A DNA stretch of 64,000 nt from Trichostrongylus colubriformis (Eukaryota; Nematoda; Chromadorea; Rhabditida; Trichostrongylidae): NCBI GenBank assembly GCA_963978905.1, contig OZ022261.1, positions 17,035,582-17,099,581 on the forward strand. The letters run 5' to 3'. Both the position numbers and the translations under genes were made by a program. Below, in pieces: positions 1 through 64,000 of the stretch (positions are counted from its first letter, which is position 1; the number at the start of each line of letters is the position of its first letter). The notes below the pieces were generated by a model that saw nothing but the letters and a program-made list of their open reading frames with translations, was not told where the DNA came from and made no database searches.

Positions 1-55
1 ACGGACCAGATACGACCCCCCTCGTTGAGGATTCCTCAACGGAGGCTTGACCCTG
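1..55 (+). repeat. Right end of a CAGGG-ended hAT-like repeat
   Basis: The first 55 bases match the right end of the repeat family seen complete at 588-2432. They share the GGACCA(G/A)A(T/C)ACGACC block, the near-palindrome GTTGAGGATTCCTCAAC and the terminal GGCTTGACCCTG. The rest of this copy lies before the window. No coding sequence is visible. Confidence 0.7.
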
Positions 56-587
56 CTCCGATATCAGTTGCAGCGGATCGATCGCTATACTGTCTAACCT
101 CTCGAAAAATAGCCTCTGCTCTTCATACCTGATGACCTTCTTAAACTGCGACCTACATGAGTGATCCAAATGCTATCAAGATTTGTGATAGAGCAAGTAT
201 AGAGCAAGTGAATCAATTTCTTATGTAGTACAACCAAAAACAAGGCGTATCGCCCGCTAGGCCACCGAGATTCTTAATAGAGGTGCGTGTTCAGCAAATG
301 ACCAACGAGTGGACACAGTTCTTCCAATCGATGCGATAGAATCCAAAAATATAAGCGGTGCACTGTCTACGCGGCTAAGCAGTGACCACTACAGCCCAAG
401 TGTCATCAAATGATCAGTGAGTCAACAGATTTCTTCACGAACCGTTATCAGCTGTAGTTAGATAACGACGATGAATCATCTGAACTTCCGAAATTTGGCA
501 GATGTGGTGTGCAGTGGTAAATTGTCAGAGCTCCAACCAGCAGTAAGGCTTGAGCACTGGATCCTCGCGAGAGATCTTGGTTCCGGG
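56..587. other. Unassigned spacer
   Basis: No gene, terminal repeat or RNA that I recognise lies between the two hAT-like copies. There are no long open frames. Confidence 0.5.
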
Positions 588-2432
588 CAGGGTCAAGCGT
601 CCAGTTGAGGAAAATTTTCAAAAAATATGACCCCCCCCCCCAAAAAAAAGGGGCCTCAATACGACCCCCCCCCCCCCTTCTTCAGGTTCCGCTTCTTCTG
701 TGGTTTGTACCAAGCCACTGCGAGCCACCAGGGAAATTAAGAGCTCAGTAAAAAAACACTGAAGCCAGACCAAACTTCGTACAAAAGAGAGAAATAAGAA
801 CCTACAAAATCGTCTGAGTAAGATCCCAACAATTCCAATATGTACTACAGAAACGGAAGCGACGCCGACCATTGGTAATGTACTCGTGCTCTGATGACAA
901 ATAGAAGGCTTAGAAGTCATGCAAATTATGCGGCAAGGATAAAAGCTAAAAAAATGAGAATAGAAAAGTCAAAAGTCAAAAGAAAGGCTAAATAGGAGCC
1001 ATGTAATACGCTCCCCATCTGGTCGCGGGCCGCTACTGCGGCTGTGACGCGGCGATCACGATGGAGCGCGGTATCTTCTCCATACTATTTGGACACCTTT
1101 GAATACCTCAAACTTTACCTAGAGCCCATCTTTCGAACAGCTGTAAACTGTTTTCCTAATAACTCCCTTAGACCCAACAATTGGCCGTTTGCTTTCCCTA
1201 ATGGTTGCTTAGTTCTCGATATGGATTTCCAGTTGAGGATTAGATGAGGAAAATTTCGAAGTGTTTCACTTTAAATGGTTATAACTTCCTTCAAGCTCTA
1301 CCATATGAGTGCACCTCAGTGGAGCAGAGTATGCGAGGTTGCCGCTTCCGAATGACTACCCGAGCTATGCCATATCTTCAAAACGAAGGAAGTTATTTTG
1401 AGGGAAGCCAGATGAGGATTAGATGAGGAAAATTTTGGAAAATTGAAGTGTTCAACTTCAAATGTTCATAGCTTCCTTTAAACTCAACCGTATGAGTGCG
1501 TTTTTGAGTGTCCGGGGTGAGCGAGGTAGCCGCTTTTGAATGACTTCCTGAGCTATGCCATGTCTTCAAAACGAAGGAAGTTATTCTGAGGGAAGCCAGA
1601 TGAGGATTAGATAAGGAAAATTCGAAGAAAAATTGAAGTGTTCTACTTTGAATAGTCATAACTTTCTTCAAACTTAACCATATGAGTGCATTTTTGAGTG
1701 CTCTGGATCTGCGAGGTTGCCGCTTCCGAATGACTACCTGAGCTATGCCGTATCTTCAAGGAGAAGCAAGAAAAATTCAAAAAAGCCAGTTGAGGAAAAT
1801 TTATTTTCGTCGAATTTGCGAGATCTTCCCAAGATTCTTCCGAAAAATTGATTCATTGTTACTGGAATTTCTTTTTCTTTAGTGTGCATCTTTCGCTCTT
1901 GAAGGCCTAGTGAGAGAGCGAGAAGGGCGGTCAGCTTCTCTGTGGGATGCGCCATGCATGAGGACTTTTATGACCCGCATAATGGCCGCTAACACCAGAA
2001 CACGTACTTGCAATCGTAGTAAGATATGAAAGAAGTCCATATCAGGATTTTCGTTTTCATCCCATAGTTCCTGGAGAATTCATCCACGGTGGTACCCGTG
2101 GATAGATTGCGCTCCGCACGGATAATCGGGGAATTTCGGAGGTGTCTCTGTACGTGGTGTCGGTGTCAGCGGACCAACGAAAGGGTTATTGGCGTTGACC
2201 GGTTTCGTTGCGGAACGCGCCACGCATGAGGTTTTCATGATGATTAAGTTAAACTAGTTTTGGGTTCGAACCCAATTAGTTAGTATTATCATTTCTCCCC
2301 TTACACTTTAGACCCTTAGTCCGATAAATTCTGTTGATCACTGCCTACCTCAACGATCACGACCCCTCCCCTCCCTCCTAGCGGACCAAACACGACCCCC
2401 CGTTGAGGATTCCTCAACAGAGCTTGACCCTG
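588..2432 (+). mobile_element. hAT-like non-autonomous transposon, copy A
   Basis: The ends are inverted: the left begins CAGGGTCAAGCG and the right ends in the complement of CAGGGTCAAGCT. GTTCCGGG (580-587) and GTTCTGGG (2433-2440) flank it as an 8-bp target duplication with one mismatch. CAGGG-type ends with 8-bp duplications are usual for the hAT superfamily; the assignment rests on that alone, because no transposase is present. Related copies lie at 9203-14938 (interrupted), 21583-23355 (inverted) and about 35896-37424. This copy is longer than the others because of an internal tandem triplication. Homopolymer runs of C and A occur near 630-680. Confidence 0.65.
1230..1785 (+). repeat. 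Tandem triplication inside hAT-like copy A
   Basis: A block of about 185 bases is repeated about three times. Each unit carries a GAGGATTAGATGAGGAAAA-type block (near 1233, 1412 and 1600), then a run on TATGAGTGC, GAGGTTGCCGCTTCCGAATG and GAGCTATGCC. Copy B has this block only once, so the triplication is specific to copy A. The open frames seen across it are non-coding repeats of the same sequence. Confidence 0.7.
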
Positions 2433-2437
2433 GTTCT

Positions 2438-2973
2438 GGGTGGGGGTCGATTGGTCGAATTTTCGCGCGACCGCCCGCGGCGAACGGCGCGGCGGGGGTG
2501 CGAGTCGTTTGGAATTCCGCTCAAGACGCAATGGGCTGGTACCATAAGGGACCTTCGAAGATTGTACCTATTTTCAGCGCGGGCGGCTAATTGCTTTTGT
2601 TCTTATGCTTTCTGTGAGAACCGAAATATTAGAGGTAATTTGACTGCTATTGTTCTCTCTCATTCTGCACTGAGTGATCCATAAAAGTTTCTGCAGGAGC
2701 ATTAACAATTGAAGAAACCTATCATGATGACACAACAATCAACAACAACCTCAAGTATAATAGCAGTGATAGTTATGCCTTTATTAGCCATGAAGAACGA
2801 TGGAGAGCTCATATTGCAATCTCAAGAAATTCTAATCCACAACATGTTTCTGAGAATAGGTGCAATCTTTGAAGGTCCCTTACGGTACAGCCCATTGCGT
2901 CTTGAGCGGAATTCCAAACGACTCGCACTGACAGCGCCGCGAAGCGAAAATTCGACCAATCGGCCCCCACCCC
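2438..2973. mobile_element. Foldback element, about 540 bp
   Basis: Bases 2438-2580 (GGGTGGGGGTCGATTGGTCG onward) pair as an imperfect inverted repeat with about 2836-2973 (ends CGACCAATCGGCCCCCACCC). The arms are about 140 bases with a centre of about 255 bases. It lies directly beside the right end of hAT-like copy A, so its left tip overlaps that element's target duplication. No coding function was recognised. Confidence 0.6.
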
Positions 2974-4108
2974 TTGGTTCCTATAACGTAGCAATTGAGC
3001 TAGCGCTCAGTACTGCGCTGATCACTAAGTGGATTATGAATATGGAATCCCCGATGAAGGTTGGTCAGTGTTGGCCATTTCCATACACAGTTCTATCGTA
3101 TTTTTCTTATTAGGTTTGCAAAATTAAACTGTAGGTTTGTGTCAGTCATGTACCTGTGCAATATTGTTTCCATTCTTTCGCTGACGCACGATATCTTGAA
3201 AATCGCCCAATCTCGATAGAATATGACACGTTGCGAGAAGTGGAATTATGACTAAGAGAAAAAGTGTGCGACCCATTCACATCCCCAACAGAACTTGTCT
3301 CAAGAACCTGCTCTCTCAGCGCAATTCTGAAAAATACGGATGTGGCACAATGAATGCATGCTTGATAAACAGTGACGACATGTAACGGAAAACAATTGGG
3401 TTGGTTCGAATGCGAACGACGTACTTACATGGAAACATGGTAAGCATAGCAATAGTGAGAAAGATGTGCAATCGAGAACAATACTGGACATGGAGAATGA
3501 TACGATGACTATAGAAGTCCTGCAATGACAATAGAAGTCCTGCAAAGTAGGCATCACTCAGGGTCGACTAGTCTGTTATGTTCAACATTAGAATTATATA
3601 AGTGGGCGCGATGGAGAAGCAGAGCATCTGATCGGTATGCATTTGTATCACCATCTCGTCCATGCAGAGCTAAAAATTGTTAAAACAAAGTCTTCACAGT
3701 TCGAAAATCCCAGATCAGAACTCTTCATTGCACTCGAATGGCTTTTGGGCTGAGTGCCGGCAATAAACACTGAAGACCACGGCTTCGTGTTCGTTCAATT
3801 GTAGTTTAAAGTAGCGCATTCTATACAGTGTACCCAGTTGGAGCTGGTAGCAATGCGTTGCCATTTGGAATGTGCACCTGTTGATGTAGGACAATAATCG
3901 CGGAAATGGTTGATGTGCTGGTAAAGTCTATAACTGGAACTCTAACACAACTCCACAAACTGGGTTGGAAAAGGGTGGGATTATAATTCGGAAATCATCG
4001 AATAATCATCGTCAATCACCTCTTTCTTGACTCAAAACGTGTGGATGGGGTAGACTTGGAAGGTCGTGTTTACAAACACTCTACTCACGCAACGCTTGTC
4101 CGATAAGC
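2974..4108. other. Unassigned spacer with a short tandem repeat
   Basis: No recognisable gene or element. A short tandem repeat of about 18 bases, built on ATAGAAGTCCTGCA, lies at about 3513-3545. Open frames here are short and resemble no family known to me. Confidence 0.4.
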
Positions 4109-4813
4109 CTAAAAAGTTAAATACTCACCTACCACTAGAAGGGTACACACGTGAATTTGGCCGCACTTCACAAGTAAAGGCCACGTAACAAATGTTTCCA
4201 GACGCATTGGGTGAGCAGTCATACTCCTTTTATGGCTATTAGTCTCCTTCATAACTCTGTTCCTGTGAATGGCATATTGAAACGAAAGTGTGGCGACGAG
4301 CATTATTGGTGATAAAAGTTCATGCGGACTAATGAAAAGGGTAGCGTTACAGGGCCGAACCAAAGATGTAGCCTCAAAAAGATATAGGCGGTTTAGGGGT
4401 TTAGGATTCCCCAGTAAGGTTTGCGAGATTTCATCGGACATTTGAGGATTAAGGAAATTCCTGTCAACAAGAAGAGGAAAGGAACACACAACTGCTAAGA
4501 TTTGATGGTCAATATGTGAGCAATCACTTGCCGCGCGATAACACTCTCCTCTCTGTGGCGGACATTCAGAAGGAAAATTCATGGCTGAAGCAACCAAGTA
4601 GGTGTATTTCTGCTGCTCGGCTGCTCGGCGTAGCCTGAGTGCAGCAAAACTGAAATGAAAGTTTACAATCAAGTACTGCCCACTTGTGCCGTCACAGGAG
4701 TTACAGTGGAGTGAGAACGTGAACAGCCGAGCAGGATATTCGCACACCGTGACAACTATGAGAGCAGATTTGTGGTGTTTAGTAGCGATAGGATTGAACA
4801 TGCTTGACTGCAT
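4109..4813 (-). CDS. Unassigned open frame, 234 codons, possible exon
   Basis: This is the longest open frame in the window that I could not tie to a transposon. The protein has no motif I recognise: cysteine and serine are scattered, and there is no signal peptide or coiled coil. A good splice donor, AG|GTGAGTATT on the minus strand, falls near its 3' end (about 4129), so it could be part of an exon. An AG with a short T-run upstream of the start (about 4852) could act as an acceptor. Chance openness is equally possible, and I saw no repeat copy of it elsewhere in the window. Confidence 0.2.
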   Translation of the reverse strand: MQSSMFNPIATKHHKSALIVVTVCEYPARLFTFSLHCNSCDGTSGQYLIVNFHFSFAALRLRRAAEQQKYTYLVASAMNFPSECPPQRGECYRAASDCSHIDHQILAVVCSFPLLVDRNFLNPQMSDEISQTLLGNPKPLNRLYLFEATSLVRPCNATLFISPHELLSPIMLVATLSFQYAIHRNRVMKETNSHKRSMTAHPMRLETFVTWPLLVKCGQIHVCTLLVVGEYLTF

Positions 4814-4947
4814 TGCGAAGGTTATTTCGATCCGAAGTATCCCCTTCTAGTCTAAAAGTGCGATAGAGGCTCGCTCATATAATGGTTTGTGGTTGCATCA
4901 TATCGTGAAAGCGGCTTTTCTCCGAAGGACTCAGGTGTCATGGAGGC

Positions 4948-5203
4948 GGGTGTGACGGTTGGGACACACGGTCAGTAGTGTCACTAGGTCACGCGATGAC
5001 CATGCACATCCCTTAAAATATCATACACATCCATTCAATCATCATCATCATTCATCAGTATAACGGAACAGACTCACAAGGAGGATAGGATTTACCTGAA
5101 CAAATTGTCTGAATAATTTATGTCACAGGGCACAGGTCACAGGTCACAGGCTGCCGTAGGGTCACAGGCCTAGGTCAAAATCCGTGTGTCCCAACCTACA
5201 CCC
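4948..5203. repeat. Short inverted repeat, MITE-like
   Basis: GGGTGTGACGGTTGGGACACACGG-type sequence at 4948-4971 pairs with CCGTGTGTCCCAACCTACACCC-type sequence at 5182-5203. Between them are several tandem GTCACAG units (about 5105-5170). The outer CATGGAGGCGG appears in direct orientation at both ends. No coding content was seen. Confidence 0.4.
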
Positions 5204-5932
5204 ATGGAGGCGGACGCATTGAGTAAGATTCAAGGATGTTGCGTACCACGCGGGTGGCAGTTGCACACAACGACTTGCTTCAGTAGAACAAGGATTCGAA
5301 CCAAGGTGACCCTGCCGTGCAATAGTAGTTCCAACAGATTTATTTGCATTATTGGAGTGGTCAAATCTGTCTGACCTAAACATCATTGAATTACTATGGA
5401 AAACCTGATAAAACACTTAACAGAAAATTAGATAAGAGTGAGTACGAAAATATTGTCCAATTGAAGAAGGATGGAAGAGATCCATCACAGAGCTTCTAAC
5501 GGTACTGTAGTACGAATTTCCGAGTCATCCCACCTCCCGTCTGATGCTCTTTGAAGAGCCGCTCACTTGGTGTTGCCCTTTGAATTTCACCTGATGTATG
5601 GAAGAATGTTAAGTCATAGTTGCTAAATCATATAGCATAGTGTTTCTAGAATTGAGGAAGGGTTTAAGGCGCGAAACGTTGTCGACTAGCGAGGGATACC
5701 AGGAGCTCTATTTTTGTCGGCACCTCTTCATAATGTAAGACTATTTCTCAGACACTCTCTGGTCTCCGTACAGCTGTTGTGTTCTCAGTTTTTCTTTCTA
5801 CGGTATTGTGTGGGACTGTAGGAAAGAAGTTAACCTTATCGTCTGTTCATACTATGCTACATTAACCATTACTCTAACATCCATCCATACATCAACTGAA
5901 CATAGATCAACTGAAGTTCAAAGGGCGACACC
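5204..5932. other. Unassigned spacer left of the LTR element
   Basis: No recognisable gene, RNA or terminal repeat. The right end of this stretch is the unique left flank of the 128-bp duplicated block that begins at 5933. Confidence 0.4.
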
Positions 5933-6060
5933 AACTGACCGGCTTTTCGAATCGTGTCAGATGGGAGGTGAAGTCAGGGTCAAGCGAGGCGTCGCGGAAA
6001 ATTTTCAAAAATCACCTTCCTTTCTTCAGGTTCCGCTATATTTAGGATTTCTAACCAGCC
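5933..6060 (+). repeat. Left copy of a 128-bp duplicated block
   Basis: These 128 bases, from AACTGACCGG to AACCAGCC, appear identical by eye to 9161-9288 on the other side of the LTR element. Both contain the first 86 bases of a hAT-like repeat, whose CAGGGTCAAGCG start is at 5975 here and 9203 there. Only the right copy continues into the rest of that repeat, so the LTR insertion is flanked by a very long duplication instead of the usual 4-6 bp. Confidence 0.85.
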
Positions 6061-6080
6061 TTTTTAAGGTAAATTTAATC

Positions 6081-6127
6081 CGCAAGTACAAATCGTGGAC
6101 GGTAAACCGTCCACGATTTGTACTTGC
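6081..6127. repeat. Perfect palindrome at the left LTR junction
   Basis: CGCAAGTACAAATCGTGGAC (6081-6100) plus GGT is the exact reverse complement of the LTR's first bases, which end ...GATTTGTACTTGCG at 6127. The arms are 23 bases around a 1-2 base centre. The right LTR lacks the inverted half. A 20-base filler (6061-6080) separates it from the duplicated block, which looks like a repair or template-switch scar. Confidence 0.85.
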
Positions 6128-6335
6128 GCATTTTTCATTTACTTACTCCTTTTTTCACTTATTCATTTATTCATATGTTATGATTGGAAACTTACTTTGC
6201 TTTTCTCTGAGCTTTGTCATTATTTGAACTTTTCCATTTGTTGCAATCAGTGAGATACTCAGCGAGCTAGAAGCGTCGATGTTTTGATCAGAGGGCTTGA
6301 TTACGGACCCTCAGCCTCGCGCTGCGGCTTCTCCG

Positions 6336-6342
6336 TATAAAA
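6336..6342 (+). promoter_or_regulatory. TATA box of the 5' LTR
   Basis: TATAAAA in the setting CTCCGTATAAAAGGGCAG, a strong RNA polymerase II core promoter. Transcription would be expected to start about 30 bases further on, near 6366. The same motif lies at 8804-8810 in the 3' LTR. Confidence 0.75.
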
Positions 6343-6589
6343 GGGCAGTCATTCTAGGAGGAGGCATTCTGATCGCGTACCGACCATTCGCGTTTCTTCT
6401 CGCGTAGCAATCGGACTTTTCTACATTTTGAATGTATAGAAACTTTCCTTTTCTCAGTATTGAAGTGCCCTTTATACTCATATGGTGCTATGCTTTAACC
6501 TTTTGGGGTTCTGTTCAAAAAGGGTTGATTTGGGCAATTTTCACTTCTTTTAATTCGTGAACATTTGTTCGATTTTTACTTAGTTTAGA

Positions 6590-6595
6590 AATAAA
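6590..6595 (+). promoter_or_regulatory. Poly(A) signal AATAAA in the 5' LTR
   Basis: AATAAA abuts the first base of the SL1 leader. In the 3' LTR the equivalent (9058-9063) would place cleavage inside or just after the SL1 sequence, since cleavage usually falls 10-30 bases downstream. Confidence 0.7.
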
Positions 6596-6617
6596 GGTTT
6601 AATTACCCAAGTTTGAG
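6596..6617 (+). other. Exact SL1 spliced-leader sequence in the 5' LTR
   Basis: The 22 bases start GGTTTAATTACCCAAG and end TTTGAG. They are identical to SL1, the leader that nematodes add to mRNAs by trans-splicing. The next bases are GTCCTTC, not the GTAAAC that follows the leader in SL RNA genes, so only the mature leader is present. It lies between the poly(A) signal and the U5-like tail, where the R region of an LTR is expected. Confidence 0.92.
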
Positions 6618-6694
6618 GTCCTTCTCCACCACACACACACAAATCCGCGTGGCAAAAATCAGTTGGCGAGTTTGGTGTAGAGAGGGACTTCAAT

Positions 6695-6705
6695 TGGTGC
6701 ATCGG
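6695..6705 (+). promoter_or_regulatory. Primer binding site, tRNA-Gly type
   Basis: TGGTGCATCGG begins two bases after the left LTR. It is complementary to the end of a tRNA finishing CCGATGCA plus CCA, which fits nematode tRNA-Gly. This is the expected position for priming of minus-strand DNA synthesis. Confidence 0.8.
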
Positions 6706-7112
6706 CTTGTTCCAAGTGGTTACACGAAGCGAACTTCAGGTTGGTTTACAACTTTAAAAGTGGCTGTCTTTGCATGCAAGCTTTGCTTGTTTTTGTACGC
6801 ATTCGTTGCCAATTTCGGTAATCAATCGAGTTTGCTGGGGTGACTCATCCTTCGCGTACACCTTCTTTGTCTCGAAAAGCTCTCGCGTTGGGTCATTGAA
6901 AATCGTTATTCGGGTGTCTCAGAAACTCTCGCGTTGGACTATTGAGGGTTGAAACTCACCATAAAAATGACCTCACAACTTTCTTCCCACAAAAGATTGT
7001 TAACGCGACATTGTAACAAATTGGAAACGGTACTCTCGCGTTTCAAAGAAGAGAAATTAGAGACCTTGAAGGCTTCGGACGATAACCGTACTCCGGGGTA
7101 TGAAAGGAGCAC

Positions 7113-8462
7113 ATGTTTGTCGGGAGACCGGAGAAGCCCAAGGAGGAATGGGAGAGGGATGCAGAGGTCGCCCTTCTCCAGCTGGACAAGTGTATGAAGC
7201 GATTCGGAGCAGTCATCAAGGCCATGGAAGGCGAGATGGAGCAAGCAGAGAAAGACTTTAACGTAGCGCCTTGCCATACCAACGCCCAGCACATCAACAC
7301 GTTGTTTCGTCGAGCCTTCAAGAACTTAACCGCCGCGGACAAGGACCACGTTACTCAACGGTTCGAGACTCTTCAGAAAAAGGTGGACGAACAGAATGAG
7401 GAGATATCGCGTTTGAAGAAGATGTTAGATGCTAAGCCAAGTAGCGATGGAGACGTCGAAATGACGGACGATGCCTATTGGTCGCGTATGGTACAGGAAG
7501 TCCAAGGTGACACCGAAGTGGAGAAGGTGCAGACTTCTCCACCGAAACTCGCGTCCGATGGCTCCGATGATGAGGACGACAACGATCTAGACCTCAGATC
7601 GGCGGATGGTGACGAAGAAGAGGATCAACTGGTGATTTGCGACGACTGTAGTGAAGATCGAGCTGTCGAAAGAGTTGTGGAGATCGTAGCGGAAGAGCGA
7701 GTAGTGGAACTGGTACCAGAGGATCGAGCTGCGGATCGCGGGCCACAGGATCGACCTGCTGATCGCGTACCAGTTGATCGAGCTGCGGATCGCGTGCCAC
7801 AGGATCGAGCTGCGGATCGCGTGCCACAGGAACGAGCTGCTGATCGCGTGCCCCAAGATCGAGCTGCTGATCGCGTGCCACAGGATCGAATCGAACAGGA
7901 GGATCGTCGACACCCTCCCGTGCGGGACGAAAGAGAGCTGGAGCGAGTGATCGGGAATGTGCAGGAGGAAATCGACCACATGGAGAGAGCGATGGATAAT
8001 TTCCCGTATAGGAAGAGAGAGAGCTTCTCTAGAGGAATCAGACCGTTGAACCAATGCTGCTTCTGTAGCGTGAAGGGAGAGCATTTTTCCGACTCGTGTC
8101 CAACGGTAACTGACGGACAGGACAGATGGGAGATAATGCTAGAACGCTACTTCTGCCAGTACTGTCTGAACAGATGTGGGATGTACGACCTCTGCCAATA
8201 CAGATACAAGGAATGTTTTTATTGTGAGCGCGTAAGAGGCACACCCTTCGAGTACCTGATTCCGCGTGAACCTCATCATACGGCTCTTTGTCGAGTTCCG
8301 GATCAAAGAGGAAGAGCCCGTGCGCGTATCGAGGGAGCCAGGGAGGAGCTACAACGCCTTCTAGGAGAGCTGTCATTGGCGATAGTACTGCGAAGGCGGG
8401 AAGCGGAGAGAAGACAGGAGGAGGAGAGGCAAAGAGGACACGACGGGGCAGCCAATCGCTAG
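7113..8462 (+). CDS. Gag polyprotein of the LTR element
   Basis: 449 codons from the first in-frame ATG after a stop at 7101. Residues 1-110 are charged and helical. About 150-200 are acidic (runs of D and E). Residues about 204-257 form a nine-residue repeat of the DRAADRVPQ type. From about 315 there is a zinc-knuckle-like Cys/His motif (CCFC...H....C, a C-x2-C-x5-H-x4-C spacing), followed by more Cys/His clusters (CQYC, CFYC, ALC) to about residue 395. The C-terminal tail is rich in Arg and Glu. Gag packages the element's RNA into particles. A second frame from 6949 (a further ATG is at 6967) runs to 7197 and reads like a Gag N-terminus (basic, helical), so a one-base frameshift near 7085-7110 may have shortened this protein. 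Confidence 0.85.
   Translation: MFVGRPEKPKEEWERDAEVALLQLDKCMKRFGAVIKAMEGEMEQAEKDFNVAPCHTNAQHINTLFRRAFKNLTAADKDHVTQRFETLQKKVDEQNEEISRLKKMLDAKPSSDGDVEMTDDAYWSRMVQEVQGDTEVEKVQTSPPKLASDGSDDEDDNDLDLRSADGDEEEDQLVICDDCSEDRAVERVVEIVAEERVVELVPEDRAADRGPQDRPADRVPVDRAADRVPQDRAADRVPQERAADRVPQDRAADRVPQDRIEQEDRRHPPVRDERELERVIGNVQEEIDHMERAMDNFPYRKRESFSRGIRPLNQCCFCSVKGEHFSDSCPTVTDGQDRWEIMLERYFCQYCLNRCGMYDLCQYRYKECFYCERVRGTPFEYLIPREPHHTALCRVPDQRGRARARIEGAREELQRLLGELSLAIVLRRREAERRQEEERQRGHDGAANR
7722..7884 (+). repeat. 27-bp minisatellite inside gag
   Basis: Six units of 27 bases of the form GATCGAGCTGCGGATCGCG plus TGCCACAG keep the reading frame and encode DRAADRVPQ repeats. Units differ by a few bases. The opposite strand is also open because of the repeat, which makes spurious minus-strand frames. 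Confidence 0.85.
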
Positions 8463-8565
8463 AGGAGCGGAGAAGACTGGAGGGACCCCAGCAAGATAAG
8501 GATCTGTAGTAGCTTGGTTGTTGCTGATTTGTTGTTAGATTGCCTTGTTTGTTGTCGGGCGGAGT

Positions 8566-9160
8566 GACGGTAAACCGTCCACGATTTGTACTTGCGCATT
8601 TTTCATTTACTTACTCCTTTTTTCACTTATTCATTTATTCATATGTTATGATTGGGAACTTACTTTGCTTTTCTCTGAGCTTTGTCATTATTTGAACTTT
8701 TCCATTTGTTGCAATCAATGAGATACTCAGCGAGCTAGAGGCGTCGATGTTTTGATCAGAGGGCTTGATTACGGACCCTCAGCCTCGCGCTGCGGCTTCT
8801 CCGTATAAAAGGGCAGTCATTCTAGGAGGAGGCATTCTGATCGCGTACCGACCATTCGCGTTTCTTCTCGCGTAGCAATCGGACTTTTCTACATTTTGAA
8901 TGTATAGAAACTTTCCTTTTCTCAGTATTGAAGTGCCTTTTATACTCATATGGTGCTATGCTTTAACCTTTTGGGGTTCTGTTCAAAAAGGGTTGATTTG
9001 GGCAATTTTCACTTCTTTTAATTCGTGAACATTTGTTCGATTTTTACTTAGTTTAGAAATAAAGGTTTAATTACCCAAGTTTGAGGTCCTTCTCCACCAC
9101 ACACACACAAATCCGCGTGGCAAAAATCAGTTGGCGAGTTTGGTGTAGAGAGGGACTTCA
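8566..9160 (+). repeat. 3' LTR
   Basis: Direct repeat of the 5' LTR with four differences by eye. TATAAAA is at 8804-8810, AATAAA at 9058-9063 and the SL1 copy at 9064-9085. It ends CA, and the duplicated 128-bp block follows immediately. GGGCGGAG just upstream may be the polypurine primer site for plus-strand synthesis. Confidence 0.9.
9064..9085 (+). other. Exact SL1 spliced-leader sequence in the 3' LTR
   Basis: Identical 22 bases to 6596-6617, again directly after AATAAA. In a full-length transcript this would be the last templated sequence before the poly(A) tail. A trans-spliced 5' end would begin with the same 22 bases. Confidence 0.92.
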
Positions 9161-9288
9161 AACTGACCGGCTTTTCGAATCGTGTCAGATGGGAGGTGAA
9201 GTCAGGGTCAAGCGAGGCGTCGCGGAAAATTTTCAAAAATCACCTTCCTTTCTTCAGGTTCCGCTATATTTAGGATTTCTAACCAGCC
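9161..9288 (+). repeat. Right copy of the 128-bp duplicated block
   Basis: No difference from 5933-6060 was seen by eye. This copy runs on without a break into the rest of the hAT-like repeat (AATGCGTAAAAGGG onward), so it is the original locus and the left copy is the partial one. Confidence 0.85.
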
Positions 9289-9791
9289 AATGCGTAAAAG
9301 GGAATTAACAGCCTATAATCAAAAAACACTGAGGTCAAAGTCTCGATAAAATAAGAGAAGTACGAAACTGACAAAACTCAGTACTCACATTCCGAAACAA
9401 GGGCATTCAAGAGAAATAATGACCCAACAAACTTAAAAGCTCCGAAACGAAAGCCTTGCCGACCATGGGTAATATGCCCGTCCTCTGATGACAGAGGAGG
9501 AAGCTTAATAGTCATGCAAGTTATGGGGCAGAGATAAAGAATGAAAAAACAAGGATAGAAAAGTTAGGAACTAAATAAAAGCCATGTGAAGCGTTCCATA
9601 TGATCGCAGAGTCGCTATTGCGGTAGCGACGCGATGATCAGATTGGGCGCGGTATCTTCCCCATACTAAATATTGGGTAGTCTAAAAAGTTTTTTCGTAT
9701 TTCCAAATACCGCTTTTTCCCTCCAAACTGCTTTCCAGCAATCTCTTCTGTACATACACATGTAGCACAAGTCCACACGCATCTATTGGTA

Positions 9792-11617
9792 CAGTGCGTT
9801 TCATAATTATAAGGTCACCCCCAAATTTTCGGTTTTCAGAACACACAGCCAGCCGAAAATTTTTTAGGTATTTTTTACGGATTCCTCACCACAGAAAACC
9901 CTTCCATACTAATTTTGATGACATTTCCTTTTAGCCCGATATTTCTATGAATACTTTGTGATTTTTGTGCCGTTTCATAATTATAAGGTCACCCCGAAGA
10001 AAGAGAAGATTTGCTAGAGTTAACAATGCATGCGAAGGAGCTCATAATCTATGGCTCCCGCCTGTTTAAGAACGACATTAACCAGCGGATTTGGTGAAGT
10101 AGAAACGAAAATTTGAAGAGCCCAACCCCAGATATTGTTCCACTCTTCAATGATTGCCTTTTTCATCCAGTTTCCCTTCCCAGAATTGACTAATAATGGT
10201 GTAAGTATTGAGGCGATGTCTTCTAGATTTCTCTAGTAGAGCTAAGACCCAGACTACATCTTATCTATGGCTATAGATTATGAGCTCCTGAAGGAGCTCA
10301 TAATCTATGGCTCCCTCCTGTTTAAGAACGACATTAACCAGCGGATTCGGTTAAGTAGAAAAGAAAATTTGAAGAGCCCAACCCCAGATATTGTTCCACT
10401 CTTCAATGATTGCCTTTTTCATCCAGTTTCCCTTCCCAGAATTGACTAATAATGGTGTAAGTATTGAGGCGATGTCTTCTAGATTTCTCTAGTAGAGCTG
10501 AGACCCAGACTACATCTTATCTATGGCTGGAGGTCCGCATTTTGGAACTTTAACCACGATTCCGTCGAATGACCTACGTGAACAACAGCCTTGTCATGCA
10601 GCTAGACGCAATTATGAAGAGCCGGTCGGCTCCAAAAGGCAACTGATTTCCTCGTAAGATCTTCTAGTACTCTCTGGAGTCCATTCTGCAGGTTGCGAAG
10701 GCAAGATTCAATGCAACCTCATTGCCGGAAACCACTTAGGCCATCACCCTTCTCCCACAAAAATTGCCAAGGCTCCGGTAGATCGGCGCACTTCTCAGAC
10801 CAAGCTAGTACTACCTCTACCCGTCAGCACCATACAAACAGAGTATTTCCAGACTCAAAAGTACAATTCGGATGGAATGATTCGCATGCAGGGTGCAAAT
10901 GCTATGCAAATTCAGTTTCGTTCAATCCGTGCTTGAGAACAACTTTATGAATTGAAGTCGTTCCGCCTTATGGTGTGCTGTAGGCCTCGGGAAGTACTTC
11001 ATTACTTCTCCAGTGATGTTTCTGCTCTTCCTCGCTGCTGTACACGTTGTAGTTCAGACTAAAAATGGTTTAACTCCAAACAAATCTGGTCCATGGAGGA
11101 GGTGCTGTAGGAAGTGGACCCCACAATCCTTTCCTCGTTAATGATAATAATCTCATGTGGGAATCCAGAGCTTGAAAAACATCTGAAGACACCGAATCTC
11201 TCAAATGTCATCTAACTGAGCACAGGAATCTTCCAATTTTTTTTTGGAATGGCTCTCAAACCGAACCTAGCACCACAAGAATCCCAAATCTGGGCCTTTC
11301 TCTCGGAACATATTAGCTAGCCACAAGACGATTGAATATGTATCTCGAAGATGTATTTGGAAGACACATCTACCATCACAGACCTGCCGGGGCCTTACCT
11401 TTTTCCTTTTTTCAGGGTAACCTTATAATTATGAAACGGTGCAAAAAAACATAAAATTCTCTTAAAAACATGAGGTGAACGAGACTGCTACCAAAAATCG
11501 GACACCGGGGTTATTTCAGGTGAGGAATCCGTCTATGGGTTTGAAAAGATTCCTCAATGGAGTGTTGTTGAGAAAACCTGAAATTCAGGGGTGACCTTAT
11601 AATTATGAAACGCACTG
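9792..11617. mobile_element. Tc1-like element with IR/DR ends
   Basis: Outer ends CAGTGCGTTTCATAATTATA and complement are flanked by TA (9790-9791 and 11618-11619). A second, inner copy of the same signal lies at about 9972-9996 and 11416-11443, giving the inverted-repeat/direct-repeat arrangement of many Tc1-like elements. The arms are about 200 bases. The centre should hold a transposase, but I cannot recognise one. It sits inside the palindromic mariner at a TA. Confidence 0.8.
10034..10528 (+). repeat. 256-bp tandem duplication in the Tc1-like element
   Basis: The unit starting GAAGGAGCTCATAATCTATG at 10034 repeats at 10290 with few differences and ends near CTTATCTATGGCT. At the junction AGATTATGAGCTCC and GGAGCTCATAATCT form a 14-base hairpin. 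A short open frame (10267-10449) crosses the second unit and matches no known protein. Confidence 0.8.
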
Positions 11618-11859
11618 TATTGTTGCCTTCCATCTCCCGGATAACCCTTTTCGGCAAAATAAACATATCAACGGTCAACCTCATTTTCAATACAAAAATT
11701 GTAAAAAATTTTTTCTTTGAATGGCGTTAGACAGGAAAAAGAAAAGGGGATAATCTGATGGAGCAAGATGCAAGCTCGAGAATTTTTTGGCGAGCCATTT
11801 TTTCACTAGTGGTAAAAATTCTTTTGAATTTTTTCTTTCAAAAAATTTTCGAGCTTGGA

Positions 11860-12040
11860 TAAAAATTGCTGCCTTATAGCCCTGATCTTGCTCCATCGGA
11901 TTATCACCTTTTCCTTTCCCTGTCTAACGCCATTCAGAGAAAAAAAAATTGGAATTGAAAATGAAAAGACTTTTGATATTTTTATTTTGCCGAAAAGGGT
12001 TATCCGGGAGATGGAAGACAACAATACCTATAGATGCGTG
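11860..12040 (+). pseudogene. Mariner transposase C-terminal fragment
   Basis: Bases 11872-11914 encode PYSPDLAPSDYHLF, the mariner signature around the last catalytic Asp. Degraded sequence follows and ends near ...KRVIREMEDNN, which fits the conserved C-terminal helix. An inverted copy lies on the minus strand at about 11630-11790 and keeps LAPSDYPLF. No N-terminal or first catalytic region is present, so neither copy can make an active enzyme. Confidence 0.75.
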
Positions 12041-12814
12041 TGGACTTGTACCACACATATATATGTACAGAAGAAATTTTCTGGAAAGCAATTTTGAGGG
12101 AAAAAGCGGTATTTAAAAATACGAAAAGACTTTTTAGACTACCTAATATTTTTTTGATAAAAATTTACTTGAACTTCACCCTTCAAAGCACTGTGAATCG
12201 TCTTCTCAATAAGTTCCTTGGAGCAATCTATTTGCTGCTTGGTTTCCCTAATGGTTGCGTAGTTCTCGATACGGGTGTCCGGTCGAAAAAAAATTTTGAA
12301 AATTTTCAAAGTGATTCTCTCCAAATGGCCATAAGTTCCTTAAAGGCAGTGTTTGGTGGAATTCGCCAGAAAAGTAAAAGAAGTAGTGAATGTGGAAGTC
12401 GAGATGCCTAGTTACAGGATAGTGAAGAAAAACGGATGGAAACGGACAAAAACCCGAGAAATAGGACCCATTCCCATCGTTGATCCTCGATGTGGAGCAC
12501 TACCGTGAAGAGGCGGGTGGTCCGGACGAGTGTTTCATTAGCGTATTGCCATGTTGTAAACACGAAGAGATGTTCGAAAATGAGTAAGCATCCCTTTTCT
12601 GGAGTGCGCTTCAAGCCAAAACTGAGAAAGCGGGCCGCGATACCTTCTACTCCCACCCCAGCCAATCAGTCGCTAGGAGGCGGACAGAGCACAGTAAGGC
12701 GGCTCGAGCAGAAAAGGCCGCCTCTGCCTTAGCTCGGGGGCGCGCCCTTCATGGGGGATTTCGCCGCAAACAGGCTTTCCAAACCCGTAGTTTTCGAGTG
12801 AATGACTCCTCTTA

Positions 12815-14144
12815 CAAGGAAGGCCCATCAGGTCATGGTGAGCTTTTTCAAAACAGTTATTTACATTTTATAGGGCCACGTACATCGAGCGAAAAACCGG
12901 TCTCAAATTTGGCTAAATGGTTGTGGGGGGCCCAGAAAATGAGTGCCAAAAGTTGCGTAGAAAGAAATAATTTTGACCAGTTTGCCGCAATGCTTTCCAG
13001 CTGCGGCGTTCAGTATATGAATATCGGAAGACTGTCTTCAACCCTACGCCAAAACTACTGCGAGCTGGTTCAAAAATGTAGAATCATTATGGTAACTGCT
13101 AAACGAAGCAAGGAAAACTCATAGGGGATGCACACGTCATCGTGCTTGAAGTGGCTGGATGGCCGAATAGGGGGATGGACTGGCATTGGCACGGTAGAGG
13201 AGGCGTTTGCGGTTCAACTCCCCTAGACGTTTTCGCTTGCATTTTCTTAATTCTCTTTGTTCAGCGCTGTACTATTTGCGCACATGCAAAAAAACTGCAA
13301 TTTTGGTCACTGGTGCACGAAAGTGACCTCATTTACAAGTTTTCAGTGGTTGAAGTGTTTGGAACGTCTGGCACCCCTAGCACGCGTGCCAGACGTTTTC
13401 GTGCCGAAGAGTGATATTCGTGCTCAGGAGACTCAATTAGCCCTAGATACAAGATATTATCCACATTGAGATTTTGACCCACACTCGAGACAGTGGGATG
13501 GACATGGGCACATAGTCACTGCTCTACTTGTACAAACGAACAACTAGGAGCATTGCTTAAATTCAATGGAACATGTGCAGAATCAACGCAATCCAAGTGA
13601 GTGCACGTAGCAACACCATGCGACGCCAAAATATAGTAAGTATTTCGTTATATCGGCTAGCGACTTCCATTTCGTTGAGTGTTCTTTACTATGGCAGTAT
13701 AGTGCTGATGGTCGCCCAATTTTCCGAGTTTGGGTCAAAATCTCGATTAGGCCGAAAACTTGTTATCTAGAGTAGTTCGACACCTTGAGCATGAATATCA
13801 CACGTACTTTGTGGGAAAACGCCTAGTTCCCCTGTTATGAGCGTTGGCTCCAAACCAGTCATTCGCTTAGTACGCAAAAATGCTAGAGATAGCGGTTCCC
13901 TGGTAGAATAAAAATTGATTTTGCACATATTTTGCACGTATGGTCTTACATGAGCACGATTGGATGAAAACTAGAAAAATGCAGAAATTTGTTCTCAGTG
14001 GGGATCGAACCATCAACTATTTTCTGGACGCCCCAAAACCATTTAGCCGAATTAGAGACCGTTTTCTTGCTTCATATATGTGACCCTGTAAAAAGCCAAA
14101 AACCGTTTTGAAAAAGCTCACCATGACCTGGTGGGCGTCCCGTG
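12815..14144. mobile_element. TTA-flanked TIR element, copy 1
   Basis: Ends CAAGGAAGGCCCATCAGG and the complement of CACGGGACGCCCACCAGG are flanked by TTA (12812-12814 and 14145-14147). The inverted arms are about 120 bases and include CATGGTGAGCTTTTTCAAAA. Removing the element restores the TTAA element's sequence as seen in the copy at 35238-35732, which proves the boundaries. A 3-bp TTA duplication fits PIF/Harbinger, but no transposase is present, so the superfamily is open. About 790 bp of it is repeated at 63179-64000. Confidence 0.8.
13160..13229 (+). other. tRNA-like segment in TTA element 1
   Basis: TGGCCGAATAGGGGGATGGA resembles the A box and D arm of a serine or leucine tRNA. GCGGTTCAACTCC, 50 bases on, resembles a B box. 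The acceptor stem does not pair, so this is at best a degenerate tRNA-derived module. The homologous stretch of copy 3 (63512-63586) keeps the A-box half but not the B box. Confidence 0.35.
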
Positions 14145-14954
14145 TTAGGAATTCTCATCACCCACATTACCCCTAACACTGTCTTTAAGACTTGACCATG
14201 TGAGCGCAATATTGTTGTCGGGGTCTGCGAGGTTCCGGGTGCCACTTTCTGGATACTACGAACCATACAATATCTCCAAAAAGAAGTTATTTCGAGGAAA
14301 GCCTGTCAAGGGAATTTTTTTCATCGAAATTGCGAGATCTTCCCACGAATCTCTAACAAAATTATCCAATGTGTCTGTCACGCCCCAGGAACGCATATTC
14401 TGCTCTCGGAAGAGGAACAAGGGCGTGGTTGGCCTCAGCTGGCTCGTTGCGGGATGCGCACCGCATGAGAATTCCCTTTCCATTCTCAGTGAATACAAAA
14501 GCTTTCCCAGTCCGCATAGTGGCTGGCTAGCGCCACATGAAGCACTTGAAATCGTAGTGGGATATGAAGGAAGTCCATATCAACTAATTTTTGTTTTAAT
14601 CCCATAGTTTTTGGCGTATTCATCCACGGTGGTACTCGAGGATCGATGCCGCTTCCCACGGTTAATCGGTTAATTTGGGAGGTTTTCCTGACGTAGTTTC
14701 GGTGCCAGTGAACCAATGAAAGGGTTATTGGCATTGGCTGGATGAGTTGTGGATCGCACCATGCATAGGGTTCCCATGATGACTAAGTTAAACTACCTTC
14801 GGGTTTGAACCCAGTCAGTCAATTATCACATCTCCTCCTTTACAAATTGGACCCTTAACCTGAAAAATCCGTTGATCACTGTCTTTCTCAACGATTACAA
14901 CCCTCTGTTGAGGATTTCTCGACAGAGGGTTCATCCTGGGTAGGGTGACTTCGA

Positions 14955-16009
14955 AATTTGTACTACTACCGTGAGTAGCCCTGCTACCTTCTCTTTCTTG
15001 ACCTTGATAGGGCCTTCGAGCGTCTGCCACGGCCAGTAATCTGGAGCTCGCTCCGAGAACGACAGATTCCAGAGCACCTGGTCGCCTTTATGCAGGACAT
15101 GTACGATGGGGCTGAGGCTGTCATACGCACCCCGCAGGGACTGACAGCGGAAGTAGGGATCTCGATAGGGGTACACCAAGGCTCAGCTCTAAGCCCCTTC
15201 CTCTCCCTGGATGGCATGTTGAAGGACCTCATGGAGGGACTATTGAGGACCATCCTCTACGCTGACGACATTGCTCTGATAGCGGATACCAAGGAAGAAC
15301 TTCAGGCGATGGTGCAGAGATGGCAAGTAAGGCTGGCAGAGAACGGCCTACGAGTAAACGTCAAAGACCAAATTCCTAAGCTACGAGGACTGTCCGGGGT
15401 CCACCGTGGACTGCCGTGGAGAAAGCATCGAAACGGTTCAACACTTCCGATACCTGGGAAATGATAGCGCCGAGGATGGTACGGTAGATCAGGCCGTGAA
15501 AGCTCGAATAAATGCGGCATGGTTCAAATGGAGTCCACAGGAATCCTCTGCGATCGACGGTGCTCTAGGACTCTAAAGGGCAAGGTATACCGATCGATGA
15601 TAAGACCCGCAACGCTCTATGGCAGTGAGTGCCGGTCCATAACAAAGAACCTTGAAAAGCAGCTACATTCCGCAGAAATGAGGGTGCTGAGATGAGCGGA
15701 GGCTGCTCGACAGGATCAGGAACGAGGAAGTCAGGGCAGTCATGCAGACGGCACCGGTCCAGCTGAAGTTGAGGGAGCAGCGGCTAAGATGGTATGGGCA
15801 CGTGCTGAGAAGGTCGGCAGACCACTTAATTAAGAAGGGGTAGAGTTCAAAGTAACCAGCAAGCGAACACGAGGAGCCCCAAAGAAAAGGTGGAGGGACG
15901 TCATCAAAACGGACCTCACGGAAGTGAAAGTCACGGCAGAAGATGCCTTGGATAGAAGAAAGTGGCGGCAACTGACAAGAACAGCCGACCCCGCAACGGC
16001 GCGGGACTG
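14955..16009 (+). pseudogene. RTE-type retrotransposon reverse transcriptase, 3' part
   Basis: The frame contains motif A (LDLDRAFERLP, about 14994-15026), the GVHQGSALSP motif B (about 15169-15198) and the YADD catalytic motif (about 15257-15268). A C-terminal region follows, with LYGSECRS, RWYGHVLRR and APKKRWRDVIK, and ends in TADPATARD at the stop near 16009. This order is typical of RTE elements in nematodes and flatworms. The endonuclease and upstream RT are missing through 5' truncation. Frameshifts near 15210, 15380, 15465 and 15695 and a stop at 14973 break the frame. It starts within about 20 bases of the hAT-like right end. Confidence 0.85.
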
Positions 16010-16019
16010 ACGCTAGGGA

Positions 16020-16048
16020 GGAGAAGAAGAAGAAGAAGAAGAAGAAGC
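16020..16048 (+). repeat. (GAA)n tail of the RTE element
   Basis: About nine GAA/AGA units follow the RTE stop codon after a short 3' sequence. RTE elements usually end in a short microsatellite instead of poly(A), so this marks the 3' end of the insertion. Confidence 0.8.
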
Positions 16049-17054
16049 ATGTGTTGATGAAGGGGTAGAGACGGTGCAGTGACAGGTGTCGTTCACCCTA
16101 CTCTCATGGTAAGGGAATCAAATCCCGCATCAATTCGCACCCAGGCAAACAGGCCTTCCATCCCTCCGGCAAAGCTGAATTGGTATCAGGTTCGTTTGTG
16201 AGGATAAAAGTACTGACTTGGTCATCCGCTGGCCGCAACAAGTCATTGTATAGGCTAAATCGCATTCACCTGCCACCACGATTCTGTATGGAAATAGTGG
16301 AATACGCGACGCATCATGGTTGAGTAATAGTCTCTAGGTAGGCGTTCGACTAAAAGGGCTGTTGAAAAAAAGTATGAACTATGCTTTCTCAAGTGTTACG
16401 AAAATGATTGATGTTTAGTAAAAATAGTATTTGAGTGGGTCCTAAGAAGAGAGTATTTCGAGAGCCGATCGCGGACGGACGATTTCATTGGATCAAAACA
16501 GATCCGACAATGGTCTATATCAATGATAGGAACTTGCTTCGGTCAGGTTTTATTCGGCTTGGAGTGGTCACAATGAAATGTTTTAAGGATGCCTCTGCCT
16601 TGTCAGAAAGACGCGAAAAACAAGGTAATCAAATGAATGGGAACGGAACCACTCTCAGATATCGATTACAAAATGAAATGAAATTCTTGAGAAGTGCAAC
16701 TGATATGGGAGAGAGGGAAAGAGACGGAAGTTCCTGGAACGAAGTGTGAAGCACCTCAGTGACAGTGACTTCTTGGAGTGGTGCCATAGATCTATGACGC
16801 ATGGCTTGGCTTATCGTTCGCCGCATCACTAGCTTCTATCAGTCATACACATCATTGTATTGCGATCGGATAGAATAGAGCTTCTTGTTTCATGTATTGA
16901 AAAGGAGAAGAGGAGCGGCAATTTGAGAGTTGATATCGTTCCCGACTGACTCTGAATTAACTTCACTAGTTACATTTTGGTGTATCGGAGATGTCTCGTT
17001 GGCTTCGCTCGGATCATGCTCGGACGCCAATCCAAAAGATTAATTCAATACACT
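16049..17054. other. Unassigned spacer
   Basis: No family was recognised. An open frame of 104 codons at 16435-16749 (plus strand) has no motif that I know and is probably chance. Confidence 0.4.
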
Positions 17055-17330
17055 GATCGTGATAGCGACACCACTTTCAGTGTCGTCCTCGTTGTATGTG
17101 CTTATATCCGCTACCGGTGTATCGCCACACACTGGGAGCGGAAATAATCGCATTCAACCTAACCCATGTCGCACACTCCACCCACACGCGACTCGCGGTT
17201 TCGACTAACAAATATTCGTGTATTCCTGACTTGAAAATGCAGACACAAACCCAGTTGGTGTGGCTCTTCATGTAGGTAACTGCCTTTTTTAGAAGCGACA
17301 CTGAAGTGGTGCCGCTACCGCTAACACGAT
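17055..17330. mobile_element. MITE-like element, 276 bp
   Basis: ATCGTGATAGCGACACCACT at the left pairs with AGTGGTGCCGCTACCGCTAA plus CACGAT at the right. The inner TTCAGTGTCG/CGACACTGAA extends the arms to about 30 bases. No clear target duplication is left. The interior has no recognised coding sequence. Confidence 0.5.
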
Positions 17331-17473
17331 AAGGGTATTGAATTCATGTCCAGGATTGGCGTACGAGCATGCCGACTAGCAACCTTCCATCTTTTAGTGG
17401 TCGGTGATGTGGTATAGTTGCTATCTGTGAGGATAAGAATTCTTACTACACATCAGCTGGCTATGTTATTGCA

Positions 17474-18283
17474 TTAGATGGTAGAGAAAGTTCTGACCAA
17501 TTTTCGCATCTCAAGCTGCGGGAGATCATGATCGGTCCAAACTGCCTCTCTTCTTATAGGGTGAGTACCATTACTTTATTACACCTCTACCACACCATGA
17601 TGATGTTGTTATCCCACTTTCGTAAAAGTCCGACGATTTACTTAGCGCGAAGTAGTGAAAAGCAGACCCCGAATCATCATGCTTCCTGAACACTATGCTT
17701 TGAGGGAGGTGTCCAGATGTTCAAAAAAGCGGAATTCACCCAGTGTTAAATGTGGTGAGAATGATGCAGGGGAGTAAGGGCTTCGTCTGCTGGAGCATGA
17801 TGTGAAAAATCCGGCCCTGCATGGCTGCTCCGAAGGGTTGCACAGCACCCATTCCCTGGGTTCCGGTGGAACATAGCTGTCCTTTAAAAAAAGTTTTTAC
17901 TTTCAAATACCCCTGCAAACAAAGACACTCATCACTCTCCACCGTCCTTTGATCAATCGAAAATTCAAGCAATTCATGCTCACTTCTGCACGTTTAAGGC
18001 GAGAGACAGTTTGTTCCACACAATGCTTTATGTACTCCCCTCGCAGTGCTCACATTTGTAATTGCCTCCGTTGGGTTCAGTCAAGATTAAGCCAGACGTC
18101 ATCCAAAAAGTTCCTTTGGCTGTACATTGAAATGGGATTTTGAGGAGAGCCTATATAAGGTAAGAGCAACTCTCTGTCTGCCTAAGGAGCACAATGCAAG
18201 GTAATCTGAACTGACGCGCTTTGGAATTCAGATTTACCTTATATGGAATGCCAAAATTGTCAGAAAAAACTTTAAAGTGCCTA
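17474..18283 (-). mobile_element. Degenerate mariner, copy i
   Basis: Left end TTAGATGGTAGAGAAAGTTC and right end TTAAAGTGCCTA are imperfect inverted repeats matching the copy at 48806-49695. The interior aligns with that copy, including GATCAATCGAAAATTCAAG near the centre. The coding sense is minus. No intact transposase frame remains. Confidence 0.6.
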
Positions 18284-20211
18284 TTTTATGAAAGATGTTC
18301 CACTGTTGCTGCATATGTATGTGAGAGTGGGATGCCATCGTTATTTCTACTTTGTTCCACTTGATTTTCAAACGAAACAGAGCGTTTTAGTTTTAGCATA
18401 GTGCTCAAAAAGTCTAATAAAATGGAGAACGAGTATTCAGACATCTATTGAAACTTCTGTCAATAATTGAACTGTATACACAATGGGCATAGAAATCTAC
18501 ATCATTGGATTGATCTTTCTTGAAAGAGAGCAGAACAACGATGCGGTCGGTGGTGGAACAACAAACCAAAAGGTCTTATTCGTGCGACATGGGCGTAAGA
18601 TTCTGGCCTTCTAAACAGCATTTGCAGCAAGCAAAGACAAAACGAGTTCACTGTTTGTGACGTTATACACGTGCAGGCACTTTCTATTATGTTTTTCAAC
18701 AATCTCAACAACAACTGTCTTCTCTTGGAAAATGCTCTGTGTTGACACTGAGTCATATTACTGCGTTATCTTAGTAGTGGTGTTAAAACGAGACCAATTT
18801 TCACAATGGTACCATGATTGATAGATATGTCGTTCTCCATAGTCGAAAGCATATTCTGACAGTCTGGCTGTCAAATATCGACGCTCTCATATGGCCCATA
18901 AAAGACGGTCCTGGAAGGCCGAGTGTACACATGGTGTTCCAGGACTGGAAGATTGCAAAACACGCGTCACTTGTATTACCCACTTTCTTCAACCCCTAGC
19001 GTTCACCAAGAAAACATAATTTCTCAGCTTCAAAAATGTGGGTTCAGTGCTTGATAGGGAGAAGCGTTAATATGTTCGTCCTTCACGACGTTCGCTTTAC
19101 GTCCCTCGAATTCTCGGCAAGGTGGACCAAAGAGATTCCGGAAGCTGCTCTAGAAACGCCATTGGAAATGTAAGGCTGTTGAGAACAGGATACAGGACTG
19201 AGATAGTATAGGGAATAGGATATAGGAATGAGAGAGTATACTTTAATCTTTACCAAGAAGGTCTAAAAAACAGAATCAGTGGTAATGGAGAAACAACGTG
19301 AACAACATGGCATAGGGAAAAGACAAGGAATGTGTTGCCACCATTTCGCAGGAACCCCTTGACGGAGATTCGATGTACAATACCGCTCCTACTTTCTGCT
19401 GAATCCACGGATTGTGTCAGAAAAATCTATCGCGATCCGTGTTTTTGCACAGACACGTGGCTAGAGCTCGCCAAGACGAATCTCTCTACGTGTTCATTTT
19501 CCTATGTAGGATCATTTTCACTCTCGAGGAGAATGGGAAAATGGCTCTCCGAGTACCTGCGGAAATGACGGGATCATAGACACTCCACTGGAACTGAAAG
19601 TTTCAGTTTAGGCATTTTAAACTAAGGAATGTCAATATATTCAACTAGTGCATATTTTGTGATCATTTTGATTGCACTCATGAATTTTTACATAATATAA
19701 ATTTGAATGTGGCAGTCCAGTACAACTTTTTTCCAGAATTTATTTTTCATAGAAAAACAAGCCACTTCACTTTGTAAGACTTCCTCAGAGGTATGTAGAT
19801 GGAGCGCTATCTGTATCCAAACGCTATTAATTCAAACGCTTCTGAACGCTATTAATTTAATCGCTTTTTTCTGCAGGCCAGACTTTGCACAAAAAGGACC
19901 TGACATTGGAAAGTGACTGCAATTATATCTGATAAATTGTAAAATCCTGAGCTGTAACCTCATGAAAAGCAGTTCAGAGCTGCCGCTCCGAGAAACTGTA
20001 CATGGATTCCAACGACTTAAATCATAAAAAAGGAAGTTTGGTGAGGGAAATATGGTATTGCTTGCCCCTATTAATTTATCGCAAACATTTCAGTGTGCTG
20101 GTGATCAATGATTTATCTCCAGCTACTCTTTGTTGTCGCTGAGTCTACGGTTCATCACCGTTGACGACCCCTATCGATCTCAGCTGGTCAATCCCCTTGG
20201 CTATGACCATA
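18284..20211. other. Unassigned spacer with a small tandem repeat
   Basis: No recognisable gene. About 19177-19241 carries two units of about 31 bases built on ACAGGATACAGGACTGAGATAG and GAATAGGATATAGGAATGAG. Open frames of 60-84 codons here are unassigned. Confidence 0.4.
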
Positions 20212-21574
20212 CCCCTTTTGAGATCATGACCACTGTGGCGCGGCATCTAGATGGTCAGTGAATCCGATGGACGATGATTCATTCGATTTGACTTCTAGTA
20301 TCCTTGACTACCTGAAATACGTGTTCAACTTCTCAACACCTTATATATTTGTAGTGCTGACAATGAGCGACCTCAGGGCTCTTCACTGGAGCTTACGGGG
20401 GCCAATTTTACCATGAGACAGCCGTAACAGAGCTGAAGTTGCACACTGCCCTCCAACGTCGCCCCCCCCCCCCCCAGTCAAGCGTTTGCGAATGGAGAGC
20501 ACCTTGGAAGATCCGAACCCTGCGGCTCTAAGAATCGCGAGCAGTGAAGTGAAACCACTGACACTGCACTACTCGGTCGAATGATTGCATACTGTATCGC
20601 GTGGCATTGTAAACAGATCATTGAAGCATTGAATCAGTTAAAACATTCAATACACATGACATGCAAAATTAGAGTGAAAATGATGAAGTTAGAACCTTAG
20701 AATGTGTTGCTTAAAAAATGTAATGTTAGTCATCAAGATCCAAATTAAATACATCATCTTCCGCATTACCGGAGTATTCTCACTCCAGAAGTCTATGCCA
20801 AACACATTCGCGGTAACAAGAAAAGGGTGCGTCGTAGAACAAAGGGGACGAAATATACCAAGGTAAATAAGCTGAGTAGGCGAGCTGAAATTTAGCTACT
20901 TTCTCCAGTGTTCTTGTTCATAAACACTTTTGTAAATCCAATGAAACCGCCTTGTTCTATTGAATAATCACGTTTTGTTCAGGCAACTAACCGATGTCTT
21001 TCAACTTTTCATTTTCATTTTAAATTTGCATGTCATGTGTATTAAATGTGTCAACAGCCGTGAAGCTTCAATGATCTGTTTACAATGCCACACGATACAG
21101 TATAAAATCAGTCCACGTGTAAAAGGTCAATCAACACAGTGATACAGTGGTCGCTAAGGGAGCCAACCTCACCCTTTGCCACAGATATCGCAAATATTTA
21201 TACTCACACTAGGATTCGATCAACTGGTGCAGTGCCAGTGGTTTTACTTCAGAAGCTTGCGGTTCTCCCGCGGGGTTCGGATCTTCTGAGGTGCTCTCCA
21301 TTTGCAAACGTTGAACTCATCTCAATGGGCGACGTCGGCGGTGCAGTGTGCAATTTCAGCGCTGATACGGCTATCTCACGGTAAAATTGGCCCCCGTAAG
21401 CTTCGGTGAAAAGACCTGGGGCCACTTAACACTGTAAATATCTGTGGTTCTGAGAGGTTGAACATGTACTTTAGGTAGGCAAGAATCTGTCAGAAGTCAA
21501 ATGAATAATTCCTCGTCCATCGCATTCAATGACCATTTAAGTGTCGCGTCACAGTGGTCATGGTCTCGAAAGGG
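20212..21574. mobile_element. Long foldback element, about 1.36 kb
   Basis: Left arm 20212 to about 20700 and right arm about 20990-21574 are inverted copies of each other. Examples are CCCCTTTTGAGATCATGACC against GGTCATGGTCTCGAAAGGG, and ACATGACATGCAAA against TTTGCATGTCATGT. The arms carry short unmatched indels and a run of C at 20462-20476. The unique centre (about 20760-20870) has a short frame encoding HYRSILTPEVYAKHIRG followed by a basic tail, ending at a donor-like AAG|GTAAAT. Its source is unknown. It abuts the hAT-like copy at 21583. Confidence 0.7.
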
Positions 21575-21582
21575 TTGACAGC

Positions 21583-23355
21583 CAGGGCCTCGACAGGGGT
21601 GTCGTATTTGGTCGGCTGGGAGGAGGTCGTAATCGTTGAGGTAGGCAGTGATCAACGGAATTTCTCAGGATGAGGGTCCAAAATGTGAAGAGGATATGTG
21701 ATAGAACTGGCTAACTGGGTTCAAATCCAAAACTGATATTCATTAACTCCACTTAAAATGCGAAGGAACGGAACGCAGCACGTCACAAATAGGAAAGAAG
21801 GTAAGGCATAAATTTTTCAAGATAAGTGCTTCAGACAATAATGTAGAGAGGAGAGCGCATGGACAACGCAAAAGATAGACAGAGTGAAAATCTCGGCTCA
21901 CCCCTTGCTCCTCTTGGAATTGTGGACCGTGAACAAGGTGTCAAGCTTCTGCAACCAAACACTGATAACTTATACTGTAGCACCAGCTTGCTACGTGATA
22001 CCTTGTTCACAGTGCACAGTTCCAAGACTAGCACGGAAATTGTGTACACTTTGACCTGATAGATCGTCGATGATAAGCTCATGGCGCGATCCACAACAAA
22101 GCCTGCCAACGCCAACAGCCCTTTCCTTGCTCCGCTGGCACCGAAACCACGCACACAGAGACTTCTGGAACTCAGAGGCATCATTCCACAGCAACCAGCG
22201 TGGATGAGTACTTAGGAAACTGTGGAATGAAAAGGAAAATTTAGCCGATATGGGCCTCTTTCATATCTAATTACGATTACAGGAGCGTAAGTGGTACTGA
22301 CAGGCCACTATACGGAACCGATATAAGCTTGTATTACCAACAATGTGGGTTGAATTTTCATGCGTCGCGCATCCCGCAGCAAGGCAGGCTAACGCCTAGT
22401 CCTACTAGATATTTGGAAGCAAGAGATATCTACTGGCATTTCGGCATCCCGGACACAATGGATCACTCTTTCCGAAGATCCGTGGGAAGATCTCGTGTCT
22501 TCGATGGAAAATTTTTCCCCTGACTGGCTTTCTTCGAAATAACTTCTTTCATTCTTTGGAAATGGTATGCCTCAAAAGTCGTTGGAAGGCGGTTACCTTG
22601 CAGATCCCGGGCAACAAAACTGTACTTTAAGGTTGAGCTTGAAGGAAGCTACCACCATGTGAAGTGAAACACTTCAAAATTTTTCGAATTTTCTTCGACT
22701 GGATTCCCATATAGAGAACTACGCAACCATTGGGAAAGCAAACTGTCAGTAGATTGATCCGAGGAATTTATCAAGAGAACGGTCTACAGCACTTTGGAAG
22801 AGGGTGTCTAAGTAAATTTCCAAGTATTCAAAAAATATCCAAATGTAGTATGACGATCCGGGCCCCATCTGATCGCCGAGTCGCTACCACAATAGCCACG
22901 CGACGATGGCAGTGGAGCGCATTATATGGCTCCTAATTAGTATCTACCTTTTCTGACCTTGTTTTTTCATACATTATCCTTGCATAACTTGCATAACTTT
23001 TAGGCCTTCTCCTTTGTCATCAGAGGGGTAGCATACTACCCAGAGATGGCTACGCCTTCGCTTTGGAATATAATAACTGAATTTTCTTAGGTTCTTAATT
23101 TTCTTGAACGCTTTTGTTTTGGAATATACTCACTGAGTTTTGTTAGGTTCCAGTCTCTCTTGACCTGTCAGGAGTTTGAACCCATTGTTTTTTTTTTTGA
23201 CTGTAGGCTCTTAATCCCCTTGGTGAGTCGCACTGGGTGGGTAGAAATCACAGAATAGCGGAGCCTGATGAAAGTGGGGGGAGATTGTATGGAGACCTCA
23301 TTTTGGGAAGGGTCGTATTTCTTGGAAATTTTTCTCGACGCATCGCTTAACTCTG
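21583..23355 (-). mobile_element. hAT-like repeat, copy C, inverted
   Basis: In plus coordinates it begins CAGGGCCTCGAC and ends CGCTTAACTCTG, the mirror of the family ends. Blocks shared with copies A and B run in reverse order, including ATGGCGCGATCCACAAC and CTTTGTCATCAGAGG. About 325 bases at about 21737-22062 have no match in the other copies and are probably an insertion or a replaced segment. It is non-coding. Confidence 0.65.
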
Positions 23356-24762
23356 TCGGAGATGCCATCGGGAAGTGATGGAGATTTTACCAAACACTTT
23401 TATCGTACTAGAGACCCCTCAATTATAACAGCAGATGGCTCGGGGCTGTCTTTTTCTCTCACTTCTTGATTTCACCTGATGTGGAGAAGGTTAGCTTTTT
23501 TGGATCTCGATGCGCCAGAAGTGCAGATTTTTCCTACAAATCACTCCATTTCTAAACCTCAAAAATAACAATCAACCAAACAAACATTTTCACATTTTTT
23601 ACATTTTTTGACCTCGATGGCAGACGAATAAAAGGAAATGACGGAAGTGCGAGTTTTTGCCTTCAGATAACTTCGTTTCTGAACCTCATGAATATCAAGC
23701 AATCAGAGAAATCGAAAGATAAGTAGCACTTTCTTCGTAGAGCAGAAAGGCTCTATCGAACACATATATAGACCTCGTCGAAAAGAGAAGAGAACGTTGC
23801 GAAACACAGAGGATAAAAAAACAGCGGGAACTGACTACTCAACCTAGTAGTAATGGGTTTTTGTTATAAGGACCGCCCACTCGAGGTGCGCTCCGCCCGC
23901 TGTGCCTTCATCCCTGACCTTAATCCTCCTTTCCTCACGTTCGAGTTTTACTGGAATCCAATTAACAATTTTCGGTCTGAAAACGAACATTGCCGTGCAA
24001 GCTCCGCCCACCGTGGAAAGAACTTGCTCCCTGTGTGGCCTTCACTTAGTGTCCCATGCCCTGCCCATACCAAACTTGTCCCAATTTCCACAGGTCATTT
24101 TTTATATAATACAATTTCGTGACGGACGGACGGACGGACGGAAGCGTTTTATATACAGTAGGGATAGGGATAGGTCACTTAACTTCTCGAAAAATGAAGC
24201 TCGGTCAGTGGCTGCTTAGAGTATATTCATATAACTGCAGGAGGGTGTGTCATCAAAATCCAGATCAGATGGTTCCCGAAGTCTGAGACGAGGACCACCC
24301 ACCTATGATTTAGTCAGCAGAGCAGCGGTAGCGGCCACGTGGCAAAGGATACTTGTTATCAATTATGCTAACATAAACAAGTTACCTATATGCAGTGAAG
24401 GTGATGTTGATCGGATAAATGTGATATCCTTGATTTGCTTGAGAACGTCAGATGAAAATTCGTGCAGGCACCTAGTGGTGTTTGCGTCGAGCAGATAGAT
24501 GGTCATCAAGATCTTCCTTTCGGTGTGCGTTTCAGCACTCTCAACTTTTTTTATTGTGCTCGATACCTCACAAGAATATTCTGCCATAGGCCTTTGAAAG
24601 CACATTTATCGATAACTTGTGATGGTTATGGTATTCAGTAACAAAAGCTTACTTTCAACCGGATAACCAGTGCTTAAAGAGAAAGCACTTGATTTACTTG
24701 ATGTAACTTTGATTCTTTTTGTTATGCTAACGAAGTTGTGAGGTGGAATATGTATTTACGGC
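23356..24762. other. Unassigned spacer with microsatellites
   Basis: (ACGG)n lies at about 24120-24141 and (ATAGGG)n at about 24159-24176. A stretch near 24432-24506 is an inverted relative of about 25730-25812 (GAGAACGTCAGAT shared). No gene was recognised. Confidence 0.4.
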
Positions 24763-24941
24763 CTGACGTATCGACCGGGTCGTGTTCTTCAAAGGTCCAA
24801 TCCATTACAGTTGTTGTCAGTGTTTACCCAGTGTTCACAACGTTCACAACAACGACTGACACGGAGTAGAGTCGCTCCGCTTTTGCGGTGGTGGATTGGG
24901 ACTTTGAGGAAATACGACCTGGTCGAAACGTCAAGCCGTGA
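24763..24941. mobile_element. Hairpin MITE, about 180 bp
   Basis: GACGTATCGACCGGGTCGTG and AAAGGTCCAATCCA at the left pair with TGGATTGGGACTTT and TACGACCTGGTCGAAACGTC at the right. The centre also folds (AGTTGTTGTCAGTG against GACTGACAC with ACAACAAC), so nearly the whole element forms one hairpin. There is no coding content. Confidence 0.65.
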
Positions 24942-25180
24942 AGACATATCTCATCTAACAACCTCGCTGGCTTAACATAAAAAGGATCAACATCGTGGAG
25001 TCAAGTGCTTTCCCTCAACTTCTAATCAGTTAGAACGTAAGCCTTGTAACTGAATACCATAGCCAACTCAAGGTATCGCTAGTTGTGCTTTCCAAGGCTT
25101 ATTTCAGGATATCCTTGTGAGTTATCGAGTTCATTAATATATTAATAGTGCTGAAAAGCACACTGAAAGGAAGATCTTAA

Positions 25181-25724
25181 TGATAGCATTAGGGGTAATA
25201 TGGTAATGGAGAAATTCCTACAAGATGTCACTCACATGGTAGTCCTGGGCCTAAGAAGGCTATCTGTGGCAAAATCCCGGTGGAATAGCGCCCCGAGCTA
25301 AAGAAGCGCTGCAAAACGCCGCAACCGTCCAACTGTTCCGCCCCTTGCATACAACGACCCGCCTCCCGATGACGTAATTTGACTGGGGTGGGAGCGGCGA
25401 AGGAGATGCGGCAGGATCGAAGGCTTTGCGGTGCGCTTTCGCAGTTTTAGCTTGAAGCTCACTCCAAAAAGTACATGGGTGTCGTATTTCCAAACATTCC
25501 CTTGTGTTTACTTGGCAACATGCCAATGGATAACTAGATCAGACAACCCGCCTCTTGTCGGACAGGTCGTCCGCGTCGACAATCAACAGCGGGGAGGGGG
25601 TCCTATTTCTCGGGTTTTTGGCCATCACCATCCGTTTTTTCTCCACTGTCCTGTTACTAAGCATCTCGACTTTCATATGCACTACTTCTTTTACTTTTCG
25701 TCCGACTTTCCCCTAATGCTGCCG
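25181..25724 (-). mobile_element. TTAA-flanked Kolobok-like element F3
   Basis: TTAA stands at 25177-25180 and 25725-25728. The ends are TGATAGCATTAGGGG and the complement of CGGCAGCATTAGGGG. The interior matches the other family copies in reverse, including GTTTACTTGGCAACATGCCA and GTCCTATTTCTCGGGTTTTT. There is no transposase. Confidence 0.7.
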
Positions 25725-25959
25725 TTAATGGCCATCTGCTCGGAACACCACGAACACCGCTGTAGGCGTCTGCCCGACTTTTTATCTGACGTTCTCAGGC
25801 AAATATAGAACATTTCTTTTTTTTCGGTGCGCTGGCGCTCGGCAGGAGACCGACAAAAAAGACGTGAATCAAGCTCGAGGTGTAAGAGAGGAGCGACGGC
25901 GTAGGCCACATCGTGATTTTGTGGTTGTGCATAATCGCAACTCCACATTCGATGATATA

Positions 25960-27562
25960 CAGTGTGTCCCAAAAGTATAGATCCATCCTATTTTTCATCC
26001 TTATCTGCTGAATAAGACAGCAATTCCCGTCTTAACTTTTACCAGTAGTACTTGATGGCTGTCATGATTAAAGGCTTCAGTAAAACTGAAAACACAAAAC
26101 TGCAGAAATTTTATTTGTTTTTTTATCAAAAATAAAGGTGTTCCAAAAGTATAGGTCCACTTGGCTCTTCCGCCTTGCTTCCATCGAGAGGTAAGTTGTG
26201 AAGTAAATGTGTTGACGCATCGTTTGAGATTTACTCTACTGTGCCATGCCACGCGGAACGCACTTATCCGAGTACGAAAAAGGACAAATCCTGGCCTACA
26301 AATGAGGGACTCAGCAATCGCAATTTCTGAGAAGACGGGCCGATCCCACAACTTGATGAGCAGCTTCTGTCGCAACATGGACCTCTTAGGAACGAAAAAG
26401 AGAAGTGGAAGGCCGCAGAAGCTTTGTGAGAGGCAGAAGCGTCGGATCCTCAACGCTGCACCAATTCCACAAAGGGTGTTCGTCGTGTGTGTAGGGAACT
26501 GGCACCTACTGTATCGAAAAGCACTGTGCACCGTCTGCTCAAGTTGTCTCCTCACATCGAGCGAAGACGGTTTTCGTCCACCCCGTACCACATGAGAGCG
26601 CACGAAGCGGCTCGAATTCATTTTGCCGAGGAACATGTCCGTTGGACTCATCAATGGGATGATGTAGTCTGCAGGGTTATATTATTGACGTAGTATAGTT
26701 CACGGCGTATCAGTAATAGCGTTGCCGCTATCTTTTCTTATGAGAAAAGTCCAAATTGGATAAATTCGATGGCTTGGCAAGTTATTGGAAGGATCTGAGG
26801 AATTTGAGGCCGCGCTACTTCTCGAGGCGCGGATTTGCTTGTGGTAGTGTTATGGTTTGGGCCGCCTTCTCTCGTCTTAGTAAGAGCAGGATAGTAATCA
26901 TCATGTATCGTATGGATTTCAGGGCTTATCAGAACGCTCTAGAAAGTAATCAACTACCTTATAAACAGTGGTTTCCATCGGTGTGCTTCAATTTCCAACA
27001 AGATAATGCTCCTGTCCATGTGAGCGCCTCCACGAAGACGTGGCTCGAAGCGAGTAATATTAGTCTTCTTGAGTGGACAACCAAGTCGCCGGACTTGAAG
27101 CCAATAGAGAACCTCTGGGGGACCCTTGTTCGAGACGTTTACTCCGACTGCAAGCAATTTGACAACGTCGGAAAGTTGAAGAGAGCTATCCAGGAGGCTT
27201 GAGAGAGTGTGTCGCTAAGAACGATCGCGCAACTTGTTCAGAGCATGCCGAAGCGGATGATTGAGGCGACTGAAAGGTGGGGAAAGGTCACAAATTTTTT
27301 TAAAAACTGTTGTTGTTGATGATTTTGTTTGGTTAATCTTTGAAAAAGTTGGAATTAATATGTGGACCTATACTTTTGGGACACTGTGATTTTTGAAGAA
27401 AAAAGCAAATAAAATCATGCAGTTTTATGTCTTCAGTTTTACTGAGGCGTTTGATCGCTACTATGATCAGGTATCACAGATAAAAATTTGGGAAGGAATC
27501 GCTGGGCCATTCTGGAGATATGGAAAAAAAATAGGGTGGACCTATACTTTTGGGACACACTG
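25960..27562 (+). mobile_element. Tc1-like transposon with IR/DR ends
   Basis: It starts CAGTGTGTCCCAAAAGTATA, ends in the complement and is flanked by TA (25958-25959 and 27563-27564). The inverted arms are about 200 bases. Each carries an inner copy of the end signal (GTTCCAAAAGTATAGGTCCA at about 26134-26158 and its complement at about 27364-27388), the IR/DR layout in which the transposase binds two sites per end. Total length is 1,603 bp, usual for a Tc1 member. The transposase inside is broken. Confidence 0.92.
26245..27319 (+). pseudogene. Broken Tc1-like DD34E transposase
   Basis: The reading starts MPRGTHLSEYEKGQILAYK with an early stop, then continues through the paired helix-turn-helix region (KTGRS, RSGRPQKL, STVHRLL) and the catalytic core. 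QQDNAPVH and SPDLKPIENLWG are 34 residues apart between the second Asp and the Glu, the DD34E pattern. The first catalytic Asp of the FSDEKK-type motif is replaced by Tyr (codon about 26739). Frameshifts at about 26480, 26690 and 26750 and a stop near 27200 inactivate it. The CGSVMVWAAF motif is intact. Confidence 0.88.
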
Positions 27563-27564
27563 TA

Positions 27565-29547
27565 TAGCAATGCGACCTCAACGTCGCACTATCGCGTGCG
27601 AAAATGCGACTTTGCAAGGCAGCAAAAACGCAAAAAGCGAAGCTTGTCGTCGGCCGTAGTTGCTAGCGACATCCGATCAGCCCTCCAATCCAAACAATCC
27701 AAATTACAGCGACCACAGAGCCCTACTGACCAAACTATCGGGCTGCAGCAAAGGTGGAGCACGTAGAGACACACTAGATTTTCTTAATCAGAACTTCGAG
27801 CAATCTTCGAATCAAGCGTAAACAAGCTGAAAACAGGTCCCTTATACCTGGTAGGACTTAATGCGTGAAATAGATAGAGAAAAGGTTGTCAGGGTGGATA
27901 AACACCGCTATCACCTGCTGTCTGAAATTGTACAATTAGCCGATACGTATTTGGGCTGAAACCTATCATGTGTATATGTAGTGACCATTTCCATCATATG
28001 TCCAAATCTGTGACTACTTCAATGATCTCGAATAAAGAGAAGACTCAGATAACCTTGAGGACTTCAGGCCCCGTAACGTACGCAATATGGAGACTAACAC
28101 TCAATTCTGTATCGAAGTGGTAAAATTGAATAGATAACAATTAAAAATTGAGCCAATTGGGCTGCACTACGTAATTCATACTTAATGACTTATGAACCTT
28201 GCTAGAAGAATCATCAGATCCCTTTCGGGAGTGTCAATACATAGTATGCCTAAAAGGCTGAATGATTAGGATTAGGTTCAAGGGCTATACATGCTTCGAT
28301 AACCTGTTTTCAGCCACGAACTGTGGGATCGCATGCCGTACTTGATGAGACCTTCAATAGTTGTAGTTGATCCAAAACCATTCGATTACCCGAACTGGTT
28401 CAGAATCTTGACGCATTACGCCAAGTGCACATCAGTGCCCTCACGAGGAAAGCTGACCTAATTCGGATCACTTTGAGACTCTCGATATTCCCTCAACTTT
28501 TTCGCCTACGGTAGTTTCAAAATTGATAAAGAAACCCTTATAAATAGTATGGGTTCTTAAAGATAATTATAGAATTGGAGACCTATGAAATGGTGAAAAT
28601 TGAAGAATAGATGCATGCGTGAGACTGGACTTGTTACGTCAGATGGCTTATCTGTGGTTAGCATATTCGAGTATTGAATCTGGTTGAACCTCATCCGAAT
28701 ACTCAGAAATGAGAAATCATTCCTCTGCGGAATCGTGACCCATTATTGTGCAATAGCAGAGGAGTTAGCACAAGATTTGACGGTGATCGAGCTCAGGAAA
28801 AGGACCCGGTACTCTCAACGGTACTGAAACCTCGGTAGCAGTGGAAATTGTGTAAATAAATTGCTATCGATTTTATGACAATATAGAAGATAGGTAATTC
28901 ATAGACATCACGAAGATTCGAACGGGAAGGTGTATCACTGATGAAAAGTGGAACAAATGGAAAGGTCGACTATGAAAGAAAACGTCCGAGAAGGAGAAGG
29001 TGGAACTGCGGAGGCAAACGAAAACGATTGCGGACGTAATGAAGGCAAAGCCACAGCTATGTGAAAAACAGAGCTTCTGAAAGTTCTCATGGTTATTTTG
29101 TATTACGATGAAGTCACGCATGTAACATGATTCGATACCAAAAGTCGCAGGGTAACGATTTATCTGGTGAATGAATGACGTGCTCGCTACCGTTCAAATC
29201 TAGAGGCATGTGGTCTGATGTCTGGAGTTTCTCTCGCATCCTCTGTTCATGACCGTTCCCATGTTCCCATCACGGTCCGTCAACTCGATCGGTTAGCTCT
29301 TTCTCACATCATTCGAATCAGACAGATAAAAACATTGATGCAACTGGGGAACCGCCCGTATTATTGATTGATCATCACCTCCAAATTGGATTGGACGGAG
29401 AGCAATGCTGGTGGAACTAAAATGCCCGTGACCAGGGGCATGGTTAGGGCTCCGGTTATCCCCCGACACGGCTGCGAACGACCAGTTTCCAAAAGAAGTA
29501 AGGCTAGAGTCGCAAACGATTCGGGAAGTGGTGTTAGGTTCCAAGTG
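27565..29547. other. Unassigned spacer
   Basis: I see no recognisable gene, terminal repeat or RNA. Open frames are short (the longest at 28873-29121, minus strand, 82 codons) and show no motif. Confidence 0.4.
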
Positions 29548-29740
29548 TTAGCCTGGTGCATAAGTTTCGCGACACCTTCAAAATTTCTTGTGGTTTCGCT
29601 GCTTTTCAACTTGATTGAGTACCAATCATAAGAGTGACTTAGAGCATACTCCGGCGATTTTCTCAGAATATATACGAGGTGGTCTCGCTCAGTAGTAACA
29701 GGAGTTGGCTGAAATAAAAAAAAACATATTAAGACACGTG
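29548..29740 (+). repeat. Mariner-end-like dispersed repeat, copy alpha
   Basis: It starts TTAGCCTGGTGCATAAGTTT, close to mariner left ends, and shares ACTCCG.GATTT and GTGGTCTCGCTCAG blocks with 39401-39560. There is no transposase frame. It is probably a truncated mariner or a derived MITE. Confidence 0.45.
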
Positions 29741-29828
29741 ATTTTTTTTTCGAGTGTCTTCCGGATCCATAGCTGAGGCTATTTTTCTACAGTGCTCCGT
29801 TGCTCTAATCGCTTTGGATTAGGAGATA

Positions 29829-29961
29829 CAGTCCATTTCCTGACCACTGGCAGGGCGAGGCCTACGGACTCGGATGAACGTGTATCGATCTCTCTCACCC
29901 CGCCACACACTCTCACCCAAGTCCATAGGCCACGCCCTGCCAGCCTTCGGGAACTGGACTG
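29829..29961. mobile_element. TA-flanked hairpin MITE, 133 bp
   Basis: CAGTCCATTTCCTGACCACT at the left pairs with the right end ...GGGAACTGGACTG. Inner GGCAGGGCGAGGCCTACGGA pairs with TCCATAGGCCACGCCCTGCC. TA stands on both sides (29827-29828 and 29962-29963), as for Tc1/mariner MITEs. A further short palindrome, CTACCTACCCAC/GTGGGTAGG, lies at 29980-30001. Confidence 0.65.
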
Positions 29962-30309
29962 TACGGTTTTTGTTGCCTACCTACCCACAGGTGGGTAGGC
30001 GTCCTCTGAGTAGGATTACATCCTCTAAGGTTTGGTAGCGAATCCGAAAGTCTTTTTGCGATAAGTAAGAGCAACACACACTTTACCCATACGACAGTTG
30101 GCAGAATAACGAATAGTCACTACTCCTAGAAACTGCAAGCAGTTGGATGCCTCATCAACTCAGTGAGAAAGACAAAGGTCGTTAGTGTATACACAGGCCA
30201 GAGACGTTACTGTGCTGACCTTGATCGGTAGATGGCTCAGGGGGACTCAGAGAGGTTACTGTGCTGTCCTTGATCGGTAGATGGCCTGCGGGACATTATA
30301 TTGGGTAGG

Positions 30310-30960
30310 GGAATAAGTCCCCGCTGTTTTTTTATCCCCGTTTTTCACATTGCTCCCTTCATCTTTCAATAAAGTTTATACATGTTTTCGATAGAGCTTT
30401 TTTTTGCTCTACAAAATGCTACTATCTGTTTATCGATTCCTTCGACTACCTAATATTTATGAGATTTGGAAATGAAGTACGCTGAAGGCAAAAAATTGGC
30501 ACTTGCGCACCTCATCTTTCTCGTTTGCCATCAAGATCAAAAAATGTATGTATATACGTTTCGATAGAGCTTTTTCAGCTCTACAGAATGGTACCAATGT
30601 TTATTCAAGTCACTCAATTTTTTGCTGTTTTTAAGACTCACAAAGACAGAACACACAAAAGTGCGCACTTTCGTTATCTCCTCCTCATCGCCTACCATCG
30701 AGACTGGAGAGGATGTTCATATATGCATTCGATACAGCTTTTTCTACTCTACAAGATGATGCCACACTTCTTTTGTATCCTCTCATATTTTAGCATGTAG
30801 GAATAAGTTTCCACCTATTTTTCAATTCAAAATTGCATATTCAAAATAAATTTTTTTGGCAGAGTGTTCTGCGTCTTTCGATAGAACTCTTTTTGCTCTA
30901 CAAGATAGTGTTTACGGTTTTTGTTAGGACTAATTTTTTCTATTTTTTAGGTCATTTAAA
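30310..30960 (+). repeat. Degenerate satellite, four units of about 150-180 bp
   Basis: The core TTTCGATAGAGC-T(n)-GCTCTACAA occurs at about 30378, 30559, 30727 and 30876. Each core can fold as a TAGAGC/GCTCTA hairpin with a T-rich loop. Between cores are weaker shared blocks such as AATAAGT.CCC and GGCACTT.GCACCTCATCTT. The units have diverged, so the array is old. Confidence 0.6.
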
Positions 30961-31418
30961 AGTCGACGAAATTGGGCATTTTCGACTACATCTGTCGACC
31001 GTATCGTAGCTTGTCAACATCCGAGAAAAAGCGTCACGCAGCTACCCAGTCAGCAGAGGTAAATGATAGGGGACAACGATGTACCTTGCGTACATATTTT
31101 TAGGAGTTCGAAGGTAATAGAGTCCTGAAAAAGTCACATGTGCTGCAAGACTAATGCACCAACCTAATAGAACTAGCTCTCCTATAATCATGCACTGCAT
31201 TGTTCGAGTCTGTGGGCCACAACAAATTTCCTGTTCTGGAAGTAGGCATCCATATCGTCTGCTTTCTGTGTTGCCTCAACTACAACAAACTTGAATCATC
31301 CTGCTTACCTGAGTTTCTGAATGAGCATTGAGCCTCATAACGGACAAAAAATTAAATATCATATATACGTTGTACAATCTCTAATATACACCGCTTTAAA
31401 CAGTCTATATATTGAATA

Positions 31419-31657
31419 GGGTGTGTACCTTTATGTCAGGATTTCGCATGGCCACGAGCGGCGTACGACGCAGTGTGTGCCAGCTATGCGGGTCGCGGTA
31501 GTCGGGTCTTAGAACGATCACACGCTAATGCTAGGGAAGCGATATGCAGTTGACTTGTAATCGAATCGGGACCCAACAACATGGGCCTTTTGCTCGTCCG
31601 CATTGCTTCGCTTGCAACATGCCGCGGTGCGAAATCCTTACATAGAGGAACATACCC
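31419..31657. mobile_element. MITE, 239 bp
   Basis: GGGTGTGTACCTTTATGTCA plus GGATTTCGCA at the left pairs with TGCGAAATCC and the right end ...GAACATACCC. A partial relative lies at about 61385-61495 (GCCTCGCTTGCGACACGCCG, TGCGAAATCCTGGCAT). No transposase frame. Confidence 0.6.
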
Positions 31658-31967
31658 TTTTGAATGACTTCTGATTGTATATGTCGAAAAGGAAGCTGTT
31701 CATCTATGATTGGTGGACCCCATACAGAGATGGTGGCACGATTTTTGATAGATATCTGCTCTTGTATATCTTTAACAAATATTATGTTATCCGGAAAGTT
31801 CTCAGCGTTTTGTGTTACTATTTTTTGTTCAGTCATTGCCTATCAGACACTCATTCTTCCCTACGTCTCAGAAGCACATCCTGAGAAGAATTCTTTGCGC
31901 TATCTGATGGTACAATTGCCGTTTCACCACTGCTTCATAACGCCCTTTACCGAGACTTTTGGAAGCT

Positions 31968-32968
31968 CGTTAAAAGAGCAACTTTGGACTATATTTTTCT
32001 TCAACTACTAATTGGGTCAATTCGCAGTCGAGATCGACAAGTTAACCAGGTGTGGGTGCCCAATGGTGCTGGAGAAAGCAGCGGCGACAATGGTTAGGCA
32101 TATTCCGTTCTGGAGACTCCAGCCTTGAAGATGAACCTCGTGACGGTCGACTTAAAGAAATATTTGACGACGATCTGAAGGCGTTTGTGAAGGCTGACCC
32201 ATTCCAAACCGTTCGACAGATTGCAGAAAAGCTAGGCGCTGGCGAATTCACTGTTGCGGATAATCAGTAACGTACCAGAAAGATGAAAAAAACTCGAGAG
32301 TGAGTGCCCCACAATGTGAGCGACCGGCACAAATTGGCACGTCTCGAAGATTCTTCTTCACTGCTTCTGCGCCCGTTTTTGGACCGAATTGTAACTCGTG
32401 ATTAAAAGTGGATCGTGTATGATAACAGGAGACGTTTTGAACAGTGGTCCGATGCCGACGAACCACTGATGTAATTTCCAAAGTCGAATCCTTACGAAAA
32501 AAAATTATAGTCACTGAGTGGTGGTCATCGACCGCTGTGATCCACTACAATTATTGGTTACCAGGCCAAATGTCACAGTAGAATCCTACCGGCAGTAGAA
32601 TCCTACCGTGAAGAAGTCGACGAAATATGAAAATTGCGTCAGCTGCAGCTATCACTTGTCAGGGAAGAGCCTGATTCTTTTGCAGGCCGCGCACACGTTT
32701 CACAAATCACTATCCATGAATGGAAGGAATCGGGGGTTGGAGTTCTACGGCACCCGCCATATTCCGCAGACCATTCACCAGCCAACTATCACCTTTTCAA
32801 ACATTTTTACTACACCTTGCTGGAATACTTCATCAATCAGGACCAGGCGGAGGAGCCTTCGAGACTTTCGTGGATTCGCGACCACCCAGTTTTTTCTTTG
32901 ATGGGATTTATCGACAGTTTTCACATTGGAAAAAGTATGCTGATTGGAACGGTGCTTACTTCTATTAA
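31968..32968 (+). pseudogene. Mariner transposase pseudogene
   Basis: Pieces in all three frames read in order as a mariner transposase: helix-turn-helix part with RSGDSSLEDEPRDGRL (about 32112-32156) and ADPFQTVRQIAEKLGAG, the first catalytic Asp followed by a stop in place of the usual Glu (about 32401-32406), YDNRRR, then YSADHSPANYH near 32760, where the last catalytic Asp is Asn. The end GIYRQFSHWKKYADWNGAYF fits the C-terminal helix. There are many frameshifts and stops. I could not find the terminal repeats. Confidence 0.85.
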
Positions 32969-33323
32969 ATCCGATGAGTATAAAGAAGGTTATGATCGCC
33001 TGAAGTGAAAAACTCAAAACGCTGAAAACTTCTCGGGCAACCTATTAGCAAAGAACGTACGCGAAAACGCTATACAACACGTCCACGACAGCCTTGAGGC
33101 TTACTGTCAAAAAGCGAGAATTTGAATGGCGATAGTATTACTAGTAAGGTTTGCAATAATAATGGTGCAGGGGAAGGAGGATGCCAGAACAGATGTGAAC
33201 GTAAAATGGCAGTTAATGGGCTTTGCATGATTAACCAAAAAGTACATGGTGACGGACCATCAAGCCCTATCTGTAACTACAAAGCAACACTGACTCCTCG
33301 GCGCCTGAGGTTAAACTGACTTA

Positions 33324-34359
33324 CAAGGGAAGGACCCCAGGTCGAAGTGGCCATTCGGAATGGGATACATATGGTCCGACGCATTTTCGGTCGCTGATCC
33401 CGAATCTGTATTCGAAATTTGCAGAACGATTCTCTGAGCAAAGTTATGGAGGTTTTTCTGTGGCGAGGCACTATTTGATCACCACGGCAGCTTGCTTAGC
33501 AAGCAGTGGCCTCAGTGGCTCACTGGTAGTATTCCGGATCTGCAGGACAGGGGTCGTGGGTTTGCTCCCCGGCGGTGGAGGTTTCTTTTGCCTTTTGTGT
33601 TTAATTGTCAGTAAGTGCTTTTCCTCCACTTCTGGACGCTTCCTTGTACTGGGACCTATCGCACCCATCACTCTGCCACTTTATTTATAACTACTAACAT
33701 TACTCACAAGGGAAGGATACCAAGTCGAAGGAGTCCCGTACCACACGAATCAGGCGTTGTTGCGTAAAAAGATCATGATATTCGGGCACAGGATGTCGAA
33801 TTATGCAAATTATGCAAATTTTCAGCCAGATCCAGTTTTTGGTCCAACTTCGGAAGATTGAGGGTGGCCAGGGGATAATGTGGTAGTTTTCGAAGTTTCT
33901 TCTACAGAAAACCCTGCAACCTGAACAGGATAGCCTACACATATCTTTCACACTTGCCCATCGCACTAAATGTACGAAACAAGCGTTAGATAGGAGCATT
34001 TCCCACGCAAAGGTCAACGATTTCTCCATTGTTCAATGTGCTGCCACCCAATAGCCCGTAAATTTTTCCGAAATTTGGTCAAATTTTCGAATTAGCTAAG
34101 AACCTGTCCTTTGGGGTAATATGACTCCCTGAACATGAAAATCACCCTGGTTTTGCGCAAGAACGTCTGGCTCGCGTGCTATGGGCTTCCAAACCTACCT
34201 TATAATAGTACTGTTTTTTTTTTCAAAAAAACCACCATAACTCCACTCAGAGAATCGTTCTGCAAATTTCGAGTACAGATTCGAGATCAGTGTCCGAAAA
34301 TACGTCTAACCACAAGTATCCCATTCCGAATGGCACTTCGACCTGGGGTCCTTCCCTTG
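33324..34359. mobile_element. TTA-flanked TIR element, copy 2
   Basis: CAAGGGAAGGACCCCAGGTC and its exact complement at the right end are flanked by TTA (33321-33323 and 34360-34362). The arms match over about 130 bases, including GGCCATTCGGAATGGGATAC-like and AATTTGCAGAACGATTCTCT blocks. A second CACAAGGGAAGGATACCAAG start at about 33705 and a pair of inverted blocks (33725-33790 against 34130-34190) suggest an older element nested in or fused with it. It is related to copies 1 and 3 through the AGCACGCG.GCCAGACGTT block. Confidence 0.75.
33515..33578 (+). other. tRNA-like segment in TTA element 2
   Basis: GTGGCTCACTGGTAGTATTC resembles a D arm with A box and GTGGGTTTGCTCCCC resembles a T arm with B box, about 40 bases apart. 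A full acceptor stem is not apparent. It stands in a comparable place to the tRNA-like segment of copy 1 but is a different sequence. Confidence 0.35.
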
Positions 34360-34362
34360 TTA

Positions 34363-35237
34363 GCAATAGTGAACCAAACTGAATGAATGCTACGGCACTG
34401 CCAATGAGTTAAGAAGGATCAGTTCACGAGTTTTCAAGCGAAGATGAGGCATCAAAAAATGATAATGAGAAGTAACAATGATGTAAGGACGGTGATGACA
34501 AATCAAAATGATAAGCCAGTTTGGCAGTTTTCAATAAACAGGTGCAACTGTTTGACTTTTGAAGTAAGCATTGCTGCACTTCGATTGACGATTCTACAGA
34601 ATCGTCAAAAAGAAAGGAGTATCGGACGTGATTTGTTTTGAAGCAAAAGTATACCTATTTCGGATACAACCATGAATGAACCATCAGTTCTCCTCGTCAC
34701 TGGGACTACAACATACTCGTGACAGGAGTCGCACTGTTACAATGACGGTCATTAAAGGAACCGTAAGGGGTCCGAAACAAGAGGAAGATGCAAAGATGAG
34801 TATTTTGTAACGAACGCTCAAGGTTAGAAGAGATAATCGGAGAAAAAACCACGGTTCAAAAGCGCGACGTTGTGGTATGTATTCGCATCCCATTCGCATC
34901 AACACACTGACTTTCCGAGTTGTCTGCTGTAGGAGACGGGCCGCGGGCCAACGTTAGCCGTAGCACCTGACTCCCAGCGCAGTGGAGTGGCCAATCCCAA
35001 CTACATTAGCATTCATGCAAGTACATCTAGGAACAATATAAGAAAGAACAAAGGAAAAAGTAAAAGAAAAAAACAAATTTATAATAGTAGCATCTTTCCT
35101 GGGACCATGCCAAGGCGTAAAATTGGCGAGTTCGTGCAATGGAGCCACTTAAACTCGTCCGCACTACGTCTGTTCCACCGCATGCCAAAATTATCCCCTT
35201 CCAGTGGTGTCTTCGAGAGAGCAGTCCCGTGCAAAGA
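34363..35237. other. Unassigned spacer
   Basis: No gene or element was recognised between the TTA element and the TTAA element. ATTCTACAGAATCGTC near 34590 forms a small hairpin. Confidence 0.4.
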
Positions 35238-35732
35238 AGACAGTGTTAGGGGTAATGTGGGTGATGGGGAATCCCCAAAAGGAATCATTCACCCGAAAAC
35301 TACGGTTCTGAAAAGCCTATTTGCGGCGAAATCCCACGCGAAAGGTGCGCCTCTGAGCTGTGGCAGAAGCGGCCTTTTCAGCTCCAGCCTCTTTTCTTGG
35401 AAACTGGACTGATTGGCTGGGGTGGAAATGAAAGGTATCGCAGCTCGCTTCCTCAGTTTTATTTTGAGGCTCACTCCAGGAAAAGGATGCTTTCTCATTC
35501 CCGAACATCCCTTCGTGTTTACAACATGGCAACACATCATTGGAAAACCCAGCTAGACTACCCGCCTCTTCACGGGAAGGCTCCATTTCGAAAATCAGCG
35601 GTGAGTGGTCCTATTTCTCGGGTTTTTGACCATTCCCATCCGTGTTTTCTTCACTAGCCTGTCACTAGGTATCTCGACTTTCATATATACTACTTCTTTT
35701 ACTTTTCGCCCGTATTTCCCCAAACACTGCCT
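35238..35732 (-). mobile_element. TTAA-flanked Kolobok-like element F2
   Basis: Right-hand TTAA at 35733-35736 with the complement of AGGCAGTGTTTGGGG. The left end AGACAGTGTTAGGGG is preceded by AAGA instead of TTAA. The interior (GTGTTTACAACATGGCAACA, TTCTCGGGTTTTTGACCATT) matches the other copies. It gives the uninterrupted reference for the TTA insertion in copy F1. Confidence 0.7.
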
Positions 35733-35895
35733 TTAAGGAAAAGAGGAAACATTCCAATGGGAGCAGTCAAAGGAATCGATAAACACTGTAAGAATAGCAA
35801 CTTCAAGGGCACTCAGGATCGTTGTAGTTCCACAGTTACTAGCATTATTTGCCATATAGCTTAGAAAGCCAGTGAGCGAAAGTAATAAGAAGTGT

Positions 35896-37424
35896 CCCGG
35901 TCAAGATTCAGAGACCAACCAAGGCTTTCAAGCGTGGAGTCCAGGAAAGTTTTTAAAAATACAACACCCCTCAAAAAGTAGTTTCCATGCGACCCTTCCC
36001 TTCATCAGGTTCCGCTATCTTGTTTCTACCCAGCCAGTTCGATTCACTAAGAAAATTGTGAGCCTATGGTAAAAAAAAACACTGAGGCCAAACCGAACTA
36101 CTGAGGAAATGAGAGAAATGAAAACCTTACAAAACTCAGTACTCTATTTCAAAACAGAAGCGTCTGAGATAAGAGCCTAGCAGATTCAATACTCATATTC
36201 CGAAACGAAGCCTCGCCGACCATTGGTAATGTGCTCGTCTTCTGACGACAAAGGAGAAGGCTTAAAAATCATGCAAGTTATGCGGCAGTGATAAAGGATA
36301 AAAAACAAGAATAGAAGAGTTAGAGACCAAGTGAGAGTAAATGAGACTACCGCGGTAGCGACGCGGCGATCAGATAGGGCGCGGTATCTTCTCCTTACTA
36401 AATTTGGACATATGAATTTTGAAACTTTACTTAGACTGCATCTTCCAAAGTACTGTAAACGGGTTTCTTAATAACTCAATTAGAACAATCTATTTGCCAC
36501 TTGGTTTCCTTGATGGTTGGGTACTTCTCGATATGGGTATCCGAGCGAGAAAAATTTTGAAAATTTTTTGAGTATTTCACTTTAGATGGTCATAACTTCC
36601 TTTAAACTGAACCATATGAGTGCCGTCTTGTTGTCCGAGGTCCGCGAGGTTGCTGTTTCCGAATGACTACCTGGACTATGCCATATTTCCAATATAAAGG
36701 AAGCTATTATGGAGGGAACCAGTCAAGGAAGTTTTTTTCGTCGAAGTTATTATGGAGGGAACCAGTCAAGGAAACTTTTTCGTCGAAGTTGCGTGATCTT
36801 CCCAGGAATCTTTGAAAAAAATGATCCATTATGCTGTAACGCCTCCAGTACGCATCCCCTCCCTCAGAAAACCAACGAGAGAGTGGTTGGCCCCAGCTGG
36901 CCTCGGTCGGGATGCATACATGAAGTTTTCCTCCCCATTCTCAGTGAATACAATTGCTTTTCCGAACCGCATAGAGGCTTGCTTGCTCCAGTTTACGTGT
37001 TTACAATCGTAGTAGGGTGTGCAAAAAGTCAATATCAGCTAGTTTCTCGTTTTCATCTCGTAGTTTCTAGAGTATTCATCCACGGTGGTACCCGTGGATA
37101 AATATTGCTCTTCACGGTCGATCTGTGGATATCGGAAGTGTTTCTGTACATGGATTCGGTGCCAGCCGACCAACGAAAGGGTTATTGGCATTGGCCGGCT
37201 TCGTTGTGGATCGCGCCATGCATGAGGTTTCTATGATGATTAAGTTAGATTAGTTTCGGGTTCGAACCCAGTTAACCAGTTTTATCTCATCTCCCCCTTC
37301 ACACATTGAACCCTCATCCTGAGAAATTCCGTAGATCACTGCCTACCAAGGATTACGACCCCTCCCTTCCCAGCGGACCAAATACGACCTCTGACGAGGA
37401 ATTCTCGACGGAGGCTCGACCCTG
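35896..37424 (+). mobile_element. hAT-like repeat, copy B
   Basis: The most complete uninterrupted single-length copy, about 1.5 kb. The start is degenerate (CCCGGTCAAG or the later CTTTCAAGCGTGGAG) and the end is GACGGAGGCTCGACCCTG. It carries the family blocks in order: GGTTCCGCTATCTTG, ACACTGAGGCCAAAC, GCGGTATCTTCTCC, CATATGAGTGCCG, GGATCGCGCCATGCATGAGG and GGTTCGAACCCAG. A 43-base direct repeat of ATTATGGAGGGAACCAGTCA lies at about 36702-36790. No 8-bp duplication is convincing. It is non-coding. Confidence 0.65.
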
Positions 37425-39205
37425 CCCGTAACGTGTGGGAAATATAGGTCCACCTTGTTCTCACATTTATATAGTCAGGTGTTAGCTAAAGTGTCTAGCA
37501 TGGGACAAGGGGTCTTCGAGAGAAGGAGAGGTTTTACTCCTTTCAAAAAAATAGTCCTCATGAATAGCTCAGCAAGCTGCTGTTTTTTACAATGATATTG
37601 CATGCGTACAAGGATCTCCAAGAAAGACGCAGTCCAATGAACACCTTTATATTAGGCTGCAGCTTTATGATAGACTATCGCCACCCTTTTTTAGGAGTTT
37701 TGAAGACCAACTTCCAGTAGAAACACAACGTCAGTCATCTAAAGAAAGGGGAAGCGTCGTATCGTCGTCAGTGCAAATTTAGAGGAGGGTCAAATTCCCA
37801 AAAAATTTACATGCAGCACTTGACTCTCGGTGTTGCTCGAGCGACAAGCGCCCATTCCACCGTGTCCTCAACACATGCCACTGAATTTGGTTTTCACTTA
37901 CCTAGCTTTATCTGGTTACCATCAGTAACCACTTAATGATAGGAGTGATAAAGACAGCAGAGAAATTTTCAACCACAAAGACGCTTCTCTATCAAAAACT
38001 CTACCGAAGCACTCATTTTGATGAAGACAGGAAGAACTCGAGAGACAAGATGCCATAAGTGGCGCATTGACTGAATGAATGACTCTGCGAAGTATGTGCT
38101 TGGGTGAGAAGGTGTTTCATGTGAAAGGTTATTGAATCGGTGCGACATGATGCGCGTGCCGACAATTTTTGCAGGAACAAACACTTTCGACTCAGTAGTC
38201 AAGACTGCCGAGGAAACCAGTTCAATCAAATCGTTAGACATGATCAGAGCCGCGACCTTTTACTTGACATGCCGCATTAATCACTTCATCGTGGGTATCG
38301 TGTTTCAGTTGTACCATGGAGTAATCGCTTTTGAATTATCAGACAGCAGCAGTGAGAGGTATTTAATTATAGAGTGACAGAGACGAGCTTCTGATTAGAA
38401 AACAATCTCATAAAGGTGAGAGATGAGAAGAGGCAGCTGCCGTCTGAATAGGTGCGCCTACTGATTCAGTCACCTTCTGTAATTGAGCTAAGCCTCACTC
38501 CTTCATGATCGTTCGCAGAGCAGCGACATTGTACCAGTGCAACTACAAATATTGAAAGGAAACTCAAGGGCAGAATCGGTGTGAGAGTGGAGGGAATGCT
38601 TGGGGGTGCGCCACAGTGAGCCTGCTAATGGTATACACTCCGCTCTCGAAGGAAAGGCGCGCTGAAACCTACGCCACGCGCGCTTTCGCGGTATTTGTTA
38701 CGTCGTTGGAAGGTTCCACAATACTAGTACACAGCGTCCATGGTAAAACAAATATGCTATTTCATACCATATGACCGAAGAAGGATAACCGAACCGAACA
38801 CCTTACCACGAAGTAGTATTTCAAAGGGATGAGATCGGTTGTGACGTTAGTGATCAGACAACGGTCACATTGCAATAACGGAAAATGTTTCAAAGAGAAG
38901 GGATATCGATCGCGTCAATAAGGAAGGGCCGACTGGAAAGGGTAACACTTCTTTCGCGTTCTCTCTCTCGAATGTGTAGAAGTACATAAGTGAAGGTCAT
39001 CGTCCGTTCGCTAGACATTGCCGAAAAACCGCACTGTTCGGCGACAAAAACATGCTCAGGAACCATCGATGGACTTCATTGCAAAGAACGAGTGCAACGA
39101 CTACATTTGTATGTATTGCTGATAATACTTGGGCGCATCCTGCTGTCAAACGGTGCACATTGTAGAGCGTCGTACTTACATCTTCATCCATCAGCGTTAG
39201 AGATT
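37425..39205. other. Unassigned spacer
   Basis: No family was recognised. Open frames up to 90 codons occur on both strands at 37969-38377 without known motifs. Confidence 0.4.
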
Positions 39206-39268
39206 CAGCTACTTCCTTCTCCATCCATCAGCATCTCTAACGCTGATAGATGGAGAAGGAAGTAGCTG
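39206..39268. repeat. Short near-perfect hairpin, 63 nt
   Basis: CAGCTACTTCCTTCTCCAT, then CATCAGC, pairs with GCTGATAG and ATGGAGAAGGAAGTAGCTG around a loop of about nine bases. Just upstream, CCATCAGCGTTAGAGAT is a further inverted piece of the loop side. Either a small-RNA-like hairpin or a local inverted duplication. Confidence 0.6.
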
Positions 39269-39400
39269 GAAACACGAAAAAAAAGCTCCCTCTCACGATG
39301 GATTCCGGCATTGCAGGTGTTCACAACGAAGGTGGACAATGCTCAGACGAGAGACCAGACGGAATGGGGGAAGACACACGGAGAGAGATGGGGTATACTA

Positions 39401-39560
39401 GATTAGTGCATAAATCTCGTGACATTTTCAAATTTTTTGTTTTCATTGCTTTCGGCCCTTATTAAAGATTAATTACGGCTCACAGAATACTCCGATGATT
39501 TCTCATAATGTATATAAGGTGGTCTCGCTCAGATGCAGTAAGAGAAGAACCGGCTCAAAT
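39401..39560 (+). repeat. Mariner-end-like dispersed repeat, copy beta
   Basis: GATTAGTGCATAAATCTCGT and GGTGGTCTCGCTCAG align with 29548-29740. The two copies agree over most of their length, with small indels. There is no coding frame. Confidence 0.45.
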
Positions 39561-41322
39561 TAATAACCCGAACTTGGACACCTGCCTTTAGCAGGTGGCT
39601 TTAGGAGCACCAGTTGAGGAATCAGCAGCTTATATTTGCGTCGTGATGACTGAGAATGTCATCTATTACTGTACAGTATCTCGCTGCTCCATTCGTTCTG
39701 CATTGATAGTTCTTCATAAATCCACAGGTGGTTCGACGTCCACTGAAAAAGGATGATATTCTTGGAGTTTCGAAAGTGTAGTGGAAGATAGACATGCGAT
39801 AGAAAATCGCAACATTCATGTAACCATACGACTATTGGCAGGCCCCTACATGCTTATGATCCTCAGAAAGTATAAGGAATTTGGATGCCTCACCAAGTGA
39901 GTGAATCAGACAAAGGCCAACATCTTTGCTTTGTTGTCCTTGAAAAGGATTGCAAGACGAATCTGTTGATCATGAAAAAGTGCACTCCTGGCAATGTGGT
40001 GTGAACTCGTACAATCGCTCACATTTTTTGAAAAATCGACGGCGGGCGACGGATTAAACGGTAGAAACCGTCGCACCGTCATAACTTCGTTAAACAAGAA
40101 TAAAATGGGGGAAAATTAGAAGCGTTGGATTCGACTGGATGCGACAAATCCAGCGACCTATGTGATGTCGAATTTTGATAGGTAGGTCACCAGCTTCTCG
40201 CTAAAAGCTGCAAAGATTTCTTTTTTAACCTCTGGCAAGCATACAACCTTTTTCGGCATACATACATCACATGTTCAATTGTTGCTCGCCCATGCTCTGC
40301 ACAATCATCTTTTTTTGTGAGTCATCTTCAAGTTTTAGTAAAGTTTTCAGCACGAAGTTCCACGACATTTCTGAGAGATTTTGAGCTTATTTCGTCAGAA
40401 TCGATGAACCAATTTTGAAAATAACTCATTTTTCACAGGCTACTGACTGCGCACTGCAAGATTACCTTGACTTCCGAATTACAGACAGACGAATCTTTTA
40501 TGATGAAGCTTCAAACATCGGTTAACGGCATACTTTAAACGGTGAACAATCCCCCTCCTCTTTCCCAAAATAATATTGATCAATAAAAATCGCATGAGAT
40601 CTTCGAATACAACATCCTACGCTTCCAGAAAATGAAAGCGGCATTGAAACAGTGCCCAGAATCATGAATTTAAAAAGGGTGTCAATTGCAATTGAAAGTA
40701 GGAATGAGGACGTACACCAATTAGTTTCAGCGAAACTTATGCTGATGTATTCAGTGTCAAAAATGCTGTTCATCCGTGTAAAAATCACCTCACTGCGAGA
40801 GTTTCGAATTTTTACCATTATTCTCGTATTCTCTTCAAGCGTTGTCGACTCCAACGCCGCTTGCTGACCTCTTGATTACTCTGCACCGTTCAGGACAGGT
40901 GAGGTCAGTGCCTCGTGGTATTATCACGTGATAAGGCTTTGGGAACCGGACGAGATGCACTTGATTTCCTTTGTCTCCTAACACTCTTTTTTATGAGAAA
41001 TTGTGCGACCTAATTGGGAATTAACAACTTTCGGGAACAAATTTTATGAACATATTGACGCACTCTCTTTTGGAGCCTATGGCAAGGACCAGGGGATTTT
41101 CGCCAAACGAATGAGATATTCATTTTTGCCCATTTAGCGAACGACACTCCCCCATATACACTTTTCAAGCCGAACTGGGATAATTTGTGATGGTTCACCT
41201 TTTAGTCACCGTCAAAATCGACATTGGGGTGGCTGAGGGCATGGGGCCAAAAATATTTTTCTGAAATCATTCCTTGTCGGCCTATCAAACGTGCCGACAA
41301 GAAGCTTCATAATACTCATATA
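39561..41322. other. Unassigned spacer
   Basis: No recognised element. An open frame of 110 codons on the minus strand (40522-40854) overlaps one of 71 codons on the plus strand. Neither has a known motif. Confidence 0.4.
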
Positions 41323-41324
41323 TA

Positions 41325-42900
41325 CAGTGCTCTGCAGGATGATACAGCCACCTATAAATTGTCCAAAAACTCTGTATGCAGAGTGATTAAAAAAGTCTCT
41401 CGGTAAAAGATGTAGCCACTGTGGACGCGCATTCGGGCATCGACATCAAATTGTAGTTTGATAACACAGAAAAATTTTCTCTTCATTTGCTGTGGAAATG
41501 TCGTTTTTCCTATTCTACAAAATGATAAAGCCACTTCGGATTCTGTCTTCGCTTTTGACCTTTTCTATTGACCTTTACTTTTGACCTCTACTTGCTGAAG
41601 GTGTATTGTTGCTGTAGACCCATCATTTTCAGGTGATTACAAGGAGAAAATCTGCTGCTATCTGGCTTGAAGAAAGATCAGTTTATCCCAAAATAAGACC
41701 TACAGACGTGCAAATGTCAGATCGCGCGAAAATGAAGACGGCTTTGCGCACTCCTCGATAATTCAACTAAGCTACTGCAGGATACGAAAGCAGAAGGAGT
41801 ACTGAGGTCCAGCTACGCCTTTAGATAAAGACGCGCGCAGTATTTAAAAAGATGAGACAATTTTTCCTAGGTCATGCTCGGGAACAAGATCTTAGCTGGA
41901 GTTGAGGTGTCAACAAATGCTGTTTATAGGAACCTGAAGAAGTGCAAATCCATTTCCAGGCGAGAAATGAGGAGAGCAGCGCTCAGAACCCCACAATATC
42001 GCGAAAACGGGATTTTTCGTCAAGAGATGGATGAGAGCAGATCGGATAGAAGTGCTTGATACGTTCAAAAGTTTGTACACCTTCCCCTTACTGTTTTTCT
42101 CCATGCTGTCCTTCCTTATTAGAAAAAACTCAGATTCGACTGCCCGGGCGACTACCAGCACCACAGCATGAGGGATAAACTTTGGTTTTCAAAAGATCTT
42201 TAGAGAAGGAGGTGTCATGGCGTGGGGACCAGTTTTCTTTGGAGTTTTCATTTCGTACTCGGGAGGATAAGTCATCCGACGACCGAATCTTCATGCTTCG
42301 TACCCTTCTCTCGTCGTGCGTGTTTAAAAACCTTGTTTTGATGCAAGTTGATGGGCCATTTCCTGTCAACCGGAGCACTCCATCATCGTGAAGCCGTCAC
42401 CGAATGGACCTTCTGATCTGGACGACGAATGGACCCAACCTTTTCAGATGGAGAATTCGTTGGAGTTCCATGCTAAAAAGGAGTTACGTGGAGAGCAGCC
42501 ACTCCGAAGGAGTTCGGGAGTTTAAGCAGGCCCTCATCAAAGCATGGCACCAAGTGGACTAAAAACATTCCAAAAAAATTCATATGGGCCCAGATAGTCA
42601 AAATTTTTGGAAATTCTAGATAAAGTAGCTCTCTGCTTTCAATATTATCATTTTTCTCCTTTTTGTTGCTTTCTCATAGTGCGATACTCTAATCTGTTCA
42701 GTGGCTGTATCATTTTGCAGAATAGGAAAAGCGACATTTTCGAAAAAGAAAAAATTTCTGTGTTTCCCAGCTACAATTTGAAATTGATGCAAAGCGCGTT
42801 CTTACTGGCTACATCTTTTATTCACAGACTTTCTTGAATCACTCTGCAAACAGAGTTTTTAGACAATTCATAAGTGGCTGTATCATTATGCAGAGCACTG
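41325..42900 (+). mobile_element. Tc3-like transposon with IR/DR ends
   Basis: Ends CAGTGCTCTGCAGGATGATA and complement are flanked by TA (41323-41324 and 42901-42902). The arms are about 210 bases. An inner copy of the signal (ACAAAATGATAAAGCCAC near 41518 and AGTGGCTGTATCATTTTGCA near 42700) gives IR/DR ends. Total 1,576 bp. The transposase inside is degraded. Confidence 0.88.
41640..42610 (+). pseudogene. Degraded Tc3-like transposase
   Basis: Fragments in several frames fit a Tc1/Tc3 transposase: a basic N-terminal part (ALRTPQYRENG near 41979), then DYQHHSMRDKLWFSK near 42153 followed by EGGVMAWGPVFFG, which corresponds to the GPD...YWHD and GGGVMVWG motifs. C-terminal pieces continue to about 42610. 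The region between about 42290 and 42400 that should carry DNA and SPDLNPIEN motifs is not recognisable, so the catalytic core is lost. Confidence 0.65.
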
Positions 42901-42902
42901 TA

Positions 42903-44307
42903 TGTTCTACAAAGAAACGGGTGGTGGAGCTGACTAGTATATTGGGCCGAATGGCATGTGTAGGTAGGAGCCAAAATGATACCTCTCAGTGCCTGTAGCA
43001 TATCAGGGAGGGCCACGTGAATCTCTATAGGAGTAAAAGCACTTTGCAAGCTTTTGGAAGGTATACGGAAAAAAACAAACGAGCACATTCATCACGAATC
43101 CAAACATTGATCTTGAAACCACGAGGACATCCCGCTAACCGTTACCCCATCGGAACTCCGACGATGACATTTCGCAACTCGCATAAATCCTGTAGTACAG
43201 GTTGCGTCGTATATTACAGACGCCTTTAATTTCGCTCTCAGGATCGTTAAGCATATTCGAGTTGATTGTTCGAAGCTGCTTTATGGCATATATGTACAAC
43301 TCATCTTGAATGGCCACGGTGACCTGGAAGTCTTCCTTCGTAAGAATTTCAAACATCATTCGATATAATCTTTCGCGGGAATCGAGTGGTATACATTCAA
43401 CTCACAAAATAAAAATGAATCAAAAGAAAAAGATAGTTTTCAGTAGTGTGCACATGAAGGCACTGTTTAGGGTCATACCAAGGAGGGGGAGGCTTACCGA
43501 TAGATAACAGCCGCGATAAAATTGGGCCACTGTTGTTGGATTGAAATCACCAAACTATTTTCCACTTTTTAACTTTTCAGAATCATGCAGCAACTGTGTT
43601 GTGCTACGCCGAGCAGATGACTTGGAAAAAGCGCTGTCTGTTGATCACGCTAGTAGAAGGGGAAATTCATATTCGAGCTGCAAGGATGTTGTCCTGAAAG
43701 TTTTTGCAACATACTGCCGAATATCTCTGTGCGAGTAAAAGGATTTGCGCTCACTACTCACTGTTGTTGGCCTTCTTTGCACAATATTCCTTGTCAGCTG
43801 GTTCAATGTTTGTTTGTCTGCATTTTTTGATGCTTGTCCTGGACCTACATACGGGTTCCTGTGTGTGGAATTGCTACAGTAGACACGCGTTTGGTTGGCA
43901 CTCACAATCATCACTGATTGCTATTTGCTGCACCTCGCAAATAAATAGACCATGACTCGGCATAGGATAACTGGTCCGGCAACAACTTTATTCCAGTTTT
44001 TTTTTTCAATTGCATGGTCACTCTTCGCTCAGTTAAGCAACATGAAACCCGTACTCCAGACTTATCCACTGCAGTGCTTGCAGTTAAACGGCCTGAAGTC
44101 ATCATATGATTGGTCATCAAAATCGATGCCATTACTTTTAGATCATTCAAACCCGCAATGGTAGTTGAAGTACAACAGGTGCTGATCCCCGCAGGCTCCC
44201 ACTATAGTTTGATCAGCTTCAGAGTTTGATGTTGAAAATGCTATTTCGAGTGCCATGTTTGCAGGACCACATCGCTCTATTAGAGAGTGGCATAAGGCAG
44301 ATAAGAA
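42903..44307. other. Unassigned spacer upstream of the BEL/Pao relic
   Basis: It may include the lost LTR and leader of the BEL/Pao element, but I could not match any part to sequence behind it. No gene was recognised. Confidence 0.4.
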
Positions 44308-46470
44308 GTGGCAGGGAATATTTATAATGAGTTATGGGACGAGTATATGAACCGCCCAAATAAGTCCGACAAAAAGGACATTATGGCAGAATTAGAGCAA
44401 ATAGAAGACGCATCAAGAACCCAGCCAACCATAGCAGAGTCGAATGAGATAATATACATGCTCACTGCTAGGCTAGACGAATCTAAATGTGCGGAGGATA
44501 GGTTAGCCATAAAACTTGGCTACACCACGTACAGAGCCACTGGGAGCAATGAACCAGAAGGGTCAACCCTTAGTATTACTCCGGAAATCGCAAACGAGAC
44601 CTCTGATATCAGTCCAGAATGAACCAATCATATCGAAGCCAACGCGTCTATGGGAAGGCTGAGGAATTTTCCGAATTTCGCGCAGTCTATAAGACCCTAG
44701 CCTGGTTGCGATGAATTGCCAATCATCAAAAAAATCATCTCTCGAGAGAATGTCTTGAGGGCAGGACAGAAATGGTAATACAGGGAATCCAACCTTTACC
44801 GGAAAACTACGATTGGATGGTAGAAACCTTCACGAAACCTACTGCGACTACACTGGCGATAGGTCAAAAATAATTCACAGCCTAGTTTCATTCATCCCAG
44901 CAAGCGATGAAGCAGAGAGCTGCTCTGTTACCTTCGAGAACACTCAAGTCCTTGTGAACCAAATGGTATCCGCAGGATGTGATGTGAGAAAATCTTGTGA
45001 CCCAATGTGGTGCGAGACGATTCTTGCCAAATCCCCACGGGAAATGGTTAAGCCTGTACTTATGGGAAGCCAGACAATGGTCGATTTACCAATTAGGGAA
45101 CTTTTATGCTATCTTAAAAAAAGAAATAGCCGCCAAGTGCTATGTGAAAACAGGCTCGGTCATGCTGAGCGCACACCGGGCTACGAGATTGCCAACAAAG
45201 TGAACTCAAGTCACTGGCAAAACGCCCGACCCAACTGCAACGAAGACTGCATATTTAGTCATAGGCAACATCTGTCAACGGCTTGCCGAACGGTTACAGA
45301 CCAAAACACTCGTCGTGGAATATTGAAAGAAGAGAACCGTCGTTGGAAATGTTTCTCTTTACAACATAGTAGCTTTGACTGCGAAAAGGCAGGTTGTATT
45401 CATTGTGGACAAAACCACCACGCATCACTATGTTTCAAAAAAGATCAAACGCAAACGACGGGGCAAAACCATCTCCGTTATCCAAACTATGATTGGGAGG
45501 AGATTAATGCTCGAGGTTCCGATCAAGGAAACACCAGAGCAGAGCAATCGCTCAGATCTCAGCGCAACCACAGCGGTAACACTAGCACTGGTCTTGGGAC
45601 TTATAGTGACTTCAACAGTCACGGAACATAGTGGCTTCAACAGTCACGGAACTTTTTAAAACAACACCCACATGAGGACAGACGTGCCTCAAGCTAAAGA
45701 GGAAAACCTTGCCACCTCTTAGCTAGTATTAAGGACCGCTGGAGGCAACCTGTGGAATTTCAGGAAGCAAGCTTACGAAAAAGTTCTTTTTCTCTTTGAT
45801 TCTGGGGCACAAAAAACCCTCATAGAGGAAGAAGTAGCCCATCAGTTTGGCCTTGCAGGAACTCACAATTCTGTACCATGTCAGGCATTGGGGGCCATTT
45901 GAAAGCCCTGTAGGAACAACTAAAGTTTGTTCTGCATTTGGCAAAGAGGTAGAACTGAGAACTCAGACAAAGCCCATACTCACGAATGGCTTTGAAGTGT
46001 CAAGTTCACGGAGCCGGATATTGTTTTCTTAAAAGAAAGTAACATCTGTTTGGCGAATTCCAAATGCGGGGAGAACACTAAACTACTCGCATATTAGTTG
46101 GCTTGGATTACTCCCACGAGCTGGTACTGGGTCCAAATCACACTCTCAAAACACCTTCAGGGTTACATATCGTAAAAACAATATTTGGTTCCGCAGGGTA
46201 CGGCAAGACGTCAACAATGTCAACAATGCACACAACGTGCAATGTCAGCATTACCAGTAATTTCTGGTATAGAATAACAACGTCTCACGAAAATGGTGGA
46301 CATAGCTGTGACAAGTTCAAATCTATAGTGGGTGAACTAGTTACCAGAACCACTCGTCGTTGCCCAACAGAACTCATACAAGAAAACGAGCCCATCCCGT
46401 TCTCAGAAGGGAAGAAAAGTAAGAGAAAAAGGCACTTCTATATAATCGCAAACTTAGGCACTTAACACGC
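44308..46470 (+). pseudogene. BEL/Pao retrotransposon relic, gag and protease
   Basis: 44308-44622 encodes the helical N-terminal Gag part (MAGNIYNELWDEYMN...). 44813-45631 encodes the nematode BEL-type Gag core with VNQMVSAGCDVRKSCDPMWCE. A Cys/His knuckle region follows (KCFSLQHSSFDC, CIHCGQNHHASLC, about 45358-45431). LFDSGAQKTLIEEE at about 45792-45833 is an aspartic protease active site (Asp at 45798-45800), and GLDYSHELVLGPNH follows near 46110. Stops and frameshifts occur at about 44622, 44720, 45235-45290, 45630 and 45900. Reverse transcriptase, RNase H and integrase are absent, so the relic is 3'-truncated. No LTRs were found. Confidence 0.85.
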
Positions 46471-48384
46471 TCACGCAACTTATTTTCACGTGAAGCGTGT
46501 TCGCCCATGGTGCAGTAAGGTCAATGAGTCAATAAAAATTGCGTTTTACCGCAGGAGGTTCCTCGCACTCCTCGCTGAACAACTCCTCGGAAGTCCTATA
46601 GTCAACCATGAGCAACACACGAAAGGTGCCAGGAGACCCTTACCCCTTCCCATTACCGTCTACTCAAAAATTCCGCCACTTCCTCTTCTCAAATCAATCA
46701 ATGCAATGCACTTCAATCAGTGCCGTGCCAACCCTTCATTAGGCTCATGCCCACCTCGCTGGGGAAACAACCCCACAATAATCGGCTCGGTGGCTAGTGA
46801 TCTAGACGGCTGCCAGAATACATGGCGGTTAAGCAGTGCTTCAGTGCCAAGAGCCAAAATACTATAGATCGTAATGGGGCATTTCAAGGCACCGTGCATA
46901 GAGCGGGTTCGCAGGCAGTCTCAACACAGCGGCGTCGTCCTCCTCAAGATAATTCCGTGATCTTTTGATCTTCGTCATATCATATCACATATATCTACTT
47001 TTCCATAACCATTCGTGATTTACTAATTCTACCTAGGTTCACAAACATCGTCGACCTGTGTCCTGCCCCTCGATCGTCGTCCAGCCACAGCCCTCAATCG
47101 CGGTGTAACCATTGCCAACGATCGCCGTCCAGCCTCTCATACCTGCCACTGCTTCAAAACTCCCACAAATAAGAAGAAAAATTCTATGCACATGTCATAA
47201 CTATGCATTTTGTAAAACTCCATTGCCGGCGGAGTATGGTCGTCTATTACGATGATCCCTCGTCGTCTCGCTGTCTGAGACGACGTTCTATACGAGCGTC
47301 CGTACATATGATCCATAGGGTCAACGGCTCCCCAATATAGTGGCCATATTGCTTCTTTTCCAACGTTACGAGCAATACGCTGGTTTGCTCAGCTTACTTG
47401 TCTACAGATAAATGTATCATTATCCCGTCTACATATACTGTCTCACATGAATCCACTGAACCGCCACAACATGGGTGAATACTAGGACATTTGTGTGCAA
47501 AGTACAAAACTGTCGAAAGTGACAGCTTTCAGCATGACCTACATTCGTTACTTTAGGTTTATCATGAGTAAGTGTCAATGACCAAAATCAAATCTACCAC
47601 CCAATGTTACAATAGTCGGTGTATTGTGTGACTGATGCTCGCCTCAACTACTCGTCATAAGCGAGAATGGTCACATTTTGTAGTTTAATAAAATCACAGA
47701 TTTTTCAACGTCAAAGTATGTCAAATCCAGTAGTTGTAGAGTCGCTGATATGCATAGTAATCTCCTTCCCACTGCGATTGCAATTACACAAGGCCATTTC
47801 TCGTAGCGCCGCTACTCATTTAACCGAATGATCACGGCGCCTTTTGCATGTATACATATTGCTGACGCGTTGACATACTGCTGCAAAATCCTATTCGATC
47901 TTTTTCTGATCCCTTTTTACTTCTTGTTTGATCGAGAACGCTTCAATTCGCGCCTCGTTTGAGTCTTCCACTGCTTGGATGATTATAAGGCTTATGCTAG
48001 GCGAGAGCTCGTGCAATCGAATCTCGATCGGACTCAGATGAGTAACTGAACATGGTTTCGGAGTAGAATGCTCGATGCAAAACTTGGCCATGAGTACAAG
48101 AGCAATGCACTGAGCGTATACCCCGCCTGCAATTCTTAGCACTTAAACCAAGCATTTGAAGCCACTGGCTGCGAGTTTAGTAGCTAAGTTGTGTGGCAAA
48201 GGCTTTGACTGCCGTGGTGGGTGACATCATATACAGAACATGATGTGCCACCTTGGACCCTTCTGGAACCTAGTGCTCCGTTCGCTGCATAACGCGCCAT
48301 ATACTGTCCACCTAGGCCCCTAGCATTTATTTATATGAGATTTTTCTTCATTTATATACCATTCCCTCATCAAAGAGGACTCTC
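46471..48384. other. Unassigned spacer after the BEL/Pao relic
   Basis: An open frame of 125 codons (46490-46867) has no motif I know. CGTCGTCTC/GAGACGACG forms a small hairpin at about 47262-47286. The CGTCG- and CGATCG-rich stretch 47047-47140 could be retroelement non-coding sequence, but no repeat partner is in the window. Confidence 0.4.
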
Positions 48385-48389
48385 TTTCA

Positions 48390-48515
48390 AAACAACTAGG
48401 ACACTTTTTGAGCAAACTTGTTCTTTTTTGGAGTACCCAGAACATTTTCAAACCAAGTTGGACGTTTTTCGAACCAAATTGGACGTTTTTCAAACAATCT
48501 GGGCCCTTTTTCTAA
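48390..48515 (+). repeat. 24-bp minisatellite
   Basis: About five degenerate units of about 24 bases of the form ACCAAGTTGGACGTTTTTCG; the two central units are nearly identical. In one frame they encode an eight-residue FQTKLDVF-type repeat inside a 73-codon open frame (48335-48556), which I regard as chance. Confidence 0.6.
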
Positions 48516-48805
48516 AATACAAGTGGATGCTACGAATCAAGTTGTATAAGGAATAGACTTATCCTTATGTGAGGCATTCGGAGAAAGAGTGCGGATGACC
48601 CGAAGAAAAGAATCGACATGAGCCAGGGAACCAGGGCAGGCTTTGCAAGTGCCCACGCTCCAGGACATCTCAAGATATCTCGCCACCGATATGGAGAGCT
48701 CCCGAGCGCCCCTTTCGCGCGAACTAGTAAGGATCAAATCGAGGAAGGTAGGCCACAGGAGCGGTACTGCACTTGTGGGGCCAGTGCTGGAAAAGTTTTT
48801 ATTTA

Positions 48806-49695
48806 TTGGGTTGTAAAGAAAGTTTTGGCCGTTTTCGCAATTTCAACTTCTGGAGATCATAACTCGGCTCCGACTGCTCGACTTCTCATGAAATAAACAC
48901 TAATAGATTTGCTACACTTTTGACAATACCAAGGATATTTGCATATTTCATTTTGATGAAGCATTGAAGATTTATATTGTGTGAAGTAAAAAAAGCCGGC
49001 TCCAAATCACCATCCTTCCTGAACACAGTGCTACTGAAGGACCCTAACCAGATGTTTGGAGAAGTGGGATTTAGTTAGCGCTAGATCTGGTGAATACGAT
49101 GGATGAGCAAGGGCTTCAGCCAGCAACTGCTCCAACTACTGAAAGAGAATTTGTGAAAAATGCGCTTGCGCACAGCTGCTCTGAGGGGGTCCCGCGGCAC
49201 TCATTTTTTGGGTTTTTCCAAATCAAGCCTACTTGAGGTGGTCAACAAACTTTGTATGTTGAGGGCCAATACTTTGCATCCCTTGCAAGTATGGGCGCTA
49301 TCGCTTTCTGCCGTTTTAGTTAAGGCGATTTGATCAATTGAAAATTCAAGCGACTCGTTCTCATTTCTGCACTTCTGAAACCAGTGACAATGTGTTCCAT
49401 TCAATGCTTCACCCACTCCCCTTGCAGCACTCACATTCCTGGTCACCTTCGCTGGGTCTCGGTTCAACAACAACTCGTGAAGTGAAGTTATCTAAAAAGT
49501 GCCATTTTCGCAGTACTTTAAAATTTCCATGATAATTTGAAAACCTTGTGGCACTCCAAAAAAACATTTTCAGAATGAGCAACTTTTCGTCTATCTAAGG
49601 AGCACAATATGTAAGCTGATTCGTGTTGACGCGCTCTGAGATTTGAATTTATCTCGTGAACGCGAAGAACCGGCCAGAACTTTTCTTGCACCTGA
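48806..49695 (-). mobile_element. Degenerate mariner, copy ii
   Basis: TTGGGTTGTAAAGAAAGTTT at the left and the complement of TCAGGTGCAAGAAAAGTTCT at the right are flanked by TA (48804-48805 and 49696-49697). On the minus strand at 49201-49473 a frame resembles the mariner helix-turn-helix region (ALNGTHCHWFQKCRNENESLE). The length is 890 bp, so part of the usual 1.3 kb is deleted. Copies i and iii match its interior. Confidence 0.7.
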
Positions 49696-49697
49696 TA

Positions 49698-52366
49698 TTA
49701 TTATATGCAGGAGGTACTTCATCATTCGAAGAGGTCTCCAATTAGAAAAAGAGAACAGCAAACAAAGTAAGGAAAACGGGCCATTTCGATGAGTATGATG
49801 CCCATGTGAAAAAAAAACCTACAGGTTGATTTAAAACATGCCTTGGATGGTTTGAAAATTTCCAATATGATTTGCACCGTGTTCTAGATAATTTGAGAAA
49901 CGTCAGCTCCGATTCTAAAGAGTTTTCAATGGTCTGGGAAGCACTGTCCCGCCGTTTACCCGCGCGAAGCACTCTCCCTTGGTCTGGGAAGCGTCTAAAG
50001 CAAATTTAAATTTTTCTCAATCATAAGTGAAATGGAATGTGTATGTACAAGCAACCAAAAAGGAATTGGTACATGGACCTGTGCTCTCCTCCGTGAGTGC
50101 ACCCTTACCTTTACCAAATCCCTCATCTAAATCAGACACTTTACGACGGATAGACACAAGACATAAATTTCAATGGACCTATTGACATAGCGGTGAACAG
50201 ACACCTATATATGATAAAAAATGATCAATTTTTAATATAGATGGTTCTTTGAACTTCATTGTTCAACAACTAAATCTTGGTTATGTATATAGAAGGCTCG
50301 GTTTTCTGTTATCTTTATTGATGATATTTCGGGTATAGGTCCTTCTTCAGATCAGCTGAAACTATCATTAACAATATAACAACATGAGCGAAAGGATGCA
50401 TAGTAATGGAAACTACCAACCTAGTGCTACTGTTTGGACTGGGAGGAAGGGGAGGTAGTTTTTACGGATGTCGACTCGAAACGAGGGAGTTGGTAGCATA
50501 TCCTATATATGTGCAAGTAAAAGTTAAAGTTAAGTTATTGCCACTATCTCACGCATCACAGTGAGTGCTACATGTTGTTGTGTAATTACTTTATGCATGA
50601 CACGGTAATCGTATGCATCGCGTCACACGCAACATCCCTCGTAGTGATTTCCTGTCCTATGATAATCTATGGAATGTACACTCACAATATCTGAAACCTG
50701 GAAGGCTGTCCGTGAAAAGTTCGACCGAGTTTGACCATTTTGGAAAGCGGGAAAACGAGCTAATCTGTTATATCACATACGCACAACCAATTGCATATGA
50801 GAGGTTAAAGATTCATCCTAATTCAAATGGTGTCTGCTTTGTCAGATAAGTTCGATTGCTCAAGGATTATTGATCAACTATCGCACTACACAGCCCTTCT
50901 TCAGCACGACCGTAACTGGAACGGCTATTATATATAGCCTTAGTGCCAATATGCTTTGCAATTTTTAGATGTACCAGCAAAGACTCACATGTAGTGAGGA
51001 ATGAAGAGATGCGGTTAGGCAATCGATCGGTATTTTCATGGTGAGCGTGGTGAAGAGCATCGGCTCCTCCAGCACCGCGCCCTTAATTTTCCTAAAACAT
51101 ATGATTGCGAGCTGTGGCGGTGGCATAGGCTTCTCACTGTCGTTACCTAGAATGCGGCGAATGAACTGAAGAATCTCGTTCTAGACAAATCCCAGCTTTA
51201 GCTTGCAAGTGTGCGATCGGCCGTCTTGACTTATCGGCCCCAAGTGTCCTGATTCCTTACCGTAGTCTCTCCTACTCGAGCGTTCCTTTTTCCGATTCCC
51301 TCTGCGTCTGATGCTGTGCATCGTTCGCCGTGACCTACTGTCGCCATCGTGAACATGGGAGGCTGTGCTGCCATACATTGTCAGTGAAAGGTTTGTGAGG
51401 CTGAACCGATTCGATCGCGGGTGTGACACACGTGGTGAATTTACGATGAGTGCGATGAGAACCAACTAGAATTATGCGGTGCGACTCTGTATCGGCCACC
51501 CCGGCATTACTCCACTGAAAGTGAAGAGTTGTTGGCTTTAAGCGATTTCCTTAAGAGCTTGAGTAGTTGATCTGAGATATTCACCCAACCGCGACGCTTT
51601 ACAATCCTTGGTCATTCCGCCCCTGTTCCGAGCTCTATGGACACTCTTCTTTCCAAGATTGATGCCTCCAGACTTTGATCTGCTGCCCTGAAATGTGCAA
51701 GAGCGAACTAGACACATGTCTTCAGAGTAATTGCGAAACACTTGCACTTCGATGTTGGGGAGAAAAAGCGATTTGTTTAAAATGCATCGCTTGTATCGCA
51801 GACCCATTAATTCAACCCACTTACAGGGTGACCAAAGTACATGAGCGCAACTCGAAGCACTTTTGTGCAAACTTCATTTTGAGCTTCAGTTGACGCAATA
51901 AGTCATTTGATTTGCACTCCTTTTGCTGCGATTATTAGTCTGTGACCCTTTGAGTAATTTGTTCTGCAGTCCTCATGGTACACTGTGGTTCGAGTAATTT
52001 GTTCTGCAGTCCTCATGGTACACTGTGGTGTAAATTTTCGATAAATGATGCCTCTGAGGCTTCCAGGTACCCTTAATGATTCCCCTTTTGCCTTGATTAA
52101 CTAGGGAGCTGTTCAACCTCTGACGATGAGCGATATTTGTTGGAGACTGGATCCCGAACTGCAATGTATATACAGTAAGCTAGTGCAATATGGTAATTAT
52201 ATTTGAGAGATGTTATAGAATGCACTGATATGTCGAACCTCTGCAAATCATTAAGTTATGAAAGAAGTAAGATGTAGCGCATATTTGTCGCAGCATAATA
52301 TGGATCACCCTGGAACAGTAACGAACGGATGACCTCATTGCTTCTTTGGGAAGCCTGCGTCAATTG
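49698..52366. other. Unassigned spacer with a 40-bp tandem repeat
   Basis: At 51952-52031, GAGTAATTTGTTCTGCAGTC plus 20 more bases is repeated twice without visible difference. GGTCTGGGAAGC recurs at 49931 and 49981. No gene was recognised; an open frame of 110 codons lies at 51538-51870 on the minus strand. Confidence 0.4.
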
Positions 52367-52368
52367 TA

Positions 52369-53641
52369 TTAGGTTGTCGCAAAATTAATTTTGATTTCAA
52401 GGTATGTAAAATAAGTAGATTTTTTATCCTGAACTATTCCACTTCAAGGAAAACCAAGCATTCCATTTGGTAGGTTTTTTCTGCTCTTTCAAAAATTCTA
52501 TGAATGTCGCTCTAATTGTTCCAGCCGGCCTTTTACAGGGCTGCGTATAATCATGAAGCAACGCGACTATCGAGTCATCTTGCTTTACGAATTTAAATTG
52601 GGACACTCCGCAGCGGAGGCAGCCCGTAATCTCAGCAGTGCTTTTGGGAGAATTGTCCTTGCGAACGTACAGTGGAGCTCTGGTTTAAAAATTTGCTTCT
52701 GGCGATTTTGATCTCGAAAAGAAGTTGAGTCGCGGCCGCAGGTGTCACTTAATAGTGAAGATTTGAAGAAAGCCGTCGAAGCAAACCCGGAGACGAATAC
52801 TAGTACGTTAGCAGAAGACCCAGGCGTACATTACTCCACAGTGGCCAAACACTTATTGGAAATCGGCAAGGTGAAGAAGATGTTGAAGTGGGTGCCTCAT
52901 GAGCTGACCGATGAGCAGCGTCTGGCACGTCTCGACACCTGCTCCCACCTCCCAGATTGCTATAAAAATGAGCCATTTGTAAACCGCATTATAACTGTAA
53001 ATGAAAAATGGGTTCTTTATGATAACAGGAAAGGGGGATTAGTCTGGATAGATAAGGATGCTAATCAAAAAACTTTTCTAAGCCCAACCTTCACCCTAAA
53101 GATTATGATAACTGTGTGGTGATGTTGTAAAGGTGTAATCCACTACAAATTCTTGCAACATGGTCAGTCAGCCACAGCAGAGTCTCAATGTTGTGATCAG
53201 GAGCAAATGTACAGGAAGTTGTAAAGATTGTGGCCGGCGGTGGTGAATAGAAGAGGACCGATCCTGCTGCAGGACAACGCAAGGCCACACACCTCACAAA
53301 TTACTCCGCCAAAATTGACCCACTTGAGTGTAAGACTTCTCCCTTACCCAGCGTATTCTTCCGACCTCTCCGACAAAAAATCACTTTTTTCGAGTCCTCA
53401 ATTCTTATCTGCGTCGGAAACCGTTTACTAATTTGGGCGATGATGAATGTGCCTTCCTTAAGTTCGTTGATTCTCGTGATAGTAGTTTTTATAGTGAAGG
53501 CTTGAAATTATTACCTGTTTGTTGACAAAAATGCGTAAATTCTGATGGTTTTTACTTCGATTGATAAACTTGTGTTTAAGCTGAGTTATAGTAAATTGAA
53601 GTATGCGGTCCGTTTTCGAAATTAATTCTGCGACAACCTGA
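52369..53641 (+). mobile_element. Near full-length mariner
   Basis: Ends TTAGGTTGTCGCAAAATTAA and complement are flanked by TA (52367-52368 and 53642-53643). At 1,273 bp it has the usual mariner size. The end sequence is close to that of cecropia-subfamily elements such as Hsmar1, which I give only as a likely relation. The transposase is present in pieces. Confidence 0.9.
52551..53450 (+). pseudogene. Inactive mariner transposase
   Basis: It starts MKQRDYRVILLYEFKLGHSAAEAARNL (about 52553). A frameshift near 52640 precedes the open block 52742-53122, which carries LLEIGKVKKMLKWVPHEL (the WVPHEL signature) and ITVNEKWVLYDN, in which the first catalytic Asp is Asn. After a stop at 53122 the frame continues with NRRGPILLQDNARPH, which keeps the second Asp. 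The last motif reads YSSDLSDKK, so the third Asp is lost. Two of three catalytic residues are missing. Confidence 0.88.
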
Positions 53642-53643
53642 TA

Positions 53644-56600
53644 CTAATACCAATGTTATGTCTCCACTCGCTGCTTCATTTCTAGTGTTCTTACCTTCAC
53701 TACGAATTTTTCAGATTTGCCATTTGAGAATGATCCTTGATCAAATGAACTAGGTGATTTCAGATTTCCCAGTTGCCATAATTATTATCATTTTAAAATC
53801 AACCTTTTCCAGTTTTTCAGTGATATGGTATCGTTAAGATTAGGGTCTGCTTCGCATACTTCCGACACCTATCACTGTGTTGGTGACAGTTATAAGTCCA
53901 TGGTTTACTGTCCATGGGCACATAATACGGTACACCTAATTGATGTTTCCTCCAAGTCAAAATCGCAATGGCCAATATGTTTGTGCGGCTCGAGGGTGAA
54001 TAGCGAAAGTGCCGAGAGCTTACTGTTCCATTCATACTCACGCGTCGCTGCAACGCAGAGACCCATAGTAGCTGCACTCTTGACGACTATGGCAGCTTGC
54101 CACAATATATTGTGGTCGGGCGCCGAGTCGCGCACAGCCTTCATAGGTGTAGTGACGTGACCGGTGCGGCTAACGGTTTGAATCGCTGCATCCGGACCAC
54201 GGCGGAACGTGGGTATTGCAAGGGCCCACAACTCTGCGGTTACCTAGGCGTACGAGGAGAGTGTTGTGCAACGCCTGCGCAGGCACATAGTGGCCTGTGC
54301 ACGGATCGCTATGAAGGGAGAGAATAAAGATGATTTGACTACTGTGAGGTATTGCAACACCACAGAACACTAGTATATACCACCGGCTTATGAGGACTAC
54401 GCACAATACTACGAAATAGAGATATATTAAGATACACAAATAGAATACGAGGAAACCAAATATGAGGGGAGTTAATGATACAACCACTATTACCAAATAA
54501 GTGACTCGCGAGGGGACTGGTTGACCCGTAGGTGACGAGGGAATCCCGGGGTGAGGGAGCAGGGTAGCATGTCTAGTCCACCACGCCAGTGAAGACGTCC
54601 TGGTCGTAGATCTTCTTCTCGAGCCCACAGTATCTTCAGACGACTGGCATTGGCAGATGTTGAAAAGACAACCGCTCACCGCTTGATGACGACAGACTTC
54701 GACGACTGACATGACTTGGCGGGAAATCAGCGGATCGATACTTTGCCGCGCCCTACGTGGCTGCGACCGCTTATGGTAAGCGTTGAGCCATGATGTCCAA
54801 AGGACGGACCTAGCCCTAGCGCGGTTTCCTTCCGGCGCATGCTATATACTCAAGAAAGGTCGTACGCAGGTCACGGCATGCAGTGACTGACGAAGCTTCG
54901 TGTTGGGATGACCACAGACAATGGCACATTTTCCGGTGCGTAGTTTCTTGAGAAAAATCCAGTTTCTGAGAGAGGGACTCTATACGATTCCCCTCTTCGT
55001 TGTTCACTAATGATTTTTCATTGTTACTCTTAACATGATTGATGGTGTGATTGAATAAACTTTGAACAAATGCAAATAATGGAAAACCGTTGGTCTAAGA
55101 AAGGAGCAAATTAATCAGAATAGAGAGATAAGTTTTAAAAGCCCTATGGCCGCAATAATTCAAAGTTAATGCTAACGAATAGATCTGAAGACGGAGCTTG
55201 CGCGACAGCGAGGAACGCGGCATCTCTGCCATAGGAAAGATGGTTGACTTGAGGCGTGTATTTTCGACTTCCCCAACCACTTTTCTGAGTTAATATTATG
55301 TGCAACTGTTTCAGCTTAATATTATGTGCAACTGTGTCAGCTTCTTCCACCTAATCTAATGATACTTTCAGCTTTCCTGAAGATGCGGTGGTTTCTCAAG
55401 CAGATATCTTGATTATCAAAAAAATCAGGATTCAGAGGAGAGGCGCAAAATTTGGCGAAAATTCAAAGAGCCCTAATTTGGATGGCTACAACTTCCCCCT
55501 TACGTAACTATATGAAGACGAGTTTTTAATCCTGTATACGCGAGACTACCGCTCCCCAACAGTGGCTAGATTATTTACACCTGTTTAGCTGAGAAAGAGA
55601 GCAATAACGTCGATTCTATCTCAATACAAAAATTTTTCGTTGATGGCGAAACCTTCCCATTACATACTGAAAGAGTTATTAATTGTCTTGAAACTCTTCC
55701 TGCTACATCTTCTACTCTCAGCCGTTCAACGAAAAGACATTTGGCGTTGAGCAACTTCGTTTTGAGGTGAACGTTTGTGGTCCGCGTGGTGTACCAGTCT
55801 ACACACTAGCAGTAATAGCAGTACATGAATGTACCCAGTACCACTGATTGTTTCCATTGACACGTCATAGTTTCATGCATATTCATTCAAACTGAGACCT
55901 GTAGACAGATAAAGCGCGCCAGCAGCTTCCCTTTGTGGTTGGAAAGGAGGGCTTCTAGGTAACCGTGGCCATACGAGATTAGGTGTTTAGGGCTCGATGC
56001 AATTTCGAATGGTGAACTCAATCCTTCATTTTTCAAATCTGGGAAAGATTACGTGGAGCGGACATATTGAAGCCTGCGGCATACGTCACAACATGTACTA
56101 CAGGCCTTATGTGTGTTACGAATAGTAGTACTTGCAGAGCTCCGACGGGTCAGCCGGTAGCGGAATGGTCTTGGATTCTTAAAATCACGTTTTGAATCCT
56201 TAGTTCCTTTCCTCATCCAAGCTCTCTGGAATTGGCGTTCACAGCGGAGCGTCTCCCCCACCGTCATTGCGACAGCACCTGTTGTAGACTCTGTCTTGAA
56301 CTATCTGAGTTGTCATATTATCCGACTGTTCACCGCTCTCCACGGCTTCTTTGCATTGTTCTTTGCATGACATGGTGCTACAGCAGTGGGTATCGATTGA
56401 TACATAAGTCAAAAAGCACTGGCAGTATACGCTCCCCTGTAAAGCTGCTAACTTGTAGGCCGTTCGCAAAGTTCTTGCGTTTTCGAATGTTCCACTTCCT
56501 GCATTTTTCTGGTTCCTCTCGTAAAAGCCAATTTAGTCAAACATAGTAGTGTTTGTGCCCTAAAGTGTCTTTTGAATTCTATTAAAGTCTCTAGAATAAA

Positions 56601-57080
56601 CTCGACAAGCGACGATTCACACCATGTCTCGTACTTCTTCTTCTGCGACTCACAAACGACCCATTTCTCAACCACATCGTGACATTAGATAAGGACCGGA
56701 TTCTGTAGGACACCCACGACGATCTGTGCAATGGTCAGACAAAGGTTCAGCTCGTAGCGATCGGATTCTTCAGAATGATTGCGCCACCGCAGGTAGAGCA
56801 GATGAACTGTGTCTGGACACCGTCCTTCCTAATCAAAGTTGAGGTTGACCCTTCTCAATGCTCGATATTTTACGAGTTCTCCCCCTCCCCCCTCCGTACT
56901 CACCAATCAAATTCAAATAATATAAGTGAAAATTTGTACTCTTAAGAGAGAATTCACCACCACGCCCATATGCGCGGCAACGCGTCTATTGCTTGACAGC
57001 TCTCCCATCATGACGGGGTCGGTGTCGCTTCAACTACTTCGATCAATTTCAAGGAACTTGGTATTAATGACACGAAAGGG
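53644..57080. other. Unassigned stretch with a possible solo LTR
   Basis: At about 54147-54358, TGTAGTGACGTGACCGG leads through AATAAAG (54325) to TTGCAACA, which is the look of a retroelement LTR. There is no partner LTR, primer site or clear target duplication. CCACAATATATTGTGG at 54100-54115 is a 16-base palindrome. Two units of TTAATATTATGTGCAACTGT lie at 55290-55341. A minus-strand frame of 180 codons (54170-54712) has a hydrophobic stretch in the middle but no known motif. Confidence 0.3.
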
Positions 57081-57816
57081 ATGAATTTGGCAGACGGATA
57101 TGAAAGTAGAGGTGCTGAGCAGTGTAAAAGCGGAGATGGAACGAGAGAAACGGCGAAAGACCCGAGAACTAAAAGCTCGGAAACCTCTTTTTTCTCACTC
57201 ACGCCCCTCTGCGTCAGCGTCACTAGCCGGGAGCAGACGGACGGCCACGCCAAATCAGCCGGTAGCAAGCGTTGTCCCTCCATCGCAATTCCACCAGCTA
57301 ATCAACCGCAGAACGACGAACGCGCCGCGGAAACGTGGTAAGACCCGATTTCCCGAAGCGGATTTCGCCACACATCACCTCTTCTTGAGTGAAAGTTTCG
57401 AAGAACATGTTTTCAGGCTTCACATTCTGGTTACCCCTTCCGGTGCCGTTGAGAGAAAACTAGAGCAGCACAGCCGAGGACTAGGCTCTCGATCACGAGC
57501 TACCGATAGCCTGGTTTCACGACAAAAGTTGTGTACATCATCTTGTTTACACGGTACAATACCTGAAAATAAATTCACAGGTCTGATAGCAAGAGCGACA
57601 CCTCCTCAAAATTACCTGGCACACTCAAAATGGGATAAAAGCTGCAAGGTTTATGATATGCTTTTTTCTTTCGTGCTACCGTCATCAGATAAATACTATT
57701 TTCGAAAGCCTGAAAGTAGTCAGAAGATGAACAGCATTTCAGTTTCACCTCTGAAGGTAATAGGCGCGATAATGTGCGTGCATGCAAGCACAAATATGGA
57801 CGTGAGAGGTATCTGA
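57081..57816 (+). CDS. Possible host gene with one small intron
   Basis: An open frame of 238 codons runs from 57100. A G|GTAAGA donor at 57338 and a TTTTCAG acceptor at 57416 define a 79-base intron, a usual nematode size. Splicing would join the frame starting at 57081 to the second half of the long frame (LHILVTPSGAVERKLEQHSRG...). The encoded product is hydrophilic and basic, with no motif I recognise. Which first-exon frame is used cannot be decided from sequence. A poly(A) signal was not identified. Confidence 0.3.
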
Positions 57817-58042
57817 GGGTGCAGAACACCAGGTTGTAGTGTATTGCAGCGAAAAGAGCCCTACTAGGTTCACTGTTAAAGTTGTGCGTGGACGCATTCT
57901 CGATGGATTCTCCTTGGAATGGACGCTTAGAATTTGAGATTTACTTTCTCCTAAGGTGTCTGCTGAATGCTTGTGAAGCACTTTCACGCCTCGTTTTAGT
58001 TACCCATTTCTCTCACTGAAGCGCTCCGGGAACTGAAAAATG

Positions 58043-58833
58043 TTAAGCCGAACGTTTTGGTCGGTTTTCGCAATTTTGACTCTGGAAGATCATGACTTGG
58101 CTAGGATTGTCTCAGAAAATGAGCACCATTCGACTCGTCACACTTCGGCCATGATGCGTATTTGCTCATCCCATTTTGATGGAAGTCCGATGATTCACAA
58201 TGCGTGAAAGTATAATAAGTCGGTTCCAAATCAAAACGATTTCTGAACATTAAACTATAGAAAGAGCCGTCTAGATGTTTGGAAAAATAGGGTTAAGTGA
58301 TCCCGCCACTCCTCTTATTTCTGGGAGAAGATTTGTACATAGTGCTTTCGTGCACGGTGTCGGGACAACCATTTTTGCGCTCTGGAGAACCAGAGCCACC
58401 ACTTCTGCGTTGGGAATGCCCTTATTTTTAATACCACTTGCGAATACGGACGCTCATCGCTTTCTGCTCCTTTAAACAAAGCGTTTTGATCGATGGAAAA
58501 TCGACCAACTCATTCTCATTTCTACGTTTCTCAAACCAGGGGAAGACGTACCATCGAATACTTCGCTTCCTCCCCATGCAAGGCTCACATTTGTAGATGC
58601 CTCTGTTGCGGCTTTATTAAATAAGAACTCGTGAAGTGAAGACATCTAAAAACCTCTTTGCAGTGTTGTCAAATTGAAGAATGAGGCAAAAACCTTATGG
58701 AATCTTAAGGAAGGCCTATTTTGAGAAGAAGCAATATTTGTCTATCTGGAGCAGAATAAGTTGATCCGAGGTTCCAAAATTAAACTTACTTTGTGAATGG
58801 GCAGAACCGGTCCCAACCTCCCTTGCAACTTAA
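58043..58833 (-). mobile_element. Degenerate mariner, copy iii
   Basis: TTAAGCCGAACGTTTTGGTC at the left, the CGATGGAAAATCGACCAACT centre and the right end GCAACTTAA align with copies i and ii. Shared blocks include AGATCATGACTTGGCT and CCAGATGTTTGG-like sequence. No frame of useful length remains. Confidence 0.6.
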
Positions 58834-58834
58834 T

Positions 58835-59806
58835 ATTTCTCTGTTACACACCATACACACCTCAAAACCCACAGATCCTTCCGATGTTGAAAAAAAACTC
58901 ATACAACGCCGCCTTTGTTTAATTCACTGTGTTGCACACTTTTATCTGAAGTCCTGAGCATGAGTCCATAAAAACCTTATGAGATTGAGCTTTTACTGTT
59001 TTCATACGTGGTTGGGATGAATCATTGCTCAAACGATTGAACAACAACATTCGATAATCATAAATCAAAAAGGATTAGTGCTTATTGCGAAGGGCGTTCG
59101 ATAAAGACATTTGCGCGCGCAAATGTGCTACATGCAGGCGCTACAATCTAATAAACGCTATAGGGAGTTGTCACCTTCCGTCCTTCCTTTACTGGACATT
59201 TTGGCGCACCTTTACCTGCAAACATACGGTTATCACCTCTCGCCTTACATATCCCGCCCTTACGCGTGCCGCAAATGGAGTTTTATGTTGAGTATTAAGT
59301 TCCCGCCGTTTTTTTTTTGTTGTTTTTTAGACTCTTCTATAGTGACCAGTTGTTATTGACCGTTCGGTAAGCTTTTCCTACTCAGCAAGAACATGCAGGA
59401 AATTTTTTGTACAATTGGATTCCGTCCTCAGTACAAGGCTCTGGATGGTAGGTTGCAATACAGCGCTGTCGGCACATGGCCTTTCGCCGGTGGCAAAAAG
59501 CTGCCGAATTTAGCGACTCGTCTAAAATCCCTAGTAGGGCTTCACTGCTTTCACTTTTATCAATTATCTGTCACCATAGCTGCTTGAGCTAGCATGCTCC
59601 GACGATGCTCTGAAACTTTTAAAAAGTGGTCTTTGGAGCTGTTTCATTACATTTGCCTTCAGGATCCCAGCTGGAGAAATACCTGCTAATGCTTTGCTGC
59701 ACTCACTATTAAGCTATCTGTTGTTCTGCGTGTCTCGCTGCTTCAACGGTTCTGGGTCAAGAAATCTAGAGCCGATGAAAAGCGAACAAAGGTCACCATG
59801 CGATAA
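58835..59806. other. Unassigned spacer
   Basis: No recognised element. Open frames of 64-82 codons at 59085-59587 show no known motif. Confidence 0.4.
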
Positions 59807-59810
59807 TTAA

Positions 59811-60277
59811 AGGCAGCGATAGGAAAAATTCGGACACGAAGAATGTAGTGTATATGAAAGTCGAGGTTCTCGGTAATACGTCTAACGGAAGGAAATGGTC
59901 AAAGACTCCAGAGGAAGGACCTGATTCCCACCGTTGATTCTCGACACGAACGTTAAGGCGGATTGTCACGACGAGATTTCCATTGGCATGTTGCCAAGTC
60001 ATAGACATGAAGGGATGTTCGGTATCATGGCAGCAACTATTTTCTGTAGTGAGTTTCGAGCTTAAAGTGAAACGCGCCGCGATACCTCCAACCCTGCATC
60101 ATCTTCTTGGCCACTCTCACCGTAGCCAATCAGGGATTACGTGGCCTGGAGGCGGGATCTGTAGTCCGAAGGCGTAAGCCCCCTTTCGTCGGAGTTTCGC
60201 CATGTAGGTCCCTAATTTCCATGTGAGTGTCATCCTTTAAGGATTTCCCAGTAACCACATTACCCCTGATACTGTCT
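59811..60277 (+). mobile_element. TTAA-flanked Kolobok-like element F4
   Basis: Left TTAA at 59807-59810 and TTAC at 60278-60281. It starts AGGCAGCGATAGG and ends in the complement of AGACAGTATCAGGGG. The interior CATTGGCATGTTGCCAAGTC, GGGATGTTCGG and AGCCAATCAGG blocks match the family. No transposase. Confidence 0.65.
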
Positions 60278-60281
60278 TTAC

Positions 60282-61665
60282 CGGTAACATTCGCTGTACC
60301 CATGCTACAGTTGGCAGGCTGCCAGGCTGTCATGACTCCATAAAAATGTGGCAATTTGGATGCCTTACCTCTTCAGTGAGTCAGACAAGGCGGTAAGGAA
60401 CTCTATATTGCAACCTGTTCGACAAGAAATCCGCGAAACAAGATGGACGAAGGGTGAGTACTAAAACTTAACCGTAGGATGGGGTACCTTTGAAGTAGTG
60501 GAGAGTCTTCTGCAATCATCTCCTCGTGTGGCAGTAGCTGTATTTCAGAGCAGTTAGACTTGTACCAACCGATGCTACTAAAATCACTGCTGTGTGTTCA
60601 TCAATGCAGGAAGTCAGCAGTATGTTCCACATTTGCGAAAGAGCCCTGATTTGTCTACGAAAGCCTATGTGATCGAGTATGTTGCAAAGTTAAGGCACAA
60701 AATAGCAAAAAGCTGAGCTGTGATGTTCCAGTCCATCCGACGCATTTTGTCAACCTAGCGTGCTTCAGATACAACTTAGGATCATGAGCGTTACCTAAGC
60801 AGAATTTTGATCCTGTAATTGCACTCCAATTGCATATTCATGGGCTTCGGAAATCGTAGCTCAAAAATTTCTTGATAAGGTGTTTATTCATCTATTTGAA
60901 GCGTTACCTATGTGGCATACCACTTTTCTATACGAAACTCCTAAAACGGAACAATTCAGCTCAAGTAAAGGAGCTCGTAAAGGTTGGTATAGGCGCCAAC
61001 TTGAATGAAGAGAGGACAGCTTGAGAGTTCAGTGCAATGGGTGATGGATGATCATAATTCAATTCCGTGAACTCTACTAGGTGGGACGGGAGGTCAAAGA
61101 CACTATAAAATACTCCAAGAGTTTGAAGCGGTCCGATTATAGCCCAGCTCTCCGAGAATGAGGTGATTCAGCTGACATGGGGAGGTCCTACAAAATGAGA
61201 TGTACTAGATCGCACCAAAAGCATCGTAGGATTTTTGTTCAATCATTACTTTTTATTATTAATTCTTCCAACAAACGACAAATAGGCAACAACGTATTCA
61301 CCATTGTTATGACAACACTCTGCAACCACATAGGTAGATCGTGGTTCTCTCTATCAGAACTCTGGGTTCCGGGAGTCGAAGAAGTTATCAATCGCCGCAA
61401 GCAATCCCCCATCAACACGACGCCTTCATCTCGTCCGTATTGCCTCGCTTGCGACACGCCGCTGTGCGAAATCCTGGCATAAGGGTACACACCTATAAAA
61501 ATTGATCGAAGCAATCAAGTTGATGTCTATGTCCATCCCTGATAGCTACGTCTAAGAATGTAAACCTTCCTCATTCTAGTTTGCACCCAAAAAGTGTTTG
61601 CCTTGCGATATCAATAAATGAAACGCTCATAAACTAGGTACATAAACAAGAAATGATTCGTTTCA
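60282..61665. other. Unassigned spacer with a MITE remnant
   Basis: About 61385-61495 resembles the right part of the 239-bp MITE at 31419-31657. The 101-codon frame across it (61177-61482) is therefore not a gene. Nothing else was recognised. Confidence 0.4.
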
Positions 61666-61880
61666 CCCTTTCATCATACGAATCATTTGTGCGATCATCC
61701 TCTGAGGATCTTCAGTGTTAGGAGGATTTTCGGGTTTGATATGTGTCAGATGACTTGTCACTGGCCATGAGTATAAGAAGAATAATGAAATCATACAAAT
61801 GCCTAACACGGAGATATTGTGAATAAGATAGTTGGGAGGTGTGAAATTATTTGAAAGATGTGACAGAAAAATCATGTGTC
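61666..61880 (-). CDS. Possible terminal exon of an unknown gene
   Basis: On the minus strand TTTTAG|GACACATG at 61881 could be a splice acceptor. It is followed by an open frame of about 71 codons ending in a stop near 61666. The product has one hydrophobic segment (ISVLGICMISLFFLYSW) and then a polar tail (HIKPENPPNTEDPQRMIAQMIRMMKG). No family was recognised and no upstream exon was found. Confidence 0.25.
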
Positions 61881-61990
61881 CTAAAATCACGGTAGATAAC
61901 TGTGTGATAGTCAGCGTTCTATTGCGTACTAATTAGCGACGGTAAGGATAAATGTTGTATAATGGACATGAAATACTTTGACTGAAATAT

Positions 61991-63170
61991 CTAAAGGATC
62001 GTCTTAACAAAGACCACGACACTTTCGTAGCGGTCATTGATGAAGTATTTATAGCTGATAAACTTACTTCTATAGATGCACTTCAATATGTTTGCTATTA
62101 TAAATTTTTTAGTGTATTTATTATTATGTAAGACTACTGGAAATTCTTGCATATTCTCGAAATTTTCAAATCCTGTAGCAGTATTAGCTATTCTAAGAGT
62201 TTCTGTGTATATAACTGAAACTATTGTTGTCCGATACGTCTGTATCATTATGTGGAAATCTAATAACTTCAAAGTTGAAGTCATCCGTTTTATTAAATAA
62301 ACTCGTCTTCACCTTACCTTCACCTATATTAATTTTTAAGTCTAGATAATCACTATTATATTGATCAATATTAGTTTTCTTCAGTTCCAATTTGTTTTCA
62401 TAGACTGTTGCTACTTCTTTTTCTATATCTTACTCCCTTTGATTATGTGAACCAGGAGATCATCCATATATCTGAATGGTAAAAACAACTTATCTTCACT
62501 CATCTTTATATTTTTGGCATAATTATATTCCAAAAATGAAAGGGTGAGATCTGCTGGTAAAGGGTTGAAATTACCCCCTTGTGGTACCCCTTTATTTTTT
62601 TATATATACTATCTCCGAATAGACAGTAGCTATTCTTTAACAAATAATCAACCAAGTATATTAAATCTTTTATATTGTAGCTTCTATAACCTTTTTTTAA
62701 CATCCTGACCATCTGTGTCATAAACACGATATCCGCTATTGACCAGAAGCTGCTTACTGGAATTTTTTAAACAGATAGTTAGCAATATCTGTATATTTTT
62801 TATAATTGTATCATGTTCTAGATTCGTAAACATGTCTGTGAAATCTGCCGTATATAACTTTAAATTATTGTGAGTATTTGTAGTGAGTTCTCTACTGATA
62901 TCAATATCACTAATAGACCAATATGTTTTAATTGTTTTGTTCCTACTCTGCACTACATTGGCATACTTTATAAAATGGTTTTCATAAAAGTGAAAATAAT
63001 ATGTAATTCTTGAGCTAATGTTTTCATACCGCTATTTTTGGCTCTTGTGATGAATCTAAACTCAATTGGATTCTTATGTAGTTTAGGTATTGCATATATA
63101 ATTGGTAGCTCTGCTTTTTGTAATATATTGAGCTTTTTTCGTGTACAAAAAAGCTTATGCCTAAGCGGGT
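61991..63170 (-). pseudogene. Reverse transcriptase with YMDD, Penelope-like appearance
   Basis: On the minus strand, in order: IIYAIPKLHKNPIEFRFITRAKNSG (about 63010-63090), the DFTDMFTNLEH motif with the first catalytic Asp (about 62845), GVPQGGNFNPLPADLTLS (about 62541-62594) and FRYMDDLLVH (YMDD at 62459-62470). A C-terminal part with RIANTATGFENFENMQEF follows. The PKLHK and DF..MFTN motifs recall Penelope-like RTs, but I see no GIY-YIG nuclease, so the family is uncertain. Frameshifts (one at a T-run near 62600) and stops break it. The TTA element at 63176 cuts off the N-terminus. Confidence 0.8.
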
Positions 63171-63178
63171 ATGTCTTA

Positions 63179-64000
63179 CACGGAAGGCCCTTCAGATCAT
63201 GGTGAGCTTTTTCAAAACGGTTTTTGCATATAGGGTCACTCACATGAAGCAAAAAACCGGCCTCAAGTTCGGCTAAATGGTTTCAGGAGGCCCAGAAAAT
63301 GAGTGACAAAAGTTGCTTAGAAAGAAGCAATTTTGACCAGTTTGCTGCAAAGCTTTCCAGCTGTGGCGTTCAGTATATGCATATCAGAAGACCGTCTTCA
63401 AACCTACGCCAAAACCACTGCGATCTGGTTCAGAAATGTAGAATTAACTGCTAAACGGAACAAAGAAAACTGATAGGGGGTGCACAGGGCATGGGTCTTG
63501 CAATGGTTGTGTGGCCGAATGAATAGGGGAATGGACTGGCATTGGCACAGTGGAGGGGGTGTTCGTGGATTAAATCCTCTTGACGGTTTCGCTTTTGCAT
63601 TTTCTTGATTTTCATTGTTCAACGCTATACTATTTGCGCACAAGCGAATGACTGCAATTTTCGTCGCTGGTGCACGCAGGTGACCTCATTTGCAAACTTT
63701 CAGTGATTAAAGTGTTTGAACCCTTCGGCGCCCCTAGCACGTGTGCCAGGCGTTTCCGTGCGGAACTAGTGTGATATTCGTGCTCAGGAGACTCAATTAA
63801 CCCTAGATACAAAATATTATCCAAATTGAGGTTTTGACCCAAACTCGAGACAGTGGGGTGGACATGGGCACACAGTCACTGCTCTACTTGTACAGACGAA
63901 CAACCTACAGCTTCGATTAAATGCAATGGAGCATGTGCAGAATCAACGCACTCCAAGTGAACTGCACTTAGCAACACCAAGCGATGGCAAAAGATGGCAA
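63179..64000 (+). mobile_element. TTA-flanked TIR element, copy 3, runs off the window
   Basis: TTA at 63176-63178, then CACGGAAGGCCCTTCAGATC. Over its visible length of about 820 bases it aligns with copy 1 from 12815, including CATGGTGAGCTTTTTCAAAA, TTTTGACCAGTTTGC and the TCGTGCTCAGGAGACTCAAT block. It is inserted in the reverse transcriptase relic. Its right end lies beyond the window. Confidence 0.8.
63512..63586 (+). other. tRNA-like segment in TTA element 3
   Basis: TGGCCGAATGAATAGGGGAA and GTTCGTGGATTAAATCCTC correspond to the tRNA-like segment of copy 1. The A-box half is kept, but the B-box half is more degraded than in copy 1. No full cloverleaf was found. Confidence 0.3.

What the first reader, a model, noticed from the sequence alone, without database searches (positions are those of the whole stretch)
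6596..9085. SL1 spliced leader embedded in both LTRs, placed where R should be
The exact 22-nt SL1 leader is in each LTR (6596-6617 and 9064-9085), immediately after AATAAA and followed by a 75-base U5-like tail and the primer site. The sequence after the leader is not that of an SL RNA gene, so the mature leader was captured. Known: nematode mRNAs receive SL1 at their 5' ends, and LTR elements need identical R sequence at both RNA ends for strand transfer. Inference: a genomic RNA trans-spliced with SL1 would start with the same 22 bases that end the transcript, so the host leader could act as R and renew itself at each cycle. SL1 ends in AG, so it could also serve as the acceptor for the next trans-splicing. 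Alternatively a TATA-driven start near 6366 gives a longer R and SL1 is a fixed relic of one capture.
Basis: partly seen in the sequence, partly recalled or inferred. Interest (0 to 1): 0.93.

Follow-up and report, generated by a model that had tools for sequence, protein, structure and literature searches.

The report
Host splice leader inside retrotransposon LTRs
A worm retrotransposon carries an exact copy of the host's 22-letter SL1 leader in both of its terminal repeats, most likely copied from a trans-spliced RNA; similar SL1-flanked elements are known from Brugia, and whether the element uses the leader to copy itself is open and testable.

Summary
Exact SL1 lies at 6596-6617 and 9064-9085, the only two window matches within 3 mismatches. 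Each copy directly follows AATAAA and precedes a 75-nt U5 tail and a primer-site candidate. The LTRs differ at 4 of 595 sites, none in SL1. No SL RNA family matches: this is the leader, not its gene. The host is probably Trichostrongylus colubriformis. The element is short and non-autonomous; its main ORF has relatives that, in two database proteins, follow BEL/Pao pol or an env-like stretch. Prior art: in Brugia malayi 60 of 120 non-gene SL1 copies lie within 1 kb of PAO retrotransposons, occasionally one on each side (PMC7181701, passages). Best reading: SL1 was captured when a trans-spliced genomic RNA was reverse-transcribed and its strong-stop DNA jumped to the poly(A) end. SL1 as a self-renewing R fits the anatomy but is untested, and SL1's end is a mediocre splice acceptor. 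The decisive comparison of copies could not be run: 17 requests did not complete.

The parts
6098..6692 (+). Left LTR (595 bp shared with the right LTR); the base before it (6097) is G where the right LTR has T
   Evidence: (4/595 differences, at 6188, 6250, 6272, 6470)
8566..9160 (+). Right LTR; with T8565 it starts TG, and it ends CA
6336..6341 (+). TATA box; predicted Pol II start at about A6366, 30 nt downstream
   Evidence: start site inferred, not mapped
6366..6595 (+). 64% AT stretch between predicted start and SL1: R in the ordinary reading, outron (discarded 5' part) in the trans-splicing reading
   Evidence: 6422-6595 69% AT; window 56%
6590..6595 (+). AATAAA poly(A) signal abutting SL1 (also 9058-9063)
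6596..6617 (+). Exact SL1 leader, left LTR
9064..9085 (+). Exact SL1 leader, right LTR
6618..6692 (+). 75-nt U5 tail predicted to fold into a hairpin (-25.6 kcal/mol; 3 of 200 shuffles as low); in longer folds the last 5 SL1 bases TTGAG extend its stem by pairing with TTCAA 6689-6693 (6693 is the first base after the LTR)
6695..6706 (+). Primer-site candidate TGGTGCATCGGC, complementary to the 3' end of tRNA-Gly(GCC) as recalled
   Evidence: tRNA identity recalled, not tested
6967..7197 (+). Short ORF (76 aa) whose first part resembles the beginning of a gag, from recall; overlaps the next ORF in another frame
   Evidence: no Pfam match above cut-off
7113..8462 (+). 449-aa ORF with cysteine-rich, NC-like C-terminal region; relatives in Trichostrongylus, Cooperia, Haemonchus and Ostertagia
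5933..6060 (+). 128-bp direct repeat, left flank copy (right copy 9161-9288 starts at the LTR end)
6077..6132 (.). Palindrome at the left LTR edge (27-nt arms, 96% complementary, 2-nt gap)

Best explanation
A nematode BEL/Pao-type LTR element captured the mature SL1 leader. A genomic RNA was trans-spliced with SL1 at an acceptor in U5, upstream of the primer site. Reverse transcription from the tRNA primer ran through U5 to the capped 5' end, giving strong-stop DNA that ended in the complement of SL1. It then jumped to the poly(A)-proximal 3' end of an element RNA and was extended through AATAAA into U3. After completion both LTRs read U3...AATAAA-SL1-U5. Today the RNA most likely starts at the TATA-directed site near 6366. 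SL1 then lies at the R/U5 border as inherited sequence, at the end of an R of about 245 nt, with poly(A) cleavage falling inside SL1. Shown: the exact leader, its place in both LTRs, the absence of SL RNA gene sequence. Inferred: the route of capture, the start site, the cleavage site, and that no trans-splicing is needed now.
For: Exact 22 nt in both LTRs; no SL RNA family match; TATA and predicted start 30 nt apart. Hexamer start to SL1 base 15 is 20 nt, which fits an A peak about 20 nt upstream of cleavage sites reported for ESTs of six species (PMC4360255, passages). SL1 near PAO elements, occasionally on both sides in one orientation, in Brugia, read by those authors as leaders added to expressed PAO elements and integrated with them (PMC7181701, passages). 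SL pieces in mobile elements of flatworms, mainly LTR and LINE (597 loci, PMC12582326, passages; six elements in Schistosoma, PMC5832876, passages). Cer1's 8-kb RNA is not SL1-led (PMC3315495, passages).
Against: Passive inheritance does not by itself explain 22/22 identity, although the LTR pair is young and only 0.15 differences would be expected in 22 nt, so the pair has no power. SL1 next to Pao elements in two distant nematode groups suggests repeated capture or a use. The last SL1 bases extend the U5 stem more than chance would often give. No LTR without SL1 (pre-capture state) was found, and no transcript was seen.
Confidence: 0.5

Rival explanations
1. SL1 is the working R. The LTR transcript from about 6366 is trans-spliced at the end of the encoded SL1, so the genomic RNA starts SL1-U5-PBS. 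The same transcript is cleaved inside SL1 in the 3' LTR. The first 15-20 nt of SL1 are then the only repeat needed for strand transfer, and the host leader rewrites these bases each cycle.
For: AATAAA abuts SL1, so cleavage falls inside it. AT-rich, outron-like 230 nt upstream (64%). The U5 hairpin starts right after SL1 and the trans-spliced RNA would keep the primer site. The last SL1 bases extend the U5 stem; 0.57% of random window 5-mers would. SL1-bearing Pao elements also in Brugia. A coinciding poly(A) and SL1 acceptor site is recalled from C. elegans SL1-type operons (not seen here; [quoted passage not shown]
Against: The acceptor TTTGAG|G has a G at -3, disfavoured as recalled, and scores below the AGs ending at 6457, 6588, 6739 and 6922; use of 6739 or 6922 would remove the primer site. 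Cer1's 8-kb RNA is not SL1-led. No transcripts or other copies could be examined.
Confidence: 0.33
2. SL1 is a captured sequence kept for another cis role, such as a U5-stem or poly(A)-site element or a mark of host-like RNA, with neither trans-splicing nor a role in strand transfer.
For: TTGAG pairs with TTCAA at the LTR end and lengthens the U5 stem.
Against: Needs only a few of the 22 bases, so it does not explain the exact full leader. The fold of the 118 nt ending at SL1 is no better than shuffles (102 of 200 as low).
Confidence: 0.1
3. The SL1 came by recombination or gene conversion with an SL RNA gene, or by assembly error.
For: SL RNA genes are multicopy in nematodes (196 of 316 SL1 signatures in Brugia are matches to the gene). 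The flanking 128-bp repeat and palindrome could be assembly artefacts.
Against: The match ends exactly at the exon border and no SL RNA family matches. Both LTRs carry it within otherwise collinear sequence.
Confidence: 0.04

Closest known systems
SL1-flanked PAO LTR retrotransposons of Brugia malayi (PMC7181701; passages seen, supplement not seen)
   Same: SL1 not in SL RNA genes, near BEL/Pao elements, occasionally two same-strand copies, one on each side
   Different: Here the copies are placed inside both LTRs between AATAAA and U5, in a probable strongylid, in a short element lacking pol; the passages seen do not mention R or strand transfer, nor where in the LTR the Brugia copies lie
Flatworm mobile elements with partial SL (PMC12582326, 597 loci; PMC5832876, six elements; passages seen)
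   Same: Leader sequence in mobile elements (mainly LTR and LINE in the first paper), read as possibly trans-spliced then integrated; the Schistosoma paper adds that assembly chimeras are possible
   Different: Other phylum; partial leaders in the first paper; no LTR placement described in the passages seen
Cer1, Gypsy element of C. elegans (PMC3315495; passages seen)
   Same: A nematode LTR element with an SL1 acceptor and an mRNA found with and without SL1
   Different: SL1 is added to the spliced 2.4-kb mRNA; the 8-kb RNA is not SL1-led; no encoded SL1 in the LTR mentioned in the passages seen
SL1-type operons of C. elegans (recalled, no call)
   Same: Poly(A) site and SL1 acceptor at one place, used alternatively
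   Different: Host gene pairs, not LTRs

Membership tests
BEL/Pao LTR element | Paired LTRs with TG...CA ends | tested here: met
   Right LTR T8565-G...CA9160; the left LTR lacks the first T
BEL/Pao LTR element | Own BEL/Pao pol (RT, integrase) | tested here: not met
   No pol between the LTRs: the long plus-strand ORFs there are the 449-aa ORF and the short gag-like one. Assignment as a derivative rests on relatives: P0003 carries the ORF behind a stretch for which 10 of 14 listed homologues (P0003 itself counted) bear PF05380; P0003 itself hits no Pfam family
BEL/Pao LTR element | tRNA primer site after the 5' LTR | tested here: inconclusive
   TGGTGCATCGGC two bases after the LTR; tRNA match recalled only
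BEL/Pao LTR element | Short integrase target duplication (length recalled) | tested here: not met
   128-bp exact flanking repeat and a palindromic left edge instead
SL1-bearing PAO elements (Brugia type) | Intrinsic SL1, not an SL RNA gene | tested here: met
SL1-bearing PAO elements (Brugia type) | Two same-strand SL1 copies, one on each side of the element (occasional in Brugia) | tested here: met
SL1-bearing PAO elements (Brugia type) | SL1 within 1 kb of PAO protein-coding sequence | tested here: inconclusive
   SL1 lies about 0.5-0.6 kb from the 449-aa ORF, but that ORF is linked to PAO pol only through relatives
SL RNA gene | SL RNA sequence and fold after the leader | tested here: not met
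SL1 as renewing R | Genomic RNA starting with SL1 joined at 6618 | not testable with these tools
   no transcript data
SL1 as renewing R | SL1 conserved above its surroundings among copies | not tested
   The genome search answered none of 17 requests (first, last)

The most novel reading that the evidence does not exclude
A retroelement that uses the host's trans-spliced leader as its terminal repeat R: transcript starts are discarded, the host supplies the 5' end by trans-splicing, and an encoded copy of that leader beside the poly(A) signal gives the matching 3' end, so the host rewrites R at each cycle. Because host mRNAs share the leader, their cDNAs could also land on the element's 3' end, giving a route for gene capture. 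The Brugia elements would be further cases.
Probability: 0.33. Interest if true: 0.9.

Novelty: new member of a known kind. Interest (0 to 1): 0.62.

Why it matters
The exact placement at the R/U5 border in both LTRs points to one concrete step, first-strand transfer, for how a leader can enter an LTR. It also makes testable whether an LTR element can hand the definition of its RNA 5' end to host trans-splicing. If it can, R is not copied from the element at all, and Pao elements of trans-splicing animals would have a way around the need for a fixed transcription start.

Tried and rejected
SL RNA gene: rejected (no SL RNA family among the Rfam hits). Chance: rejected. Other SL1 or LTR copies in the window: none beyond the two LTRs, apart from the inverted 23-nt LTR match that is the palindrome at the left edge. 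SL1 in viral contigs and in prokaryote genome contigs: 0 hits each, as expected for a nematode sequence. The ORF in viral contigs: 26 stretches matched a pattern, none confirmed by tblastn. A protein search with the frame read through SL1 and U5, to find LTR copies in predicted proteins: no candidate. Another LTR pair near the gag-like ORF at 44.8 kb: no direct repeats of 60 nt or more in 40000-52000. Papers: 10 counted searches (one search was an input error). None of the listings or passages that I saw describes SL1 as R; 13 papers were opened, each by passages only. The C. elegans acceptor matrix is approximate and recalled. Two WormBook DOIs and two papers on trans-splicing were not held, so SL1-type operons rest on recall. 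Structure prediction was not run, because it would not bear on SL1.

Full report
Observation. The 22-nt SL1 leader is present letter for letter at 6596-6617 and 9064-9085; these are the only two matches on either strand with up to 3 mismatches, and 100 shuffles gave none. By base composition 1.3e-8 exact matches would be expected, and no other run of 12 or more SL1 bases occurs in the window. The same 22 letters are given as canonical SL1 for Haemonchus contortus, a strongylid (PMC7652881, passages), and were the SL1 query in Brugia (PMC7181701, passages).

Anatomy. The LTRs are 6098-6692 and 8566-9160, with 4 differences in 595 and none in SL1. That is a young pair; only 0.15 differences would be expected in 22 nt, so the pair says nothing on whether SL1 is kept specially. 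In each LTR the order is TATAAA (6336 in the left), a predicted start at about A6366, an AT-rich stretch (64%; 69% from 6422), AATAAA (6590-6595), SL1, and a 75-nt U5 tail ending CA; two bases after the left LTR comes TGGTGCATCGGC. The last fits the 3' end of tRNA-Gly(GCC) as I recall it; no call tested this. The U5 tail folds into a hairpin of -25.6 kcal/mol (3 of 200 shuffles as low). In longer folds the last SL1 bases TTGAG extend its stem by pairing with TTCAA at 6689-6693. Only 0.57% of random 5-mers from the window could do so, a modest hint that SL1 is integrated in the U5 fold. Other folds: 6366-6760 z -2.33, 3 of 100 shuffles as low; 6366-6595 15 of 200; the 118 nt ending at SL1 102 of 200, no better than chance.

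It is the leader, not the gene. No Rfam family reaches its gathering score in the 64 kb. With E up to 10, 6540-6760 gives four weak hits, three miRNA families on or around the U5 stem and one lncRNA, and no SL RNA. The match ends at the exon border (recalled).

Host and element. The 449-aa ORF at 7113-8462 brought 7 proteins, from Trichostrongylus colubriformis (3), Cooperia oncophora (2), Haemonchus contortus (1) and Ostertagia ostertagi (1); only the 7993 candidates sharing most words were scored. The best, P0001 from T. colubriformis, is reported as 100% identical over 51% of the query. The alignment shows one residue of difference and a longer C-terminus that runs to the LTR edge, so it is another copy or allele. 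The ORF has a cysteine-rich, nucleocapsid-like end; Pfam gives only matches below cut-off. In P0003 it follows a stretch for which 10 of 14 listed homologues bear the Pao peptidase family PF05380, some with PF17921 and PF18701 (the stretch searched also takes in the first residues of the ORF). In P0007 it follows a stretch that looks to me like an env with a membrane anchor, by eye and without family support. These may be gene models that fuse neighbours, but both put the ORF behind BEL/Pao-type genes. The window element has no pol or env, and its short gag-like ORF (6967-7197) is in another frame. I take it as a non-autonomous deletion derivative.

How SL1 came in. A leader in both LTRs implies that it passed through the step that makes LTRs. 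If a genomic RNA is trans-spliced at an acceptor between poly(A) site and primer site, the strong-stop DNA ends in the complement of SL1. A jump to the poly(A) end of an element RNA then yields AATAAA-SL1-U5 in both LTRs. This explains full length, exact exon border and position together. It is inference from known retroviral replication (recalled).

What it does now. Two readings share that origin. (A) The RNA starts near 6366, R is about 245 nt, and SL1 is inherited. (B) The RNA is trans-spliced at SL1's own end each cycle, and SL1 is R. Position does not separate them. For B: the hexamer abuts SL1, so cleavage about 20 nt on from the hexamer start (A peak about 20 nt upstream of cleavage sites, PMC4360255, passages) falls inside SL1; the upstream stretch is outron-like; the spliced RNA would keep U5 and primer site; and SL1-bearing Pao elements recur in a distant nematode. 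Against B: the acceptor TTTGAG|G scores -0.6 on an approximate recalled matrix (90th percentile of all AGs in the window), below the AGs ending at 6457 (1.3), 6588 (-0.1), 6739 (3.4) and 6922 (0.7), the last two of which would discard the primer site; [quoted passage not shown] I hold A at 0.5 and B at 0.33.

What is known. In Brugia malayi, 316 SL1 signatures include 120 that are not in SL genes; 60 of these lie within 1 kb of PAO elements, and an occasional configuration is two same-strand SL1 copies flanking one element, read as leaders added to expressed PAO elements and integrated with them (PMC7181701, passages; supplement not seen). In flatworms 597 loci with partial leaders in mobile elements, mainly LTR and LINE, were discarded as SL gene candidates (PMC12582326, passages), and six Schistosoma elements hold SL, with assembly chimeras named as an alternative (PMC5832876, passages). 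So leader capture by Pao elements is in print. I saw no statement of SL1 as R in the listings of ten searches or in the passages of the 13 papers opened.

What failed. Viral and prokaryote collections hold no exact SL1. Thus the one comparison that would separate A from B was not made.

Noticed in passing
5933-6060 and 9161-9288: An exact 128-bp direct repeat flanks the element, the right copy starting at the LTR end; far longer than a usual integrase target duplication (recalled), suggesting insertion by break repair or an assembly artefact.
   Followed up: partly
6077-6132: Palindrome at the left LTR edge: the flank is the reverse complement of the LTR start, as if the cDNA end had folded back and been extended; the expected first T of the LTR is a G here.
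   Followed up: partly
7638-7907: Array with a 27-bp period inside the ORF over about 270 bp, encoding a charged nine-residue repeat.
   Followed up: no
7113-8462: ORF with an NC-like cysteine-rich end whose relatives lie behind pol or an env-like stretch in two database proteins, unlike an ordinary gag; the place reminds me of CERV in Cer1 (recalled; PMC10309623, passages). Another copy reads on to the LTR edge (P0001).
   Followed up: partly
44759-46867: Three ORF fragments that look by eye like a second BEL/Pao gag-pol remnant; no direct repeats of 60 nt or more in 40000-52000, and the first fragment, the only one scanned, has no Pfam match above cut-off.
   Followed up: partly
26155-27202 and 52712-53122: ORF fragments that look by eye like Tc1/mariner-type transposase remnants.
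   Followed up: no
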